Below, piece by piece: positions 1 through 64,000 of a stretch of DNA of 64,000 nucleotides (the first letter of the stretch is position 1; each line of letters starts with the position of its first letter). This stretch comes from Jiangella alba. Its GTDB lineage: Bacteria > Actinomycetota > Actinomycetes > Jiangellales > Jiangellaceae. The DNA lies in assembly GCF_900106035.1 (NCBI RefSeq), contig NZ_FNUC01000002.1, positions 248,001 to 312,000 on the forward strand. The letters are read 5' to 3'. Made by a program: the position numbers and the translations under genes. The notes beneath the pieces were generated by a model that did not search any database, had not been told where the DNA came from, and worked only from the letters and a program-made list of their open reading frames with translations.

Positions 1-724
1 CCGCCGCCGCCAGCCACAGCCACGTCGACGCCGAGGCCCAGCCGGCCTCCGGCGCGCGGACGATCGCGTACACCGCGGCGCCGAGGCCCGCGGTCACCGT
101 CAGCGCCCCCAGCAGGTCGACGCCGCCGCGGGCGCCGGCACCGCCGGACGGCATCAGCGCGGGCGCCGCCACCAGCGCGACGATCGCGATCGGCACGTTC
201 ACGTAGAACACCCACGGCCAGCTGACGTACTCGGTGATGACGCCGCCGAGGAACACCCCCGCGGTGCCGCCCGCCGGTGCCGCCGCGCCGTAGATGGCCA
301 GCGCCTTCGTCAGCTCGCGCGGCTCCGCGCCGAACAGCATCATGAGCAGCGTCAACGCGGCCGGCGCGATCAGCGCGGCGCCCGCGCCCTGCACCGCCCG
401 CCCGGTCAGCTCGACGGCGACGGAGTTCGCCGCGCCGGCCACGACCGATCCGGCCAGCAGCACGGCCCAGCCGATCCCGAACAACCGGCGTGCGCCGAAC
501 AGGTCCGACAGGCGGCCGCCCAGCAGCAACAGCCCCCCGAACGCGACCACGTACGCGTTGAACACCCACGACAGGTCGCCCTGGCTGAAGCCCAGATCGG
601 CCTGGATCTCGGGCAGCGCGACGCCGATGATCGATGTGTCCATGATCACCACGAACTGCGCCGTGGCGATCAGCGCGAGAGCGAGCCAGCGACGCGAGGT
701 CGCTGGTGGAGACACGGAGGACAT
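1..724 (-). CDS. MFS drug-efflux transporter, DHA2/EmrB-QacA type (3' part outside window)
   Basis: The reading frame starts at ATG 724 and runs off the left edge, so only about 241 N-terminal residues are seen. The translation begins MSSVSPPATSRRWLALALIA and carries FVVIMDTSIIGVALPEIQADL in the first membrane segment. The loop motif GRLSDLFGARR (MFS motif A) and the drug/H+ antiporter-type stretch GGTAGVFLGGVITEYVSWPW follow. At least six hydrophobic helices can be counted. The family exports drugs or toxic metabolites using the proton gradient; the substrate cannot be told. An AAGGAG ribosome site lies just before the start. Two TACC-N7-GGTA elements lie directly upstream, so a dedicated repressor is likely. 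The sortase gene ends about 100 bp upstream on the same strand. Confidence 0.9.
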   Translation of the reverse strand, partial: MSSVSPPATSRRWLALALIATAQFVVIMDTSIIGVALPEIQADLGFSQGDLSWVFNAYVVAFGGLLLLGGRLSDLFGARRLFGIGWAVLLAGSVVAGAANSVAVELTGRAVQGAGAALIAPAALTLLMMLFGAEPRELTKALAIYGAAAPAGGTAGVFLGGVITEYVSWPWVFYVNVPIAIVALVAAPALMPSGGAGARGGVDLLGALTVTAGLGAAVYAIVRAPEAGWASASTWLWLAAA

Positions 725-735
725 CAGGTACTCCT

Positions 736-784
736 TACCGGTAGGGGGTATGCAAGGAATCGGAGTCTATACCCTAGGGGGGTA
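736..784 (-). promoter_or_regulatory. Paired 15-bp operator-like elements upstream of the MFS gene
   Basis: Two similar G-tract elements, TACCGGTAGGGGGTA (736-750) and TACCCTAGGGGGGTA (770-784), stand 34 bp apart between the MFS start and the end of the sortase gene. Both keep TACC and GGGGTA at the ends. The right element overlaps a possible minus-strand -10 (TATAGA, read from about 769 to 764). This form, TACCC...GGGGTA, resembles the operators of CsoR/DUF156-type metal or sulfur sensors, but a TetR or other repressor is equally possible. No such regulator gene is visible in this window. Confidence 0.45.
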
Positions 785-825
785 CCTGATGCTGTGATGG
801 CCGCCACGCGCTCCGGCGGTGGCGG

Positions 826-1716
826 CTACCGCTCCTCGACGCCGACGAGCACGCCGGTCGCGTACATGCGCGCCGACGACCCGTACCGCGGCCAGCAGGT
901 CGTCAGCGTGATGCGCCGCTCGGCCGGCTCGGTGTCGTCGGGCTCGCCCGGCACGGGGTCGACGACCCAGGTGTCGGTGATGGCGATCTTGTTGCCGTCG
1001 GGGTCGCCGTCCGGTGCGTCGTCCAGCTCGTAGACGTAGACGGCGTCGGCGGTCTCGATCTCGACGATGTCGCCGGCGCGCAGCTCCGGGAAGTCGGCGA
1101 ACGGCTCGCCGTGGCCGGACCGGTGCCCGGCGACGGAGAAGTTGCCCAGCTGGCCGGCGTCGGCGCTGCCGGGGTAGTGGCCCGGGCCGTTCTTCAGGTC
1201 CGGGTCCTCGACGCCCTCGACCATGACCCACTCCCAGCCGGCGCCGAAGCGGGGGATGCGCATGATGCCGTACGCGTCGCCCAGGTCCAGCTCGGCGACG
1301 TCGGCCGGTTGCTCCGCGGGCGCGCCCACCGCCGGCGAGCCGCCGCCCCGCGCGTCGAAGCCGAGCTGGTCGCGCAGGTCGTCCTGGGCGGCGGCGGTCT
1401 GGATGCCGGTGCCCCAGAGCGTGTAGACGGCGAACAGCAGCACCAGCGCGCCTCCGGTCAGCAGCAGCTCGCCGGCCACGCCCACCGCGGCCGCCACCGG
1501 GCTGCGGCGGGCGGACGTGCGGTGCTTCCGGCGGGACGGCGCCCGGCGGCGGGCCCGCGGGGACGCCGACCCGCTGGCGGCCGGCGTCGCCGCCCGGCTG
1601 CCGGCCGCCAGCGACGCCGCCCGCCGTCCTCGTGTCGCGCCGCCCGGCGTGGCGTCGTCCTCATGCCGCGAACCGGCGCGTCGCCTGCGCCCGCCCGCGG
1701 AGCCGGTGTTGCTCAC
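826..1716 (-). CDS. Class E sortase
   Basis: Membrane-anchored cysteine transpeptidase that joins sorting-signal proteins to the cell wall. The 296-residue product has a basic, low-complexity cytoplasmic N-terminus (about 1-75), one membrane segment (about 78-102) and a sortase domain (about 140-296). The catalytic triad is visible: His198 in SVAGHRSGHG, Cys274 in TLTTCWP and Arg283 in SSARMYATG. The TLTTC and AGHR forms fit class E, the actinobacterial housekeeping group that usually recognises LAXTG. The GTG start at 1716 has a GGAGG ribosome site 7 nt upstream. No protein in this window shows a clear LAXTG or LPXTG signal, so its substrates are elsewhere. It is divergent from the Clp-N gene. 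Confidence 0.9.
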   Translation of the reverse strand: MSNTGSAGGRRRRAGSRHEDDATPGGATRGRRAASLAAGSRAATPAASGSASPRARRRAPSRRKHRTSARRSPVAAAVGVAGELLLTGGALVLLFAVYTLWGTGIQTAAAQDDLRDQLGFDARGGGSPAVGAPAEQPADVAELDLGDAYGIMRIPRFGAGWEWVMVEGVEDPDLKNGPGHYPGSADAGQLGNFSVAGHRSGHGEPFADFPELRAGDIVEIETADAVYVYELDDAPDGDPDGNKIAITDTWVVDPVPGEPDDTEPAERRITLTTCWPRYGSSARMYATGVLVGVEER

Positions 1717-1784
1717 TGTGTGGCCTCCGTCCGATCGATCCCCTAGACAACTAAGGAGATTAGGAGTTGGTTCCGATCTGGAAG

Positions 1785-1816
1785 CTAACCCCAGAACGGG
1801 TTATGATTGGGGTTAG
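1785..1816 (+). promoter_or_regulatory. Perfect 9-bp inverted-repeat operator over a -10 box
   Basis: CTAACCCCA (1785-1793) and TGGGGTTAG (1808-1816) form a perfect inverted repeat with a 14-nt spacer. The spacer and right arm contain TATGAT (1802-1807), a near-consensus -10, so a bound protein would block transcription of the gene starting at 1835. That gene begins with a ribbon-helix-helix-like segment, which suggests autorepression (inference). The divergent sortase gene may share control. Confidence 0.6.
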
Positions 1817-1834
1817 ACGAGAGGGGCCACGACG

Positions 1835-2578
1835 ATGCCGAAGATCAATGTCTACCTGCCCGACGACCTGGCCGACGCGGTGAAGGCGGCCGGGGTGCCG
1901 GTCTCCGCGATCTGCCAGCGGGCACTCGAGCAGTCCGTGCGCCGGATGAACGCGATCCGGGCCGCCACGCTGGGCGACATGGAGACCGGCGACCCAGCGG
2001 TCCAGTTCGCGCAGTTCACCGACCGCGCCCGCACGTCCGTCTCGCTCGCCGTCGAGCGGGCACGTTCGGCCGGCGCCGAGTGGGTCGGCACCGAGCACCT
2101 GCTCGGGGGCCTGCTGGACGAGGGTGGCAACCTCGCGCTGCGGGTGCTGCGGGCCATGGACGTCGATCCCGCGCAGGTCGCCCGCGCGCTGGCCGCCGAG
2201 GCGTCGTCCGGCACCGCGGCCGCCGCTCCCGCCAGCCAGTTCAGCGGCCCGGCGGCGGCAGCGCTGGAGCTGAGCGTCACCGAGGCGCTCACGCTGGGAC
2301 ACAACTACGTCGGGTGCGAACACCTGCTCCTCGGCCTGCTCGGCGAGCCCGACGGCGCCGCCGGCCAGGTGCTGCGCGACCTCGGGGTCGACCTGCGGAC
2401 GGCGCGCCAGACCGTCGTCGCGGCGCTCACCGGCTACAGCCACCTCCGCGCCCAGACCGCCACGCAGCCCGCCGACGCCGCCGGCCTCGTCGCCGCCGCC
2501 GTCCGCCAGGAGCTGGCGCCCGTGCTCGACCGCATCGACCGGCTCGAGCGGCAGGCCGGCCTCACCTCGGGCGACTGA
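1835..2578 (+). CDS. Ribbon-helix-helix / Clp N-domain fusion protein
   Basis: The 247-residue product has three parts. Residues 3-45 (INVYLPDDLADAVKAAGVPVSAICQRAL) have the strand-helix-helix pattern of Arc/MetJ-type DNA-binding proteins. Residues about 62-128 and 143-207 are two Clp N-terminal repeats (GTEHLLGGLL and GCEHLLLGLL), as in ClpC adaptor-binding domains. A C-terminal tail ends in a short helix. There is no AAA ATPase module, so it is not a Clp unfoldase. It may bind DNA and couple to the Clp system or to Clp substrates. The ATG has a GAGAGGGG ribosome site and sits just downstream of a palindrome likely to be its own operator. Small Clp-N-only proteins are widespread in actinobacteria and their role is poorly known. 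Confidence 0.8.
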   Translation: MPKINVYLPDDLADAVKAAGVPVSAICQRALEQSVRRMNAIRAATLGDMETGDPAVQFAQFTDRARTSVSLAVERARSAGAEWVGTEHLLGGLLDEGGNLALRVLRAMDVDPAQVARALAAEASSGTAAAAPASQFSGPAAAALELSVTEALTLGHNYVGCEHLLLGLLGEPDGAAGQVLRDLGVDLRTARQTVVAALTGYSHLRAQTATQPADAAGLVAAAVRQELAPVLDRIDRLERQAGLTSGD

Positions 2579-2628
2579 CCGCATCCGCGGCGGAGCCGTT
2601 CCACGTGGCGTCCTGCTAGAACATCCGG

Positions 2629-5436
2629 ATGGAGGCGAGGCGAGGACGCGACGGCGTGATGTTCGGGGTGCTCGGACCGCTGTCGATCGCGCCGGGACCG
2701 GTGACCTCCGCGAAGCAACGGCTGCTGCTGGCGACGCTGCTGTGTCACCGCAACACCCGGGTGTCCGTCGACCGCCTCATCGAGGAACTCTGGGGCGCCG
2801 AACCGCCGTCGTCGGCCAGGACGAACCTGCAGGGCTACGTGCACTACCTGCGGCGGCAGCTCGGCGCGGAGCTGATCCTGCATCGTCATGAGGGGTACGA
2901 GCTCGTCGTCGAGGAGGCGGCGTCGGACGACCAGCTCTTCGAGGAGGCGGCCGGGCGCGGCGAGTCGGCGCTGGCCGACGGCGACGCCGAGGCGGCGCTG
3001 GAGCTGTTCGGCGACGCGCTCGCGTACTGGCGGGGGCCCGACGCCTACGCCGGCGTCGCCGATACCGCGACCATCCGGACCGAGGCGGACCGGCTGGGCG
3101 AGCGCCGTCGGGCCGTCGTCGAGCACCGCATCGACACCCTGCTGCGCCTCGGCCGCCCAGGCGAGGCGGCGGCCGACGCGCGCGCGGTGGTCGCCCGCGA
3201 CCCGCTGCGGCAGCGGCCCTGGGCGCAGGTGATGCTCGCCCTGCATCGCAGCGGCCGCACGGCCGAGGCCCTGGCGACCTACGGGCGGGCCCGGTCGGTC
3301 ATGATCGCCGAGGCCGGCCTGGAGCCCGGGCCGGAGCTGCGCGACCTCCAGGCCGCGATCCTCGGCGGCGACCCCGTCGAGGTGACGGGCGGGGCCGCCC
3401 GCGCGCCCGTGCCGGAGGAGCTGCCGCCGCTGGATCCCGCCTTCACCGCCCGGGTCCAGGAGCTCGACCAATTGAGCACGTGGCTGCGGCCGGCCGGCGG
3501 GGCACGGGTCATCGCGATCAGCGGCCCGGGCGGCATCGGGAAGTCGGCGCTCGCCGTCCGCGCCGCCTACGCCTGCACGGACGACTTCCCGGACGGGCGG
3601 CTCTACCTCGACCTGCACGGCGCGACGCCCGGGGCGGTCCCGGTGCCGCCCGGCGACGCGGTCGTCCGGCTGCTCCGCGGTCTGGGGGTGCGGGAACGCG
3701 AGATCCCGGACGATCCCGGCCGGTCCGCGGCGTTGCTCCGGACGATGCTGGCCGGACGGCGCGCGTTGCTCGTCCTCGACAACGCGGCCGCGGCCGAGCA
3801 GGTCCGCCCGTTGCTGCCGGGCAGCGGGTCGCCCGCCGCCGTGATCATCACCAGTCGCAGGCCGCTCGCCGTGCTGCACGCGCGGCAGCTGCCGCTCGGC
3901 ACGCTGTCGCCGGCCGAGTCGCTGACAGTACTGGCCGAGTTGGCCGGGACCGGCCGGATCGGCGCCGACCGCACGGCCGCCGCGGCCATCGCCGAGGCCT
4001 GCGGGGGACTGCCGCTGGCGTTGCGCATCGCCGGCGCACGGCTGGTCTCCCGGGCCGACTGGACCCTGACGGAGCTGCGCAGCCGCCTCGCCGACCAGCA
4101 CCGCCGGCTGGACGAGCTGCAGCACGACGATCTCGCCGTCCGCAGCAGCTGCCTGGTGTCCGTGCGGTCGCTGCCGCCGGGCCCGGCCCGGGTCTTCGCC
4201 CTCCTCGGGCTGGTCGAGGCGGACGTCACCGTCGCCATGGCCGCGGCGCTGTCCGGGCTCCCGGCCGACGACGCCCGCGCGGCACTCGACCACCTGGTCG
4301 ACGTCCAGCTGGTCCGGCCCGGCGGCGACGGACGCTGTTCGGTGCACGACCTCGTCCGGCTCGTCGCCGCCGAACAGGCCGGCCGGCTCCTCGAGCCCGG
4401 CGACACCGATGCGGCGCTGCGGCGGCTCCTGCACCATTACCTCGGCACGGCGCGACGGGCCGCCCGTCTGGTCGGTGCCTGGCCGGAGTCGCGCTACACC
4501 GCGGGGGTAACGGAGACCGCGTGCTGGCCGCCGGCCGACCTGGACACGGCCGAGGCGGCAGCCGCCTGGGTGCGGGCCGAGTCCCGCGCCGTCCTGGCCG
4601 TCGCCCGGCGCGGGCTCGACCTCGACGACGGCCCGGCGCTGGTCGCGGGCCTGTCGGTCGCGCTGGCCCACCCGCTCGGCGGGGCCGGTCGCATCCGCGA
4701 CAGCATCGAACTCGGCCGCCTGGTGCTGGACGGCGCGGACGGCCGCCTGGCTCCGGTGCTGGCGGCGCAGGTGCGGCGCGACGTCAACGAGGGCCTCGGG
4801 GTGCTCGGCTCCAGCGAGATCGTGTCCGAGCGGCTGCGCGCCTTGCAGGCGGCCCGGGAGTTGTCCGACCCCGAGGAGGAGGGGCAGGCCCTGCTGGCGG
4901 TCGCCGGAGCGATGGGGCGGCACGGCCGGCCGGCCGACGCGATCGACTACGCGCGCCAGGCGGTCGATCGGCTGACGGCCACCGGCGACCCCGATCTGCC
5001 GGCACTCGCCTGGAGCGTCCTCGGCCACTGTCTCCGGCTGGACGGACGGTTCCAGGAGGCCGAGGAGGCGCTGGAGCGTGCGTTGTCCCTGCGGCCGGGG
5101 CGCCGCGTCCACGCGATCGCCCTCGGCCGGCTCGCCGAGGTGTTGCGCGATGCCGGCCGGCCGCACGACGCCCTCGGCCTCCTCGAGCAGGCCATCGTGT
5201 TGTTCGGCGCCGACGAGCAGCGTTCCGACGAGGCGCTGGCCGGCTGGATCGCGGGCGACCTGCTGGAGCGGCTGGGGCGTCCGGATGAGGCCCGGGCACG
5301 GTGGTCCGGTTCGGCCGACGTGCTCGTGGGCATCGGACTGCTGGACCGCGTGGAGGCGACCGAACTGATGCGGCAGCCGAGGCCGGAGATGCCGCGGGTG
5401 CTGCGGCAGCTCCGGCCCCGCGAGGCGCGTCAGTGA
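2629..5436 (+). CDS. SARP/AfsR-type regulator with NB-ARC ATPase and TPR domains
   Basis: A 935-residue transcription regulator. Domains in order: winged-helix DNA-binding domain (about 12-95, FGVLGPLSIAPGPVTSAKQRLLLATLLCH...), bacterial transcriptional activator domain BTAD (about 102-245, ending near GLEPGPELRDLQAAIL), NB-ARC ATPase (about 265-520; P-loop GPGGIGKSA near 299-306, Walker B RRALLVLDNA, GLPLALRIAG), then TPR-like helices to the end. Family members activate secondary metabolism or development, with ATP binding as the switch. No biosynthetic cluster adjoins it, so the target is unknown. TAGAAC at 2617-2622 lies 6 nt before ATG 2629, fitting a leaderless start; ATG 2659 is the alternative and would still keep the whole DNA-binding domain. 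Confidence 0.9.
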   Translation: MEARRGRDGVMFGVLGPLSIAPGPVTSAKQRLLLATLLCHRNTRVSVDRLIEELWGAEPPSSARTNLQGYVHYLRRQLGAELILHRHEGYELVVEEAASDDQLFEEAAGRGESALADGDAEAALELFGDALAYWRGPDAYAGVADTATIRTEADRLGERRRAVVEHRIDTLLRLGRPGEAAADARAVVARDPLRQRPWAQVMLALHRSGRTAEALATYGRARSVMIAEAGLEPGPELRDLQAAILGGDPVEVTGGAARAPVPEELPPLDPAFTARVQELDQLSTWLRPAGGARVIAISGPGGIGKSALAVRAAYACTDDFPDGRLYLDLHGATPGAVPVPPGDAVVRLLRGLGVREREIPDDPGRSAALLRTMLAGRRALLVLDNAAAAEQVRPLLPGSGSPAAVIITSRRPLAVLHARQLPLGTLSPAESLTVLAELAGTGRIGADRTAAAAIAEACGGLPLALRIAGARLVSRADWTLTELRSRLADQHRRLDELQHDDLAVRSSCLVSVRSLPPGPARVFALLGLVEADVTVAMAAALSGLPADDARAALDHLVDVQLVRPGGDGRCSVHDLVRLVAAEQAGRLLEPGDTDAALRRLLHHYLGTARRAARLVGAWPESRYTAGVTETACWPPADLDTAEAAAAWVRAESRAVLAVARRGLDLDDGPALVAGLSVALAHPLGGAGRIRDSIELGRLVLDGADGRLAPVLAAQVRRDVNEGLGVLGSSEIVSERLRALQAARELSDPEEEGQALLAVAGAMGRHGRPADAIDYARQAVDRLTATGDPDLPALAWSVLGHCLRLDGRFQEAEEALERALSLRPGRRVHAIALGRLAEVLRDAGRPHDALGLLEQAIVLFGADEQRSDEALAGWIAGDLLERLGRPDEARARWSGSADVLVGIGLLDRVEATELMRQPRPEMPRVLRQLRPREARQ

Positions 5437-5518
5437 GCCGTCAGGGCGTCTTCCACAACTGGACGTGTTCGTATCGGACGCCCGGGAGCTGGCCGGCCGG
5501 CTGGTGCGATGTTCGTGC

Positions 5519-5595
5519 TGGTAGCCCGGGCGGGACTCGAACCCGCAAACAACGCATTTTGAGTGCGCCGGCTTTGCCAATTTGCCTACCGGGCC
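5519..5595 (-). tRNA. tRNA-Leu (anticodon CAA), class I fold with short variable loop
   Basis: The minus strand folds as a 77-nt cloverleaf with encoded CCA. The acceptor stem is GGCCCGG/CCGGGCT with discriminator A. The D stem is GGC/GCC with GG in the loop. The anticodon stem GCGCA/TGCGT holds loop CTCAAAA, giving anticodon CAA (Leu, UUG codon). The T stem is GCGGG/CCCGC with loop TTCGAGT. The variable loop is only about 5 nt (TGTTT). Bacterial leucine tRNAs normally have a long variable arm, so this is an atypical leucine isoacceptor. It lies divergent to pdtaR. Confidence 0.9.
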
Positions 5596-5661
5596 GCGCT
5601 CCGGCGGCGACAGGGGCCCAGCCTACCCTTATCCGTAACATGCGCCGAGTAGGCTTCGCGG

Positions 5662-6273
5662 GTGACCGAAACGCCTACGCCAGCCGCGCCCGCCCGACGT
5701 GTTCTCGTCGCCGAGGACGAGTCGCTCATCCGTCTCGACCTCATCGAGATGCTGGGTGAAGAAGGCTACGAGGTGGTGGGAGAGGCCGCCGACGGCGCCA
5801 GTGCCGTGCGGCTGGCCGAGGAGCACCGCCCCGACCTCGTCGTCATGGACGTGAAGATGCCGGTGCTCGACGGCATCTCGGCCGCGGCCCGCATCGTCGA
5901 GCAGCGCATCGCCCCCGTGCTCATCCTCACCGCGTTCTCCCAGCGCGACCTCGTCGAACGTGCCCGCGAGGCCGGCGCCATGGCGTACCTCGTCAAGCCG
6001 TTCAGCAAGGCCGACCTCGTGCCGGCCATCGAGATGGCGCTGTCGCGGCACGAGGAGATCACCCTGCTCGAGAACGAGGTCGCCGACCTCAACGACCGCC
6101 TCGAGACGCGCAAGCTGGTCGACCGCGCGAAGGGGGTCCTGCAGACGAGGTACGGGCTGAGCGAGCCCGACGCGTTCCGCTGGATCCAGAAGGCGGCCAT
6201 GGACAAGCGCACGTCCATGCGCGAGGTGGCGAAGGTCGTGCTGTCCGAGTCCGAGGGCGAGTCGAAGAGCTGA
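5662..6273 (+). CDS. pdtaR: ANTAR-domain response regulator PdtaR
   Basis: A 203-residue response regulator that binds RNA rather than DNA. The receiver domain (about 12-130) has the acidic pocket VAEDES (Glu18-Asp19), phospho-acceptor Asp63 in VVMDVKMP and Lys112 in YLVKPF. The ANTAR domain follows (about 140-195; LVDRAKGVLQTRYGLSEPDAFRWIQKAAMDKRTSMREVA), which binds paired RNA hairpins to cause antitermination. It matches the mycobacterial Rv1626 type controlled by the soluble kinase PdtaS, which is not in this window. The GTG start at 5662 is 6 nt after TAGGCT (5650-5655), pointing to a leaderless transcript. The gene is followed after 1 bp by a binding-protein gene and may be cotranscribed with it. 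Confidence 0.93.
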   Translation: MTETPTPAAPARRVLVAEDESLIRLDLIEMLGEEGYEVVGEAADGASAVRLAEEHRPDLVVMDVKMPVLDGISAAARIVEQRIAPVLILTAFSQRDLVERAREAGAMAYLVKPFSKADLVPAIEMALSRHEEITLLENEVADLNDRLETRKLVDRAKGVLQTRYGLSEPDAFRWIQKAAMDKRTSMREVAKVVLSESEGESKS

Positions 6274-6274
6274 C

Positions 6275-7417
6275 ATGTCGTTGCGTCGTGGCGCGGGGTG
6301 GGCCGCGCTGACGGCGGCTGCCGCGTTGCTCTCGTCCTGCGGCATGCTGGGCGCGCTGGGCGACGACGACGCCGGTGCGCAGACGGCGACCGTCGGCGTG
6401 CTGGTGCCCGAGACCGGCTGGCAGCAGGCCGACGGCGAGGCGGTGCTGGCGGCGGTGCGCGCGGCCGTCGAGGAGACGGCGGGCGACATCGGCGGCTGGA
6501 CGGTGGAGGTCGTCGCCGTCGACGAGGGCGAGAAGGGCGAGGCGGCGGCCGACGCCGTCACCGAGCTGGTGGACGGCGACGCGGTCGCGGTGGTCGGCGG
6601 GCTGAACACGGCGGCGGTGCGGGCGGCGCAACCGATCCTCGACGGCGACGACGTGCTGTTCGTGTCGCCCGCGGACGTCGTTCCTGCACACACGCTGGGC
6701 GCGGACCCGAGCACGCCGCTGCGGCCGTACCGCTCCTACTTCCGGACGGCCGTGGGCGCGGAGGCGCCGGCCGCGGCGCTGGCCCGGTACGCCGTCAGCG
6801 GTCTGGGCGCGCAGAACGTCGCCGTCGTCGACGGGGGAGACGCGGCCGAGGCGCAGGCCTTCGCCGCGGCCGTCGACGAGCTCGGCGGCAAGGTCGTGGC
6901 CAGCGGCGCGGACGTCGCGGAGGTCGTCGCCAAGGCGAAGGCCGAGGGCGCGACCGCGGTGTTCGTGGCAGGTGACCGGGAGATCGCGGTGCAGGCGGAC
7001 CGTCAGGTCCGCGCCTCCGGGCTGGAGGCGACGCTGCTCGGCGCCACGGCGTTCGGCGGCGACTTCGCCGAGAACGCGGCCGACGGCGCCGTCCGGGCCC
7101 AGCCGGCGGAGCTCGACGCGACGGCCGGGGTGCGGTCGGGACGGCTGGCCGAGGACCTCGGCGTGCCGCTGGGGGAGTTCGGCGCGGCCGCCTACGACGC
7201 CGGGACGGCCGTCGGCACGGTCCTCGCGCGCTGCCTGCCGCCCGCCAGCTCGGCGTCGTCGGCCCGCCGCGGCTGCCTCGGCGAGATGCCTCAGCTGGAC
7301 TTCGCCGGGGCCACCGGAGAGGTCTCGTTCGACGAGTACGGCGACCGCTCCGGAGGCGGCGTCCGGTTCAGCGTCCTGCGGGAAGAAGCCTGGGAAGTCG
7401 TGGGTGTTGACGGATGA
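6275..7417 (+). CDS. Liv/PBP1-type substrate-binding lipoprotein
   Basis: A 380-residue periplasmic-binding-fold type I protein. The signal peptide ends in lipobox LLSSC with lipidated Cys22. It is followed by ATVGVLVPETGWQQADGEAVLAAVRAAVEE and by VAVVGGLNTAAVRAAQPIL, the hallmark first lobe of branched-chain amino acid receptors. It would hold a ligand outside the membrane for an ABC importer. The ATG lies 1 bp after the pdtaR stop and lacks a strong ribosome site, so translation is probably coupled to pdtaR. It is shorter and more divergent than the next binding protein, so it may be a sensor-like or specialised paralogue. The likely partner permease is livHMGF at 11.4-15.5 kb. Confidence 0.8.
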   Translation: MSLRRGAGWAALTAAAALLSSCGMLGALGDDDAGAQTATVGVLVPETGWQQADGEAVLAAVRAAVEETAGDIGGWTVEVVAVDEGEKGEAAADAVTELVDGDAVAVVGGLNTAAVRAAQPILDGDDVLFVSPADVVPAHTLGADPSTPLRPYRSYFRTAVGAEAPAAALARYAVSGLGAQNVAVVDGGDAAEAQAFAAAVDELGGKVVASGADVAEVVAKAKAEGATAVFVAGDREIAVQADRQVRASGLEATLLGATAFGGDFAENAADGAVRAQPAELDATAGVRSGRLAEDLGVPLGEFGAAAYDAGTAVGTVLARCLPPASSASSARRGCLGEMPQLDFAGATGEVSFDEYGDRSGGGVRFSVLREEAWEVVGVDG

Positions 7418-7563
7418 TGTCCAAGGTCACAGTGTTCTAACAAGATGATCCTGGTTGGCCACCACTACTACGTTTGCGCCCCCGCACGGCATAGGTTTCG
7501 GAAATCATCGCAGACCCAACCGGCGGCTGGTCACGGCGGCCGGCTCGGCGAAGGAGACATCTC

Positions 7564-8841
7564 ATGACCCGCACATCGCGACTGTGGCGGTCTCTTGCCG
7601 TCGCCGGAGCGGCCTCGCTCGTGTTGGCTGCTTGTGGTGGCGACGACGACGACAGCGGTTCTGGCGGCGAGTCGCCCGACGGCGGCAACGCCGAGGCGAC
7701 CAGCGACGAGCCCCTGACGCTCGGCACGCTGCTCCCTGAGACCGGCAACCTCGCCTTCCTCGGCCCGCCGGAGTTCGCCGGCGTCGACCTCGCGATCCAG
7801 GAGATCAACGAGGCCGGCGGCGTGCTCGGCCACGACGTCGAGGTCACGCACACCGACTCCAGCGACGCCAGCAACTCGGCCGTCACCCAGCAGTCCACCG
7901 AGACGTTGCTCTCGGCGGGGGTCGCGGCCATCATCGGCGCCGCGTCGTCGGGCGTGTCGTTCACGGTGCTCGACCGCATCGTGCAGGACGAGACCATCAT
8001 GTTCTCGCCGGCCAACACCTCGCCCGACTTCACCACGTACGAGGACGACGGCCTGTACTTCCGCACGGCGCCGTCCGACGTGCTGCAGGGCCAGGTGCTC
8101 GGCGACACCATCCTCAACGACGGCCACGCCAACGTCGCGATCATGAACCTCGACGACGCGTACGGCAACGGCCTCGCGCAGTACCTCACCGAGACCATCG
8201 AGAGCGGTGGCGGCACGGTCGTCGACCAGATCGTCTACGACCCGCAGGCGTCGAACTACACGTCCGAGATCACGCAGCTCGCGGCGGCGGCGCCCGACGC
8301 GATCGCGCTGATCGGCTTCGAAGAGACCGTCACGATCATCCCTGAGCTGGTCACGCAGGGTGTCGGCCCGCAGCAGATCCCGCTGTACTTCGTCGACGGC
8401 AACCTCTCCAACTACGGCGACCAGCTGCCGGCGGGGCTGCTCGACGGCAACAAGGGCACCCAGCCCGGCGCCGAGATCGGCGACGAGTTCCGGCAGCGCA
8501 TGCTGGAGGTCGACCCCGACCTGCAGGACTACAACTACGGCCCCGAGTCGTACGACGCGACGGTCCTGCTGGCGCTGGCCTCCGTCCAGGCCGGTTCGGT
8601 CGAGAGCCGCGACATCGCCGACAACCTCGTCGAGGTCTCGCGCGGCGGCACCAAGTGCACCGCCTTCCAGGAGTGCGTCGACCTGCTCGCCGACGGCGAG
8701 GACATCGACTACGACGGTGTCTCCGGCCCGATCGAGTTCACCGACGCCGGCGACCCCGAGACGGCCACCATCGGCGTCTACCAGTACGGTCCCGACAACA
8801 CGCTGACCCCGCTGGACTTCGTCGAGCGGACGATGTCGTAG
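7564..8841 (+). CDS. Branched-chain amino acid-type ABC transporter binding lipoprotein
   Basis: A 425-residue extracellular receptor for a Liv-type importer. The signal peptide ends in LVLAAC, lipidated at Cys24, followed by a Gly/Asp/Ser linker. The binding domain starts at LTLGTLLPETGNLAFLGPPEFAGVDLAIQEINEAGGVLGHDVEV, typical of LivJ/LivK. The conserved IIGAASSGVSFTVL lobe follows. A pair of Cys residues (KCTAFQECVDLL) near the C-terminus could form a disulfide. GAAGGAG precedes the ATG. A strong terminator follows at 8863-8894, so transcription ends before the amidohydrolase gene. Substrate may be branched-chain amino acids, other amino acids, amides or urea; the sequence does not decide. 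Confidence 0.88.
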   Translation: MTRTSRLWRSLAVAGAASLVLAACGGDDDDSGSGGESPDGGNAEATSDEPLTLGTLLPETGNLAFLGPPEFAGVDLAIQEINEAGGVLGHDVEVTHTDSSDASNSAVTQQSTETLLSAGVAAIIGAASSGVSFTVLDRIVQDETIMFSPANTSPDFTTYEDDGLYFRTAPSDVLQGQVLGDTILNDGHANVAIMNLDDAYGNGLAQYLTETIESGGGTVVDQIVYDPQASNYTSEITQLAAAAPDAIALIGFEETVTIIPELVTQGVGPQQIPLYFVDGNLSNYGDQLPAGLLDGNKGTQPGAEIGDEFRQRMLEVDPDLQDYNYGPESYDATVLLALASVQAGSVESRDIADNLVEVSRGGTKCTAFQECVDLLADGEDIDYDGVSGPIEFTDAGDPETATIGVYQYGPDNTLTPLDFVERTMS

Positions 8842-8862
8842 TGACCTGACGTCAGCACCGCG

Positions 8863-8894
8863 AAGGCCCCGCCGGGCGCTCCCGGCGGGGCCTT
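8863..8894 (+). terminator. Intrinsic terminator after the binding-protein gene
   Basis: AAGGCCCCGCCGGG (8863-8876) pairs perfectly with CCCGGCGGGGCCTT (8881-8894) around a CGCT loop and is followed by a short T run. It stands 21 bp after the stop codon at 8841. Confidence 0.9.
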
Positions 8895-8927
8895 TTCGCG
8901 CGCCCGCACCGGGGCGTGATACGACCG

Positions 8928-8957
8928 TTGACATTTTATACAGTGCTCTTGTACGTT
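8928..8957 (+). promoter_or_regulatory. Sigma-70-type promoter for the amidohydrolase gene
   Basis: A perfect TTGACA (8928-8933) is separated by 18 bp from TACGTT (8952-8957), a weak -10. It lies in an AT-richer patch after the upstream terminator and would give a leader of about 165-170 nt before ATG 9133. Confidence 0.5.
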
Positions 8958-9017
8958 CCGGTTCAAGGCGCCGAAACCAGCTTCAGCCGACCCAATTCGA
9001 CATCTGTCATGCCTGTG

Positions 9018-9036
9018 CGCGACCACTCTGGTCGCG
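9018..9036 (+). promoter_or_regulatory. Perfect hairpin in the leader of the amidohydrolase gene
   Basis: CGCGACCA (9018-9025) pairs perfectly with TGGTCGCG (9029-9036) around the loop CTC. It has no T tract, so it is not a standard terminator. It may be an operator or an mRNA structure. No known riboswitch pattern was recognised in the leader. Confidence 0.4.
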
Positions 9037-9132
9037 TCCTGGCAAGCGGTCCCGGCGACGGCGCCACGCCGCTCATCCCCGCAGCTCAGCCGCCTGCCCG
9101 GCCCTTTGTGGCCGCAGTGAGGAGCGATTGCG

Positions 9133-10863
9133 ATGTGCGACACCGACCACAACGAACCCGCCAGCAGCCCGCAATTCAGCAGACGCCACGCAATCGGCCT
9201 GGGCGCCGCCGCGGCGGCCGCCGCGACCGTCGTCCCGGGGCTCACCGGGCGGCAGGCCGCGTACGCCGCGGCGGAGGTCAGTCCGGACAACTACGAGGCG
9301 CCCACCGGCCTCGCGCTGGACAGCAACGCCAAGGACACCGCGCTCGGCGTCATCGACCGGACCGCCGACGCGATCACCGGCCTCAACGACACCATCTGGG
9401 AGTACGCCGAGCCGTCGCTGGCCGAGTGGAACTCGGCGCTCGCGGAGGCCGACTTCCTGCGCAGGGCCGGTTTCCGCATCCAATGGGCGGTCGGCGGCCT
9501 GCCGTCGACGTTCGTCGCGACCTTCAGCAACGGCACCGGCAGCCCCGTCATCGGGTTCAGCGGCGAGTACGACGCGCTGCCCGGCGTCTCGCAGAAGAAG
9601 GGGTCCACCGAGCACGACCCGCTGGTGTACGACGACGACCCCTACTCGCCGAACTACGGGTACGGGCACGGCTGCGGCCACTCGGCGCTGGGCGCGGCGG
9701 CGGCCGGAGCGGCCGTGGCGGTGGCGAACGCCCTGCGCCGGCACCGGCTCGACGGCACCGTCAAGTTCTTCGGGTCGACGGCGGAGGAGCAACTGGTCGG
9801 CAAGTCCTTCGACGTCATGAAGGGCGTCTACGACGGCTGCGACGTGTTCGTCGACTGGCACCCCGGCCGCAACACCAGCACCGGATTCGGCTCGAACAAC
9901 GCGCTCAAGGCCATCGCGTTCAACTTCAGCGGCACGCACGGCCACGGCGGCAGCCCGCTGGGCAACAAGAACGCGCAGAACGCCGTCCGGGCCCTGACGA
10001 TGCTCACCGACCTGATCCGCGAGCACCACGTGGCGCCGTCGGGCCGCATCCACCACGCGATCCGGCACTCCGCCGAGGCGCCCAACGTGCACGCCGCACT
10101 GGCCGGCGCCTGGTACTTCGTCCGCGAGGCGACGCCGGAACGGGTGGCGATCCTGGCGCAGAAGGTGAGCGACTGTGCCCAGGCGGCCGGCCTGGCCATG
10201 CAGATGGACGTGCACGAGCGCGTCGTCGCGAACATCTGGAACATGCTCCCGAACAAGCGCGGCGCCGAGCTCGTCCACGACAACATGGTGCAGATCGGCG
10301 CGCCGGAGTTCACCGACGAGGACCAGGCGTACGGGAAGGGCCTGCAGGCCGCGGCCGGCATCGCCCAGAACGGCTTCAGCACCGGCGTCGCCGATCTCCG
10401 CCCGCCCGCCGACACCTTCCTCGGCGGCGGCTCCACCGACGTCTCCGACATCAGCTGGATCATCCCGACGCTGAGCCTCGGCACCCCGGTCAGCCCGTCC
10501 GGCACGGCCAACCACAGCTGGCTGACCACCGGCTCGACGGTGTCGCACGCGGGCCACACGGCCCTCGTCGTCGCCGCCCGCTACCTCGCCGCCATCGCCG
10601 TCGACCTGTTCACGCAGCCGGCCCTGGTGGCCGAGATCAAGGCCGAGCACGCCGCCCGCACCGCGAACGTGCAGTGGGCCAGCCTCCTCCCGGCCGACTT
10701 CCAGCCGCCGGCCATCGCGCCGCCCGACTGGTTCCTCAAGCGGACCGGGCAGAAGTGGCCCAACGGGCAGATCACCTGGCCGCCCGAGCGGATCGTCGGG
10801 CACACCAAGTGGGAGAGCATCGGCCCGCCCATCCCGCCGGGCAACGTCCAGCCCTACGAATGA
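9133..10863 (+). CDS. Tat-exported M20-family amidohydrolase (AbgB-like)
   Basis: A 576-residue metallo-amidohydrolase of the peptidase M20 group, closest in layout to aminobenzoyl-glutamate utilisation protein B. A twin-arginine signal is present (SRRHAIGLG, Arg17-Arg18, then an Ala-rich core ending near YAAAE). Metal and catalytic motifs are GFSGEYDALPG, YGHGCGHSALG, STAEEQLVG and DWHPGRN, with a dimerisation-type segment GTHGHGGSPLGNKNAQNAV. A C-terminal extension of about 60 residues is Pro/Trp-rich. It should cleave an amide bond of an N-acyl amino acid or amide outside the membrane. It lies between two Liv-type binding proteins and the opposite-strand liv permease genes, so its amino acid product may feed that importer (inference). 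Confidence 0.85.
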   Translation: MCDTDHNEPASSPQFSRRHAIGLGAAAAAAATVVPGLTGRQAAYAAAEVSPDNYEAPTGLALDSNAKDTALGVIDRTADAITGLNDTIWEYAEPSLAEWNSALAEADFLRRAGFRIQWAVGGLPSTFVATFSNGTGSPVIGFSGEYDALPGVSQKKGSTEHDPLVYDDDPYSPNYGYGHGCGHSALGAAAAGAAVAVANALRRHRLDGTVKFFGSTAEEQLVGKSFDVMKGVYDGCDVFVDWHPGRNTSTGFGSNNALKAIAFNFSGTHGHGGSPLGNKNAQNAVRALTMLTDLIREHHVAPSGRIHHAIRHSAEAPNVHAALAGAWYFVREATPERVAILAQKVSDCAQAAGLAMQMDVHERVVANIWNMLPNKRGAELVHDNMVQIGAPEFTDEDQAYGKGLQAAAGIAQNGFSTGVADLRPPADTFLGGGSTDVSDISWIIPTLSLGTPVSPSGTANHSWLTTGSTVSHAGHTALVVAARYLAAIAVDLFTQPALVAEIKAEHAARTANVQWASLLPADFQPPAIAPPDWFLKRTGQKWPNGQITWPPERIVGHTKWESIGPPIPPGNVQPYE

Positions 10864-11181
10864 GACGTGGGCGGGGGCTCGCGCACCGGCGAGTCCCCGC
10901 CCGCCACGCCGCCCGCCGCCGCAGCCCCGGGTCCAGCCGCTCCCGTCGCCATGGCAAGGCTGGCCGCCCCGACAACCGGGACGAATCGGGCGTCAGGGCG
11001 ACGATCAGCCGTGCCAAGAGGGACGTGGGAAGGCGCTCTGGCCGGACGGCACCACGAGCCCGCCGTCGTCGCCAGGCGTGCCAGGTGACGTCGGTGCCTC
11101 GCGTTCACGCCCGGTTCACGGCGCCCGCCCGTAGGGTGGGTGCCCTCCCGGCCGGGAGGGGGCCGTACCCCGCGCTGACGT
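10864..11181. other. Intergenic DNA with one degenerate dispersed-repeat copy
   Basis: There is no convincing gene between the amidohydrolase and livF. At 11123-11165 there is a partial copy, in minus orientation, of the dispersed palindromic family also seen at 22.9, 29.2, 44.9 and 45.1 kb. Its core CGCCCGCCCGTAGGGTGGGT is shared with the copy at 29.2 kb. The rest (10864-11122) shows nothing recognisable. Confidence 0.5.
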
Positions 11182-11280
11182 CAGCGGCCCGGCGGGCGCC
11201 GCACCTCGAGTTTGCGACAGCGCCCCGGCGGGCGCCGCACCTCGAGTTGACGACAGCGGCCCGGCGGGCGCCGCACTCGG
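11182..11280. repeat. 36-bp tandem repeat, 2.75 copies
   Basis: Copies start at 11182, 11218 and 11254 and share CAGCGSCCCGGCGGGCGCCG followed by CACCTCGAGTT. The last copy is cut short. The array lies just downstream of the livF stop codon (minus strand), where it may act in transcript termination or as neutral repeat DNA. Confidence 0.75.
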
Positions 11281-11355
11281 CACGCCCGGTTCGAGGTGCG
11301 CGGGACGTGCCGAGGCCGCCGGCCCGACGAGGCGGACCGGCGGCCAGGACGACCG

Positions 11356-12135
11356 TCAGGCGCGGGCCAACGACCCGAGGTAGAGCTCGATCACCTTGGG
11401 GTCGTTGATCAGCTCGCGCCCGGTGCCGGTGTAGGCGTTGCGGCCCTGGTCGAGTACGTAGCCGCGGTGGCAGATCTGCAGGCAGCGCCGGGCGTTCTGC
11501 TCGACGATGACGACGGAGACGCCGGCCTTGTTGATCTCGCGGGTGCGGATGAACACCTCGTCCTGGAGGACGGGGGAGAGGCCGGCGGAGGGCTCGTCGA
11601 GCAGGATGACGCTGGGGTCGGCCATGAGGGCGCGGCCCATCGCCACCATCTGCCGCTCGCCGCCGGACAGCGAGCCGGCCCGCTGCTTGCGGCGGTCGCC
11701 GAGGGCGGGGAAGAGGTCGGTGACGAAGGCGAACCGGTCGGCGAACGTCTTCGGCGCCTGGTAGACGCCCATCTCGAGGTTCTCCTCGACGGTCAGGCCG
11801 GGGAAGACGTTGTTCGTCTGCGGGACGAAGCTGACGCCGCGCGACACCAGCTGGTTGGCCTGCAGGTTGGTGATGTCCTCGCCCTTGAGCTGCACCGTGC
11901 CCGAACGCACCCCCACCAGCCCGAACAGCGCCTTGAGCAGCGTCGACTTGCCGGCGCCGTTGGGCCCGATGATGCCGACGATCTCGCCCTGCTGGCAGTA
12001 GAGGTCGCAGCCGGTGAGGATGTTGACGCCCTCGACGTACCCGGCGACGACCTCGTCGGCGCGTAGGACGGCGCCCTCGGCGCCGGCCAGGTGGGCCGAG
12101 CGGTCGGCGACGGTGCTGCTCTCGCGCTGGCTCAT
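11356..12135 (-). CDS. livF: Branched-chain amino acid ABC transporter ATPase LivF
   Basis: A 259-residue ABC ATPase that powers the LivHM importer from the cytoplasmic side. Walker A is GPNGAGKST, the signature is LSGGERQM and Walker B is VILLDEPSAGLSP, followed by the H-loop-region sequence VVIVEQNARRCLQICHRGYVLDQGR. GVSFVPQTNNVFPGLTVEENLEMGV is typical of LivF. The ATG at 12135 overlaps the livG stop by 4 bp (ATGA), so translation is coupled. About 20 N-terminal residues precede the conserved ABC core. It is the last gene of the livHMGF run. Confidence 0.93.
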   Translation of the reverse strand: MSQRESSTVADRSAHLAGAEGAVLRADEVVAGYVEGVNILTGCDLYCQQGEIVGIIGPNGAGKSTLLKALFGLVGVRSGTVQLKGEDITNLQANQLVSRGVSFVPQTNNVFPGLTVEENLEMGVYQAPKTFADRFAFVTDLFPALGDRRKQRAGSLSGGERQMVAMGRALMADPSVILLDEPSAGLSPVLQDEVFIRTREINKAGVSVVIVEQNARRCLQICHRGYVLDQGRNAYTGTGRELINDPKVIELYLGSLARA

Positions 12136-13133
12136 CGTCCGTCCTTCGTCTCGGCGGCGCCTTCGGGCACCACGGTCTCGGCCGCCGGTTCCTGACCGAG
12201 CTCGACGGCCACCTGCTCGGCCAGGGCGCCGGTCTCGAGCTGCTCCTCGAGCTCGGCCAGCGACTGGTCGTGGTGGGCGCCGAGGTAGGCGTCGATGACG
12301 CGGGGGTCGGCCATGACGGTGTCGGGCGGGCCCTCGGCGAGGATCTTGCCCTGGCCCATGACGACCACCCAGTCGGCGATGTCGCGGACCATGTCCATGT
12401 CGTGCTCGACGAACAGGACGGTCATGCCCTGCTCGCGCAGGTTGGAGACGTGTTCGAGCAGCGACTGGGTGAGTGCCGGGTTCACGCCCGCCATCGGCTC
12501 GTCGAGCATGACGAGCTCCGGCCCGACCATGAGCGCGCGGGCCATCTCGAGCAGCTTGCGCTGGCCGCCGGAGAGCGAGCCGGCGAAGTCGTCGCGCTTG
12601 GTGTCGAGCTTGAACCGGGCCAGCAGGTCGTCGGCGCGGCCGGTGATCTCCTGCTCCTGGGAGCGCCAGGTGAACGGCAGCAGCGCCCGCCAGAACGTCT
12701 CGCCGCGCTGCCCGGTGGCGCCCAGCCGCATGTTCTCGATGACCGTCAGCTTCGACAGCGCCTTGGTCAGCTGGAACGTGCGCACCATGCCGGCGCGCGC
12801 CACCTTGAACGGCGGCGTGCCGTGCAGCGACCGGCCGTTGAACGACCACGACCCGGAGTTGGGGCGGTCGAACCCGGTGAGCAGGTTGAAGAACGTCGTC
12901 TTGCCGGCGCCGTTGGGCCCGATGAGCGCGGTGATGGAGCCGCGCTGCACCTCGACGTGGTCGACGTCGACGGCGAGCAGGCCGCCGAAGTGCCGCTTGA
13001 CGCCGTCGGCGATGAGGATCGGGTCGGGCTTCTTGGCACCGGGCTCGCGGGCCACGTCGGCGAGGGCGGCGACCGCCGCCTCGCGCTTGGCCGTCAGGGA
13101 CGTCGGGGTCCTCTGGTCGTCGTCAGCGGGCAT
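12132..13133 (-). CDS. livG: Branched-chain amino acid ABC transporter ATPase LivG
   Basis: A 333-residue second ATPase of the Liv importer. Walker A is GPNGAGKTTFF, the signature is LSGGQRKLLEMARAL, Walker B is LVMLDEPMAGVNP, and VLFVEHDMDMVRDIADWVVVMGQGKILAEG follows. It is longer than the usual LivG of about 255 residues, having about 45 extra residues at the N-terminus and a Glu/Ala-rich tail of about 50 residues at the C-terminus. The ATG at 13133 overlaps the end of livM by 11 bp, and the stop overlaps livF. Confidence 0.93.
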   Translation of the reverse strand: MPADDDQRTPTSLTAKREAAVAALADVAREPGAKKPDPILIADGVKRHFGGLLAVDVDHVEVQRGSITALIGPNGAGKTTFFNLLTGFDRPNSGSWSFNGRSLHGTPPFKVARAGMVRTFQLTKALSKLTVIENMRLGATGQRGETFWRALLPFTWRSQEQEITGRADDLLARFKLDTKRDDFAGSLSGGQRKLLEMARALMVGPELVMLDEPMAGVNPALTQSLLEHVSNLREQGMTVLFVEHDMDMVRDIADWVVVMGQGKILAEGPPDTVMADPRVIDAYLGAHHDQSLAELEEQLETGALAEQVAVELGQEPAAETVVPEGAAETKDGR

Positions 13134-14112
13134 CGAGCGCGATCTCCCTCCGGTCGCCGAGAATGCCTTGCGGGCGGAACACCAGCAGGAGCACCAGGAC
13201 GACGCCGGTCAACATGAATCGTACGGCGCCGGTGTCGTTGGAATCCATCAGCCAGTCCGGGATGTACCCCTCCTGGATGGCTCCGCGCAGGGCGAGGTCG
13301 ATGAACTGGAACGCGAACCAGACGATCGCCGCACCCAGCACCGGGCCGAACACCGTCGCCGCGCCGCCCAGGATGAGGATGGCGTAGGCGAAGAAGGTGA
13401 AGTTGGTGGCGTACACGTCGGGCTGCATCGCGCCCTGGAACAGCGAGTAGACGACGCCGGCCAGCGACCCCATGACGCCGCCGATGACCAGCGACTGCAT
13501 CTTGTAGGCGTAGACGTTCTTGCCGAGGCTGCGCACGGCGTCCTCGTCCTCGCGGATGCCCTTGAGCACGCGGCCCCACGGGCTGCGCATGAGCAGCCAG
13601 ACGGCCAGCGTGCAGATGGCCACCAGCACCCAGCCGACGGCGAGCACCCACAGCACCCGCTCGCGGAACTCGAACGGGCCGAACTCCAGCGGCTCGGTGA
13701 ACGGGTTGAGGTCGTAGAACGTCTTGCTGAAGCCGGTGATGCCGTCGGAGCCGCCGAAGACGTCGCGGCCCGACGCCGAACGTCCGACCAGGCGGACGAT
13801 CTCGGAGGCGGCGATGGTGACGATGGCGAGGTAGTCGGCCCGCAGCCGCAGCGTCGGGATGCCCAGCAGCAGCGCCAGGACGATCGCGCCGCCGATGGCG
13901 ACCACCAGGCCGAGCCAGAACGACATCTCGTAGGTGGTGACGATGACGGCGATGCCGTAGCCGCCGACGGCGGCGAACGCGGCCTGGCCGAAGTTCAGCA
14001 GGCCGGTGTAGCCGAACTGCACGTTGATGCCGATGGCGGCGAGGGCGAACACGATCGCCTGGACGCCGATCAGCTCGCGCAGCGACAGCTCGAGGATGTT
14101 TCCCCAGTCCAT
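13123..14112 (-). CDS. livM: Branched-chain amino acid ABC transporter permease LivM
   Basis: A 329-residue inner-membrane permease with about 8-9 hydrophobic helices. The LivM features are FGYTGLLNFGQAAFAAVGGYG and TLRLRADYLAIVTIAASEIVRL near the N-terminus, the cytoplasmic ATPase-contacting loop SPWGRVLKGIREDEDAVRSLGKNVYAYK, and the C-terminal LVFRPQGILG. It pairs with LivH to form the channel. It starts 19 bp after the livH stop and overlaps livG. Confidence 0.93.
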   Translation of the reverse strand: MDWGNILELSLRELIGVQAIVFALAAIGINVQFGYTGLLNFGQAAFAAVGGYGIAVIVTTYEMSFWLGLVVAIGGAIVLALLLGIPTLRLRADYLAIVTIAASEIVRLVGRSASGRDVFGGSDGITGFSKTFYDLNPFTEPLEFGPFEFRERVLWVLAVGWVLVAICTLAVWLLMRSPWGRVLKGIREDEDAVRSLGKNVYAYKMQSLVIGGVMGSLAGVVYSLFQGAMQPDVYATNFTFFAYAILILGGAATVFGPVLGAAIVWFAFQFIDLALRGAIQEGYIPDWLMDSNDTGAVRFMLTGVVLVLLLVFRPQGILGDRREIALDAR

Positions 14113-14131
14113 GGTCGTTGCTCCTTCCGCC

Positions 14132-15493
14132 TCAGCCGACCCGCTCGCGGCGGCCGAGGATGCCCTGCGGCCGGACCAGGAGGATCAGGATGAGCACGAC
14201 CAGCACACCGGCCGTCTTGAGTTCCGATGGGACCACGTACGCCGAGACCTCGATGAAGATGCCCACGATGAGCGCGCCGACCATGGCGCCCCAGGCGGTG
14301 CCGAGCCCGCCGAGGACGGTCGCGGCGAACACCAGCAGCAGGATGCGCATGCCCATGAGGTAGTCGACGCCCTGGATCATGCCGAAGAAGACCCCGGACA
14401 GGCCGGCCAGCGCCGTGCCGACCGTCCACACCACGGTGATGACGCGGTCGACGTTGATGCCGGACGCGGCGGCCAGGGCCGGGTTGTCGGCGACCGCGCG
14501 GGTGGCCTTGCCCATGCGGGTGCGGGTCAGCGCCAGCGCGACGGCGGCCAGCAGCACCACGCAGATGCCCATGATGATGAGGTCGCGCGGCGTGATGCTG
14601 ATCGGGCCGATGGAGATGGGGCTCTGGTAGGTGTACTCGTCGTAGGTCTCGCGGCCGCCGCCGATGATGAACTGCGTCAGGTAGCGCAGGATCAGCGACA
14701 CGCCGATCGAGATGATCATCAGCGCGATCAGCCCGGTGGGTTTCTTCCGCAGCGGTCTCCAGAACCCGCGGTCCTGGCCCCAGCCGAAGATCGCGCTGAG
14801 GATGGTGGCCAGCACGGCCGCCATCAGGATCGGGATGCCGGCCTGGTTGAGCAGCAGCGCCGCGACCGCGCCGAAGACGATCAGCTCGCCGTGCGCGAAG
14901 TTGGTGAGGCCGGTGGTGCCGAAGACCAGCGACAGCCCCAGGCCGGCGAGGCCGAGGATGAGACCGAAGCGCAGGCCGCTGACGAACAGCTGCAGCAGCT
15001 GGTTGTTGCCGCCGGTGGCGGTGATGTCCTCGCCGGCGCCGCCCTCCGCGGTGTCGTCGCCGGGCGCCTCGTTCTCCTCGCCCGCGGGCGGCTCGGACTC
15101 CGACGGTGACGGCTGTTCGCCGCCCTCGTTCTCGGGCGCGCCGACCCGGAACAGCACGACCTTGCGCTGCTGCGGGTTGACGGTGGTCTCGATGGTGTCG
15201 CGGGCGACGCCGGGCGCCGTCGACGGCAGCGTGGCCGCGTCGAGCGTCACCGAGTAGTCGCCGGGGCCGGGAACCGGGACCTCCCAGGTGCCGTCGGCGG
15301 CGGTCTGCGCGGTGCCGATCTCCTCGCCGTCGGCCGAGGCGACGGTGATGGTGACACCAGCGACCGGCGCGTCCTGATACGTGAGCGTGCCGTGGACCGT
15401 CTCGCCGCTGCCCTGGGCCACCGCTGGGGTGGCGAGCAGGACGGCGGCCAGGACAGCGAGCAGCGCTCCCAGACATCTGGCCAGCTTCTGCAC
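14132..15493 (-). CDS. livH: LivH-type permease with an exported N-terminal beta-sandwich domain
   Basis: The best start is GTG 15493, since AGGAGGT lies 9 nt upstream; this gives 453 residues. Residues 1-27 are a signal peptide (ending PAVAQG). Residues about 30-105 (VHGTLTYQDAPVAGVTITVASADGEEIGTAQTAADGTWEVPVPGPGDYSVTL) look like a carboxypeptidase-regulatory/CNA-B-like beta-sandwich. A Glu/Pro/Ser-rich acidic linker follows to about 155, then a complete LivH permease (GLGLSLVFGTTGLTNFAHGELIVFGA, RMGKATRAVADNPALAAASGINVDR, LVRPQGILGRRERVG). The extra domain would sit outside the membrane and could help dock the binding lipoprotein or hold the complex to the wall (inference). First gene of livHMGF. 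Confidence 0.9.
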   Translation of the reverse strand: MQKLARCLGALLAVLAAVLLATPAVAQGSGETVHGTLTYQDAPVAGVTITVASADGEEIGTAQTAADGTWEVPVPGPGDYSVTLDAATLPSTAPGVARDTIETTVNPQQRKVVLFRVGAPENEGGEQPSPSESEPPAGEENEAPGDDTAEGGAGEDITATGGNNQLLQLFVSGLRFGLILGLAGLGLSLVFGTTGLTNFAHGELIVFGAVAALLLNQAGIPILMAAVLATILSAIFGWGQDRGFWRPLRKKPTGLIALMIISIGVSLILRYLTQFIIGGGRETYDEYTYQSPISIGPISITPRDLIIMGICVVLLAAVALALTRTRMGKATRAVADNPALAAASGINVDRVITVVWTVGTALAGLSGVFFGMIQGVDYLMGMRILLLVFAATVLGGLGTAWGAMVGALIVGIFIEVSAYVVPSELKTAGVLVVLILILLVRPQGILGRRERVG

Positions 15494-15548
15494 GTGTGAT
15501 GTACCTCCTGCTCCCAGGACCGGCCGCACGTGTGGCAGGCACACGTCA

Positions 15549-15564
15549 GATCGGTCGTCCGATC
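15549..15564. promoter_or_regulatory. Small palindrome upstream of livH
   Basis: GATCGG (15549-15554) and CCGATC (15559-15564) flank TCGT, about 55 bp upstream of the livH GTG start. Direct repeats GTCAGA flank it (15545-15550 and 15565-15570). It could be a regulator site for the liv operon; support is weak. Confidence 0.3.
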
Positions 15565-15672
15565 GTCAGACGTTCGTGCCGGAGCATAACTCTCTTCTGG
15601 GACGTCTCCGTGGCTGCGGGCGCCCCGAGTCCGGACCGATACCAGTTGGTGACGTTCGGGCATTCCTGCACG

Positions 15673-16422
15673 TCAGGAGCGAATGACGGCGACAATACTG
15701 ACAAGTAGTGGCGCCACCAGTAGAGCGGGCAGCAGGTCACCGACGGGAAGCGGCTTCATCCGCAGCAGCCGCAGCGCGACGCCGACGAGCAGCAGACCGC
15801 CGGTCGCCGTGATCGCCGCGACGTAGGCGTCGCCGAGCAGGCCGCCGGCGATGACGCCGACCACCGTCAGCAGCCCCTGCACCACGGCGACGGCGATGGC
15901 GGAGGCCATGACGCCCCACCCGAGCGACGCCGCGAACGCGACCGCCGCGAACCCGTCCATCGTCGCCTTGAGCGCCAGTTGGTCGTAGCCGAGGCCCATG
16001 CCGTCGGAGAGCGAGCCGAGGATCGTCAGCGGGCCGACGCAGAACAGCAGCGACGTGCTGACGAACCCCTCGACGAAGCGCCGCCGGGCCTCGCCGTCGC
16101 CGTCGCGCGACAGCCTCCGCTGCAGCCCGGACCCGACGTCCTCCAGCCGCGCCTCGATCCGCAGCAGCGAGCCGGCGATGCCGCCGATCAGCAGCGCGCC
16201 CAGCACGATCAGCACCGTCGCGGAGTCGCCCACCTCCGCGGCGAACCCCGCGTCCAGCACGGCGGCCGCGGAGACCGCCGCGATGAGCAGTGTCACCAGC
16301 CCCAGCGCGTCGGTGACGACGTCGCGGGTGCGCTGCGGCAGCCGGTGGCCGACGAGCAGCCCGGCGGCGGAGCCGGCGACGACGGTGACGACGTTGAGGA
16401 CGGTGCCGAACCCCGGGAACAT
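15673..16422 (-). CDS. DUF554 family membrane protein
   Basis: A 249-residue polytopic protein with seven or so hydrophobic helices. It begins MFPGFGTVLNVVTVVAGSAAGLLVGHRLP and carries the family-typical FVSTSLLFCVGPLTILGSLSDG and ALKATMDGFAAVAFAASLGWGV. DUF554 proteins (YdfK/YqgA-like) are putative transporters of unknown substrate. The start lies 6 bp after the thioesterase stop, so the two genes are probably one operon. No clear terminator was seen before livH. Confidence 0.85.
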   Translation of the reverse strand: MFPGFGTVLNVVTVVAGSAAGLLVGHRLPQRTRDVVTDALGLVTLLIAAVSAAAVLDAGFAAEVGDSATVLIVLGALLIGGIAGSLLRIEARLEDVGSGLQRRLSRDGDGEARRRFVEGFVSTSLLFCVGPLTILGSLSDGMGLGYDQLALKATMDGFAAVAFAASLGWGVMASAIAVAVVQGLLTVVGVIAGGLLGDAYVAAITATGGLLLVGVALRLLRMKPLPVGDLLPALLVAPLLVSIVAVIRS

Positions 16423-16428
16423 CCGGCG

Positions 16429-16863
16429 TCAGTCGCCGGGTTCGATCGGGATCAGGAAGCAGGTGAGCCGCGCGGTGCAGACCCGCCGGCCGTCGTCGTC
16501 GCTGATGACGATCTCGTAGCTGGCCGAGCTGCGGCCCAGGTGCGCCGGCGTGGCCACCGCCGTGACGTGCCCGGACCGGACGCCGCGGTGGTGGGTGGCG
16601 TTGATGTCGACGCCGACGGCGTACTTGTCCGGCGCGCCGTGCAGGTTGGCCGCGACCGAACCGGCGCTCTCGGCCAGCACGCACGACGCGCCGCCGTGCA
16701 GCAGCCCGAACGGCTGGGTGTTGCCCTCGACCGGCATCCGCGCGACCACCCGCTCGGCGCTGGCCTCGACGTACTCGATGCCCATGCGGGTGTCGAGCGG
16801 GGCGTGCGGGACGCCGGGCTGGCGGTTGTACGCGGCGACGGAGTCACGGGCCGGATCGGTCAT
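16429..16863 (-). CDS. Hotdog-fold thioesterase, PaaI/YdiI type
   Basis: A 144-residue acyl-CoA thioesterase-like protein. The hotdog core carries NTQPFGLLHGGASCVLAESAGSVAANL, where the HGG stretch and the following acidic residue form the PaaI-type active site, then VGVDINATHHRGVRSGHVTAVATPAHLGRSSASYEIVISDDDGRRV. It likely hydrolyses a small or aromatic acyl-CoA in the cytoplasm. The chosen start ATG 16863 is 6 nt after a minus-strand TATCGT (16875-16870), fitting a leaderless mRNA; a longer in-frame start at 16917 would add basic residues with no domain. It is divergent from polA, sharing an 82-bp gap. Confidence 0.87.
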   Translation of the reverse strand: MTDPARDSVAAYNRQPGVPHAPLDTRMGIEYVEASAERVVARMPVEGNTQPFGLLHGGASCVLAESAGSVAANLHGAPDKYAVGVDINATHHRGVRSGHVTAVATPAHLGRSSASYEIVISDDDGRRVCTARLTCFLIPIEPGD

Positions 16864-16916
16864 GGCCGGACGATATCGCGGCCGGGAACGGGGTCGTCCG
16901 GGCAGACCCTGCGACA

Positions 16917-16939
16917 ATGTCGGAACCGGCTACTAGGGT
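16917..16939 (+). promoter_or_regulatory. DNA-damage (RecA-NDp/PafBC-type) promoter of polA
   Basis: ATGTCGGAA (16917-16925), 8 bp, then TAGGGT (16934-16939) matches the consensus TTGTCRGTG-N8-TAnnnT with the correct 8-bp spacing. Three positions of the 9-mer differ (A for T at the first, AA for TG at the end). The GTG start of polA lies 6 nt after the -10, so the mRNA is probably leaderless. Similar elements precede uvrB and uvrA in this window. Confidence 0.6.
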
Positions 16940-16945
16940 TGCCGC

Positions 16946-19636
16946 GTGGTCGCTGCATCCGATACTCCCCGCCTCCTGCTCCTCGACGGTCACTCGCTGG
17001 CCTACCGGGCGTTCTACGCGCTCAAGGACGCCAACCTCGTCACGACGACGGGCCAGCACACCGAGGGCGTGTACGGCTTCACGTCCATGCTCATCAACGT
17101 GCTGCGCGACGAAGCGCCCACGCACGTCGCGGTGGCCTTCGACGTGTCCCGCAAGACGTTCCGCAGCGAGGCGTTCCCGGAGTACAAGGCCAACCGCAGC
17201 AAGTCGCCCGAGGAGTTCAGCGGCCAGCTCGACCTCGTCAAAGAGGTGCTCACGGTGCTGAACATCCCCTACGTCGAGAAGGACGGCTTCGAGGCCGACG
17301 ACCTCATCGCCACGCTGGCCACCATGGCCGAGAAGGACGGCATCGACGTCTCCATCTGCACCGGCGACCGCGACGCCTTCCAGCTGGTCACCGACCGCGT
17401 CACCGTGCTCTACCCGCGCCGCGGCGTGTCCGACCTCTCCCGCATGACGCCCGAGTCGGTGCACGAGAAGTACGGCCTCACCCCGGCGCAGTACCCCGAC
17501 TTCGCGGCGCTGCGCGGCGACCCGTCCGACAACCTGCCCAACATCCCGAGCGTGGGGGAGAAGACGGCGGTGAAGTGGGTGGTCGAGTTCGGCGACCTCG
17601 AGCAGCTCGTGGCCCGGGCCGACGAGGTCAAGGGCAAGGCCGGCGACGCGCTGCGCGCCCACCTCGGCCAGGTCATGACCAACCGCCAGCTCACCGAGCT
17701 GGTCCGCGACGTCCCGCTCGACGTCCGCATCGACGACCTCGTCCGGCAGACGTGGGATCGCGAGGCCGTCCACCAGCTCTTCGACACCCTGCAGTTCCGG
17801 GTGCTGCGCGAGCGCCTGTACGAGTACCTCGAGCCCGACACCGCGCCCGAGGCCGAAGAGGGCTTCGACATCGACGCCGTGCACCTGCAGCCCGGCGAGG
17901 TGGCCGGCTGGCTGGCCGAGCACGTCGGCCAGGGCCGGGCCGGGCTGTCGGTGCGTGGCCACTGGGCCCGCGGCACCGGCGAGATCACCGAGGTGGCGGT
18001 GGCCACGTCCGACGGCACCGGCGCGTGGTTCGAGCCGGCCGGGCTGACCCCCGACGACGACGCCGCGGTCGCCGCCTGGCTGGCCGACCCCGCCCGCGGC
18101 AAGGTCATGCACGACGCCAAGGGCCCCATGCACGCGCTGGCCGCCCGCGGCTGGCCGCTGCAGGGCCTGGCCGCCGACACCGAGCTCACGGCGTTCCTCG
18201 CGCTGCCCGGCCAGCGCTCCTACAACCTCGCCGACCTCGTGCTGCGCTTCCTCAGCCGCGAGCTGCGCGCCGAAGACTCCGGCGCCGCCGTCCAGCTGTC
18301 CCTCGACGGCGGCGACGAAGAGCAGCTGGGCGCCGACGAGACCGTCCGCGCCCGTGCCGTCCTCGACCTCGCCGAGGCGCTCGAGGCCGAGCTCGACAAG
18401 AAGGGCGGCCACACCCTGCTCGAGCAGGTCGAGCTGCCGCTGGTCGGCGTGCTGGCCGGCATGGAGCGGGCCGGCATCGCCGTCGACCTCGACCACCTGC
18501 ACGCGCTCGAGTCCGAGTTCGCCGGCAACGTCGCGAAGGCCACCGACGACGCCTACGACGCCATCGGCCGCCGCGACGTCAACCTCGGCTCGCCGAAGCA
18601 GCTGCAGGCCATCCTCTTCGACGACCTCGGCATGCCGAAGACGAAGCGCACCAAGACCGGCTACACCACCGACGCCGACTCCCTGGCCGAGCTGTACGCG
18701 AAGACCGAGCACCCGTTCCTCGCGGCGCTGCTGCGCCACCGCGACGCGTCCAAGCTGCGGGTCACCGTCGAAGGGCTGCTGAGCTCGGTCTCCGACGACG
18801 GCCGCATCCACACCACGTTCGTGCAGACCATCGCGGCCACCGGGCGGCTGTCGTCCACCGACCCCAACCTGCAGAACATCCCCATCCGCACCGACGAGGG
18901 GCGGCGCATCCGCGAGGCGTTCGTCGTGGGGGCCGGCTGCGAGGCGCTGCTCAGCGCCGACTACAGCCAGATCGAGATGCGCATCATGGCGCACCTCTCC
19001 GACGACCAAGCGCTCATCGAGGCGTTCGCGTCGGGCATGGACTTCCACTCCGTCACCGCGTCGCGGGTGTTCGACGTCCCGGCCGACGAGGTCAGCCCGG
19101 CGCAGCGGGCCAAGATCAAGGCGATGAACTACGGCCTGGCCTACGGGCTGTCGTCGTACGGGCTGTCGCGGCAACTGAACATCCCCAACGCCGAGGCGCA
19201 GGGCCTCATGGACGAGTACTTCGAGACCTTCGGCGGGGTACGCGACTACCTCAGCGAGGTGGTCGAGCGGGCCCGCATGGTCGGCTGGACCGAGACCATG
19301 CTCGGCCGCCGCCGCTACCTTCCCGACCTCACCAGCGAGAACCGGCAGCGCCGCGAGATGGCCGAGCGCATGGCGCTCAACGCGCCCATCCAGGGGTCGG
19401 CGGCCGACATCGTCAAGGTGGCCATGCTGAAGGTCGAGCAGGCGCTGGCCACCGAGAAGCTGGCGTCGCGCATGCTGCTGCAGGTGCACGACGAGCTCGT
19501 GCTCGAGGTGGCCGAGGGCGAGCGCGTCCAGGTCGAGGAGCTGGTCCGGCGCGAGATGGGCGCGGCCTATCCGCTGCGGGTGCCGCTCGACGTCTCGGTC
19601 GGAATCGGCCGCACCTGGCACGAAGCGGGCCACTGA
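16946..19636 (+). CDS. polA: DNA polymerase I
   Basis: An 896-residue repair and Okazaki-fragment polymerase. The 5' nuclease domain (about 8-300) carries LLLDGHSLAYRAFYAL, VAFDVSRKTFR, EADDLIATLA and RGDPSDNLPNIPSVGEKTA. The middle domain (about 310-500) replaces a proofreading exonuclease. The polymerase domain follows (about 520-896), with motif A SADYSQIEMRI (Asp672), O-helix AKIKAMNYGLAYGLS and motif C LQVHDELVLEV. The middle domain lacks the FDxET-type metal-binding acids, so 3'-5' proofreading is probably absent, as in mycobacterial PolA. The GTG start is supported by a -10 box 6 nt upstream that belongs to a DNA-damage promoter. Confidence 0.96.
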   Translation: MVAASDTPRLLLLDGHSLAYRAFYALKDANLVTTTGQHTEGVYGFTSMLINVLRDEAPTHVAVAFDVSRKTFRSEAFPEYKANRSKSPEEFSGQLDLVKEVLTVLNIPYVEKDGFEADDLIATLATMAEKDGIDVSICTGDRDAFQLVTDRVTVLYPRRGVSDLSRMTPESVHEKYGLTPAQYPDFAALRGDPSDNLPNIPSVGEKTAVKWVVEFGDLEQLVARADEVKGKAGDALRAHLGQVMTNRQLTELVRDVPLDVRIDDLVRQTWDREAVHQLFDTLQFRVLRERLYEYLEPDTAPEAEEGFDIDAVHLQPGEVAGWLAEHVGQGRAGLSVRGHWARGTGEITEVAVATSDGTGAWFEPAGLTPDDDAAVAAWLADPARGKVMHDAKGPMHALAARGWPLQGLAADTELTAFLALPGQRSYNLADLVLRFLSRELRAEDSGAAVQLSLDGGDEEQLGADETVRARAVLDLAEALEAELDKKGGHTLLEQVELPLVGVLAGMERAGIAVDLDHLHALESEFAGNVAKATDDAYDAIGRRDVNLGSPKQLQAILFDDLGMPKTKRTKTGYTTDADSLAELYAKTEHPFLAALLRHRDASKLRVTVEGLLSSVSDDGRIHTTFVQTIAATGRLSSTDPNLQNIPIRTDEGRRIREAFVVGAGCEALLSADYSQIEMRIMAHLSDDQALIEAFASGMDFHSVTASRVFDVPADEVSPAQRAKIKAMNYGLAYGLSSYGLSRQLNIPNAEAQGLMDEYFETFGGVRDYLSEVVERARMVGWTETMLGRRRYLPDLTSENRQRREMAERMALNAPIQGSAADIVKVAMLKVEQALATEKLASRMLLQVHDELVLEVAEGERVQVEELVRREMGAAYPLRVPLDVSVGIGRTWHEAGH

Positions 19637-19743
19637 GTCCTCCGTGTAAACCACACGTTGGTCGGCTGTTTGCATTGTGGGGTAGACCGAACGGACGATC
19701 ACATGCGAGGCTCGTGGGGACGTCGTGAGAACGGGAGTCCGCA

Positions 19744-21198
19744 TTGCGACCTGTGTTCCGAGCCGCTGGGGCCGTCGTGGCGACCTCGGGGGTTCTCTGC
19801 CTAGGCGGAGCGGCAGGTCTCCCGGGACCGACCGCCCTGGTCTCCTCGTCCGACTATCCCGGTGACGACGGCTCCGACGGCATCTATCAGGGCCGCGGCG
19901 ACGCCATCATCTCCAGCGATCCGACTGACGGTCAGGCCTCGGTCACGGTGGTCGCCGACAATGCGGCGGCCGTCGCGGCCGGCTTCATCGTCGGCTCCAC
20001 GCCGTCGGCCGGTGTCGTCGCGCAGACCCTCGCCAGCGGCCTGGGCATCCCCGGCATCGTGCTCGAGGCGTACCAGAACGCCGCGGCGCAGCTGACGCTG
20101 CAGAACCCGGGCTGCGGCATGCGCTGGGAGATCCTCGCCGGCATCGGCAAGATCGAGTCCGGGCACGCCAACGGCGGTCAGGTCGCGGCCAACGGCGACG
20201 TCGTGCCGCGCATCGTCGGCCCCGCCCTCAACGGCAACGGCTTCGCGTCCATCGGCGACAGCGACGGCGGCCGCTGGGACGGCGACACCGTCTGGGACCG
20301 CGCCGTCGGCCCCATGCAGTTCATCCCGGGCACCTGGAAGGCGTACGGCGCCGACGGCAACGGCGACAGCGTCGTCGACCCGCACAACGTCTTCGACGCC
20401 ACCGTCGCGGCCGCGAAGTACCTGTGCGCCGGCGGCGGCAACCTCGCCGACGAGGCGCAGTTGCGGGCGGCGCTGCTGCGCTACAACCCGTCCAGCGCGT
20501 ACGTCGAGAACGTGATGTCCTGGATCCGGGCCTACGACAACGGCAACGGCTACGTCACCGACACCCCGGGCCCCGGCCCGGCCGGTCCGGCGCTGCCGCC
20601 GCCGTCGAACGACGCGCCGAACCCGTCCGGCTCGCCGAGCCCGACGCCCACCACGCCGCCCGACCCGCAGCCGACGACCCCGCCGAACACCCCGCCTCCC
20701 ACGACACCCCCGACGACGCCTCCCACGACGCCGCCGACCACCCCGCCGACGACTCCGCCGACGACGCCTCCCACCGAGATCCCGACGGAGACGCCCACGC
20801 GGCCTCCGACACAGACGCCCACGCCCACCCCCACGCCGACTCCGACTCCGACCGAGACGCCGACGCAGACCCCGACGGAGACTCCGACCGAAACGCCCAC
20901 GGAGACCCCGACGGAGACGCCTACGGAGAATCCGACCGAGCCTCCGGTCGAGGAGCCCGACGGCGAGTGCCCTGACGACGGCACGGGCGTCGATCCGGCA
21001 ACCGGCGAGGTCATCGACCCCGACTGCGAGACGCCGCCGACGGAGGACCCGTCGACGGAGCCGCCGGACATGACCGGCTCGCCGTCGCCGTCCGATGAGT
21101 CGCCCGAGCCGACCGCGGCCGAGACGCCGAACACCGCGACGCCGACCGCGCGCACGACCAGCCGGCGCCGCTGGCTCGGCCGGCTCGGCGTGCGCTGA
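19744..21198 (+). CDS. Secreted lytic transglycosylase with Pro/Thr-repeat tail
   Basis: A 484-residue exported murein hydrolase. The TTG start has GGGAG upstream. A signal peptide (about 1-30) is followed by a transglycosylase domain (about 115-265): GCGMRWEILAGIGKIESGHANGG with catalytic Glu138, DRAVGPMQFIPGTWKAYGADGNGD and VAAAKYLCAGGGNL. From about residue 272 the chain is low complexity: PPTT and PTET repeats, then an acidic stretch with Cys residues (DGECPDDGTGVDPATGEVIDPDCE). Such tails span the wall. The enzyme would cleave glycan strands during growth. The repeats at 20640-20960 are purely coding. Convergent with the flippase gene. Confidence 0.88.
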   Translation: MRPVFRAAGAVVATSGVLCLGGAAGLPGPTALVSSSDYPGDDGSDGIYQGRGDAIISSDPTDGQASVTVVADNAAAVAAGFIVGSTPSAGVVAQTLASGLGIPGIVLEAYQNAAAQLTLQNPGCGMRWEILAGIGKIESGHANGGQVAANGDVVPRIVGPALNGNGFASIGDSDGGRWDGDTVWDRAVGPMQFIPGTWKAYGADGNGDSVVDPHNVFDATVAAAKYLCAGGGNLADEAQLRAALLRYNPSSAYVENVMSWIRAYDNGNGYVTDTPGPGPAGPALPPPSNDAPNPSGSPSPTPTTPPDPQPTTPPNTPPPTTPPTTPPTTPPTTPPTTPPTTPPTEIPTETPTRPPTQTPTPTPTPTPTPTETPTQTPTETPTETPTETPTETPTENPTEPPVEEPDGECPDDGTGVDPATGEVIDPDCETPPTEDPSTEPPDMTGSPSPSDESPEPTAAETPNTATPTARTTSRRRWLGRLGVR

Positions 21199-21203
21199 GC
21201 CGT

Positions 21204-21223
21204 CCGGCCGGTCAGCCGGCCGG
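21204..21223. terminator. GC hairpin between convergent genes
   Basis: CCGGCCGG (21204-21211) pairs with CCGGCCGG (21216-21223) around TCAG. It overlaps the end of the flippase gene and lies 6 bp after the transglycosylase stop. There is no T run; a modest bidirectional stop signal. Confidence 0.45.
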
Positions 21224-22441
21224 CGGCGTCGTGGTGGCCGCGCGTGCCGCGTCGCCGCTCGCCGGCGTGCCGCGGCGTTCGCGGGCGAGGCCCCACAGCA
21301 CGATCAGCGCGGCCGCGACCAGCCCCGGCACCAGCACGCCGGCCAGCGTCGTCGCCCACACCTCGACGGCGACGACGTAGCCGGCCAGCACCACCCACAG
21401 CACGCCGGTGGTCCAGCGGTCGCGCTGCGCCAGGTGCGCGTACACGAGCAGGTGCGCGAGCGCGTACAGCGCGCCCAGCCCGGCGAACCCGGGCACCCAC
21501 GGCACGACGTCGTGGTACGACATGCCCGCCATCAGGTCGACGGCGGGGCCCGCGAGCAGCCAGCACAGCAGCGTCAGCGCGGCGCCGCTGACCGCGACCG
21601 CCGCCACGCCGAGCGTGACCGCCGTCCGGCGGCGGGCCGGGTCGGAGAGGGCGGGGAAGGCCAGCATCGGCACGAACTGCGGTAGCCAGAATGCGATCTT
21701 GGTGAAGATCGAGCCGGCCGCGTACAGGCCGCTGACCTCCGGGGGCAGCACGTGCCGGGCCAGGATCACGTCGATGTTGGTGAGCACGACGAAGCCCAGC
21801 AGCATCGCGCCCGACGACAGCGTCGCCCGGACGGCGAACCCGCCCCGCAGCGACGACGGCCGTGCCACCAGCCACGCGACGACGCCCGCGGCGGCGAAGC
21901 CGAGCGCGATGCCGATCAGCGCGCTCGTCGCTGTCGGCTCCAGCGCCATCCCGACCAGCCCGCCGCCCACCCGTAGCGTCGCCTGGACCAGCACCAGCGC
22001 GGCCAGCAGGCCGAACCGCTCGCGGCCCTGGATGATCCCCAGCGGCGGCGCGGTCGCGGTCAGCGCCGCGATGGCCACCGCCGCCGCCACCGCCGGCGCC
22101 GGCGACGGCAGCTGCAGCGCCGATTCCGCGAGCGGGCTCAGCGCCGCCAGCCCGACCCCGATGACGACGGCGAGCACCAGCCCGGACCGGACCGCGGGCG
22201 CCACCGGCCGCCCCGTCGCCGCCGCCCGCGCCGTCGTCGCCTGGACCGCCAGCGCCGCCACGTTGCCGACGATGATCAGCGCCAGCAGCGCGCTGAACGC
22301 GCCGAACTCGTGCGGCCCCAGCCGCCGCGCCCCGGCCACCGTCAGCGCGTACCCGAGCAGGTTGGCGGCGCTGGTGCCGAGGGCCAGCAGCCCCGCGGAG
22401 CCGCGCCCGGCACCGAGCAGGCGTCTCGCGAGCTGCAGCAC
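21212..22441 (-). CDS. MATE/Wzx-like polysaccharide flippase-type membrane protein
   Basis: A product of about 409 residues with 12 or so hydrophobic helices. The N-terminal segment LLALGTSAANLLGYALTVAGARRLGPHEFGAFSALLALIIVGNVAALAVQA is typical of oligosaccharide flippases (GPHEFGAFS, a PEEYG-like motif). LLGFVVLTNIDVILARHVLPPEVSGLYAAGSIFTKIAFWLPQFV in the second half carries the conserved D-x-x-L-A-R-H. It likely moves a lipid-linked glycan across the membrane. The start GTG 22441 places the basic amphipathic N-terminus first; GTG 22483 would add 14 residues. It may serve the glycan genes at 28-39 kb (inference). Confidence 0.8.
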   Translation of the reverse strand: MLQLARRLLGAGRGSAGLLALGTSAANLLGYALTVAGARRLGPHEFGAFSALLALIIVGNVAALAVQATTARAAATGRPVAPAVRSGLVLAVVIGVGLAALSPLAESALQLPSPAPAVAAAVAIAALTATAPPLGIIQGRERFGLLAALVLVQATLRVGGGLVGMALEPTATSALIGIALGFAAAGVVAWLVARPSSLRGGFAVRATLSSGAMLLGFVVLTNIDVILARHVLPPEVSGLYAAGSIFTKIAFWLPQFVPMLAFPALSDPARRRTAVTLGVAAVAVSGAALTLLCWLLAGPAVDLMAGMSYHDVVPWVPGFAGLGALYALAHLLVYAHLAQRDRWTTGVLWVVLAGYVVAVEVWATTLAGVLVPGLVAAALIVLWGLARERRGTPASGDAARAATTTPPAG

Positions 22442-22690
22442 GGGCCTATCGTGCCAGGTCGGTCGCCGTGGTTCGCCGGGCACTCGTGGGTTGGGTTCGC
22501 TGCGTTGTGCCTGACCCCTGCTGCTCTCGATGGTCTGGGCGCGGGAGGCCGCCTTGAGCGGACCTCTTGGTGTGGCGCTTCGCGCGGTCGGAGGACCGCT
22601 TGACCCGGCCGCCCGCGCCCCCGTTCAGGCAGCGTCAGGGGGGCCGGCTGAAAGATGGGCCCGGCTTCTGGGCCTGCTGGTCTTCTGGTT

Positions 22691-22930
22691 CGCCGGCCGG
22701 TGGCGGGTCGTGGGTGGATTCTTGGCGACCGGCTCCGCTCCTGGTCCCGGTCCGCCGGCCGCTGCCGGGTCGTGGGCGGGTTCTTGGCTACAGACTCCGC
22801 TCGGCGCGTGCTTCGCTGGCCGCTGCCGGGTCTGCTGGTGCAGCGGCTGCCGGCTCCGCTCGGGTCGTGGTGCGCCGGCCGCCGTCTGGTGGGTTCGCCC
22901 TTGCGTCCGCCGGGTCGCTCGGTGGTAGGT
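22691..22930. repeat. Degenerate tandem repeat of about 61 bp, four copies
   Basis: Copies begin near 22691, 22753, 22814 and 22873 with CGCCGGCCG followed by CTGCCGGGTCGTGGG-like and GGCTCCGCTC-like blocks. Spacing is 59-62 bp. The array fills much of the 0.9-kb gap between the flippase and the next gene. Open frames through it are not convincing as genes because they follow the repeat rather than any domain. Confidence 0.65.
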
Positions 22931-22995
22931 CGACCCCTCCCGGCCCGGGTGGGGCCCACCCTACGGGCGGGCACCGACAACCTCGCGCCGCGAAC
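22922..22995 (+). repeat. Dispersed palindromic repeat, copy B
   Basis: This stretch carries GTAGGT..ACCCCTCCC, a GGGTGGGGCCCACCC palindrome, then CTACGGGCGGGCACCGACAA and CTCGCGCCGCGAAC. The same order is found at 44867-44940 and 45067-45140, and reversed at 29162-29275. The remaining gap sequence from 22996 to 23335 is less GC-rich. It holds no recognised gene, only a good ribosome site (GGAGAGGAAG) for the gene at 23336. Confidence 0.75.
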
Positions 22996-23335
22996 GGGGC
23001 TGTCCGTCAGTCCGACGACTGACGGCAAGAACGCTGGTGAACGCGTCATCGCCGCTACCGTCCACCTTTTCGGTCGGCATAGCAGCTCAAAAGGTTGATG
23101 ATCATGACGGACGGAGGTCGTCACCGGTGACGGCGCCGGGCGGTCCGTCTGCCACTCCTCGTCGTCCCGAGCGTTGGAACGGCGGCCAGCCAACGGAGCG
23201 CAGGGTGTCCCATCTGCCCGGTTGTTCTTGCATGACCAAGTTTCTTGGCCAAAGTACTGGCGCATCTTGTTACTGGCTGGTAAGAAGTCTCCTCATCGAT
23301 GACGGTGGCCGTGGACGTCCGCCGGAGAGGAAGCG

Positions 23336-23950
23336 ATGAGGGGCTATTTCCTGCCAGGGGTGTTCCTGGCCGTGGCGACCGGCGTGCTGGTCTTCGGGGG
23401 CGACTGGCTCGGGTTGGAGCTGGAACACGTCGCCCTGCTCGGGGCGGCGCTCGGTGGCGCGGCGGGCGTGGTGCCGGACCGCCAGCCGTGGGAGCGGGCG
23501 GCGGGGCTGCTGGCGGGGTCGGTGCTGGCGTGGCTGGGCTACGCGCTGCGGGCCGCCTGGCTGCCGGACACGTCCGCCGGGCGCGGGGTCGCCGCGATGC
23601 TGGTGGTGCTGGCGTGCCTGCTCATCGCGTTCCTGACGTCCGGCCGGCTGCCGCTGTGGTCGTTCCTGATCGGCGCGGCCGCGGTGGTCGGCTCGTACGA
23701 GGTCGCCTACACGGCCGCCCCGCCGGAGTTCGTCGAGACGTCGCCGACGGCGTTGACGACGGTGCTGCTGGCCGCCGCGTTCGGGTTCCTCGCCACCGTG
23801 TTCCTCGGCAACACCATCGAGGAGGAGCGGGCCCGCGAACGCGGCAGGTACTCCTCCGACGACGAACCGGACGCGGTCGGTCCGGAACCCGAGCCCGAAC
23901 CCGACGGCGAGACCGTCCGGGGCCCGTTCTGGGAAAGGGCGCTGCGATGA
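23336..23950 (+). CDS. Small polytopic membrane protein, unknown function
   Basis: A 204-residue protein with five or so hydrophobic helices in residues 1-165 (YFLPGVFLAVATGVLVFGG; VALLGAALGGAAGVV; AAGLLAGSVLAWLGYALRAAWL; GVAAMLVVLACLLIAFLTSGRLPLWSFLIGAAAVVG; TALTTVLLAAAFGFLATVFLG). It ends in an acidic cytoplasmic tail with an EPEPEPD run. The family is not recognised. GGAGAGGAAG gives a good ribosome site. Its stop overlaps the next ATG by 4 bp (ATGA), so it is coupled to the heptad-repeat protein and probably works with it, for example as a membrane partner. Confidence 0.75.
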   Translation: MRGYFLPGVFLAVATGVLVFGGDWLGLELEHVALLGAALGGAAGVVPDRQPWERAAGLLAGSVLAWLGYALRAAWLPDTSAGRGVAAMLVVLACLLIAFLTSGRLPLWSFLIGAAAVVGSYEVAYTAAPPEFVETSPTALTTVLLAAAFGFLATVFLGNTIEEERARERGRYSSDDEPDAVGPEPEPEPDGETVRGPFWERALR

Positions 23951-26745
23951 GCCGCCGGATCGCCGTGGCGGCCGCCGGCGCCGTCGCCCTCGCCCTCGTG
24001 GCCACGCCGACGGCGGCGGCCGACGTCGACGTGACGAACACGGAGACGGTTCAGGTGTACCTGAACGCCGACGGCGGCGTCGACCGCGCCCGCGTCTACG
24101 ACCAGCTCGACCTCACCGGCACGGGCAGCGTCGACCTGCGCAACCCCGTCACCACCGACGGCCTGCGCAACCTCGACGGCTTCGGCGGCACCGACACCGA
24201 GGACGGCGAGGCGCTGCTGCAGACCGATGTCGACGGGGAGCAGCGGCGGCGCACCGTGTCCGACTTCGCGGGCGACCTGCCGCTGTCGGTGGAGGTCGAG
24301 TACCGGCTCGACGGCGAGGTCGTCGACGCCGGCGACGTGGTGGGCGAGTCGGGCGAGCTGGAGGTGCGCTACCGAGTCGTCAACGAGACCGGCGAGCCGC
24401 GCGAGATCCAGTACGACGACGGCACCGGCACCATGGTGACCACCGAGGAGGAGGTCTACGTCCCGATGGTGGGGACGATGACCACGACGCTCCCGTCGTC
24501 GTTCACCAGCGTCCGCTCCGGCGAGGCGAACATGGGCGGCGACGGCCGCGGCGGCACCCGGCTGACGTACGCGCTGACGCTGTTCCCGCCGATCGGCTCG
24601 GCCGAGCAGGAGTTCGGCTACACCGCGATCATCGAGGACGGCGTCATCCCGCGGGCGACGCTGTCGGCGCTGCCGGTGTCGCCGCTGGACAGCCCGACCT
24701 ACGCCACCGGTGTGTCCGGGTACGAGGGCGGCATCGAGTCCGGCGCCGCGCTCACCGAGGGCGCCATGACCATCGACGAGAACCTGCTGCGGCTGCGTGA
24801 CGGCGCCGCCGACCTGCTCGGCGGGCTGATCCAGCTGCGCAACGGCGCGCAGGAGCTGAGCACCGGGCTGTCCGACCAGGCCGCGCCGGGCGCCCGCGAG
24901 CTGGCCGACGGGCTCGGCGACCAGCTGGCGCCGGGAGCGCGCGAGCTGCGGGCCGGCGCGAACGAGTTCTACCAGGGCGTCAACGGTGAGCTGGCGCCCG
25001 GAGCGCAGCGGCTGGCCGACGGCGCCGGCGTGCTGGCCGACGGGCTGTCGGAGCAGCTGGTGCCCGGCGCCGGTCAGCTGGCCGACGGCGGCGAGGAGCT
25101 GGCGGCGGGGCTGCAGGGACGGCTCGCGCCGGGCGCGGAGCAGCTGGAGGACGGCGCCGCCGCGGCCGCCGACGGCGCCGGCCAGCTGGCCGCGGGCCTG
25201 GAGACGGCCGGCGACCGCGCGCCCGAGCTGATCGGCGGGCTGGAGCAGGTCGGGTCCGGCCTGGACCGCGTCGACGCCGGGCTCACCCGCCTGTACGACG
25301 GCATCGGCGGGCTGCCCGAGCAGGCGCGGCCGCTGGTCGACGGCATCGACCGGCTGCGGGCCGGCATCGGCGACACCGACGAGGACGGCACCCTGCTCGG
25401 CGGGCTGGAGGAGATCCGGGTGGGGCTGCAGGAGCGGGCGGTGCCGGCGCTGCGGCAGATGGCCGAGGGCGTCTACCACGAGTCCGCCTCGGAGCCCGGC
25501 GCGTACCAGCGGATCGGCTGCGCGGTGCTGGTGCTCAACGACATCCTCACCGAGCGCACCAGCGGGTTCAACGCGGCCTGCTACGGCGAGAACGCGGCGG
25601 TGCTCGGCGCGCTGCGGCCGGTCGTCGGCTACGACGTCGACGAGCTGACGCAGACCGTGCTGACGACCCTGCGCGACCAGCTGGCCGACGGCCAGACCGG
25701 GCTGGCCAACCCGGACGACCCGCTGGACCAGGACACGCTGTACGGCGGCCTCAACACCCTGGAGGAGGCGCTGACCAGCGGCGACGGCGTGCTGCGCGGC
25801 CTGGTGCGGCTGCAGTGCGGGCTGTCCAACCGCTCCGCCGACGTCTGCCCCCGCGACGAGCCCGGGCTGCTGCAGGGCCTGAACCTGCTCGACGAGGGTG
25901 TGGGGCAGCTGGTCAGCGGCGTGGTCGGGTCGGTGCAGGGCGGTGTCGGCGAGCCTGACGACACCCCCGCCGACGAGACGCTGCGCGGCGGCGTGAACGG
26001 CCTGAGCGACGGCGTCGACCAGATCATCGCCGGCGGCAACGCCCTGATCTCCGGGCTCATGCAGCTCACCGACGGCGCGCACGACCTGCACGACGGCAAC
26101 CTGCGGATCTCCGACGGCGCCGGCGAGCTGGCGGCGGGCGCCGAGGCGGCGGCCGACGGCGCGGGCCGGCTGGCCGACGGCGCCGGGCAACTGGAGGACG
26201 GCGCCCGCGGCGCCGCCGACGGAGCCGGCCAGATCGAGGACGGCGCGGGTCAGCTGGCCGACGGTGCGGACGCGGCGGCCGACGGTGCCGGTCAGATCGC
26301 CGATGGTGCCGGGCAACTGGCCGACGGCGCCGACGAGGCCGCCGTCGGGGCCGGCGTCCTGGCCGGTGGCCTGGAAACCGCCGCCGACGGGTCGGTGCAG
26401 ATCTACGACGGCCTGCTGCAGGCCGCCCAGGGCGCGCCGCAGCTCGTCGACGGCGCCCAGCGGCTGTCGACCGAGGGCGCGTCGCAGTTGGCCGACGCCG
26501 GGCAGGAGACCGCCGCCGACTTCGGCACCCGGTACGCCCTGCTCGAGGCCGGCGCCGACCGCGCGACGAACGAGGCGCTGGTCAACGGCGCACCGGCTGG
26601 CGCGACGCTGAAGACCGCGTTCACGTACGAGATCCCGGAGGTGAGCGGCGAAGGCGGCCGCAACGTCACCCGCGGCGTGCTCGCGCTGGGCGTGTTCGCG
26701 GCCGCTGCCGCCGCGGCGACGCTGGTGCGCCGGCGCCGCGCCTGA
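23947..26745 (+). CDS. Exported xxxLxxG heptad-repeat membrane-anchored protein (YhgE/Pip-like repeats)
   Basis: A 932-residue surface protein. A signal peptide (1-26, ending TAAADVDV) precedes a globular N-terminal part of about 250 residues. Two regions of repeated Asp-Gly-Ala heptads follow (about 280-480 and 690-830; units such as GAGQLAD, GADAAAD and GAGQIED), of the kind called X-X-X-Leu-X-X-Gly in YhgE/Pip proteins. A segment between them contains four Cys (for example IGCAVLVLND, AACYGEN, LQCGLSNRSADVC). One C-terminal membrane helix ends in RRRRA. It lacks an LPXTG or LAXTG signal. Its ATG overlaps the preceding membrane protein stop. The elongated repeats suggest a stalk or helical solenoid; function unknown. 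Confidence 0.8.
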   Translation: MSRRIAVAAAGAVALALVATPTAAADVDVTNTETVQVYLNADGGVDRARVYDQLDLTGTGSVDLRNPVTTDGLRNLDGFGGTDTEDGEALLQTDVDGEQRRRTVSDFAGDLPLSVEVEYRLDGEVVDAGDVVGESGELEVRYRVVNETGEPREIQYDDGTGTMVTTEEEVYVPMVGTMTTTLPSSFTSVRSGEANMGGDGRGGTRLTYALTLFPPIGSAEQEFGYTAIIEDGVIPRATLSALPVSPLDSPTYATGVSGYEGGIESGAALTEGAMTIDENLLRLRDGAADLLGGLIQLRNGAQELSTGLSDQAAPGARELADGLGDQLAPGARELRAGANEFYQGVNGELAPGAQRLADGAGVLADGLSEQLVPGAGQLADGGEELAAGLQGRLAPGAEQLEDGAAAAADGAGQLAAGLETAGDRAPELIGGLEQVGSGLDRVDAGLTRLYDGIGGLPEQARPLVDGIDRLRAGIGDTDEDGTLLGGLEEIRVGLQERAVPALRQMAEGVYHESASEPGAYQRIGCAVLVLNDILTERTSGFNAACYGENAAVLGALRPVVGYDVDELTQTVLTTLRDQLADGQTGLANPDDPLDQDTLYGGLNTLEEALTSGDGVLRGLVRLQCGLSNRSADVCPRDEPGLLQGLNLLDEGVGQLVSGVVGSVQGGVGEPDDTPADETLRGGVNGLSDGVDQIIAGGNALISGLMQLTDGAHDLHDGNLRISDGAGELAAGAEAAADGAGRLADGAGQLEDGARGAADGAGQIEDGAGQLADGADAAADGAGQIADGAGQLADGADEAAVGAGVLAGGLETAADGSVQIYDGLLQAAQGAPQLVDGAQRLSTEGASQLADAGQETAADFGTRYALLEAGADRATNEALVNGAPAGATLKTAFTYEIPEVSGEGGRNVTRGVLALGVFAAAAAAATLVRRRRA

Positions 26746-26748
26746 ATC

Positions 26749-26783
26749 CAGGGCGGCCGTCCACCCCCCGGGCGGCCGCCCTG
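26749..26783. terminator. Bidirectional hairpin terminator
   Basis: CAGGGCGGCCG (26749-26759) pairs perfectly with CGGCCGCCCTG (26773-26783) across a 13-nt loop, between the convergent heptad-repeat gene and kinase genes. It is followed by TCTC rather than a T run. Confidence 0.65.
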
Positions 26784-26797
26784 TCTCACGGCAGGGA

Positions 26798-27358
26798 TCA
26801 GGAGGCGACGGAGCCGGGCCAGCCGCCGAACGCGGCCCGGACCCGTCCGGCCACCTCGTCGGCGGTCAGGCCGTCGGTGTCGATGGCGACGCCCCCGTCG
26901 CCAAGCGGCGTCGCGGCTTCAGCGGCGAGCGCGTCGAGCTCGGCCGGCGGCAGGCCGCGCAGCTCGTCGCCGGGGATGGCCGGCCCACGCCCTTCGCCGC
27001 GCAGCCGGAGCCGCTGCCGCAGCGTCGCCGGCTCGGCCCGCAGCCGGCAGACCGCGAGCGCGACGTCCGGCACCGCGGCCGCGTACCGGGCGATCGTGGG
27101 CTGGTCGGCGTCGCCGGAGATGACCAGGCAGTGCGCGCCGGCCGCCCGGTACGCCGCCCACACGCCGGCCAGGTTGCACGCCCGCAGCCGGTGCCCGTCC
27201 GGATCGTCCGGCGCAGCCGGCCGCAGGAAGCCGATCTGGGCGAGATCGACGTAACCGGCCGGCACCCCGGAGCGCAGCACGTCGAGGAAGAGCGCGAAAC
27301 CGGCGGTCGACTTCCCGACGCCCCGCGGCCCGCACACCCACAGCCCGGGCGCCGTCAT
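26798..27358 (-). CDS. P-loop kinase-like protein, second of a tandem pair
   Basis: A 186-residue P-loop NTPase with Walker A GPRGVGKST right at the N-terminus (LWVCGPRGVGKSTAGFALFLDVL). YVDLAQIGFLRPA follows, with Asp as a possible catalytic or Walker B acid. Then come CLVISGDADQPTIARYAAAVPDVALAVCRL and an Arg-rich lid segment (ATLRQRLRLRGEGRG). The fold is that of small-molecule or nucleoside kinases such as shikimate or adenylylsulfate kinase; the substrate is unknown. The ATG overlaps the stop of the upstream paralogue (ATGA). The two proteins share the layout block by block, indicating a tandem duplication. Confidence 0.75.
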   Translation of the reverse strand: MTAPGLWVCGPRGVGKSTAGFALFLDVLRSGVPAGYVDLAQIGFLRPAAPDDPDGHRLRACNLAGVWAAYRAAGAHCLVISGDADQPTIARYAAAVPDVALAVCRLRAEPATLRQRLRLRGEGRGPAIPGDELRGLPPAELDALAAEAATPLGDGGVAIDTDGLTADEVAGRVRAAFGGWPGSVAS

Positions 27359-27885
27359 GCCGGCACCGGCCAGCCGCCGGCCGCCGCGCGGACGAGGGCG
27401 GCCACCTCGGCGACCGAGCGGTCGTCGGTGTCGACGCGCAGGCCGGTGACATCGGCGCGGTCCAGCTCGGCCGCCTCGGCGACCGCCCGGTCCGCCAGCT
27501 CGACCATCCAGCCGCGGCGCACGATCCGCTCCCGCAGCCCGGCGGCCGAGACCCGCAGCCGCACCACCGTCAGCGCGGCGCCGGGAACCTGCGCGGCGTA
27601 GGCGCGCACGACCTGGCGGCTCTCGGCGATGCCGGACGCGATCAGGCAGCTGGCGCCGCCGTCGCGGTACGCGGGCCAGGTGCGCCCGAGGCTCGCCGCC
27701 TTGACCCGGTGGTTGCCGGGGTCGTCGTCCGGCGCCGGATAGCACAGCCCGAGCTGGTCGAGGTCGACGTAGGCGCTGCGCACCCCCGCCTCGGACAGCT
27801 GCCGGAAGATCTCCCACCCGACGGTGGACTTGCCGACGCCGGAGGCGCCGCACAGCCAGAGCAACGGCGTCGCGGGAGCGGTCAT
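27355..27885 (-). CDS. P-loop kinase-like protein, first of a tandem pair
   Basis: A 176-residue P-loop NTPase. It starts MTAPATPLLWLCGASGVGKSTVGWEIFRQL (Walker A), then AYVDLDQLGLCYPAPDDDPGNHRVKAASL, CLIASGIAESRQVVRAYAAQVPGAALTVVRLRVS, an Arg-rich lid (AAGLRERIVRRG) and TGLRVDTDDRSVAEVAALV. It parallels the downstream protein throughout, including a Pro-Asp-Asp-x3-Gly/His block after the second strand. It probably phosphorylates a small molecule or acts as an ATP-dependent switch. It is divergent from the membrane gene at 28028, and no ligand is suggested by its neighbours. Confidence 0.75.
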   Translation of the reverse strand: MTAPATPLLWLCGASGVGKSTVGWEIFRQLSEAGVRSAYVDLDQLGLCYPAPDDDPGNHRVKAASLGRTWPAYRDGGASCLIASGIAESRQVVRAYAAQVPGAALTVVRLRVSAAGLRERIVRRGWMVELADRAVAEAAELDRADVTGLRVDTDDRSVAEVAALVRAAAGGWPVPA

Positions 27886-28027
27886 CGCGGCCACGATAGG
27901 AGCCGGCGGCGCCGGGCCGCGACGGGTTTTCCGGCGGCCGCGATCGACCTGGCCGATTCGCCCCATGCGCCGCGGCCGTGCCGGTTATGCTCGCGAGCAA
28001 GGTCGATCTTGCGGGGGAGGAGCAGGT

Positions 28028-29923
28028 GTGAGCGCCCCGCAGACCGTCGCCGGCGCCGACGCTCCGCCCGAGAGCGGCGCGAAGCACCGTCGCGCCCACC
28101 GCGGCGACTGGATCCTGCTGGCGTGGTGCGCCCTGCTCACCGCGGCCATGCTGGGTCCGCTGGCCGCGCCCGGCTACGTGCTGTCCTACGACATGGTGGC
28201 GGTGCCCGACCAGGGGCTGCTGCCGTCGTCCGTGGGGCTGAGCAGCGCGGTGCCGCGGGCGGTGCCGCTGGACGCCGCGGTCGCGATCCTCGACTCCGTC
28301 CTCACCGGGCAGCTGCTGCAGAAGCTGGCGCTGGCCGGCATCGTGCTCGGCGCGGCTCTGGGCGCCGGGCTGGCGCTGCCGACGGTCCGGACGGGGACGC
28401 GGCTGGTCGCGGCGTCGGCCTACGCGTGGAACGCCTACGTGTTCGAGAGGCTGGTCATCGGGCACTGGCCGACGCTGATCGCGTACGCCGCGCTGCCGTG
28501 GCTGCTGATCCTGGGCCGCCGGGTGCGCCGCGGCCGCACGTCCGCCCTCGCGCCGGCCGTCCTCCTCGTCGGGGTGTCCGCGCTGACGCCGACCGGCGGG
28601 CTGCTCGCGGCGGCGCTGTTCGGCCTGCTCGTGCTCGTGCCGGGCGGCCGGCACCCGCGGCGGGTCCGGGTCGCCGGCACCGTCGCCGTGCTGGCTCTGC
28701 AGGCGCCGTGGATCGTCCCGTCCGTCCTGCGCCCGGACCCCGCGGTGTCCGATCCGGCCGGCGTCGCCGCGTTCGCCGCCACATCCGACTCGCCGCTCGG
28801 CCTGCTCGGCAGCCTGCTGACGCTCGGCGGCATCTGGAACGAGGGCGCGGTGCCCGACAGCCGCGCGCTGCCGTCGGCGCTGGCGCTGACGGTGGTGCTG
28901 CTGGCGCTCGCGGCGTTCGGCGCGACGGAGCTGCGCCGCCACCTCGGGCGGGCCGAACTGGTCGTCCTCACCGCCCTGGCCGCCGCGGGCCTCGTGGTGG
29001 CGTTCAGCAGCGCGCTGCCCGGCGGCGACGCCGTCCTGGAGTGGCTGGTGGCGGAGGTGCCCGGCGGCGGGCTGATCCGCGACGGCCAGAAGTTCCTCGC
29101 CTGGTACGCGCTGCTGGTCGCGCTGGCCGCGGCCGCCGGCGCCGCCCGGCTGGCCGGGATCGTCGCGCGGCGCAACCCGTCGTCGGTGCCCGCCCAGCCG
29201 GACCGTGCCGCCGCGCGGCGCACGACGTTGTCGGCGCCCGCCCGTAGGGTGGGTGGCCCACCCGGCCGGGCGGGGTCCGCCGGCCGGGCGGGGTCCGCCG
29301 CCGCCGTCGCGCTGGCCGCGGCGCTGCTCCCCGTCGCCGCGCTGCCCGACCTCGTCTGGGGCGCGGCCGGCCGGCTCGAGCCGTCGCACTACCCGGCCGC
29401 CTGGGCCGACGTCCGGGCGGCCGTCGACGCCGGGCACGGCGACGTCGTGGTGCTGCCGTACCAGCCGTTCCGCCGGTTCCCGTGGGCCGGTGACCGCACG
29501 GTGCTCGACCCCGCGCCGCGCTACCTCGACGCCGAGGTCGTGGTGCCCGACGCGCTGCCCGTCGGCGACAACGTGGTGCCGGGGGAGGACCGCCGGGCCG
29601 CTGAGGTCGCGGCCGCCCTCGACGCCGACGACGCGGCCGGGGACCTGGCCGCCCTCGGCGTGGGCTGGGTCGCCGTCGAGCGGGACACCCCGGGGACCGT
29701 CCCGGACGGACTCCTCGAATCGCTCGAATCGGTTGAAATCAACGGGACGTTCGACCTCTATCGCGTTCCCGGCGACATCGGCACATGGACCCGCATTCCG
29801 CCCGCTCCACCAGTCATCGTCGCCGATATCGTCTTTTCGGTCATTCTCGCCGTCGCATCGGCTGATGTTGCCCGAAACGCCTTCTCCCGCAGACGGCGGT
29901 CGTTACGCTCCCAAGAGTCGTGA
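28028..29923 (+). CDS. GT-C-like multi-pass membrane protein of the AftD cluster (Rv0226c-like)
   Basis: A 631-residue protein with about ten membrane helices, then an exterior C-terminal part and a final helix. The N-terminus reads PGYVLSYDMVAVPDQGLLP, with an acidic residue in the first outer loop as in lipid-linked-sugar GT-C enzymes. AYAWNAYVFERLVIGHWPTLIAYAALPWL and GGGLIRDGQKFLAWYALL follow. The later part (DVVVLPYQPFRRFPW ... LAALGVGWVAVERD) resembles the exterior half of AftD-like proteins. GTG 28028 has GGGGGAGGAG upstream. About residues 380-420 (SVPAQPDRAAARRTTLSAPARRVGGPPGRAG) are encoded by a dispersed intergenic repeat inserted in frame. Likely envelope glycan assembly; the reaction is unproven. 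Confidence 0.75.
   Translation: MSAPQTVAGADAPPESGAKHRRAHRGDWILLAWCALLTAAMLGPLAAPGYVLSYDMVAVPDQGLLPSSVGLSSAVPRAVPLDAAVAILDSVLTGQLLQKLALAGIVLGAALGAGLALPTVRTGTRLVAASAYAWNAYVFERLVIGHWPTLIAYAALPWLLILGRRVRRGRTSALAPAVLLVGVSALTPTGGLLAAALFGLLVLVPGGRHPRRVRVAGTVAVLALQAPWIVPSVLRPDPAVSDPAGVAAFAATSDSPLGLLGSLLTLGGIWNEGAVPDSRALPSALALTVVLLALAAFGATELRRHLGRAELVVLTALAAAGLVVAFSSALPGGDAVLEWLVAEVPGGGLIRDGQKFLAWYALLVALAAAAGAARLAGIVARRNPSSVPAQPDRAAARRTTLSAPARRVGGPPGRAGSAGRAGSAAAVALAAALLPVAALPDLVWGAAGRLEPSHYPAAWADVRAAVDAGHGDVVVLPYQPFRRFPWAGDRTVLDPAPRYLDAEVVVPDALPVGDNVVPGEDRRAAEVAAALDADDAAGDLAALGVGWVAVERDTPGTVPDGLLESLESVEINGTFDLYRVPGDIGTWTRIPPAPPVIVADIVFSVILAVASADVARNAFSRRRRSLRSQES
29162..29275 (-). repeat. Dispersed palindromic repeat, copy C, inside a coding sequence
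   Basis: The complement of the family core is found within the membrane-protein gene. CGACGTTGTCGGCGCCCGCC plus CGTAGGGTGGGTGGCCCACCC lie at 29223-29261, and a shorter degenerate unit (CGCGCGGCGCAACCCGTCGT then CGGTGCCCGCCC) lies at 29164-29195. A short direct duplication (GGCCGGGCGGGGTCCGCC) follows. The reading frame stays open and codes for a Pro/Arg/Gly-rich loop. Confidence 0.7.
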
Positions 29924-29954
29924 TTTCCGCACCGCTCGAGGAGTACCAGAGTTC

Positions 29955-30098
29955 ATGGGCAATTTCGGAGGCGTTGTCGCCGCCATTGTGGGAGTGGTGC
30001 TCGCCGGGCTGACCGTCGTCACCGCCGTGAACGTGAGCCAGCCGAGCGACGCGGACGACGTCAGTCACGAAGAGCTGATCAACTACGACGACAACTGA
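29955..30098 (+). CDS. DUF2613 small membrane protein
   Basis: A 47-residue protein, MGNFGGVVAAIVGVVLAGLT... then an Asp-rich C-terminus (SDADDVSHEELINYDDN). One helix (about 5-25) crosses the membrane. The length, the G-x-V-x-A-x-x-x-G helix and the position beside AftD-cluster genes match DUF2613, the family of mycobacterial Rv0236A, which lies next to aftD. It may be an accessory subunit of the glycosyltransferases. Ribosome site GAGG lies upstream of ATG 29955. The next gene starts 18 bp later. Confidence 0.85.
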   Translation: MGNFGGVVAAIVGVVLAGLTVVTAVNVSQPSDADDVSHEELINYDDN

Positions 30099-30115
30099 CG
30101 TCGCCTCACAACACC

Positions 30116-31360
30116 GTGCATTCTCCAGAGACCCTGGTCGAGTCGCGCCCATTGCGCGTCGTGCTGCTCAACTGGCGCGACACCACCCACCCGGAGGGTG
30201 GCGGCTCGGAACGCTACGTGGAGAACGTCGCCGCGGGCCTGGCCGCCGCCGGGCACGACGTGACGTTCTTCTGTGCGGCCCATCCGGGCGCGCCGAAGGT
30301 GGAGCGGCGCGACGGCTACCGGATCATCCGGCGCGGCGGGAAGTTCACCGTCTACGCGCACGCGGTCCGGATGCTGGCCAGCGGGGCACTCGGACGGCCC
30401 GACGTGATCGTCGATGTGCAGAACGGCATTCCGTTCTGGAGCCGCCTGGCCGTCCGGTGCCCCGTGGTCGTCCTCGTCCACCACGTCCACCGCGAGCAGT
30501 GGGGCGTCGTCTACGGCCCCGCCACCGCCCGCCTGGGCTGGTGGCTGGAGTCGCGGCTCGCGCCCCGCGTCTACCGCGACTCCCGTTACGTCACCGTCTC
30601 GGAGATCACCCGGACGGAACTCGCCGCGCTCGGGGTCGGTCCCGGGCGAGTGGACGTCGTCCACAACGGCACCGCGCCGGCACCGGCGACCACGACGCAG
30701 CGCTCTGACCAGCCGCGCATCTGCGTCCTCGGCCGCCTGGTGCCGCACAAGCGGGTCGAACACGCCCTTCAGGTCGCGGCCCGGCTCCGGGCGAGCCGGC
30801 CGGGCCTGCGGGTCAGCGTCATCGGCGACGGCTGGTGGTCGGACCGCCTGACGGCCGAGGCGAAGCGGCTGGGCGTCGACGACATCACCGACTTCCTCGG
30901 CTTCGTCGACGAGCGGGCCAAGCACGCCGAGCTGGCCCGCAGCTGGCTCATGCTGGCGCCGTCGGTGAAGGAGGGCTGGGGGCTGACCGTCGTCGAGGCG
31001 GCCCAGCATCAGGTGCCCACCATCGGCTACCGCAGCGCCGGCGGCCTCGCGGAGTCGATCGTCGACGGCGCCACCGGCCTGCTCGCCGACGACCTCGACG
31101 GCCTCACCGCGGCCACCGACGAGCTGCTCTCCGACGGCGTCCGCCGCGCCGCGCTGGGCCGGGCGGCCGCCGCCCGCGCCGCCACGTTCACCTGGGACCA
31201 GACGGTCCGCTCGTGGGACGCGCTGCTGCGCCGCACCGTCGCCGAGGAGGCCGCCGAGCGGTCCGCCCGCCGGATCCGCGCGGCCACGTCCGGCGTCGCG
31301 CTCGACCCGCACCGGGTGCCCGTCACAGCCGAAGCGGGTCCGTTCTTCCGCCAGTCGTGA
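30116..31360 (+). CDS. Glycosyltransferase family 4 (GT-B fold), Rv0225-like
   Basis: A 414-residue retaining glycosyltransferase. The N-terminal acceptor domain begins LRVVLLNWRDTTHPEGGGSERYVENVAAGLAAAGHDVTFF (GGSE loop), with DVIVDVQNGIPFW and VHHVHREQWG. The C-terminal donor domain contains ICVLGRLVPHKRVEHALQVA, VIGDGW and the nucleotide-sugar motif LMLAPSVKEGWGLTVVEAAQHQVPTIGY. It acts at the cytoplasmic membrane surface. The GTG start is inferred. In mycobacteria the homologue (Rv0225) lies next to the methyltransferase and DUF3068 genes, as here, which supports a shared envelope-glycan role. Donor sugar unknown. Confidence 0.88.
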   Translation: MHSPETLVESRPLRVVLLNWRDTTHPEGGGSERYVENVAAGLAAAGHDVTFFCAAHPGAPKVERRDGYRIIRRGGKFTVYAHAVRMLASGALGRPDVIVDVQNGIPFWSRLAVRCPVVVLVHHVHREQWGVVYGPATARLGWWLESRLAPRVYRDSRYVTVSEITRTELAALGVGPGRVDVVHNGTAPAPATTTQRSDQPRICVLGRLVPHKRVEHALQVAARLRASRPGLRVSVIGDGWWSDRLTAEAKRLGVDDITDFLGFVDERAKHAELARSWLMLAPSVKEGWGLTVVEAAQHQVPTIGYRSAGGLAESIVDGATGLLADDLDGLTAATDELLSDGVRRAALGRAAAARAATFTWDQTVRSWDALLRRTVAEEAAERSARRIRAATSGVALDPHRVPVTAEAGPFFRQS

Positions 31361-31403
31361 CGATTCGGCCCGAGCGCCACGGTATTTGTCGTAATGTGCG
31401 GAC

Positions 31404-32144
31404 GTGCTCCTCACCGAATCCCGCGACAGGGCGACCCTGAGCCGTTCGGTCCGGCTATTTCGGGCATTTCTCTCCGAGCAGCGTGACCCCGACCATTTCT
31501 ATGGCACGCTGGCCGCTGACTCGGTTACGCAATTGTCCGTTTATGCCGATTTGCGGGGAGCGCTGGTGCTCGACGTCGGCGGCGGCCCGGGCTATTTCCG
31601 GGCCGCGTTCGGCCGGGCCGGCGCCCGGTACGTCTCCGTCGACAGCGACCTCGGCGAGCTGTCCGCCCGCGGCCGGCCCGAGCCGGGCACCGTCATGGGC
31701 AGCGGCATGGCGCTGCCGATCCGCGACGCCGCCGCCGACGTCTGCTACTCGTCGAACGTCCTCGAGCACGTCCCGGACCCGTGGACGATGGCCGAGGAGA
31801 TGCTGCGCGTGACCCGTCCCGGCGGCGTCGTCTACCTCTCGTTCACCGTCTGGCTGTCGCCGTGGGGCGGGCACGAGACCGCGCCGTGGCACTACCTCGG
31901 CGGCGAGTCGGCGGCCCGCCGGTACCGGCGCCGGCACGGGCACGAGCCGAAGAACCGCTTCGGCGCCAGCCTGTTCCCGGTCTCCGTCGCCGACGCTTTG
32001 CTGTGGGCCCGGCACACGCCGCACGGCGAACTGCTCGACGCGTTCCCGCGCTACCACCCGTGGTGGGCGCGCGGCGTCGTCCGAGTGCCCGGCCTGCGCG
32101 AGCTGGCCACGTGGAACCTCGCGGTGGTGCTGCGCCGCCGATGA
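31404..32144 (+). CDS. SAM-dependent methyltransferase, Rv0224c-like
   Basis: A 246-residue class I methyltransferase. Motif I is LVLDVGGGPGYFRAAFG, acidic motif II is YVSVDSDLGEL, and the motif IV region is ADVCYSSNVLEHVPDPWTMAEEMLRVTRPGGVVYLSFT. The C-terminal part, rich in Trp, His and Arg (WLSPWGGHETAPWHYLGGESAARRYRRRHG), is typical of the envelope-cluster relatives. GTG 31404 lies 6 nt after TAATGT (31392-31397), so the mRNA is probably leaderless. The stop overlaps the AftD start (ATGA). It probably methylates a sugar or lipid intermediate. Confidence 0.87.
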   Translation: MLLTESRDRATLSRSVRLFRAFLSEQRDPDHFYGTLAADSVTQLSVYADLRGALVLDVGGGPGYFRAAFGRAGARYVSVDSDLGELSARGRPEPGTVMGSGMALPIRDAAADVCYSSNVLEHVPDPWTMAEEMLRVTRPGGVVYLSFTVWLSPWGGHETAPWHYLGGESAARRYRRRHGHEPKNRFGASLFPVSVADALLWARHTPHGELLDAFPRYHPWWARGVVRVPGLRELATWNLAVVLRRR

Positions 32145-35100
32145 CCGCCCACAGAAGCGCGCCGCGCCGCCGCCTGCCGGCGTGGCGGGTCCAGCTCGTC
32201 GTCTGCTGCCTCGGCCTGGTCGCGCTGGCGTTCCGGCAGGCGCCCGGGCAGATCGTCCCGGACACCAAGCTCGACCTCACCGCCGACCCGGGCGGCTTCC
32301 TGCAACGCGCGCTGCACCTGTGGGAGCCGGCCGCCGCGTTCGGGCAGCTGCAGAACCAGGCCTACGGCTACCTGTGGCCGATGGGCCCGCTGCACCTGGC
32401 CGGCGACGTCGCCGGGCTGCCCGCGTGGGCGGTGCAGCGGCTGTGGTGGTCGCTGATCCTGGTCGCGGCGTTCCTCGGCGTCGTGAAGCTGGCCGGCGAG
32501 CTGGGCGTCGGCCGCTCCTGGACCCGGCTGCTCGGCGGCCTGGTGTACGCGCTGGCGCCGCGGATCCTGGTGTCGCTCGGCGCGGTGTCGGTCGAGGCGT
32601 GGCCGACGGCGCTGGCGCCGTGGGCGCTGATCCCGCTGGTGCGGGCCTGGCGTGGCGGCCCGGTCGTGCGCAACGCGGCGCTGTCCGCCCTGGCCGTCCT
32701 CTGCATGGGCGGCGTCAACGCGGCCGCCACCGCCGCCGCCGTCGTGCCCGCCGGGCTGTGGCTGCTGCTGGCGCCGCAGTGGCCCGGCCGGTGGCGGTTC
32801 GCGGCGTGGTGGGTGGGCTGCTGCGCGGCCGTGACGGTGTGGTGGTGGGTGCCGCTGCTGCTGCTCGGGTCGCACAGCCCGCCGTTCCTCGACTGGATCG
32901 AGACCGCAGGCAACACCACCCAGCACACGTCGCTGATCGAGGTGCTGCGCGGCAACGACCACTGGCTGTCCTACCTCTCCGTCGCCGGCGGACCGCAGTG
33001 GCCGGCCGGCTGGCTGCTGGCCAGCGAGCCGGTGCTGATCCTGCACACGGTGCTGATCGCGGCCATCGGGCTGGGCGGGCTGGCGCGGCGGGACATGCCC
33101 GGGCGGCGGGTGCTGCTGACCGGCGCGGTGGCCGGGCTGGCGCTGGTGTCGGCGGGGTACCTGGGCGCCGCGGCCGGCCCACTGGCCGGGACGGTGCGCG
33201 AGCTGCTGGACGGCCCGCTCGCGCCGTTCCGCAACGTGCACAAGTTCGACGTCGTGCTGCGGCTGCCGCTCGCGCTCGGGCTGGCGCACGCGCTGGCGAT
33301 GCTGCGGGTGCCGGCCATCTCGGTGCGCCGGTTCCGGGTGCTCGTCGTCGGGCTCGCCGTGGTGGTGATCGCCGGGGTGGCGACGCCCGCGCTGGCCGGA
33401 CGGCTGCCGCAGGCGGGCTCGTACGACGCGATCCCGGACTACTGGCACGAGGCGTCGGACTGGCTGGACGAGAACGCCGGCACCGGGCGGGCGCTGCTGG
33501 TGCCGGGCACGTCGTTCGCCGAGTACACCTGGGGCGCGCCGCGCGACGAGCCGCTACAAGCGCTGGGCGACACCCCGTGGGCGGTGCGCGACTCCGTCCC
33601 GCTGTCGTCGGCGGGCAACATCAGGCTGCTCGACGCGGTCGAGGCGCGGCTCGCGGCCGGCGAGGGCGGCGCCGGTGTCGTCGACGCGCTGCGCCGCGCG
33701 GGCGTCAGCCACCTCGTCGTCCGCAACGACCTCGACCGGTCCCGCACCGACGCGCCGCGTGCCGCGCTCGTCCACCAGGCCATCGCGGACCTGCCCGGCG
33801 CGGAGCGCGTCGCGACGTTCGGCCCGAAGACCGGCGCCACCGACGACCCCGGCGCGGCCTCGGACTCCCGGCTGGACGTGCGGTACCCGGCGGTGGAGGT
33901 CTACGCGATCGCCGACCCCGAGACCGAGGAGCACCGCGTCGCCGCCTACCCGCTGGACGGCACGCTGCGGATGTCCGGCGGGCCGGAGTCGCTGCTGACG
34001 GCGGGCGACGCCGGGCTGCTGGACGGCCGGGCGGCGTTCGTGGCCGGCGACGGCGCCGGCATCGCCGACCCGCACCCGGTGCCGGTCGTCACCGACGGCC
34101 TGCGCCGCCGGGCCGTCTGGTTCGGCGCCAGCCGCGACAACGTCACCGAGGTGCTGCGGGCGGACGAGTCCGGCGGGCTGGGCCGTCTCGTCCGCGACTT
34201 CCTGCCGTTCGGTGACGACGCCGCGCGCGAGACCGTCGCCGTCGTCTCGGGCGTCGCGGACGTCACGGCGTCGTCGTCCGGCGCCGACCCGCGGGCCACC
34301 ATGGCGCGCGGCGCCGAGAACTCGCCGTGGGCCGCCGTCGACGGCGACCTCGGCACCAGCTGGGTGTCGGGGGAGTACGGCAGCGCCGCCGGGCAGTGGC
34401 TGGAACTCACCTTCGACGAGCCGCGCCGCGTCCCGTCCGTCGAGCTGACGCCGCTCACCGGCGGCCCGGTCAGCGCGCCGCTGCAGCGCGTCGCCGTTCA
34501 GACCGACACCGGGATCCTGGAGAGCGACCTGAGCCCCGGCGACGGCGCGCAGGTGCTCGCCGTCCCGTCCGGCGAGACCACCACGCTGCGGGTGACCGTC
34601 GTCGCCGTCGGCGAGGGCACCGTCAGCGGCGTCGGCATCCGCGAGCTGGCCGTCCCGGACCTGAAGGTGCGCCGGACGCTGGCCGCGCCGGCCGTCACGG
34701 CGGCCGACCTCGGCGGCGCGGCATCCGGCGAACCGGCGCCGGCCACGCTCGTCTTCGCCGTCGCCGACGGCCGCCGCGGCGAGTGCGTCGCCACCACCTC
34801 CGGCGACACCGGCGTCGCCCGGTGCGCCGGGCAGCTGGCCCGGCCCGGCGAGGAGAACCGCGACCTGCGTCGCAGCACCGAGCTGGCCGCCGCCGCGGAG
34901 TACGAGGCGGAGCTGACGGCACGGCCGCGGCCCGGCCGGTCGCTGGAGGAACTGCTCGCGCCCGACCCGGACGGCATCGTCGCGACCGCCAGCTCGCGTG
35001 CCGTCGCCGACCCGCTCGGCCGCCCGCAGGCCGCCGTCGACCGCGACCCCGGCACCGGCTGGGTCGCGGCGCCCGACGACGAGTCGCCGGCGTTGACGCT

Positions 35101-36541
35101 GACCTGGGGGCCGCGGCGCACCGTCGAAGGGCTGCGGCTGGAGGTCGAGCCCTGGCTCGCGGCGTCGCGGCCCAGCCTGGTCGAGGTGCGGGCCGGCGAC
35201 GCGCGGTTCCAGACCGGCGTCGACGGCGACGGCGTCGTCACGTTCCCCGAGCCGGTGCGGACCGACGAGCTGACCGTCACGATCGTCGAGGTCGCCGAGG
35301 TCGAGGACCGCGACCCGGCGTTCGGGCTGCGCTCCGTGCTGCCGGCCGGTCTGTCCGAGGTCGAGGTGCTCGGCGCCGACGACCTGCGGCTGCCGGTCGA
35401 CGAGTCGCGCCCGGTCGCCATCGCGTGCGGCGACGGGCCGACCCTGGACGTCGGCGGGTCGAGGGTGACCACGCGGGTCGAGGCCACCGTGGGCGACCTC
35501 CTGCGCGGGCGGCGGCTCGACGTGCTGCCCTGCGGCGACGGGTCCGGGCCGGTGGCCCTCGACGCCGGTGCGGTGGACGTCGTCGTCCGCGCGACCGGTG
35601 CGCTGCGGCCGGAGTCGGCGACGCTGCGGCCGGTGGACGGGCCGCCGTCGCCGTCGCCGTCATTGGACGTGACGGTGCAGACGTGGGACGCGGCGGAGCG
35701 CGAGGTCGTCGTGCCGGCCCGCCACGAGCCCGCCGTCCTCGCCGTCACCGAGAACCTCAACACCGGCTGGCAGGCCAGCCTCGACGGCGAGACGCTGGAC
35801 CCGGTGCGGCTGGACGGCTGGGCGCAGGGGTTCGTGCTGCCGGTCGGCGCGGCCGGGGTGGTGGAGCTCACGTATGCGCCGGACCGGCCGTACCGGTGGG
35901 CGCTGCTGGCCGGGCTCGGCGCCGTGCTGGTGGTCGGTGTGCTGGCGTGGCGGGGCACCCGGGTGCCGCCGGCGCCGTCGTCCGTGCCCACGCAGCGGGC
36001 GCCGAGCGAGCCCGTCCCCGCGTATGCCGGACGGCGGGCGCGGCGGACCGTGCCGCTCTCCGCCGGCGCGCCGTCGCCGTCGCCGTCCCGGCCGCCGGCT
36101 CGGCCGTTGGCCCGGCATCGCCGGCAGCGGGCCGCGCCGGTCATCCTTCTCGGCGCCGCCGTCCTCGTCCTGCTCGGCGGGGCGGCTGGGCTGGCCGCGG
36201 CCGCCGTCGGCGCCGTCGTGCTGCTGGCCGGTCCGGGCCGCCCCTGGCTGACCCGGCTCGCGCCCGCGCTGGCCGCCGGCGCCGTCCTGCTCGCCGGGAT
36301 CGTCGTCGCGCTGCAACCCTGGCCCGGCCCGTCGCCCGGCGCCCACTCGGGGCTCGCGCAGGGGCTGGTGCTGATCGCGATCGCCCTCGCCGTCATCGGC
36401 TCGGTCGCCTGGCAGCGCCCCGGCACCGTCGCCGAGGACGACGAGTACGTCCGGATCGACGCCATGCTCGACCCCGAGGAGGCCCCGCTGATCGGGGGCG
36501 ATGTTGCCGAGTCGCATGCACGGACCCGGCGCGGAGGGTAG
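32141..36541 (+). CDS. AftD-like alpha-(1->3)-arabinofuranosyltransferase family protein (DUF3367)
   Basis: A 1466-residue GT-C-like membrane enzyme. About eleven N-terminal helices (residues 20-430) include IVPDTKLDLTADPGGFLQRALHLWEP, an acidic outer loop, and PLAPFRNVHKFDVVLRLPLALGLAHALA. A large exterior region follows with at least two discoidin-like carbohydrate-binding modules, near residues 725-815 (AAVDGDLGTSWVSGEYG) and 953-1040 (AAVDRDPGTGWVAAPDDE). Two membrane segments near 1235-1260 and 1320-1410 close the protein. In mycobacteria AftD adds arabinofuranose to arabinogalactan and lipoarabinomannan; outside mycolic-acid bacteria the glycan is unknown. Starts within the methyltransferase stop (ATGA overlap). 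Confidence 0.87.
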   Translation: MTAHRSAPRRRLPAWRVQLVVCCLGLVALAFRQAPGQIVPDTKLDLTADPGGFLQRALHLWEPAAAFGQLQNQAYGYLWPMGPLHLAGDVAGLPAWAVQRLWWSLILVAAFLGVVKLAGELGVGRSWTRLLGGLVYALAPRILVSLGAVSVEAWPTALAPWALIPLVRAWRGGPVVRNAALSALAVLCMGGVNAAATAAAVVPAGLWLLLAPQWPGRWRFAAWWVGCCAAVTVWWWVPLLLLGSHSPPFLDWIETAGNTTQHTSLIEVLRGNDHWLSYLSVAGGPQWPAGWLLASEPVLILHTVLIAAIGLGGLARRDMPGRRVLLTGAVAGLALVSAGYLGAAAGPLAGTVRELLDGPLAPFRNVHKFDVVLRLPLALGLAHALAMLRVPAISVRRFRVLVVGLAVVVIAGVATPALAGRLPQAGSYDAIPDYWHEASDWLDENAGTGRALLVPGTSFAEYTWGAPRDEPLQALGDTPWAVRDSVPLSSAGNIRLLDAVEARLAAGEGGAGVVDALRRAGVSHLVVRNDLDRSRTDAPRAALVHQAIADLPGAERVATFGPKTGATDDPGAASDSRLDVRYPAVEVYAIADPETEEHRVAAYPLDGTLRMSGGPESLLTAGDAGLLDGRAAFVAGDGAGIADPHPVPVVTDGLRRRAVWFGASRDNVTEVLRADESGGLGRLVRDFLPFGDDAARETVAVVSGVADVTASSSGADPRATMARGAENSPWAAVDGDLGTSWVSGEYGSAAGQWLELTFDEPRRVPSVELTPLTGGPVSAPLQRVAVQTDTGILESDLSPGDGAQVLAVPSGETTTLRVTVVAVGEGTVSGVGIRELAVPDLKVRRTLAAPAVTAADLGGAASGEPAPATLVFAVADGRRGECVATTSGDTGVARCAGQLARPGEENRDLRRSTELAAAAEYEAELTARPRPGRSLEELLAPDPDGIVATASSRAVADPLGRPQAAVDRDPGTGWVAAPDDESPALTLTWGPRRTVEGLRLEVEPWLAASRPSLVEVRAGDARFQTGVDGDGVVTFPEPVRTDELTVTIVEVAEVEDRDPAFGLRSVLPAGLSEVEVLGADDLRLPVDESRPVAIACGDGPTLDVGGSRVTTRVEATVGDLLRGRRLDVLPCGDGSGPVALDAGAVDVVVRATGALRPESATLRPVDGPPSPSPSLDVTVQTWDAAEREVVVPARHEPAVLAVTENLNTGWQASLDGETLDPVRLDGWAQGFVLPVGAAGVVELTYAPDRPYRWALLAGLGAVLVVGVLAWRGTRVPPAPSSVPTQRAPSEPVPAYAGRRARRTVPLSAGAPSPSPSRPPARPLARHRRQRAAPVILLGAAVLVLLGGAAGLAAAAVGAVVLLAGPGRPWLTRLAPALAAGAVLLAGIVVALQPWPGPSPGAHSGLAQGLVLIAIALAVIGSVAWQRPGTVAEDDEYVRIDAMLDPEEAPLIGGDVAESHARTRRGG

Positions 36542-36635
36542 TTTCACGCAAGGAGCCCCCGTGCCGCCCCGGGGCCGCGCCCGGCGGTGGTCCAGCGCGG
36601 GCACAGGCGGAGACCCCGATCCGGAAGGCTTGTCC

Positions 36636-39248
36636 ATGCGGCGCAGTATCGGCCTGGTCCTGGTGGGACTGGGTGTGTTGATGTTGGTGCTCGCGCCACT
36701 GTCCCGCTGGTACGCCTACCCGCGGCTGGCGGTCGTCTCCAACGACGTCGCCGAGCGGGTGTCGGCCGGCACCGCCGTCACCGTCCTCGACCTCGGTGCC
36801 GTCGTGCGTCAGGACGCCGAGATCGAGCGCGTCACCGACGTCCGCTCCGTCCGCCGGATCATCCCCGACCAGGGCGACAGCACCGGCGACACCGCCGTCT
36901 GGGACACCAGCGTCACCACGTTCGACGAGGCCGGCGCCGGCGCCACGCCCGAGGAGAACGTGCTCTCGTACTTCGAGGAGCGGGTCGCGTTCGACCGCCA
37001 CACCGCCGACTCCGTCGACGGCCACGACCAGTACTACACGCCCACCGGCGAGTCCGCCGACAGCGTCGACGTCGACCACGAGGGCTACTACTTCAAGCTG
37101 CCGTTCGGCACCGAGCAGCGGTCGTACCCGTTCTGGGACTCCACCATCCAGGACACCCGGCCCATGGAGTTCCAGAACGAGACCACCCTCGAAGGCCTCA
37201 CCGTCTACGTCTTCGAGCAGGTCGTCGAGCCGACGCCGGTGTCGGCGCTGGAGATCCCCGGCGCCCTCTTCGGCCAGGCCGGCTCGATCGTCGCCGACCG
37301 CATCTACAGCAACACCCGCACCATCTGGGTCGAGCCGCGCACCGGCGCCATCATCAAGGGCCAGGAGGAGCAGGACTCCTACCTCGACTTCGAGGGCACC
37401 CGCGGCCCGACGATCGTCCAGGGCACCCTCGCCTACACCGACGCCCAGGTCACCGCCAACGTCGACGAGTACGCGCCCAGCGCCGACCGCCTCGGCCTGG
37501 TCCGCGACACCCTGCCCGTCGCCGCTGCCGCCGGCGGCCTCGTCTTCGTCGTGGCCGGTCTGCTGCTCGCCCGCCGCGGCTCCTACCACGGCAAGCGGCG
37601 CTCGCCAGGTGCCGAGGACGGTCCCGCCGGTGCGCCCGGCGGTCCGGCCGGGTCGGCCGGCGCGGCCGCCTTCTCGTCCGGCTCGGCCGGTGTCTCGTCC
37701 GGCTCGGGTATGGCCGGGGTCGTGGCGCGCCCGGCGGAGGAGCGGACGCCGCTGCAGCAGCGGTCGCGCGACCAGGCGCCGACGCGGTCCCTCTTCGAGC
37801 GGCCGCGGTACGAGGCGCCCCAGCTCTCCCCGTACGACGGTCCCCGCCAGGAGCCCGCGTCCCCGCCCTCCGCCTATGACGACGGCCACGCCCGCTTCGA
37901 GCAGCCGTCGTGGTCCCAGGCCGCTGACCAGCAGTTCGCCGACCAGCCGTTCGCGGAGCAGCCGTTCGCCGACCCGGCGGCCGGGTCGCTGCCGCCCGCG
38001 GAGGCGCCGCCCGCGGAGGCTCCGGCCGGGTACGCCGAGGAGCCGCGCCTGCACTTCGAGACCGCCCCCGGCACCGCGACGGCGCCCGCCGCCGACCGCT
38101 CGGCCTCGTCCATCCACGACGAACCGCAGTACGCCACCCCGGCGGACGACGCCGGTCAGGCCGATCACCCGGCGGCCGAGCCGGTGGAGCCGCGATCGCC
38201 GCAGCCGTCCGACCAGGACGCGGTGCCTCTCGCGGAGCAGCGGTCGTCGCTGCCGCGCCGCCGCCCGCAGTCCGGTGCCGTCCGGCCGCCGGTGGGGCGG
38301 GCGCAGGCGCAGGGACAGTCGGCGCAGTCGTTGCTCGGCCAGTCGCCGACCGGCCCGCTCGCCCCCGCCCACCCCCACGACGACCACGCCGAGCCCGCCG
38401 CTCCGGCCGGCCGCCTCCCCGGAGCCGCCGACCCCGCCGCATCGGCCGGCCACGCCGAGCCTGCCGGTTACGCCGAGCCTGCCGGTTACGCCGAGCCTGC
38501 CGGTTACGCCGAGCCTGCCGGTTACGCCGAGCCTGCCGGTTACGCCGAGCCTGCCGGTTACGCCGAGCCTGCCGGTTACGCCGAGCCTGCCGGCTACGCC
38601 GAGCCTGCCGGTCACGCCGCGCCCGCCACGTCGGCCGGCCCCGCCGAGCTTGCCGGTCACGCCGCGTCCACGGGTCCCGCCACGTCCGCCGGCCAGGGCG
38701 ACGCCGGCACGTCGGGGGCGTCGGCCGAGCTGGAGCAGGCGCGCGCCGACCTCGCCCGCCTCGAGCAGGCCCGCGCCGAACTGGCCCGGTTCGCTCAGGA
38801 GCACCCCGACCTCGCCACCGGCCAGGCCGCCGGGCCGACCGGCCCCACCCCCGACCCGGCCGGCGCCGAAGCCGCGACTCACTCCGCGACCCGGGCCCAG
38901 GCCCACCCCGCGGCCGGCCCCACGGGCGATGCCGCGGCCGACCTCACCGGCGACGCCGCCACCGCCCCCGCGACCGACCGCGCCATCGACCGCGGCACCG
39001 CCCCCGCGGGTGGCCTCACCGGCGACGCCGCCACCGCCCACGCCACCGCCCCTGCGACGAGCCCCACCGCCCAGTCCGCGGCCGATCACCCGGCCGCCGA
39101 CGCGGACCTCGTCCAGCCGCCCGCCGCCACCCCCGAGCCGAAGCCCGCCGCCCCGGCGCAGGGCCGCCGCCGCGCCCGCGACGACGACGCGCTGTTCGAC
39201 GAGTTCGACGAGGACGGCCAGTCCGCCGGCAGCCTGCACCGCTACTGA
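36636..39248 (+). CDS. DUF3068 membrane protein with long repetitive C-terminal tail (Rv0227c-like)
   Basis: An 870-residue protein. Residues 1-315 are a DUF3068 domain: a helix at 5-25, an exterior domain (DTAVWDTSVTTFDEAG, DSVDGHDQYYTPTGES, YYFKLPFGTEQRSYPFWDSTIQDTRPMEF) and a second helix near 290-312. Mycobacterial relatives such as Rv0227c end soon after this (about 420 residues), whereas here about 555 extra residues follow. These are Pro/Ala/Gly/Gln-rich, with nine AEPAGY units (607-660), a Leu/Ala/Arg/Glu coiled-coil-like stretch (LEQARADLARLEQARAELARFAQEHPDL) and an acidic end (DALFDEFDEDGQ). The tail would be cytoplasmic. GGAAGG precedes the ATG at 36636. It lies 94 bp after aftD, in the same direction. 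Confidence 0.85.
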   Translation: MRRSIGLVLVGLGVLMLVLAPLSRWYAYPRLAVVSNDVAERVSAGTAVTVLDLGAVVRQDAEIERVTDVRSVRRIIPDQGDSTGDTAVWDTSVTTFDEAGAGATPEENVLSYFEERVAFDRHTADSVDGHDQYYTPTGESADSVDVDHEGYYFKLPFGTEQRSYPFWDSTIQDTRPMEFQNETTLEGLTVYVFEQVVEPTPVSALEIPGALFGQAGSIVADRIYSNTRTIWVEPRTGAIIKGQEEQDSYLDFEGTRGPTIVQGTLAYTDAQVTANVDEYAPSADRLGLVRDTLPVAAAAGGLVFVVAGLLLARRGSYHGKRRSPGAEDGPAGAPGGPAGSAGAAAFSSGSAGVSSGSGMAGVVARPAEERTPLQQRSRDQAPTRSLFERPRYEAPQLSPYDGPRQEPASPPSAYDDGHARFEQPSWSQAADQQFADQPFAEQPFADPAAGSLPPAEAPPAEAPAGYAEEPRLHFETAPGTATAPAADRSASSIHDEPQYATPADDAGQADHPAAEPVEPRSPQPSDQDAVPLAEQRSSLPRRRPQSGAVRPPVGRAQAQGQSAQSLLGQSPTGPLAPAHPHDDHAEPAAPAGRLPGAADPAASAGHAEPAGYAEPAGYAEPAGYAEPAGYAEPAGYAEPAGYAEPAGYAEPAGYAEPAGHAAPATSAGPAELAGHAASTGPATSAGQGDAGTSGASAELEQARADLARLEQARAELARFAQEHPDLATGQAAGPTGPTPDPAGAEAATHSATRAQAHPAAGPTGDAAADLTGDAATAPATDRAIDRGTAPAGGLTGDAATAHATAPATSPTAQSAADHPAADADLVQPPAATPEPKPAAPAQGRRRARDDDALFDEFDEDGQSAGSLHRY
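38454..38615 (+). repeat. 18-bp coding minisatellite, nine copies
   Basis: Nine head-to-tail copies of GCCGAGCCTGCCGGTTAC encode AEPAGY (the last AEPAGH). The units are nearly identical at the DNA level, including one wobble change (GGC for GGT in one unit), so the array is young and probably variable in length between strains. Confidence 0.92.
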
Positions 39249-39410
39249 CCGTTCCGAAGCGCCCGAAACGCGGCCCTGCCTGCATCGATACCACCGCCGC
39301 CGATCCGGCCGGAGGGGAGTATTCTGGTGCGAACCGAGGAACGGGGGCATGCCGCCCGGTCACCCCATAGCTGAATCCGTCGCCGTGATCAACTCGCGAC
39401 CATCCGCCGA

Positions 39411-39440
39411 TTGACCCTGGTCGTGGCGGACAGGTAACCT
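39411..39440 (+). promoter_or_regulatory. Promoter of rpsA
   Basis: TTGACC (39411-39416), 18 bp, TAACCT (39435-39440): a good vegetative promoter about 165 nt upstream of the rpsA ATG, leaving a long leader that could carry autoregulation by S1. A second -10-like TATTCT lies at 39320-39325 without a good -35. The rest of the 356-bp gap after the DUF3068 gene (39249-39410) shows no gene. Confidence 0.65.
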
Positions 39441-39604
39441 ATGTGTGCGCTGTGGGCCTGTGTGAACCTCGGACGGAGCAGGCTCGCGCTCGTTATTGTC
39501 GGTTGGCGGCACAGGGGTATCAGGACCTGGTCGGTGATGGCACAGCGATCCAAGGGTCCTGGCGCGCAGGCTACAACCGAACCTTGTCCGGAGTCCCCTT
39601 CCAC

Positions 39605-41089
39605 ATGACGAGCAGCATCGAGGCCGAGACGCCTACCTCGACGGCCCCCAGGACGACCACGCAGGTCGCGGTCAACGACATCGGGTCTGAGGAAGCCTTC
39701 CTCGCCGCGATCGACGAGACCATCAAGTACTTCAATGACGGCGATATCGTGTCCGGTACCGTCGTCAAGGTCGACCGGGACGAAGTCCTGCTCGACATCG
39801 GCTACAAGACCGAGGGCGTCATTCCCTCGCGTGAGCTGTCCATCAAGCACGACGTCGATCCCTCCGAGGTGGTCGCCGTCGGCGACGACGTCGAGGCCCT
39901 CGTCCTGCAGAAGGAGGACAAGGAAGGCCGCCTGATCCTGTCCAAGAAGCGCGCGCAGTACGAGCGCGCCTGGGGCAAGATCGAGGAGATCAAGGAGGCC
40001 GACGGCGTCGTTTCGGGCACCGTCATCGAGGTCGTCAAGGGCGGCCTCATCCTCGACATCGGTCTCCGTGGCTTCCTGCCCGCGTCGCTGGTCGAGATGC
40101 GCCGGGTCCGCGACCTCCAGCCGTACGTCGGCAAGGAGATCGAGGCCAAGATCATCGAGCTGGACAAGAACCGCAACAACGTGGTCCTGTCCCGTCGCGC
40201 CTGGCTCGAGCAGACCCAGTCCGAGGTCCGGTCGACCTTCCTGCAGACGCTGCAGAAGGGCCAGATCCGCTCCGGTGTGGTCTCCTCGATCGTCAACTTC
40301 GGCGCGTTCGTCGATCTCGGCGGCGTCGACGGCCTGGTGCACGTCTCGGAGCTCTCCTGGAAGCACATCGACCACCCGTCCGAGGTGGTCGAGGTCGGCC
40401 AGGAGGTCACCGTCGAGGTGCTCGACGTCGACATGGACCGCGAGCGCGTGTCGCTCTCGCTGAAGGCCACTCTCGAGGACCCGTGGCAGCAGTTCGCCCG
40501 GATCCACCAGATCGGCCAGATCGTGCCCGGCAAGGTCACGAAGCTCGTCCCGTTCGGCGCGTTCGTGCGGGTCGAGGACGGCATCGAGGGCCTCGTGCAC
40601 ATCTCCGAGCTGGCCGAGCGCCACGTCGAGGTGCCCGAGCAGGTCGTGACGGTCGGCAAGGACGTCATGGTCAAGGTCATCGACATCGACCTCGAGCGTC
40701 GCCGCATCTCGCTGTCGCTGAAGCAGGCCAACGAGGGCGACACCGCCGCGCACGTCAGCGAGCACTTCGACCCGACGCTGTACGGCATGGCCGCCGACTA
40801 CGACGCCGAGGGGAACTACAAGTACCCCGAGGGCTTCGACCCCGAGACCAACGACTGGCTCGAGGGCTACGAGAAGCAGCGCGAGGAGTGGGAGCGGCAG
40901 TACGCCGAGGCGCACGCTCGCTGGGAGGCGCACAAGTCCCAGATCGAGAGCGCGCAGGAGGCCGACGCCGAGGCGAAGGCCGACAACCCGTCCACGTACT
41001 CCTCTGGCACCACCGAGGAGGAGGGCCCCGGCACGCTGGCGTCCGACGAAGCGCTGCAGGCGCTGCGCGAGAAGCTCACCGGTAACTGA
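39605..41089 (+). CDS. rpsA: 30S ribosomal protein S1
   Basis: A 494-residue RNA-binding ribosomal protein that helps capture mRNA. Four S1 domains are seen: about 35-105 (GDIVSGTVVKVDRDEVLLDIGYKTEGVIPSREL), 122-187 (VSGTVIEVVKGGLILDIGLRGFLPASLVEMR), 208-278 (GVVSSIVNFGAFVDLGGVDGLVHVSELSW) and 293-365 (PGKVTKLVPFGAFVRVEDGIEGLVHISELAERHVEVPEQ). The Glu/Ala-rich C-terminal tail is typical of actinobacteria. ATG 39605 gives the normal S1 start MTSSIEAETP; in-frame upstream starts would only add leader sequence. A vegetative promoter and a strong terminator frame it as a single-gene unit. Confidence 0.97.
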   Translation: MTSSIEAETPTSTAPRTTTQVAVNDIGSEEAFLAAIDETIKYFNDGDIVSGTVVKVDRDEVLLDIGYKTEGVIPSRELSIKHDVDPSEVVAVGDDVEALVLQKEDKEGRLILSKKRAQYERAWGKIEEIKEADGVVSGTVIEVVKGGLILDIGLRGFLPASLVEMRRVRDLQPYVGKEIEAKIIELDKNRNNVVLSRRAWLEQTQSEVRSTFLQTLQKGQIRSGVVSSIVNFGAFVDLGGVDGLVHVSELSWKHIDHPSEVVEVGQEVTVEVLDVDMDRERVSLSLKATLEDPWQQFARIHQIGQIVPGKVTKLVPFGAFVRVEDGIEGLVHISELAERHVEVPEQVVTVGKDVMVKVIDIDLERRRISLSLKQANEGDTAAHVSEHFDPTLYGMAADYDAEGNYKYPEGFDPETNDWLEGYEKQREEWERQYAEAHARWEAHKSQIESAQEADAEAKADNPSTYSSGTTEEEGPGTLASDEALQALREKLTGN

Positions 41090-41104
41090 GCCGAACGCAT
41101 CGCA

Positions 41105-41137
41105 CGAGCCCCGCACCCACCTCGGGTGCGGGGCTCG
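41105..41137 (+). terminator. Terminator hairpin after rpsA
   Basis: CGAGCCCCGCACCC (41105-41118) pairs perfectly with GGGTGCGGGGCTCG (41124-41137) around ACCTC, 15 bp after the rpsA stop. There is no long T run, as is common in actinobacteria. Confidence 0.85.
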
Positions 41138-41196
41138 TCGCATGTGTGCCGTCGCGCCGTGGTGTCCGCGACGACGCGGGAGGCTACGGTGTGCTC

Positions 41197-41952
41197 GTGA
41201 CGAGCAGAGACCGCCGGCGGGCCCGGCCGGCCGCGGCCGCGACGCTGTTCCTGCCGATGCTCCTGATGCTGGCCGGCTGCTCGAACGGCAACGAGCCCGA
41301 GGTGCCGGTCGTGCCGACGTCGGGGGAGCCGACCGACGGCGACGCCACGGGCGCGGCGGATGACCCGTCCGCGTCGCCCGGTTCGACGACCGGCGTGCCC
41401 GAACTGTGCGGCGACCTCGCCAGCGCCGGCGAGATCGCGCAGATCCTGCAGGTTCCGGTGCAGGGCGAGACGATCCGCGTCTACAACGACGAGTTCCTGC
41501 CCGACTCCGGCCGCACCGGCCGCCTGACCTGCAGTTACGGCGTCCCCGAGGTGCCGGAGGGTACGACGCCGCCGCCCACGCCGCCGCCGGTGCCGCTGGA
41601 GATCGCCGTCAGCGGCTACACCGAGGCCGACATCGCGGCGGGCCGCATCGAGTCCACGGTCGACGGCGCGCAGGCCGCGGGCACCGTCGTCACCGCGCAG
41701 ACGGTGGCCGGCCGCGACGGGTTCCTGCTGTCCGACGCCGAGGACGTGTCGTTCGTGATGGCCGACGACGTCCGCACGTACGTCATTACGTTGCGGCACG
41801 GAATGGTTCCGGCGGCCGCGGAGCCGGTCGTGCTGGTGAACCTGGCCGCGCACCTTCTCGGCGCTTCGGCGACCGGCACGCCGACGCCGGTGCCGACGGG
41901 GTCCGCGACGGCGCCGCCCACGCCGGGGGAGACCCCGGCGGCGTCGCCTTAG
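41197..41952 (+). CDS. Secreted lipoprotein, unknown function
   Basis: A 251-residue product with an Arg-rich n-region, a Leu/Met-rich core and lipobox LAGC, lipidated at Cys28. A Pro/Thr/Ser/Asp-rich linker (about 30-65) precedes a small domain of about 150 residues with a possible disulfide pair (ELCGDLASAGEIAQILQ and GRLTCSYGVPE). It resembles DUF3558-like envelope lipoproteins, but that match is a guess. The tail is Pro/Thr-rich. TACGGT (41185-41190) lies 6 nt before GTG 41197, supporting that leaderless start; GTG 41191 and GTG 41146 are alternatives. Its stop codon overlaps the stop of the convergent GPP34 gene (TTAG at 41949-41952). Confidence 0.75.
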   Translation: MTSRDRRRARPAAAATLFLPMLLMLAGCSNGNEPEVPVVPTSGEPTDGDATGAADDPSASPGSTTGVPELCGDLASAGEIAQILQVPVQGETIRVYNDEFLPDSGRTGRLTCSYGVPEVPEGTTPPPTPPPVPLEIAVSGYTEADIAAGRIESTVDGAQAAGTVVTAQTVAGRDGFLLSDAEDVSFVMADDVRTYVITLRHGMVPAAAEPVVLVNLAAHLLGASATGTPTPVPTGSATAPPTPGETPAASP

Positions 41953-42614
41953 GAGTTCGCCGCCGCGGTCGCTGCGGCGGTGGAGGCCGCGGCGGCTGCC
42001 GACGCGATGACGGCGGCGTTGGTCGTCATGACGGCCTGCGTGGCGGGGTCGCTGACCCACTCGCCCTGCTGGATCTCGCTCGCCCGCTTCGCGACGGCGC
42101 GCCAGGGCAGGTCGTCGAGCACGATGTACAGCACGTTGATCGCGTTCAGCAGCGAGATGATCGCCGCCGCGCGGGCGTCGGGCTGCTCGCCGTCGACGAG
42201 GACGCGTTTCAGTTGGTCGCGTAGTTCGGCCTCGTGGCGGGCGTCCTCGGCGGGCCACGTCGTCGTCCGGAACAGCCCCAGCACCTTCCGGGTCTCGCGG
42301 CGGACCAGGCCGCGTTCGGCCAGCCGCTCGACGACCCGCTCCGAGAGGCCCTGGCCGAGCACGAACAACAGTGGGTGCACGCCGCGGCGTTTCTCGGCGA
42401 CCTGCGCCAGCGCGTCGTCGAGCAGCGGATCGCCCGTCGGCGGCCCGTCGACGACCGTCACACCCTTGCGCCCGACCTCGATGCGACCCGCCAGCGCCAG
42501 GTCGACGAGCAGCGCGCCGCCGAGCGAGTAGTGCAGGGTGCCGGCACCGGCCGGGCTGCCGCTCTCGTCGTCGAGCAGGAGCAGCATGACGTCCTCGACG
42601 ATGAGCAGATCCAT
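41949..42614 (-). CDS. GPP34 (GOLPH3/Vps74-like) family protein
   Basis: A 221-residue protein. It begins MDLLIVEDVMLLLLDDESGSP and has GGALLVDLALAGRIEVG, GDPLLDDALAQVAEKRR, LSERVVERLAERGLVRRETRKVLGLFRTTTWP and AAAIISLLNAINVLYIVLDDLPWRAVAKRASEIQQGEWV, the order of conserved blocks in GPP34. In eukaryotes this fold binds phosphoinositides and Golgi glycosyltransferases; in actinomycetes many paralogues of unknown role occur. The Ala-rich C-terminus may be a membrane-seeking helix. It is divergent from a TetR-type regulator, with a 69-bp shared gap, so that regulator may control it. Confidence 0.88.
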   Translation of the reverse strand: MDLLIVEDVMLLLLDDESGSPAGAGTLHYSLGGALLVDLALAGRIEVGRKGVTVVDGPPTGDPLLDDALAQVAEKRRGVHPLLFVLGQGLSERVVERLAERGLVRRETRKVLGLFRTTTWPAEDARHEAELRDQLKRVLVDGEQPDARAAAIISLLNAINVLYIVLDDLPWRAVAKRASEIQQGEWVSDPATQAVMTTNAAVIASAAAAASTAAATAAANS

Positions 42615-42683
42615 CCCACACCCCGTTAGTACACTGTGCCAACCCGTGATCGCACGGTAGCACGGTGGTGGAGGTGAGCCGGC

Positions 42684-43268
42684 CTGAACGAGCGACGGGA
42701 GCAGATCGTCCGCGCCGCGCGCGAGGTCATCGCCGAGAAGGGGACGGCCGGCTTCAGCGTGCGCGCGGTGGCCGCGCGGGCCGGCATCGGCGCCAGCACG
42801 CTGCGCTATTACTTCCCGTCGCAGCGCGACCTCTACGAGGCGGTCTTCGGCGCCGCGTTCGACGCCACGCTGCTCGACCTGCGCATCCACGACACCTCCG
42901 TCCCGCCCGCCGAACGGCTGGCCGAGTGCCTGGCGCAGCTGCTGCCCCCGGCGCCGCCGCTCGAGCAGGCGGTCGAGCGCTGGCTGGACGTCATCACGGC
43001 GACGTTCGGGCCCGGCGGTGCGCCGGAGGCGAGGCTCGCGTGGTCGGCCGTGTCGCGGCGGGCGCGGTCCCGGGTGACGGCGTGGCTGGCGGCGCTCGCG
43101 GCGGAGGGTGCGCTGACGGGAGACGTGGCGGCGGTGGAACGGCGTGCGCGGCTGCTGCTCACGGTCGTGGACGGCCTCGCGCTGGGACGGTTGGTGCCGA
43201 TCGAACGGCTGGACGAGTCGCAGGAACGCTCCGTGCTCGACGACGCGGTCGCCGCCGTGCTCCGCTGA
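42684..43268 (+). CDS. TetR-family regulator with probable CTG start
   Basis: A 194-residue repressor. The helix-turn-helix is complete only if translation starts at CTG 42684: LNERREQIVRAAREVIAEKGTAGFSVRAVAARAGIGASTLRYYFPSQRDLYEAVF. A strong ribosome site, GGAGGTGA, lies 6 nt before this CTG, and an in-frame TGA at 42675 rules out anything further upstream. The next usable start, GTG 42759, would delete the first helix. The C-terminal ligand domain is 100-190 (VDGLALGRLVPIERLDESQERSVLDDAVAAVL). It is divergent from the GPP34 gene, its likely target. The ligand is unknown. Confidence 0.82.
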   Translation: MNERREQIVRAAREVIAEKGTAGFSVRAVAARAGIGASTLRYYFPSQRDLYEAVFGAAFDATLLDLRIHDTSVPPAERLAECLAQLLPPAPPLEQAVERWLDVITATFGPGGAPEARLAWSAVSRRARSRVTAWLAALAAEGALTGDVAAVERRARLLLTVVDGLALGRLVPIERLDESQERSVLDDAVAAVLR

Positions 43269-43490
43269 GCGTGCCGGCGTCCCCGACGCTTTCGCTGCTG
43301 CGGCCGTGCTCCGCTGTGCGTGCCGGCGTTCCCCGCCGGTCCGCTGCTGCGGCCGTGCTCGGTTGGGGGTGTGGCCGTGCTCCGCTGTGCGTGCGGCGTC
43401 CCCGCCGCTTTCGCTGCTGCGGCCATGCTCCGCCGGGATGCGGCCGTGCTACGCTGAGCGTGCCGGCTCCCGTCGCTTCACGGCCGCGGG
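43257..43490. repeat. Tandem repeat of about 49 bp grown from the 3' end of the TetR gene
   Basis: Units begin GTGCTCCGCTG and continue GCGTGCCGGCGTCCCCGCC...TTTCGCTGCTGCGGCC. Fuller copies start at 43257, 43306, 43377 and 43446; short partial units start at 43355 and 43425. The first copy includes the last codons and stop of the TetR gene. The remaining gap to coaE (43491-43642) has no recognised gene. Confidence 0.75.
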
Positions 43491-43642
43491 CTCCTCGTCG
43501 CGCCCTTCCTGACGCGGCCGCTTCGTCACTGCGGCGCGTCGCCGCGCCTCTCGTCCCGACGCTGCGGAGGCCGCCGCGCGCCGTCCGTCAACTCTCCTCA
43601 CCTCGTCGCCGGGCGGCGAGTCCGGCCCGTTAGGGTCGTGGG

Positions 43643-44821
43643 GTGCTGAGAGTCGGGCTGACGGGTGGGATCGGGGCCGGGAAGTCGGTGGTGGCGCGCC
43701 GGCTGGCCGAGCGGGGAGCGACGGTCGTCGACGCGGACGTCATCGCGCGCGAGGTGGTCGAGCCGGGCACACCGGGACTGGCCGCCGTCGTCGAGGAGTT
43801 CGGACCCGGCGTCCTGACGCCCGACGGCGCGCTGGACCGGCCGGCGCTCGGGAAGATCGTCTTCGCCGACGACGACCGCCGGGCCGCGCTGAACGCGATC
43901 GTCCACCCGCTGGTCGGCCGCCGTCGCCAGGAGTTGGTCGCCGCCGCGGGGCCGGACGCCGTCGTCGTCGAGGACATCCCACTGCTGGTCGAGAACGGGC
44001 TGGCCACCGGATTTCCGCTGGTCATCGTCGTGCACGCGACGGAGGAAGAGCGGCTGCGGCGGCTGGTCGACGACCGCGGCATGACACCGGCCGACGCGCT
44101 GGCGCGGATCCGGTCGCAGGCCACCGACGAGCAGCGGCGCGCCGCGGCGGACGTCTGGCTGGACAACTCCGGCGCGCTTGTGGATATCGAGGCCGCCGTC
44201 GACGCCCTGTGGACGGAGCGCCTGGCGCCGTTCGAGGAGCACCTGCGGACCCGGACCGCCGCGCCCCGTTCGCCGCACGCCGTCGTCGTCGAGCCGGACC
44301 CGACGTGGGCGGTGCAGGGGGAGCGGCTGCTGGGGCGCATCCGGCGCGTGGCGGGGGACCGGCTGATCCGGTCGGACCATCATGGCTCGACGTCGGTGCC
44401 CGGGCTGCCGGCGAAGGACGTGATCGACGTGCAGTTGGTCGTCGCGGACCTGGCGACGGCGGAGGAGGTCGCCGGCGAGCTGGCCGAGGTCGGCCTCGTC
44501 CGGCGGCCGGACCGCTGGTGGGACGTCGATCGCGACGGCGTCGAGCGCGACAAGGTGCTGGCCGGCAACGCCGATCCCGGCCGCGCCGTCAACTGCCACA
44601 TCCGCCCCGTCACGTCGCCCTCGTGGCGCGACGGCCTGCTGCTGCGCGACTGGCTGCGGGCGCACCCGGACGCCGTCGCCGAGTATGCGGCGCTCAAGCG
44701 CGACCTCGCCGCCCAGCCGCACGGCTCCGTCGACGAGTACGCGGAACGCAAGACGCCGTGGATCAACGCCTCCCTCACCCGAGCCGACGCCTGGGCGGAG
44801 GAGGTCGGCTGGGACGTGTGA
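43643..44821 (+). CDS. coaE: Dephospho-CoA kinase fused to a GrpB domain
   Basis: A 392-residue bifunctional-looking protein. The N-terminal 200 residues are CoaE, catalysing the last step of coenzyme A synthesis: P-loop GLTGGIGAGKSVVA (residues 8-15), ADVIAREVVEPGTPGL, HPLVGRRRQELV, DIPLLVENGL and the lid RIRSQATDEQRRAAADVWLDNSG. Residues about 225-390 are a GrpB/UPF0157 domain (DPTWAVQGERLLGRIRRV, STSVPGLPAKDVIDVQLVV, NCHIRPVTSPSWRDGLLLRDWLRAHP), with a nucleotidyltransferase-like fold of unknown role. This fusion is common in actinobacteria. TAGGGT (43631-43636) lies 6 nt before the GTG start, so the mRNA is probably leaderless. Confidence 0.94.
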   Translation: MLRVGLTGGIGAGKSVVARRLAERGATVVDADVIAREVVEPGTPGLAAVVEEFGPGVLTPDGALDRPALGKIVFADDDRRAALNAIVHPLVGRRRQELVAAAGPDAVVVEDIPLLVENGLATGFPLVIVVHATEEERLRRLVDDRGMTPADALARIRSQATDEQRRAAADVWLDNSGALVDIEAAVDALWTERLAPFEEHLRTRTAAPRSPHAVVVEPDPTWAVQGERLLGRIRRVAGDRLIRSDHHGSTSVPGLPAKDVIDVQLVVADLATAEEVAGELAEVGLVRRPDRWWDVDRDGVERDKVLAGNADPGRAVNCHIRPVTSPSWRDGLLLRDWLRAHPDAVAEYAALKRDLAAQPHGSVDEYAERKTPWINASLTRADAWAEEVGWDV

Positions 44822-44840
44822 CGGTGCACCCGACCTGACG

Positions 44841-45190
44841 GACGGAAGTCGCGCCGCCGTTGCGCCGTGGTAGGTATGACCCTCCCCGTTCGGGTGGGTG
44901 GCCCACCCTACGGGCGGGCACCGACAACGTCGCGCCGCGAGCGCCGGCTGCTCGGCGAGACGAACCCCGGCGGCCGGGTACGGCGAACCGCGTCCGGCGC
45001 GAGCACGAGTCGCCCTTGGCGATGGCGCAGCCGATCTGACGACGGGAGTGGCGCCGCCGTTGCGCCGTGGTAGGTATGACCCTCCCCGTTCGGGTGGGTG
45101 GCCCACCCTACGGGTGGGCGCCGACAACGTCGCGCCGCGAACGCCGACTGCCCGGCGAGGCGAACTCCGGCGGCCGGGCACGGCGAACGG
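44841..45190. repeat. Direct duplication of 150 bp with 200-bp period, each carrying a dispersed-repeat copy (D and E)
   Basis: 44841-44990 and 45041-45190 align without gaps; I count 11 mismatches in 150. Each contains the dispersed family element (copy D 44867-44940, copy E 45067-45140): GTGGTAGGTATGACCCTCCC, the palindrome GGGTGGGTGGCCCACCC, then TACGGGCGGGC and CCGACAACGTCGCGCCGCGA. This fills the 427-bp gap between coaE and the AAA ATPase. No gene is seen there. Confidence 0.88.
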
Positions 45191-45220
45191 ACGGAGCACG
45201 GCCGCCCACGACCGTCCGTT

Positions 45221-45260
45221 CGCTGCGACTACGCGCCCGGCGCTGCGACTACGCGCCCGG
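45221..45260. repeat. Perfect 20-bp tandem duplication across the stop codon of the AAA ATPase gene
   Basis: CGCTGCGACTACGCGCCCGG occurs twice with no gap (45221-45240 and 45241-45260). Each unit contains CTA, which on the minus strand is the TAG stop. The coding sequence uses the stop at 45251-45249; the other lies just beyond. Confidence 0.9.
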
Positions 45261-46700
45261 CGGCGCGACCCCGGGCTGCGGCCAGACGCCCGAAGGACCG
45301 TCCGCCATCGAACCGGCACCGTCGGTCGCGCCGCCGAAGAGGCTGCGGGTCAGGGCCTCCGAGTCGCTCAGCATCTCGTCCAGTGCGACGGAGAGGTCGT
45401 CGTCGCCGGGTGGGTGGCCGGCGGAGGCGGCGGTGAGGACGGCGCGGCGCATCAGTTCCTTCGCGAACGACGCCGTCGTGCCGTCGGCGCGCTCGGCGGC
45501 GGCGTCCAGCGCGGCCGCCGAGAACGGCAGATCGCGCGCGTACAGCCGGTTCAGCCGTCGCCGGGCGGCGGCGTCGGGCAGCGGGATCTCGGCGGCGAGG
45601 TCGACCCGGCCGGGCCGCTGGGCGAGGGCGGGCTCGAGCAGGTCGGCGCGGTTGGTGGTGAGGACGAACGCGACGTCGGCGTCGGCGGCGAGGCCGTCGA
45701 GCGCGTCGAGGGCCTCGAACAACAGCGGCTGCGGCCCGCCGGAGAGGGTGCGGTCCTCGGCGATCAGGTCGCAGTCCTCCAACACGACGACGGCCGGCTC
45801 GAGCGCGCGGGCGGTCTCGGCGGCCACCTGGACCAGCCGCAGCGACCGCCCGGACAACACGATGACCGTGGTGCCGGGGCTGACGGCCATGAGGTAGCGG
45901 ACGGTGTGCGTCTTGCCGGTGCCGGGCGGCCCGAAGAGCAGCACCCCGCGCTTGAGGTGCTGGCCGGCGGCCCGCAGCGCGTCGCGGTGGCGGGCGATGC
46001 CGGTGAGGTGTCGCTCGATGCGGGCGAGCACGCCGTCGGGCAGGACGACGTCGCCGGCGGTGAGGGTGGGGCGGCGCAGGAACGTGACGTCGCCGTTGCT
46101 GGCGCCGAACTCGGCCGGCGCGAACGTGACGACCTGCCCGCGCAGCACGCTGCGCTCGGCCATGAGCAGGTGCAACTCGTCGAGGAAGGCGGGGACGACG
46201 GCGTCGGACGCGGCCAGCACCTCCAGCTCGGGCTGCTCGCGCCCGAACTGCGGCTGGGCGTCGCGCTGCAGGACGACCAGCCCGACGCCGTCGTAGGTGA
46301 GCAGGTGCAGGCCGAACGCGACGACCTGACGGCTGGTGTCGGGGCCGGTGGGGACGCGCGCGTAGTCGACCGGGCCGACGGGGAAGACGCCGTGGATGCC
46401 GGCGTTCTCGATGATCTCGGCCAGTGAGGAGTGCCGCCGGGCCATGCCGCCGCCGACGCCGATGAGGCGGCGCCCGCCGTGGCGGCCGGCGAGGGCCTCC
46501 AGCGCGACGTCGGCGTCGGCGTAGCGCAGCGACGAGACCTGCTCGGTGACGACCGGAAGGGACCGGGGCGCGACGCCCAGGTGCTCCTGGAGGACCGGGA
46601 GCAGCGGCTGGACCGGGTCGGACTCGTCGCGCACCTGGTGCACGACCTCGGCGAGAAAGGTGCGGAACGTGGTCACGAACCTGCGGGTTTCGTCGTCCAT
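45249..46700 (-). CDS. AAA-family ATPase (CDC48/FtsH-like single module)
   Basis: A 483-residue protein. The N-terminal domain of about 220 residues is unrecognised (VGPVDYARVPTGPDTSRQVVAFGLHLLTYDGVGLVVLQRD). One AAA module follows: Walker A LLFGPPGTGKTHTVRYL (about 265), Walker B PAVVVLEDCDLIAED, sensor 1 VAFVLTTNRADLLEPALAQRPGRVD with Arg-finger-like RPGRVD, and a lid with FAKELMRRAVL. The C-terminal tail is Gly/Pro-rich. It probably remodels or unfolds a protein partner, but no partner is adjacent. Divergent from uvrB, whose damage promoter begins 30 bp from its start codon. Confidence 0.88.
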   Translation of the reverse strand: MDDETRRFVTTFRTFLAEVVHQVRDESDPVQPLLPVLQEHLGVAPRSLPVVTEQVSSLRYADADVALEALAGRHGGRRLIGVGGGMARRHSSLAEIIENAGIHGVFPVGPVDYARVPTGPDTSRQVVAFGLHLLTYDGVGLVVLQRDAQPQFGREQPELEVLAASDAVVPAFLDELHLLMAERSVLRGQVVTFAPAEFGASNGDVTFLRRPTLTAGDVVLPDGVLARIERHLTGIARHRDALRAAGQHLKRGVLLFGPPGTGKTHTVRYLMAVSPGTTVIVLSGRSLRLVQVAAETARALEPAVVVLEDCDLIAEDRTLSGGPQPLLFEALDALDGLAADADVAFVLTTNRADLLEPALAQRPGRVDLAAEIPLPDAAARRRLNRLYARDLPFSAAALDAAAERADGTTASFAKELMRRAVLTAASAGHPPGDDDLSVALDEMLSDSEALTRSLFGGATDGAGSMADGPSGVWPQPGVAPPGA

Positions 46701-46729
46701 CGCTGTGAGCGTAGCCGTACCCCCGGACC

Positions 46730-46752
46730 TTGTCGGTGGCAGCGCATACCGT
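46730..46752 (+). promoter_or_regulatory. DNA-damage (RecA-NDp/PafBC-type) promoter of uvrB
   Basis: TTGTCGGTG (46730-46738), 8 bp, TACCGT (46747-46752) is an exact match to TTGTCRGTG-N8-TAnnnT, the RecA-independent damage promoter recognised with PafBC in mycobacteria. The uvrB ATG lies 7 nt after the -10, so the transcript is leaderless or nearly so. Confidence 0.85.
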
Positions 46753-46759
46753 TGTTCTC

Positions 46760-48871
46760 ATGCGCGCGGCTAGTGAAATCTCCCGGGTGGTGGCGCCCTT
46801 CGAGGTCGTCAGTGAGTGGGAGCCGTCCGGAGACCAGCCGGCGGCCATCGACGACCTCGAGCGGCGGATCCGTGCGGGCGACAAAGACACCGTCCTGCTC
46901 GGCGCCACCGGCACGGGCAAGAGCGCCACCACGGCCTGGCTGGTCGAGCGGCTGCAGCGGCCCACGCTGGTCATGGTGCCGAACAAGACGCTGGCGGCCC
47001 AGTTCGCCAACGAACTGCGCGAGATGTTCCCGAACAACGCGGTCGAGTACTTCGTCTCCTACTACGACTACTACCAGCCCGAGGCGTACGTCCCGCAGAG
47101 CGACACCTACATCGAGAAGGACTCCTCCATCAACGAGGAGGTCGAGCGGCTCCGGCACTCGGCTACGTGGTCGCTGCTGACCAGGCGCGACGTCATCGTG
47201 GTGGCCACGGTGTCGTGCATCTACGGCCTGGGCTCGGCCGACGAGTACCTCCACCGCATGGTGCACCTCAAGGTCGGCGACGAGAAGAACCGCGAGGGGC
47301 TGCTGCGCGAGCTGGTCGACGTCCAGTACACGAGGAACGACCAGAACCTCACCCGTGGCACGTTCCGGGTGCGCGGCGACACCCTCGAGATCATCCCGAT
47401 GTACGACGAGCTGGCCGTGCGGGTCGAGTTCTTCGGCGACGAGATCGAGCGCATCATGACCATGCACCCGCTCACCGGCGAGGTCATGCGCGAGGAGCAG
47501 GAGACGTACGTCGCGCCGGCCACCCACTACGTGTCCGGCCGCGACCGCATGGAACGCGCCATCGGCAGCATCGAGGCCGAGCTCGAGGAGCGGCTGGCCG
47601 AGTTCGAGCGGCAGGGCAAGCTGCTCGAGGCCCAGCGGCTGCGCATGCGCACCACCTACGACATCGAGATGATGCGCGAGGTCGGGTTCACGTCCGGCAT
47701 CGAGAACTACTCGCGGCACATGGACGACCGCGCGCCCGGGTCGGCGCCGAACTGCCTGCTCGACTACTTCCCCGACGACTTCCTGCTGGTCATCGACGAG
47801 TCGCACGTCACCGTCCCGCAGATCGGCGGCATGTACGAGGGTGACATGAGCCGCAAGCGCACCCTCGTCGACCACGGGTTCCGGCTGCCCAGCGCCATGG
47901 ACAACCGGCCGCTGCGGTTCGAGGAGTTCCTCGAGCGCATCGGCCAGACGGTGTACCTCTCGGCCACGCCCGGCCCGTACGAGATGGAGAAGGTCGACTC
48001 CGTCGTCGAGCAGATCATCCGGCCGACCGGCCTGGTCGACCCCGAGGTCGTGGTCAAGGCCACGAAGGGCCAGATCGACGACCTCATCCACGAGATCCGG
48101 CTTCGGGTCGAGCGCGACGAGCGGGTCCTCGTCACCACGCTCACCAAGAAGATGGCCGAAGACCTCACCGACTACCTGCTCGAACGCGGCATCCAGGTGC
48201 GCTACCTGCACAGTGAGGTCGACACCCTGCGCCGGGTCGAACTGCTGCGCGAACTGCGCGTCGGCGAGTTCGACGTGCTCGTCGGCATCAACCTGCTCCG
48301 CGAGGGCCTCGACCTGCCGGAGGTGTCGCTGGTCAGCATCCTCGACGCCGACAAGGAAGGGTTCCTCCGGTCCGGCACGTCGCTGATCCAGACCATCGGC
48401 CGCGCCGCCCGCAACGTGTCCGGCCAGGTGCACATGTACGCCGACACCATCACGCCGTCCATGCAGAACGCCATCGAAGAGACCAACCGGCGGCGCGAGA
48501 AGCAGGTCGCCTACAACCGCGAGCACGGCATCGACCCCACCCCGTTGCGCAAGCGCATCAGCGACATCACCCAGATGCTGGCCCGCGAGGACGCCGACAC
48601 CGAGGCGCTCATCGGCGGGTCCGGGCGGGCCGCCAGCCGCGGCAAGTCGCCGGTGCCGGGTGTGCGCGCGAGTGTCGGCAGCGCCGGCAAGCACGCCGCC
48701 GACCTGGCGGGCATGCCCGCCGCCGACCTCGCTGGCCTCATCCAGCAGCTCAGCGACCAGATGCACGCCGCGGCGGCCGAGCTGCAGTTCGAGCTGGCGG
48801 CCCGGCTGCGCGACGAGATCTCGGAGCTGAAGAAGGAGCTGCGCGGCATGCACGAGGCCGGCGTCGGCTGA
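46760..48871 (+). CDS. uvrB: Excinuclease ABC subunit B
   Basis: A 703-residue damage-verifying helicase-like subunit of nucleotide excision repair. Walker A is [15 protein letters not shown] (about 46-60). The beta-hairpin region is [42 protein letters not shown]. Helicase motifs are [68 protein letters not shown] and TIGRAARN. The C-terminal UVR helix pair that binds UvrC is [32 protein letters not shown]. The start ATG 46760 follows the damage promoter directly; an in-frame GTG at 46730 lies inside that promoter and is rejected. Confidence 0.96.
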
Positions 48872-48921
48872 CCCCGCGACGGCCGGGTGCGGCTGACGTG
48901 GCGGCCGGGGACGCGACGGGG

Positions 48922-49150
48922 GCAGGGCGGTGGCGCGTGGCCATGGTGCGGGCGGGTGTGTGGCTGGGCAGGGCGGTGGCGCGTGGCCATGGTGCGGGCG
49001 GGTGTGTGGCTGGGCAGGGCGGTGGCGCGTGGCCATGCCGCGGGGGGGTGTGTGGCTGGGCAGGGCGGTGGCGCGTGGCCATGCCGCGGGGCGGGTGTGT
49101 GGCTGGGCAGGGCGGTGGCGCGTGGCCATGCGGCGGGGCGGGTGAGCGGC
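48922..49150. repeat. 46-bp tandem repeat, five copies
   Basis: Copies start at 48922, 48968, 49014, 49060 and 49107. The unit begins GCAGGGCGGTGGCGCGTGGC, continues CATGGTGCGGGCGGGTGTGT and ends GGCTGG. The first two copies are identical; later ones differ around CATGCCGCGGGG. It occupies the 438-bp gap after uvrB. Open frames through it are short-period artefacts. Likely a length-variable locus between strains. Confidence 0.9.
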
Positions 49151-49289
49151 CGGGCCCGGTGGGGCGTCGTCGCGGCTCGTGAGTGGCGTCGCCGTGTCGG
49201 CAACAGCGACGCCACCCCGATCGGTGCGCCGGCGGCCGGCCGATAGGGTGTCCGGCGACACGACACCATCCGTGGGGAGGCCCGCACCC

Positions 49290-49310
49290 ATGAGCGGCGC
49301 CAGGCGCTGA
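49290..49310 (+). CDS. Possible 6-codon leader ORF coupled to the first regulator gene
   Basis: ATG AGC GGC GCC AGG CGC TGA (MSGARR) is preceded by GGGGAGG. Its stop overlaps the regulator ATG in a TGATG junction, so ribosomes finishing it could restart on the regulator, which has no ribosome site of its own. It may alternatively be a chance frame. Evidence is positional only. Confidence 0.4.
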   Translation: MSGARR

Positions 49311-50266
49311 TGCTCACCGTTCTGGGCGCGTCCGACGACGAGGACCGGGTCTACGGGCAGCTTGTGTCCGTGGTCTCCGCGACGGCAGCCGAGCTCGCGG
49401 CGGTCACCGGGCTCGGCGCCGGGGCGGTCGACACCGCGCTCGAACGGCTGGAGGCGCGCGGACTGGCCGGCCGGACCGCCGATGCGCCGGTGCGGTTCGT
49501 CGCTGCGTCGCCAGGCGTCGTCGAGGCGATGATCGCCGAGCGGCTGAGCGAGCTCCGCTCGGCGCAGCAGACGCTGGACCGGCTGGTCGCCCAGCACCGC
49601 AGCAACGCGCTGACCAGGGAGGCATCGGGGGTCTTCGAGATCGTCCGGGGCGCGGAGGCGCTGCGCCAGACGGCGATGAACCTGTTCGCCGCCGCCCGGT
49701 TCCAGGTGCTCAACCTCGTGAAGCCACCGATCATCGCCGTCCGCAGCGAAGAGGGCGTGCAGCCCGGCCCGTCGGTGCGCGGCCGGACGGTGTTCGAGAC
49801 CGAGGCGCTGGAGACCCAAGGCGCGTTGCAGGCGGTCCGCGCCGGGCTGCGCGACGGCGACCAGGTTCGCGTGCACACCAGGCTCCCGGTGAAGATGCTG
49901 GTCATCGACCGGTCGGTGGCCATGCTGCCGATGGCGCGCGACGACACCACGCCGGTCGGCGTGCTGATCCGCCGCGGCGCCGTGCTGGACGCGCTGCTCG
50001 AGTTGTTCGACTTCGTGTGGGCGACCGCCATCCCGCTGCACGTCGACAGCGAGAACTCCCCGCCGCCACGCGAGCCGTTCCTCGACCCCGACGAGCGCCG
50101 GCTGCTGTCGCTGCTGCTGTCCGGGCTGACCGACGAGGCCATCGCCGCCCACCGCGGCACCAGCACCCGCACCGTCCAGCGCAAGGTCCAGGCGCTCATG
50201 AATCGGGCCCAGGTGCGCACCCGCATGCAGTTGGCCTGGGAGGCCTCGCGCCGCGGCTGGGTGTGA
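49310..50266 (+). CDS. TrmB/LuxR-type transcription regulator A, next to subtilase A
   Basis: A 318-residue regulator. The N-terminal TrmB-like winged helix (about 1-65; AAELAAVTGLGAGAVDTALERLEARGLAGR) is followed by a linker helix (AERLSELRSAQQTLDRLVAQHRS), a middle sensor-like domain (70-250; FEIVRGAEALRQTAMNLFAAARFQVLNLVKPP, VRVHTRLPVKMLVIDRSVAMLPM) and a LuxR-type C-terminal helix-turn-helix (260-315; LLSGLTDEAIAAHRGTSTRTVQRKVQALMNRAQVRTRMQLA). The same layout and length occur in the regulator at 58146. Genes of this type commonly stand beside the exported enzyme they control, here the subtilase starting 126 bp downstream (inference). The effector is unknown. Confidence 0.85.
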   Translation: MLTVLGASDDEDRVYGQLVSVVSATAAELAAVTGLGAGAVDTALERLEARGLAGRTADAPVRFVAASPGVVEAMIAERLSELRSAQQTLDRLVAQHRSNALTREASGVFEIVRGAEALRQTAMNLFAAARFQVLNLVKPPIIAVRSEEGVQPGPSVRGRTVFETEALETQGALQAVRAGLRDGDQVRVHTRLPVKMLVIDRSVAMLPMARDDTTPVGVLIRRGAVLDALLELFDFVWATAIPLHVDSENSPPPREPFLDPDERRLLSLLLSGLTDEAIAAHRGTSTRTVQRKVQALMNRAQVRTRMQLAWEASRRGWV

Positions 50267-50329
50267 CTCGCCCGCGGGCGACCGCGTGTCGTCTCTGTGA
50301 CATTGGCACACAGTCGCCGCCGCCAGCCG

Positions 50330-50359
50330 TTGAGTTCGGATTCACCCGATTCGTACGGT
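50330..50359 (+). promoter_or_regulatory. Putative promoter of subtilase A
   Basis: TTGAGT (50330-50335), 18 bp, TACGGT (50354-50359), then AGGAGG before GTG 50392. Upstream, CTGTG (50295-50299) and CACAG (50308-50312) form a small inverted repeat that could bind the adjacent regulator. Moderate support. Confidence 0.45.
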
Positions 50360-50391
50360 GACGCCCTGGCTCCCGCCCCCAGGAGGACGTT

Positions 50392-53300
50392 GTGAGAGGT
50401 GTCATCGCCACCGCGGCCGCCGTCGCACTGACCGCCGGCGCCGCCGCGGCCGCAGACGCACCGGCCGTCGCACCGGCCGCCGCTACGGCCGTGACGAGCG
50501 AACCCGGCGCTCGACCGGCCGCCGACCCCGTCGTCGTCACACTGATCACCGGCGACCGCGTCGTCTACGCCGACACCGGCGGCGCCCGGCCGGACATCAG
50601 CGTCGAGCCGGCCCCGGACGGCGGCACCCGCGAGCTGCTGATGAGCGTCGACCCGGACGGCGCCGTGCTCGTCGTGCCGGACCAGGCGCAGCCGCTGATC
50701 ACCGCCGGCCTGCTGGACGAGCGGTTGTTCGACGTGCGGTACCTGGCCGAGAACGGCTATGCCGACCTCGACACGATCCCGTTGATCGTCACCTACGCCG
50801 ACGGCGCGCGCCTGGCCCAGCGAGCCGGCGCGCTACCGGCCGTCGCTGACGTCACGCCGCTGACCAGCATCGACGGTGTCGGCCTCGAGGTCGACAAGGA
50901 GGCGACGGGCGACTTCTGGAACCAGCTCGCGCCCGGCGCCGCGGCGCGGGCCGCGACCGCCGGCATCGAGAAGGTCTGGCTCGACGCCAGGGTCGAGGCG
51001 AGCCTCGACGACAGCCGCCCGCAGATCGGCGTGCCGGAGGCGTGGGAGAACGGCTTCAGCGGCGACGGCGTCCGGGTCGCCGTGCTCGACACCGGGTACG
51101 ACACCGGCCACCCGGACCTCGCCGGGCAGGTCGTCGGGTCGCACAGCTTCATCGAGGGCGAGACCGTGCACGACGGCCACGGCCACGGCACCCATGTGGC
51201 GTCGACGGTGGCCGGGACCGGGGCCGCGTCGGACGGCCGGTACTCCGGCGTCGCGCCGGGCGCGGACCTGCTCATCGGCAAGGTGCTCAGCGACGAGGGC
51301 TCCAGCTTCGGCTCCGAGGTCATCGACGGCATGGAATGGGCCGTCGAGCAGGGCGCCGACGTCGTGAACCTCAGCCTGGGCTCGTTCCCGACCAACGGGC
51401 AGGACCCGCAGAGCCAGGCGCTGAACCGGCTCAGCGCCGAGTCCGGCGCCCTGTTCGTCGTCGCCGCCGGCAACTACGGGCCGAGCACCCGGTCGGTGAC
51501 GACCCCGGCCGCGGCCGACGCGGCGCTGGCCGTCGGCGCCGTCGACGGTGCGGACGCGATGGCGGACTTCTCCAGCCGCGGCCCGCGGGTCGGCGATCAC
51601 GCGATCAAGCCGGAGATCACGGCGCCGGGCGCGGCCATCGTGGCGGCCCGCTCCGGCGGCACGACGGGCGGCCTGCCGGTGGGGGAGTACTACCTGGCCA
51701 ACGGCGGAACCTCGATGGCCAGCCCGCACGTCGCCGGTGTCGCGGCGCTGGTGAAGCAGCGGCACCCGGACTGGGCCGCCGCACAGCTGAAGGATGCGCT
51801 GATGAGCACGTCGCTCGACCTCGGACACGGGCTCTACGAGCAGGGCAGCGGCCGGGTCGACGCCGCCGCCGTCACCGGGAGCGACCTCGTCGCGACCGGG
51901 AAGGCCGAGCTGGGCGTGCATCCGTACCCGCGCGACGGCGCCGTGCCCCGCGCCGTCCCCGTCACCTACACCAACAGCGGCGGCACGGACCTGCGGCTCG
52001 ACCTGGCCCTCGACGTCGCCGACGTCTCCGGTAACGCACCGGTGCCCGGCACGCTGACGGTCGCGCCGGCCACGCTGACCGTCCCCGCGGGCGGGACCGC
52101 CACCGCCGTCGTCACCCTCGACCCGGCGGCCAGCGCGGCCGGGTCGTACACCGGTCACCTGCGCGCCACGGGTCCTGGCGAGGTCGGGGCGGCGACGGCG
52201 CTCGCGTACGTCACCGACGGGCCGGCGTACGACCTCACCGTCGAGCTGACCGGCCGGCTCGGCACCACCCCGGCGCGGGCGAACGTCACCGTCGTCAACC
52301 AGGACGACCCGCGCCTCTACTACACGTCCGAGACCGGTTACGAGACCGGCGCGATGACGTTCACCGTCCCGGCCGGCGACTACAGCGTCTACGGCACCGT
52401 CGCGACGGCCGACCCCGGCGGCGGGTACACCGACCACAGCAGCGACCTGTTCGCGCTGACAGAGGTGGGTGTCGACGGCGACACCTCCGTGACCGTGGAC
52501 GCCCGCGACGCCGTCGACCTCGAGTTCGAGGTCGCCGACGAGCCACGGCCCACAGAGCCGACCCAGATCACCACCAACCTGTACCGCACCGCGGCCAACG
52601 GGCTGCTGACGGTCATGGGCGCGCTGTCGGACCGGTCGGTGTCGACGACGGTGTTCGGCGCGATCCCCGCGCCCGAGCCGGCCGAGGGCGAGCTGACCAT
52701 GACGACGGTGACCACGCTGCGCGAGCCGCTGATCCGGGCGGCGATGGGCACGGAGCCCGTGGACGTGGTGACGCCGCGCTACACCGGGCGGTTCGACGGA
52801 CGGCGGACGGCGCCGCTCGTGGACGTCGGCGCCGGCACCGCCGAGGACTACGCCGCCGCCGACGTCGACGGCGCTGTCGTGCTGGTCGAGGGCGACCCGT
52901 CCTGGGCGGAGGACCAGGCGCGGCTGGCCGAGGCGCACGGCGCCGCCGCCCTGCTGGTCGCCCGCGACGTCGAGGGGCCGGTGGCGGTCGCGGTCGGCAG
53001 CGCGAACACCCTGCCGGTGCTCGCCACCAGCGCCGCCGAGGGCACCCGGCTGCGCGACCGGCTGGCCGGCGGCCCGGTCGAGCTGACCCTGACCGGCGTC
53101 GAGGAGTCGCGGTACACGTACCAGCTCTGGGCCGAGGAGGCCGGCCGCATCCCCGCCGAGCTCACCCACACCACGCGCCGGGCCGACCTCGCCGCCGTCG
53201 AGAACGCCTACCACGCCGACACGGAGCGGCTGCGCGGCAGCGAGGTCATGGAGGTGTTCGCCGAGTGGGAGGGCGGCACGTTCCGCTACTTCGACCAGCT

Positions 53301-54156
53301 CGTGCAGCCGGCCAGGCGCACCGACTACGTGAGCGCCGGCCCGGACCTGCGCCAGCGGCAGCAGGTGCACTCAGTGTGGGGATTCAACTCGGCGAACCTG
53401 CGCGGCACCGTCCAGGCCTACGAGCCCGGCGGCCGCTACCCGGTGACCTGGCACAAGGCACCGAGCCACCCCACCGGCCACACCGAGCTGCCGTGCGTGA
53501 TGTGCCGGACGGAGAACATCCTCGCGTTCGCGCCGTGGCCGCGCTCGGACTCCGACCCCGAGCACTACGGCTCCGGCCGCACCTGGACCACGACGACGCT
53601 CTACCGCGACGGCGAGCTCATCGAGGACGTGGCGTCGTACCTCGTCGAAGCGCCGGCCACGTACCGGATCGAGCAGGTCGGGCAGACCACGCCGAGTCCG
53701 GAGCACCAGCTGGCGGAGCGGTCGCACACGGCGTGGACGTTCGTGTCGTCGGCGCCGGAGGAGCTGGAGGTCGACGGCTGCGGTGAGCTGCTGCCCAGCG
53801 CGAACGTCTGCGCGGCGGTGCCGGCGATCGTGCTCGGCTACGACGTGCCGCTGGACCTGCTCAACCGTGCGCCGGCCGGTCGCGGCTTCGGCTTCACGGT
53901 GCGCACGGGCCGGCCGGTCGGGTACACCGGCCCGTCCGAGGTGGCCGGCATGACGGTGGAGGTGTCCTTCGACGACGGCGCCACCTGGGGGTCCGCCCGG
54001 GTGCTGCCCCGGCCGCGCGGTGGCGAGTTCCAGGTCCGCACGCACCACCCGAAGCTGGCCGAGACCAGCGGCTTCGTCAGCCTGCGGGTCGTGGCCTGGG
54101 ACAATCGCGGCAACCGCACCGAGCAGACGATCGAGCGGGCGTACGCGCTGTCCTGA
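50392..54156 (+). CDS. Large secreted S8 serine peptidase (subtilase) A with PA domain
   Basis: A 1254-residue exported protease. A signal peptide (1-25) and a prodomain-like region to about 215 (VVVTLITGDRVVYAD...) precede the catalytic domain (about 220-500). The triad is Asp233 (AVLDTGYDTGHPDL), His265 (GHGHGTHVAS) and Ser441 (GGTSMASPHVAG), with oxyanion Asn361 (VAAGNYG). Then come beta-sandwich modules (VTVPAGGTATAVVTLDPAA...) and a protease-associated domain about 800-900 (GAVVLVEGDPSWAEDQARLAEAHGAAALLVARD). A long C-terminal region ends AWDNRGNRTEQTIERAYALS. GTG start with AGGAGG. It shares the full layout with subtilase B, which faces it tail to tail. Confidence 0.92.
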   Translation: MRGVIATAAAVALTAGAAAAADAPAVAPAAATAVTSEPGARPAADPVVVTLITGDRVVYADTGGARPDISVEPAPDGGTRELLMSVDPDGAVLVVPDQAQPLITAGLLDERLFDVRYLAENGYADLDTIPLIVTYADGARLAQRAGALPAVADVTPLTSIDGVGLEVDKEATGDFWNQLAPGAAARAATAGIEKVWLDARVEASLDDSRPQIGVPEAWENGFSGDGVRVAVLDTGYDTGHPDLAGQVVGSHSFIEGETVHDGHGHGTHVASTVAGTGAASDGRYSGVAPGADLLIGKVLSDEGSSFGSEVIDGMEWAVEQGADVVNLSLGSFPTNGQDPQSQALNRLSAESGALFVVAAGNYGPSTRSVTTPAAADAALAVGAVDGADAMADFSSRGPRVGDHAIKPEITAPGAAIVAARSGGTTGGLPVGEYYLANGGTSMASPHVAGVAALVKQRHPDWAAAQLKDALMSTSLDLGHGLYEQGSGRVDAAAVTGSDLVATGKAELGVHPYPRDGAVPRAVPVTYTNSGGTDLRLDLALDVADVSGNAPVPGTLTVAPATLTVPAGGTATAVVTLDPAASAAGSYTGHLRATGPGEVGAATALAYVTDGPAYDLTVELTGRLGTTPARANVTVVNQDDPRLYYTSETGYETGAMTFTVPAGDYSVYGTVATADPGGGYTDHSSDLFALTEVGVDGDTSVTVDARDAVDLEFEVADEPRPTEPTQITTNLYRTAANGLLTVMGALSDRSVSTTVFGAIPAPEPAEGELTMTTVTTLREPLIRAAMGTEPVDVVTPRYTGRFDGRRTAPLVDVGAGTAEDYAAADVDGAVVLVEGDPSWAEDQARLAEAHGAAALLVARDVEGPVAVAVGSANTLPVLATSAAEGTRLRDRLAGGPVELTLTGVEESRYTYQLWAEEAGRIPAELTHTTRRADLAAVENAYHADTERLRGSEVMEVFAEWEGGTFRYFDQLVQPARRTDYVSAGPDLRQRQQVHSVWGFNSANLRGTVQAYEPGGRYPVTWHKAPSHPTGHTELPCVMCRTENILAFAPWPRSDSDPEHYGSGRTWTTTTLYRDGELIEDVASYLVEAPATYRIEQVGQTTPSPEHQLAERSHTAWTFVSSAPEELEVDGCGELLPSANVCAAVPAIVLGYDVPLDLLNRAPAGRGFGFTVRTGRPVGYTGPSEVAGMTVEVSFDDGATWGSARVLPRPRGGEFQVRTHHPKLAETSGFVSLRVVAWDNRGNRTEQTIERAYALS

Positions 54157-54168
54157 CCGCCCGCCCGT

Positions 54169-54216
54169 GATCATCGGCGATCGACCACGTCCTGATGTGG
54201 TCGATCGCCGATGATC
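54169..54216. terminator. Perfect 20-bp hairpin with 8-nt loop between the convergent subtilases
   Basis: GATCATCGGCGATCGACCAC (54169-54188) pairs perfectly with 54197-54216 around GTCCTGAT. It lies 12 bp after each stop codon and would stop transcription from both sides. Its geometry and GATC ends equal those of the hairpin at 60453-60500. Confidence 0.85.
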
Positions 54217-54228
54217 CTCGTGTGCGGC

Positions 54229-57200
54229 TCAGCCGAGCGCGTACGCCCGCAGCACCTCCTGCTCGATCCGGTTGCCGTCCCGGTCCCAGGCCTCCACCCG
54301 CAGCGACAGGTGCGACGCGCCGTCGGGGACGCGGTTGACCACGGCCCGGAACGTCCCATCGCCGCGGGGCAGCACGCGTGCCGGCCGCCAGGAGGCGCCG
54401 TCGTCGAAGGAGACCGCGACAGTGGCGCCGGAGACGCGGGAGGCGGCCGAGCCGGGCTGGTGGCCCACGGTGAGGTCGACGAACTGGGCGCCCGGCTTGG
54501 CGCCGACGTTCAGCGGCGACACGTCGACGCCGTACGAGAGGGTCAGCAGGGGCAGCGCCGTCGGCGCATCGACCGGGGCCGATCGCACCGTCCACGCCGT
54601 CGACGTCGACGTCGAGGCGAGCCACCACGGCGCCGACCGCGCGACGTCCAGCTCGACCCGCAGCGACGACGGAGCCGACGGCACCGTGAACGTCCCGTCC
54701 GCACGACCGCCCGACGCCACCAGGGCACCGTCCGCGAACAGCCGGAACGACGGTGTGTCGACGCCCGGCACCGCGGCGCCCCAGTGCCCGTACCCGTCCG
54801 TCCACTCCTGCAGCCGCAACGTCACCGCGTCACCGGACCGGTACGCCGCCGAGTCGACCGCCCCGAAGTCGACCGGCAGCACGCCCGGCGCCAGCACCTG
54901 CCGGAACCACGCGTCCGTCAGCGACGACCCCGCGGCGTACGTCCGAGGCGCCGACAGCATCGGGAAACCGAACGGATCGGCGTCGGTCGATGCGCCGTAC
55001 CCGTACTGCGCCCAGAACGTGTCGCCGCCGGACACGTACTCGACCCGCGACTGCGGCGCGACCGTCCGGCGCAGGAAGCCGAACGAGAACGAGTCCCACG
55101 GCCGCCACTTGTGCCGCAGTTCGCCGATGCCCTGGCCGGGGACGTGGCTGTGGTAGTCGACGTCGACGCGCGCCGTGTTCGACTCGTCGACGGTGTACGA
55201 CAGCGCCGGCGGCACCACGTCCTCCTCCACGAGCACGAGGTCGTAGAGGTACGGGCTCACCTTGATCGCGTCGACGGCGGCCGTCACCGGGCCCTGCTCC
55301 AGCAGTTCCAGCAGCGCCTCACCCTCGGAGCGGGTCATCGCCATGGTCGGGACGGTGTTCGGGTCGCCGCCGATGGTCAGCGATCCGGACACGTTGTTGA
55401 AGATCATCACCAGCTCGGCCCCGGCCGCCGCGGCGTTGTGCATCTTCTCCAGGAAGGTGATCTCGCCGCGCTGGATCAGCGCGATCTTCCCCTCCACGTC
55501 CACGCCGTCGAAGTCCGACGCCCGCCCGAGCCCCGCGTACACCATCGGCAGCTCGAACGACCCGTCCAGCAGCGCCGAGTTGAACACGTACGTCGCCTCG
55601 ACCGGCCGCTCGACCGGCGTCAGTGTCCGCACCTGGATCAGCGGCGCGACCAGCGAGTACTGCGTGTAGTACTCGAAATCGCCGACGGTGACGGGGTCGG
55701 TCGGCGACGCGAACGCGGGCTGCGCGCCGACGGAGAACGAATGGGCGTACGACTTGCCCTCCGGGTCCGACCGCCACCACGCCAGCATGGTGTTCGTCGC
55801 CTCGACCGGATCGCCGGTGTCGACCTCGACGGGGACGGTCCCACGCGCGTCCAGCGTCACGGACGTGTCGCCGCCGACGGTGAACTCGGGCGCGAACACC
55901 GCCGCGGTCTCCGTCGTGAACACGTGCGGCTCGTCGTAGGTGAACACGTAGCCCATCGCGGCGTACCGGCCCGGCGGCACCCGCAGCGTCGCCACGCCGT
56001 CGGCGAACCCGACGCTGGTCGCGGCGAACACCGACGTGTCGTCGACGTTGACGACGTCGACCAGGCTGATCCCGGCGGCCGGGCGGCCGTCGCGGGCGAT
56101 GCCGCGCACGGTGAGGTCGTAGCGCTCGGACTCCTTGTAGAAGCCGGCCGCGGTCCGCACGCTGACGCCGTCCGGCCCGGTCGCGACCAGCCAGCCGCCG
56201 TACAGGCCGTAGTCGCCGGCGGCGGGGTCGACGGTGACGGCGACGTCCGCGGTCCCGCCGGCCGGCACCGTCACCGACGACGCGCCCAGCGTCACCATGC
56301 CCGGCGCGGGCGCCGTCCCGTCCTCGTCGGCCAGCGACAGGCCGAGCGCCAGCGTGACGGGGGAGCCGCCGGCGTTGCGGTAGGTGACGGTGCGTGTCAC
56401 CGGCTCGGCGTCGTCCTGCGGGTACGGGAAGTAGCCGGCGTCGAGCGGCCCGGTCGTCGCGAACACCTGCTGCGTCGTGGCGCGGGCGAGGTCGACGCGG
56501 CCGGCGCCCTGCTCGTAGACGGTGAGCGCCGCGTTCGGCGCGGTGGTCGACGCGAGCGCCGCCTTGAGGTCCGGCCCGGCCCAGTCAGGCCGCTGCTGCG
56601 CCAGCAGCGCCGCCGCGCCCGCGACGTGCGGCGTCGCCATCGAGGTGCCGTCCAGCGCGAGGTAGTCGTCGCCGACCGGGGTGCCGATGACGGCGCCCGC
56701 GGCCCGCGCCGCGATGATCCCGACACCCGGCGCCGTCACGTCCGGCTTGAGCGCGAAGTCGCCCGCGCGCGGCCCGCGCGACGAGAACCCGGCCAGCCCG
56801 TCCTGCTTGTCGACGGCGCCGACGGTGAGCGCCGACGTCGCCGCGCCCGGCGTCGTGACGGTGCCGTCGCCCGGCCCGTCGTTGCCGGCGGCGATGACGA
56901 ACAACGCGTCCGACTCCGCGCTCAGCCGGTCGACCGCCTGGCTGGCCGGGTCGGTGCCGTCGGTGTAACCGCCGCGCACGCCCAGGCTGAGGTTGACGAC
57001 GTCCGCGCCGTTCGCGACCGCCCACTCCATCCCGGCGATGACCTCGGACATCGGCCCGGAGCCGCCGTCGTCGAGCACCTTGACGTTGAGCAGGTCGGCC
57101 TCGTACGCGATGCCGCGGCGCTGCCCGTCCGACGCCGCGCCCGTCCCGGCGACGATCGACGCGACGTGAGTGCCGTGGCCGAACCGGTCGGTCGTGCTGT

Positions 57201-57990
57201 CCGAGACGCTGAAGTTCGCCTCGGCGACGACCTTTCCGGCGAGGTCCGGGTGGGTGGTGTCGATGCCGGTGTCCAGGACGGCGACCGTGACGCCGTCGCC
57301 GGTGAACCCGGCCGCCCAGGCGTCCGGCGCCCCGATCTGCGGCGCGCTGTCCTCGTCGGTGGCCGTCATGGCCTGGTCCAGCCAGATCTTCTCGACGCCG
57401 GCCAGCGGGTCGGCGGCCCGGGCGGCGGGCGCGTCCAGCGCCACCGTGCCGGTCAGCGCGTCCGCGAGGTCCGCGGCGGCGGACTTGTCGACGTCGGCCG
57501 CGACCGCGCCGATCGACTCCAGCGTGTCCGTGGGCGTGACGGCGGGCAGCGCCGGCGCCGCGGCCCGTCCGCGCACGGCGGCGGACTCCACGATGACCGG
57601 CAGCACGTCGCTGCTCGCGTCGTCGTAGCCCTGCTCGATCAACGTCGTCACGTCGAACAGCGAGCGGTCCAGCAGCCGCGGGACCAGCGGGGCGACGTCG
57701 GCCGGCACGACGTACAGGTGCCCGTCCAGTTCCTGCTCGTGGAAGCCGGGGACGGTGCCGTTCGCCCTGGCCGCGGGCTCGACGGTGGCCGCCTGGCGGC
57801 CGCCCGGCTCGGTGGTGACGTGGATGCGGTCACCGGTGATCAGCGTGACGGTGACCCCGCCGTCCGTCCCGGCGAGGGGCGGGGACGACCCCGCCGGGAC
57901 GGACGGCTCGGCGGTCGCGGCAGGGATCCCCTGCACGACCAGTCCGGTCAGGACGACGGCGGCCGCGGCCGCTCTCCAGTGTCTGCGCAA
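54229..57990 (-). CDS. Large secreted S8 serine peptidase (subtilase) B with PA domain
   Basis: A 1253-residue exported protease, paralogue of subtilase A. The TTG start (57990) has GGAGGG 8 nt upstream; a signal peptide follows (ending PAATAEPS). The prodomain-like part starts VTVTLITGDRIHV. The catalytic domain has Asp240 (AVLDTGIDTTHPDL), His272 (RFGHGTHVAS), Asn370 (AAGNDGPG) and Ser450 (DGTSMATPHVAG). Beta-sandwich modules follow, then a PA domain about 825-905 (VDVEGKIALIQRGEITFLEKMHNAAAAGAELVMIFNN) and a C-terminal region ending EAWDRDGNRIEQEVLRAYALG. It is divergent from regulator B and convergent with subtilase A. Confidence 0.92.
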   Translation of the reverse strand: MRRHWRAAAAAVVLTGLVVQGIPAATAEPSVPAGSSPPLAGTDGGVTVTLITGDRIHVTTEPGGRQAATVEPAARANGTVPGFHEQELDGHLYVVPADVAPLVPRLLDRSLFDVTTLIEQGYDDASSDVLPVIVESAAVRGRAAAPALPAVTPTDTLESIGAVAADVDKSAAADLADALTGTVALDAPAARAADPLAGVEKIWLDQAMTATDEDSAPQIGAPDAWAAGFTGDGVTVAVLDTGIDTTHPDLAGKVVAEANFSVSDSTTDRFGHGTHVASIVAGTGAASDGQRRGIAYEADLLNVKVLDDGGSGPMSEVIAGMEWAVANGADVVNLSLGVRGGYTDGTDPASQAVDRLSAESDALFVIAAGNDGPGDGTVTTPGAATSALTVGAVDKQDGLAGFSSRGPRAGDFALKPDVTAPGVGIIAARAAGAVIGTPVGDDYLALDGTSMATPHVAGAAALLAQQRPDWAGPDLKAALASTTAPNAALTVYEQGAGRVDLARATTQQVFATTGPLDAGYFPYPQDDAEPVTRTVTYRNAGGSPVTLALGLSLADEDGTAPAPGMVTLGASSVTVPAGGTADVAVTVDPAAGDYGLYGGWLVATGPDGVSVRTAAGFYKESERYDLTVRGIARDGRPAAGISLVDVVNVDDTSVFAATSVGFADGVATLRVPPGRYAAMGYVFTYDEPHVFTTETAAVFAPEFTVGGDTSVTLDARGTVPVEVDTGDPVEATNTMLAWWRSDPEGKSYAHSFSVGAQPAFASPTDPVTVGDFEYYTQYSLVAPLIQVRTLTPVERPVEATYVFNSALLDGSFELPMVYAGLGRASDFDGVDVEGKIALIQRGEITFLEKMHNAAAAGAELVMIFNNVSGSLTIGGDPNTVPTMAMTRSEGEALLELLEQGPVTAAVDAIKVSPYLYDLVLVEEDVVPPALSYTVDESNTARVDVDYHSHVPGQGIGELRHKWRPWDSFSFGFLRRTVAPQSRVEYVSGGDTFWAQYGYGASTDADPFGFPMLSAPRTYAAGSSLTDAWFRQVLAPGVLPVDFGAVDSAAYRSGDAVTLRLQEWTDGYGHWGAAVPGVDTPSFRLFADGALVASGGRADGTFTVPSAPSSLRVELDVARSAPWWLASTSTSTAWTVRSAPVDAPTALPLLTLSYGVDVSPLNVGAKPGAQFVDLTVGHQPGSAASRVSGATVAVSFDDGASWRPARVLPRGDGTFRAVVNRVPDGASHLSLRVEAWDRDGNRIEQEVLRAYALG

Positions 57991-58080
57991 AGCTCTGCCC
58001 TCCGGGGGTGCGGGTGGCCGTGCCGTCAGCGAGATGCGGTGTCCGGATCGTCCCGAAGGTTCACGCGACGTGACAAGGGT

Positions 58081-58086
58081 TATGCT
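58081..58086 (+). promoter_or_regulatory. Putative -10 of regulator B
   Basis: TATGCT lies in the AT-richer part of the 155-bp gap between subtilase B and regulator B. The best -35 (TTCACG, 58060-58065) is only 15 bp away, so activator help is possible. The gap must hold promoters for both divergent genes. Confidence 0.35.
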
Positions 58087-58145
58087 TTGGCGAAAATCCG
58101 TCAGTGGCGCGTTTTGGCCAGCGGTCTCGACCCCCGGAGCCGCGC

Positions 58146-59102
58146 ATGCTGGAACAGCTCGGCCTCAGCGACGAGGAGCAGACCGCCTACCTCGCCCTGC
58201 TCGACCACGCCCGGCCCGCCACGGCGGCGGACCTGACACCCGCCGGGTCCGCCGAGGCCGTCGAGAAGCTGCTCGACGCGCTGGAGCGGCGCGGCCTGGC
58301 GGACCGGCTGCCGGGCGAGCCGCCCGCGTACCGCCTGGTCGACCCCGCGCTCGCGTTCGCCGAGACGCTGGCCGCCCGGGAACGCGACCTGAAGCGCAGC
58401 CGTGTCCTCGTCGACGAGCTGGCCGTGCGGCACCGCCGCCGCCACGACGCCGTCGAGCCCGGCGACCTCGTCGAGATCGTCACCGGCTCCGAGGCCACCG
58501 CCCGCCGCCTCGTCGACGTCTACAGCAGCGCCCGCACGCAGGTCCGGGCCATGGAGCGGCCGCCGTACGGCGTCGTCAACAGCGAGCCGAACCCGATCGA
58601 GGTCGAGCTGCTGAAGGCCGGCGTCCGGCACCGGGTCCTGTACGAGCAGAGCGCCGTCGACCTGCCCGGCCGGCTGTCCGACCTGATCGGCGGCATCGCC
58701 GCCGGCGAGGAGGCTCGCGTCACGCCCACGCTGCCGGCCCGCATGCTGCTGATCGACGACCGGTATGCCATGGTCCCGGCGACGGCCGGCGCGCTGATCA
58801 CCGACCAGCTGCTGGTCGTCCGTCCCGGCGGGCTGCTGGACGTGCTGGCCGAGGTGTTCGAGGAGACGTGGCTGCGGGCGATGCCGCTGCGGCTGCACCC
58901 CGGCGACCACGACGCGCAGGCCGACGACGACCGCGTCATCCTGAACCTGCTGGCCGCGGGGCTGACGGAGCAGTCGATCGCCCGGCACGTCGGCGCCAGC
59001 CAGCGCACCGTCCAGCGGCGGATCAAGGAGATCAGCGGCCGCCTGGGCGCCCGGACGCGGTTCCAGGCGGGGCTGCAGGCCGCCCGCAACGGCGTGCTGT
59101 AG
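58146..59102 (+). CDS. TrmB/LuxR-type transcription regulator B, next to subtilase B
   Basis: A 318-residue regulator, the same length as regulator A. The TrmB-like N-terminus is MLEQLGLSDEEQTAYLALLDHARPATAADLTPAGSAEAVEKLLDALERRGLADR. A linker helix (RERDLKRSRVLVDELAVRHRRR) and a middle domain (VEIVTGSEATARRLVDVYSSARTQVRAMERPPYG, LPARMLLIDDRYAMVPA) follow. The C-terminal helix-turn-helix is LLAAGLTEQSIARHVGASQRTVQRRIKEISGRLGARTRFQAGL. ATG 58146 has GGAG upstream and starts at the usual TrmB position; GTG 58104 would add 14 residues. It probably controls subtilase B and perhaps itself (inference). Confidence 0.85.
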   Translation: MLEQLGLSDEEQTAYLALLDHARPATAADLTPAGSAEAVEKLLDALERRGLADRLPGEPPAYRLVDPALAFAETLAARERDLKRSRVLVDELAVRHRRRHDAVEPGDLVEIVTGSEATARRLVDVYSSARTQVRAMERPPYGVVNSEPNPIEVELLKAGVRHRVLYEQSAVDLPGRLSDLIGGIAAGEEARVTPTLPARMLLIDDRYAMVPATAGALITDQLLVVRPGGLLDVLAEVFEETWLRAMPLRLHPGDHDAQADDDRVILNLLAAGLTEQSIARHVGASQRTVQRRIKEISGRLGARTRFQAGLQAARNGVL

Positions 59103-59148
59103 GCGGCGGCCGTCCCGGCGAATTGCGTTTCCGGCAGGGCGTGTGAAA

Positions 59149-59154
59149 TATACT
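59149..59154 (+). promoter_or_regulatory. -10 box of the terC transcript
   Basis: TATACT lies just before the riboswitch-like leader, with initiation expected near 59161. A -35 is not clear: TTGCGT at 59123-59128 is 20 bp away. Confidence 0.55.
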
Positions 59155-59163
59155 GGGATCAGC

Positions 59164-59272
59164 GTGGAGGGGAGTACTCCCGACGCGGTGGCATCGTCAT
59201 CACGGATGCTCCCCACACTGGGGAGCCTCCCGGTGCCTCCGGCCCGGTGATCCTGGGCGGACGAGACCTCCG
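59164..59272 (+). ncRNA. yybP-ykoY (manganese) riboswitch candidate
   Basis: The leader of the TerC gene has the two conserved elements of this class: GGAGGGGAGTACTCCC (59166-59181) near the 5' side and GGGCGGACGAGACCTCC (59255-59271) at the 3' side, where GGAGG and CCTCC form the closing stem. GCATCGTCATCACGG lies between them. yybP-ykoY RNAs sense Mn2+ and often precede TerC/Alx or MntP exporters, which fits this gene exactly. The segment from 59273 to 59325 would be the expression platform; CTCACCGGAGAGGACTC contains the likely ribosome site. Confidence 0.78.
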
Positions 59273-59325
59273 GTTGCGCACAGCGCCCGCTGTGCGGTCA
59301 GCTCACCGGAGAGGACTCTGTCTTC

Positions 59326-60438
59326 GTGTTGGACCTGCCCGTGTGGTTCGAAGTCGGAACGCTCGTCGTTCTCGTCCTGCTGCTCATCGCCGACCTCCTC
59401 ATCGTCACCCGCCGCCCGCACGCGCCGTCCATGCGCGAAGCCGGCCTGTGGGTGGCGTTCTACGTGAGCCTGGCGGTCGTGTTCGGCATCGTCCTGGGGT
59501 TCGTCGGCCATGGCCAGGCCTCCGGCGAGTTCTTCGCCGGCTGGCTCACCGAATACAGCCTGAGCGTCGACAACCTGTTCATCTTCGTGATCATCCTGGC
59601 TCAGTTCAAGGTGCCCAGGAAGTACCAGCAGTCGGTGCTGATGTTCGGCATCCTGACGGCCATCGTGCTGCGCGGCGTGTTCATCCTGCTCGGCGCCGCG
59701 CTGATCAACGAGTTCGCCTGGGTGTTCTACATCTTCGGCGCGTTCCTCGTGTACACCGCGGTCAAGCTGGCCAACCAGCAGGTCCACCACGAGGAGCACG
59801 ACGACGAGGAGTACGAGAACGCGTTCATCCGCCGGGCCAAGCGGGTGCTGCCGATGACCACGGAGTACCACGGCATCAAGCTGCGCATCCGCGAGAACGG
59901 CAAGCGGCTCTACACCCCGATGCTCATCGTGTTCCTGTCCATCGCCTCCGCCGACCTGCTGTTCGCCGTCGACTCCATCCCGGCCATCTTCGGGCTGACG
60001 CAGGAGGCGTTCATCGTCTTCACCGCGAACATCTTCGCGCTGATGGGCCTGCGCCAGCTGTACTTCCTCATCGGCGGGCTGCTCGAGCGGCTGATCTACC
60101 TGTCCGCCGGCCTCGCCGTCATCCTGGCGTTCATCGGCGTGAAGCTGGTCCTGCACGCTCTGCACGAGAACAACCTGCCGTTCATCAACGGCGGCGAGCC
60201 GTTCCACAACGTGCCCGAGGTGCCCATCTGGCTGTCGCTGTCGGTCATCATCGGCACGTTGCTGGTCACCACGGTGCTCAGCCTGATGAAATCCCGCCGC
60301 GACGGCCGCGAGGCCGAGGCGGGCGGCTCGGCCGGCCCGGCCCAGCCCGAGGTCGACGGCCCCGCCGCCACCAACGGCGCCGTCGCCGACTCCGTCGAGG
60401 CCGACGAGTCGAGCGCGGCCGAGCACGACCGCCGCTGA
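59326..60438 (+). CDS. TerC/Alx-family integral membrane metal exporter
   Basis: A 370-residue protein with seven or more helices. Family motifs are LTEYSLSVDNLFIFVIILAQFKVP with its buried Asp and SIASADLLFAVDSIPAIFGLTQEAFIVFTANIFALMGLRQLYFL with the second acidic pair. A charged cytoplasmic loop (HHEEHDDEEYENAFIRRAKRVLP) lies mid-protein and an acidic tail follows residue 320. TerC/Alx proteins export Mn2+, in part to load secreted or membrane enzymes, and are named for tellurite resistance. GTG 59326 follows a Mn riboswitch-like leader, so expression should rise with Mn2+. It ends before a strong bidirectional hairpin. Confidence 0.92.
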   Translation: MLDLPVWFEVGTLVVLVLLLIADLLIVTRRPHAPSMREAGLWVAFYVSLAVVFGIVLGFVGHGQASGEFFAGWLTEYSLSVDNLFIFVIILAQFKVPRKYQQSVLMFGILTAIVLRGVFILLGAALINEFAWVFYIFGAFLVYTAVKLANQQVHHEEHDDEEYENAFIRRAKRVLPMTTEYHGIKLRIRENGKRLYTPMLIVFLSIASADLLFAVDSIPAIFGLTQEAFIVFTANIFALMGLRQLYFLIGGLLERLIYLSAGLAVILAFIGVKLVLHALHENNLPFINGGEPFHNVPEVPIWLSLSVIIGTLLVTTVLSLMKSRRDGREAEAGGSAGPAQPEVDGPAATNGAVADSVEADESSAAEHDRR

Positions 60439-60452
60439 CGGCCACTGCACCT

Positions 60453-60500
60453 GATCGTCAACCGCTGGCGACACCCAGACGTCGCCAGCGGTTGACGATC
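60453..60500. terminator. Perfect 20-bp hairpin with 8-nt loop between convergent genes
   Basis: GATCGTCAACCGCTGGCGAC (60453-60472) pairs perfectly with 60481-60500 around ACCCAGAC. It lies between the ends of terC and the DUF4190 gene. It shares stem length, loop length and GATC ends with the hairpin at 54169-54216, though the stem sequence differs. Confidence 0.85.
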
Positions 60501-60525
60501 ACCGCGGCCTGTCGTCGTTCGCCGG

Positions 60526-60828
60526 TCAGGCCGTCGAGGACGCTCCGACCAGCCCGATCAGGAACAACATCCACGCCAGGAACGACCCGATGCCGATGTA
60601 GCCCAGGACGAGCCCGGCGATGGCCAGGCCGCGTCCGCCGACGCTGGGGTCGCGCCTCATCTTCCCGAGCGCCACATGGCCGAAGATCACGGCCAGCAGC
60701 GATCCGAGCCATCCGAGCCACAGGATCCCGAGGACGAGGCTCGCGACCGCGAGGCCACTGGTCGTCCTCGGCTGCTGCATGTAGGCGTACTGCGGTGGTC
60801 CGTACTGCGGCTGGTTCTCGGTGGTCAT
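60526..60828 (-). CDS. DUF4190 small membrane protein
   Basis: A 100-residue protein with a Gln/Pro/Tyr-rich N-terminus (TTENQPQYGPPQYAYMQQPRTTSG) and two or three hydrophobic helices (LAVASLVLGILWLGWLGSLLAVIFGHVALGKMRRDP; GLAIAGLVLGYIGIGSFLAWMLFLIGLV). The GHVALGKMRR...GRGLAIAGLVLGYIG pattern is that of DUF4190. Function unknown. It starts 10 bp after the metallo-hydrolase stop and is the third gene of a minus-strand operon. Confidence 0.9.
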   Translation of the reverse strand: MTTENQPQYGPPQYAYMQQPRTTSGLAVASLVLGILWLGWLGSLLAVIFGHVALGKMRRDPSVGGRGLAIAGLVLGYIGIGSFLAWMLFLIGLVGASSTA

Positions 60829-60838
60829 GGCATGCCCC

Positions 60839-61498
60839 CTACCAGCCGCGGGCTCGCCAGGCGGCCAGGTGCGGCCGTTCGGCGCCCAGCGTGGTGTCGT
60901 CGCCGTGGCCGGGGTAGACCCAGGTCTCGTCGGGCAGGCGGTCGAACAGCTTCGCCTCGACGTCGTCGAGCAGGGAGGTGAAGTCGGCCGCCGAGCGGGT
61001 CTTGCCGACGCCGCCGGGGAAGAGGGAGTCGCCGGTCCAGAGGTGGGGCGGGCCGGTGGGGTCGTCGTACAGGACGGCGAGGCCGCCGGGGGTGTGGCCG
61101 GCCAGGTGGATCAGCTCCACCGCGACGTCGCCGAAGCGCAGCACGTCGCCGCCGGCGGCCACCAGCGCCGTCGGCACCGGGATGGCCGGCGCGTCCGCCG
61201 CGTGCGCCACCGTCACCGCGCCCGGCACGGCCGCCGCCACCTCGGCCAGCGCGCCCCAGTGGTCGGGGTGACGATGAGTGGTGACGACGTAGCGCAGCGG
61301 CCCGTCGCCGCACAGCTCCAGCACGCGCGCGGGCGAGGCGGCCGCGTCGATGAGCAGCTCGTCGCCGGCGAAGCGGTCGCGCAGCACGTAGACGTTCGAC
61401 GCCAGCGGGCCCACGGCCGCCTTGGTGACGACCAGCCGGGCCAGTTCGTGCACGTCCGGCACGCCGCCGGGGGAGACCCGGCCGGTGTAGGAGCTCAC
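60839..61498 (-). CDS. Metallo-beta-lactamase-fold hydrolase (glyoxalase II-like)
   Basis: A 219-residue MBL-fold enzyme. Zinc motifs are TTHRHPDHWGAL (HxHxDH), LAGHTPGGLAVL, LWTGDSLFPGGVGKT and YPGHGDDTTL. This set resembles glyoxalase II or mycothiol/thioester hydrolases. The GTG start (61498) overlaps the upstream DinB-type gene stop by 4 bp (GTGA). Since that neighbour is a probable mycothiol-dependent enzyme, the hydrolase may act on mycothiol conjugates or thioesters (inference). The next gene follows after 10 bp. Confidence 0.9.
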   Translation of the reverse strand: MSSYTGRVSPGGVPDVHELARLVVTKAAVGPLASNVYVLRDRFAGDELLIDAAASPARVLELCGDGPLRYVVTTHRHPDHWGALAEVAAAVPGAVTVAHAADAPAIPVPTALVAAGGDVLRFGDVAVELIHLAGHTPGGLAVLYDDPTGPPHLWTGDSLFPGGVGKTRSAADFTSLLDDVEAKLFDRLPDETWVYPGHGDDTTLGAERPHLAAWRARGW

Positions 61499-62250
61499 AG
61501 CCAGGACGGCAGCGCCGGCAGCGCACCGGCCGGCTGCACCCGCAGCCCGGCGCCGGACGAGCGGCCGATCAGCCAGCTCAGCACGTCGGACGGCGACCCG
61601 CCGACGGTGACGGGCGCCTCGGCGCCCAGGTGCTCGACGCCGGCGCCGTCGATCTCGAGGGTGACGGCGGGGACGTCCTCGCGGCGGCCGAACGCGCGCA
61701 CCGTCTCGTCGAGGGCGCGGCGGACGAACGCGTCCGGCCAGTCGGCCGGGCCGTAGCCGGTGCGCAGGTCGGCGTGGTGCACCTCGAGCTCGCGCAGCCG
61801 CAGCCAGAGCACCCGCCGCCCGGGCAGCGGCTCTCCGGTGGCGGCCGGGCCGCGGCGTACCTGGCGCTCCCAGCCGTCGTCGGGCATCTCCATGACGGCG
61901 CGGACGAAGCGGTCGGCGGAGACGTGCAGGTCGTCGACGATCTCGGCGGCGGGCCGGGTGGCGCCGTCCTCGATGTCGGCGTTGCGGGCCTCGACGCTGG
62001 GATACATCGGGTTCTCGCGGCCGGTGCGGGCCCAGCCGAGCAGGTTGGACAGCGCGTCGGCGTTGCGGGCCACATGCGTGAGGACGTGGGCGCGGGTCCA
62101 GCCGGGACATAGACTGGGGGCGGCCAGGCCGGCGTCGTCGAGCGTGGCGGCCGTCGCGATGAGGCGTTCGGTCGCGGCGGTCACCGGCCCGGCGGCGGGG
62201 GAGTCACCGCCGGAATCGTGGGACATCGGTTCGGCGTTCACGGTGGGCAC
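61495..62250 (-). CDS. Maleylpyruvate isomerase/DinB-family, probably mycothiol-dependent enzyme
   Basis: A product of about 251 residues. The DinB-like four-helix bundle carries LCPGWTRAHVLTHVARNADALSNLLGWARTG, where His residues bind a metal, and LRELEVHHADLRTGYGPADWPDAFVRRALDET, the second metal site (E-x-x-x-H-x-x-D). A C-terminal sterol-carrier-like domain follows (TLEIDGAGVEHLGAEAPVTVGGSPSDVLSWLIGR). Members use mycothiol as cofactor. GTG 62250 lies 7 nt after a minus-strand TAGGTT (62263-62258), supporting a leaderless start; ATG 62226 and ATG 62271 are alternatives. It leads an operon with the metallo-hydrolase and DUF4190 genes. Confidence 0.85.
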   Translation of the reverse strand: MPTVNAEPMSHDSGGDSPAAGPVTAATERLIATAATLDDAGLAAPSLCPGWTRAHVLTHVARNADALSNLLGWARTGRENPMYPSVEARNADIEDGATRPAAEIVDDLHVSADRFVRAVMEMPDDGWERQVRRGPAATGEPLPGRRVLWLRLRELEVHHADLRTGYGPADWPDAFVRRALDETVRAFGRREDVPAVTLEIDGAGVEHLGAEAPVTVGGSPSDVLSWLIGRSSGAGLRVQPAGALPALPSWL

Positions 62251-62323
62251 GGTTTCGAACCTAGCCCTCATCGGCCGCCGGGGCGACTGAGTTGGGCGTC
62301 CCGGACCGTTCGTCCGACCGACC

Positions 62324-62346
62324 TTGTCGGACCCGCCCCCTACGAT
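62324..62346 (+). promoter_or_regulatory. DNA-damage (RecA-NDp/PafBC-type) promoter of uvrA
   Basis: TTGTCGGAC (62324-62332), 8 bp, TACGAT (62341-62346) fits TTGTCRGTG-N8-TAnnnT except for the last two bases of the 9-mer. It leaves a leader of about 100 nt before ATG 62453. No LexA-type palindrome was recognised nearby. Confidence 0.7.
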
Positions 62347-62416
62347 GCAGTGAACGGTCCGTCTGTCCGGCAGACCCGCCAACAACACGACGATGCAGTG
62401 AACCGTACGTCTGTCC
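62342..62416 (+). repeat. 27-bp direct repeat in the uvrA leader
   Basis: ACGATGCAGTGAAC-[GGTCC or CGTAC]-GTCTGTCC occurs at 62342-62368 and 62390-62416, 48 bp apart start to start. The first copy starts in the -10 box. It may be a duplicated regulatory or leader segment. Confidence 0.75.
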
Positions 62417-62452
62417 AGCGCACCACCCCGACACCGGAGCCCACGCGACCTC

Positions 62453-64000
<1,548 letters not shown>

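Follow-up and report, generated by a model that had tools for sequence, protein, structure and literature searches.

An overlapping gene pair for a six-helix membrane protein and a Leu/Gly heptad-repeat protein in Jiangella alba, a possible extracellular extension of a transporter

For bacteria with a single membrane, how cargo passes the thick wall after it has left a membrane pump is, as far as we know, poorly understood. In the mycobacterial MmpS5L5 system a coiled-coil tube extends an RND pump outwards, and the report on it leaves the last stretch of the export path open (PMC12501195). Two further protein groups are relevant here: the YhgE/Pip proteins, which carry an N-terminal TIGR03061 and a C-terminal TIGR03062 domain and join Leu/Gly heptads (TIGR03057) to about six transmembrane helices, and the DUF1097 proteins (PF06496), for which Pfam gives the function as unknown. 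We describe a gene pair, here called A and B, that resembles each of these in part; in the open-licence literature we found no description of the A-B pair or of a pairing of B with MMPL transporters.

The window, i.e., the whole stretch of DNA analysed, comprises 64,000 nt of Jiangella alba contig NZ_FNUC01000002.1. Gene A (23336..23950, + strand) encodes a six-helix membrane protein of 204 aa, and gene B (23947..26745, + strand) an exported and probably membrane-anchored Leu/Gly heptad protein of 932 aa. The preliminary description had reported a polytopic protein overlapping a large exported protein by 4 bp, and the open reading frames bear this out: the stop of A and the start of B share an ATGA (23947..23950, + strand), which is retained in 9/9 compared loci (the window, seven other Jiangella and Nocardioides phosphati). 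Between the window and locus L007, differences at codon positions 1, 2 and 3 number 16, 10 and 57 in A and 87, 77 and 213 in B, and this concentration at third positions indicates that both genes evolve as coding DNA. The window's A protein has 95% identity to that of named Jiangella species. Both genes occur in all 12 Jiangella genomes searched, our own genome counted, and neither was matched in the 10 other genomes of Jiangellaceae. In N. phosphati, A follows two genes that also occur around the window's pair, one polA-like (62% identity) and a divergent one that is flippase-like (34%); this partly matching neighbourhood suggests that the pair is probably old and not newly acquired. Near A-B in the window lie genes for a glycosyltransferase, a methyltransferase and a flippase-like protein, the last with a match under the gathering score, and this company hints at, without demonstrating, an envelope substrate. 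When the genes around B were clustered, most of what came out were antisense frames of B or genes common to single lineages, so we do not claim a further conserved partner.

The B protein starts with a signal peptide (residues 1-25, 23947..24021, assigned by eye), followed by an N-terminal domain (residues about 26-265, 24022..24741) with beta strands predicted at 113-243, which belongs to no named family and was matched by no model in Pfam or NCBIfam. Two heptad arms, with limits set by eye, span residues about 270-505 (24754..25461) and about 700-880 (26044..26586) and enclose an LxxG-poor central part (25462..26043), which we propose as the tip of a coiled-coil hairpin. The protein ends in a membrane helix followed by an RRRR tail (26668..26742; hydropathy 1.85), all of these features lying on the + strand, so that B is probably membrane-anchored too and not merely exported. 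The long Leu/Gly heptads and the cysteine-containing insert noted in the preliminary description were both confirmed: residues 281-890 hold 42 LxxG motifs, above every one of 2000 shuffles (mean 15.1, sd 3.3, maximum 27), the heptad-repeat model TIGR03057 matches B in 13 stretches (E=7.3e-37, 124 bits), and the sole cysteines, 525, 545, 624 and 634, all fall in the LxxG-poor stretch between the arms. At least two cysteines beyond the N-terminal domain are found in 10 of the 11 best- or near-best-scoring complete B proteins outside the genus (L106, L008, L108, L107, L067, L069, L068, L071, L073, L076 and L077), and most of the lower-scoring B proteins have zero or one.

TIGR03057 had six matches in our own genome at E<=0.001, all within B; being a repeat model only, it is uninformative on the N-terminal domain of B or on its partner. 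That B and YhgE/Pip proteins have this repeat in common, and that both systems join heptads to about six transmembrane helices, is what speaks for the earlier suggestion of a YhgE/Pip protein split into a membrane and a heptad gene, which we now consider very improbable. Neither A nor B matched TIGR03061 or TIGR03062 up to E=1, the resemblance of B to YhgE is confined to the heptads (E=2.8e-13, 74 columns), and a profile of 26 A relatives compared with the C-termini of 21 YhgE/Pip proteins gave E=0.53 over 7 columns, i.e., nothing. Unlike YhgE/Pip, A-B consists of two genes, with the membrane part first, and has neither the N- nor the C-terminal domain; with TIGR03057 as the only one of the three models found, a YhgE/Pip identity is largely refuted. 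TIGR03062 had just two matches in our own genome, both below the cut-off and on other contigs.

Least probable of the readings considered, and barely credible in our view, is that the pair is an EsaA-like component of type VII secretion. The N-terminal EsaA model does score YhgE/Pip proteins, and one protein encoded in the genome resembles EccC with a score (378 bits) short of the cut-off, but A and B match no model of this secretion system, and, as to the co-occurrence with type VII genes considered in the preliminary description, the EccC model had no match inside the window. Its four matches in our own genome are all below the cut-off, three of them, in two cases within one frame, on contig C4 and one about 190 kb off on the window's contig; the best lies on another contig than the window's.

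Structure prediction, which the preliminary description had proposed for the pair, was run on the two proteins singly and yielded poor models (pLDDT 52.0 for A and 46.9 for B), in which the helices of A are seen at low confidence; the alignments were shallow (9 rows each), as their rows came solely from the window and related loci. Residues 521-580 of B, within the central part, reached a pLDDT of about 72. Foldseek found no match of the B model in the PDB at E<=0.001. With VIA-align, residues 104-244 aligned to mu-homology and other beta-sandwich domains with Z about 8-9, and residues 378-753 to the antiparallel hairpin of the dynein stalk (Z 8.7, rmsd 2.3, 143 aligned); because VIA-align values of this size are common, a hairpin in B is no more than a suggestion. 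When the PDB sequences were searched with B, the matches were of the repeat type, headed by a BpaC adhesin construct with GCN4 factor (2.9e-7) and followed by apolipoproteins and coiled coils. By simple arithmetic (0.15 nm per residue), the arms of about 235 and about 180 residues would measure about 35 and about 27 nm as single helices, and B would thus be long enough for a thick wall.

A long coiled-coil ectodomain with a cysteine-containing middle could also suit a surface stalk, adhesin or tether, with A as a mere membrane anchor, chaperone or insertion factor. Stalk proteins do align weakly with the low-confidence B model, among them enterococcal PrgA (Z 8.2, rmsd 92), with values in a range that is common for VIA-align. 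We nevertheless judge this reading unlikely, given that the partners of B relatives include whole transporters, MMPL proteins and ABC permeases, instead of a simple anchor.

The reading that we favour, with slightly less than even confidence, unites A and B in a single envelope complex, which would be the extracellular extension of a membrane transporter, probably an exporter. B would be secreted by Sec and then anchored by its C-terminal helix, with the beta domain near the membrane and the two Leu/Gly heptad arms forming a long coiled-coil stalk or hairpin through the thick wall, the cysteine insert at its tip. A, as membrane partner with six helices, would hold B and connect it to a transporter of the RND/MMPL type, and in some relatives an A-like part would form the C-terminal end of the transporter itself. 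The likeness to MmpS5-MmpL5 is that the wall part of that exporter combines an Ig-like subunit with a coiled-coil tube bearing a disulfide at the tip (PMC12501195); in B, what is predicted to be a beta domain is joined to heptad arms and to cysteines in the middle. The differences are that MmpL5 carries its coiled coil as an insert of 196 residues within the transporter (PMC12501195), whereas B is a protein of its own, longer and built with Leu/Gly heptads, and that no MMPL gene adjoins the pair in the window. By analogy, the best reading would be that A-B works like MmpS5/MmpL5 with the coiled coil in trans, and a transporter accessory whose coiled coil is supplied in this way is what would be new. 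The gene pair, its tight linkage, the exchange of partners, one natural A-B fusion, MMPL proteins with an A-like extension and the missing anchor of B beside stand-alone MMPL are observed; the physical complex, the hairpin and the transport role are inferences. Gene context does not prove a complex, of which the fusion and the extended MMPL proteins are indirect signs. In Jiangella, A-B would dock on an MMPL exporter encoded elsewhere, or A itself would move the substrate: our own genome has 37 MMPL matches, all of them on contigs other than the window's, so that one has to assume either that the partner acts in trans or that A does the transport, which is the weakest step of the proposal.

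The main helices of A, six in the low-confidence model, are at residues 5-25, 29-44, 51-74, 80-102, 107-127 and 137-173, and both termini, judged by eye, are probably cytoplasmic. Pfam and NCBIfam contained no family match and no characterised relative. Some A relatives, those of a second clade, matched DUF1097 (at E<=1 in 11 of the 26 aligned rows, the best at 7e-12), one of them, L083, lying above (30.9 bits) and another, L086, below (20.0 bits) the gathering score of 24.6 bits, whereas the window's A itself had no match to PF06496. Compared with each other, the A subfamily and the DUF1097-like subfamily aligned over 159 columns (E=3.5e-4, probability 37%), which is consistent with A being a distant relative of DUF1097-type proteins, membership in the family not being proven. 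An MMPL identity was ruled out for both genes, as neither A nor B matched the MMPL domain PF03176, and the A profile compared with four MMPL partners gave E=0.52.

For the distribution across the phylum, a profile of the B N-terminal domain was run against 396 genomes (cut-off E<=1e-5). Matches occurred in 61 of them, in two (G413 and G023) solely through YhgE/Pip heptads, and the A profile matched in 12/396 genomes at E<=0.001. Each place was classed according to which gene immediately precedes B in the same orientation. Besides the window's there were 76 genes, which after removal of the 2 YhgE/Pip cases and of 10 at contig ends left 64 testable places. An upstream partner was present at 55 of these: 32 A-like proteins, one A-B fusion and 22 MMPL-like proteins. 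The A-like calls here are a classification and no independent test, since the A profile was built from many of the same phylum proteins. Four further places (L008 and L106-L108) had been found with A as the query and were excluded; with them, 36/68 are A-like. The fusion is a natural one, a single polypeptide in one genome (L080). Pfam confirmed MMPL in all four partners scanned, the other 18 being assigned by a profile of those four, and 2 of the 22 (L144 and L148) are truncated at contig ends. No partner was detected at 9/64 places, one of which (L102) has a protein with six transmembrane helices that the profile missed. A tblastn search of plasmids gave no match to L113, the one MMPL-type B used as query. 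In clostridia, too, the same B N-terminal domain may stand beside MMPL.

The preliminary description had named homologues with unlinked genes as evidence against a coupled device. This linkage held for A: B adjoins in 11 of the 13 A profile matches, the remaining two being G225 at a contig end and G328, a weak match (54 residues, E=4.8e-4) discarded by eye as chance, so that A was never away from B where this could be tested. It did not hold for B, which also occurs without A, either beside another transporter or, at the 9 places above, with no detected partner.

The survey of the class covered 393 genomes with a stricter B cut-off (E<=1e-15) and found B in 35 genomes. Each of the 47 places listed has a gene for a polytopic membrane protein directly upstream, 35 of them A-like, 7 MMPL with an A-like C-terminal extension (MMPL-A) and 5 ABC-permease-like. 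The A-like partners comprise 12 from Jiangella and 23 others, and 20 of these 23 were absent from the A profile, matching it at E 7e-53 to 4.9e-12, which makes them an independent test of A-like identity. Among the seven MMPL-A proteins, Pfam found MMPL in 5/5 scanned (E 3.4e-67 to 5.5e-75), the assignment of the remaining two (L221 and L223) being by our own profile alone. Their last 265 aa, as a profile, matched the A profile (E=1.5e-6, probability 90%, 58 columns), in contrast to their front part (E=0.32), and the MMPL profile behaved in the opposite way (8.2e-19 for the front part, 0.049 for the last 265 residues). One of them, L219, also matched the A model directly over residues 771-952 (E=2.4e-4). 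On these moderate scores, covering 58/202 columns, the MMPL extensions appear to be A-like. An A-B pair is additionally present in 5 of the 7 MMPL-A genomes (G480, G738, G049, G684 and G454).

These counts also bear on a different division of labour, in which A itself would act as a small transporter or a channel, regulated from outside by B as its sensor or gate. For it speak that A stands alone with B at 35 of the 47 class places and that an acid at position 122 in its fifth helix region is retained in 21/26 aligned relatives. Against this stand the lack of a characterised relative of A in Pfam and NCBIfam and the MMPL proteins with an A-like end, which suggest an A that serves a pump; we think this arrangement improbable. 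Returning to the extension of a transporter, MMPL adjacency among relatives amounts to 22/64 places in the phylum and 7/47 in the class and is absent in Jiangella. Since B relatives usually stand beside a transporter or a similar membrane gene, A and B probably belong to an export apparatus that spans the cell wall. Of the secretion or adhesion device that the preliminary description had envisaged, it is thus the secretion half that the context, with B beside MMPL/RND, MMPL-A, A-like proteins or an ABC permease, supports.

The ABC-type partners carry the Pfam domain PF02653 in 4/4 scanned of the 5, and the five B proteins beside them match roughly the second half of the N-terminal domain model only. 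L233, the sole ABC operon read through, has by eye a binding-protein-like and an ATPase-like gene before the permease. Such an operon, if of the importer type, would tell against an exporter in the ABC branch.

A wider and more doubtful proposal is that single-membrane actinobacteria use the B family as an extracellular adaptor, general and exchangeable, which would plug onto RND/MMPL pumps, ABC transporters and A-type proteins and guide cargo through the wall along a Leu/Gly coiled-coil conduit. If true, such B proteins would correspond to the adaptor proteins that Gram-negative bacteria have in their periplasm. With a separate coiled-coil protein beside differing transporters, wall passage would become directly testable, and a testable function is offered for the unnamed domain of B, for A and for the DUF1097-like relatives.

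As to the exchange of partners, a tree of 78 B N-terminal domains, built without the MMPL-A and ABC cases, which were found later, grouped 44 rows with A and 15 with stand-alone MMPL and left 19 ungrouped. The tree requires just one change per partner type and can be explained by one old switch between A and stand-alone MMPL; repeated switching is not demonstrated. The C-terminal hydrophobic helix is present in 7/7 Jiangella B proteins and in all 28 complete B proteins beside A-like partners outside Jiangella (hydropathy at least 1.4, 25 of them at 1.6), in 6/6 complete ones beside MMPL-A, in the five beside ABC permeases and in 7/8 complete ones for which no partner was detected. Its presence in the latter two groups means that the anchor does not single out A. 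Beside stand-alone MMPL it occurs in 0/22 (highest hydropathy 0.62), and this is the only partner type at which the anchor is absent, a distribution compatible with A holding B but no proof of it.

Relatives of B, the exported Leu/Gly heptad protein, also stand directly behind ABC-permease-like genes in five genomes, all of one family (loci L232-L236), and PF02653 was found in all four of the permease-like partners scanned. At L233 (2680-5897), binding-protein-like and ATPase-like genes, recognized by eye, precede the ABC-permease-like gene upstream of the B-like protein; this gene order reads as an importer-type operon carrying a heptad stalk protein.

MMPL (RND/MMPL-type) transporters at L218-L223 and L225 have an additional six-helix portion at their C terminus that resembles the membrane protein A, giving total lengths of ~960-1000 residues. 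One 2.7-Mb genome (G454; loci L212, L224, L225, L227, and L228) holds six sites with B relatives, the partner directly upstream being A-like in five and such an extended MMPL in one. In J. alba itself, all 37 MMPL domain matches, in ~20 frames, lie on contigs C1, C3, and C4, and none on the window's contig.

A single 606-residue polypeptide, almost without heptads, combines A and B at L080:5708-7525. No upstream membrane partner was detected for the B proteins of L097, L138, and L143, which are three close relatives of one another.

Among the neighboring genes, the window encodes an SLT-domain protein (PF13406; 19744-21198) with a long Pro/Thr-rich tail, adjoining polA. Secreted, hydrolase-like genes, recognized by eye, immediately precede A-B in two other genomes (L021:44-1450 and L022:1989-3353).
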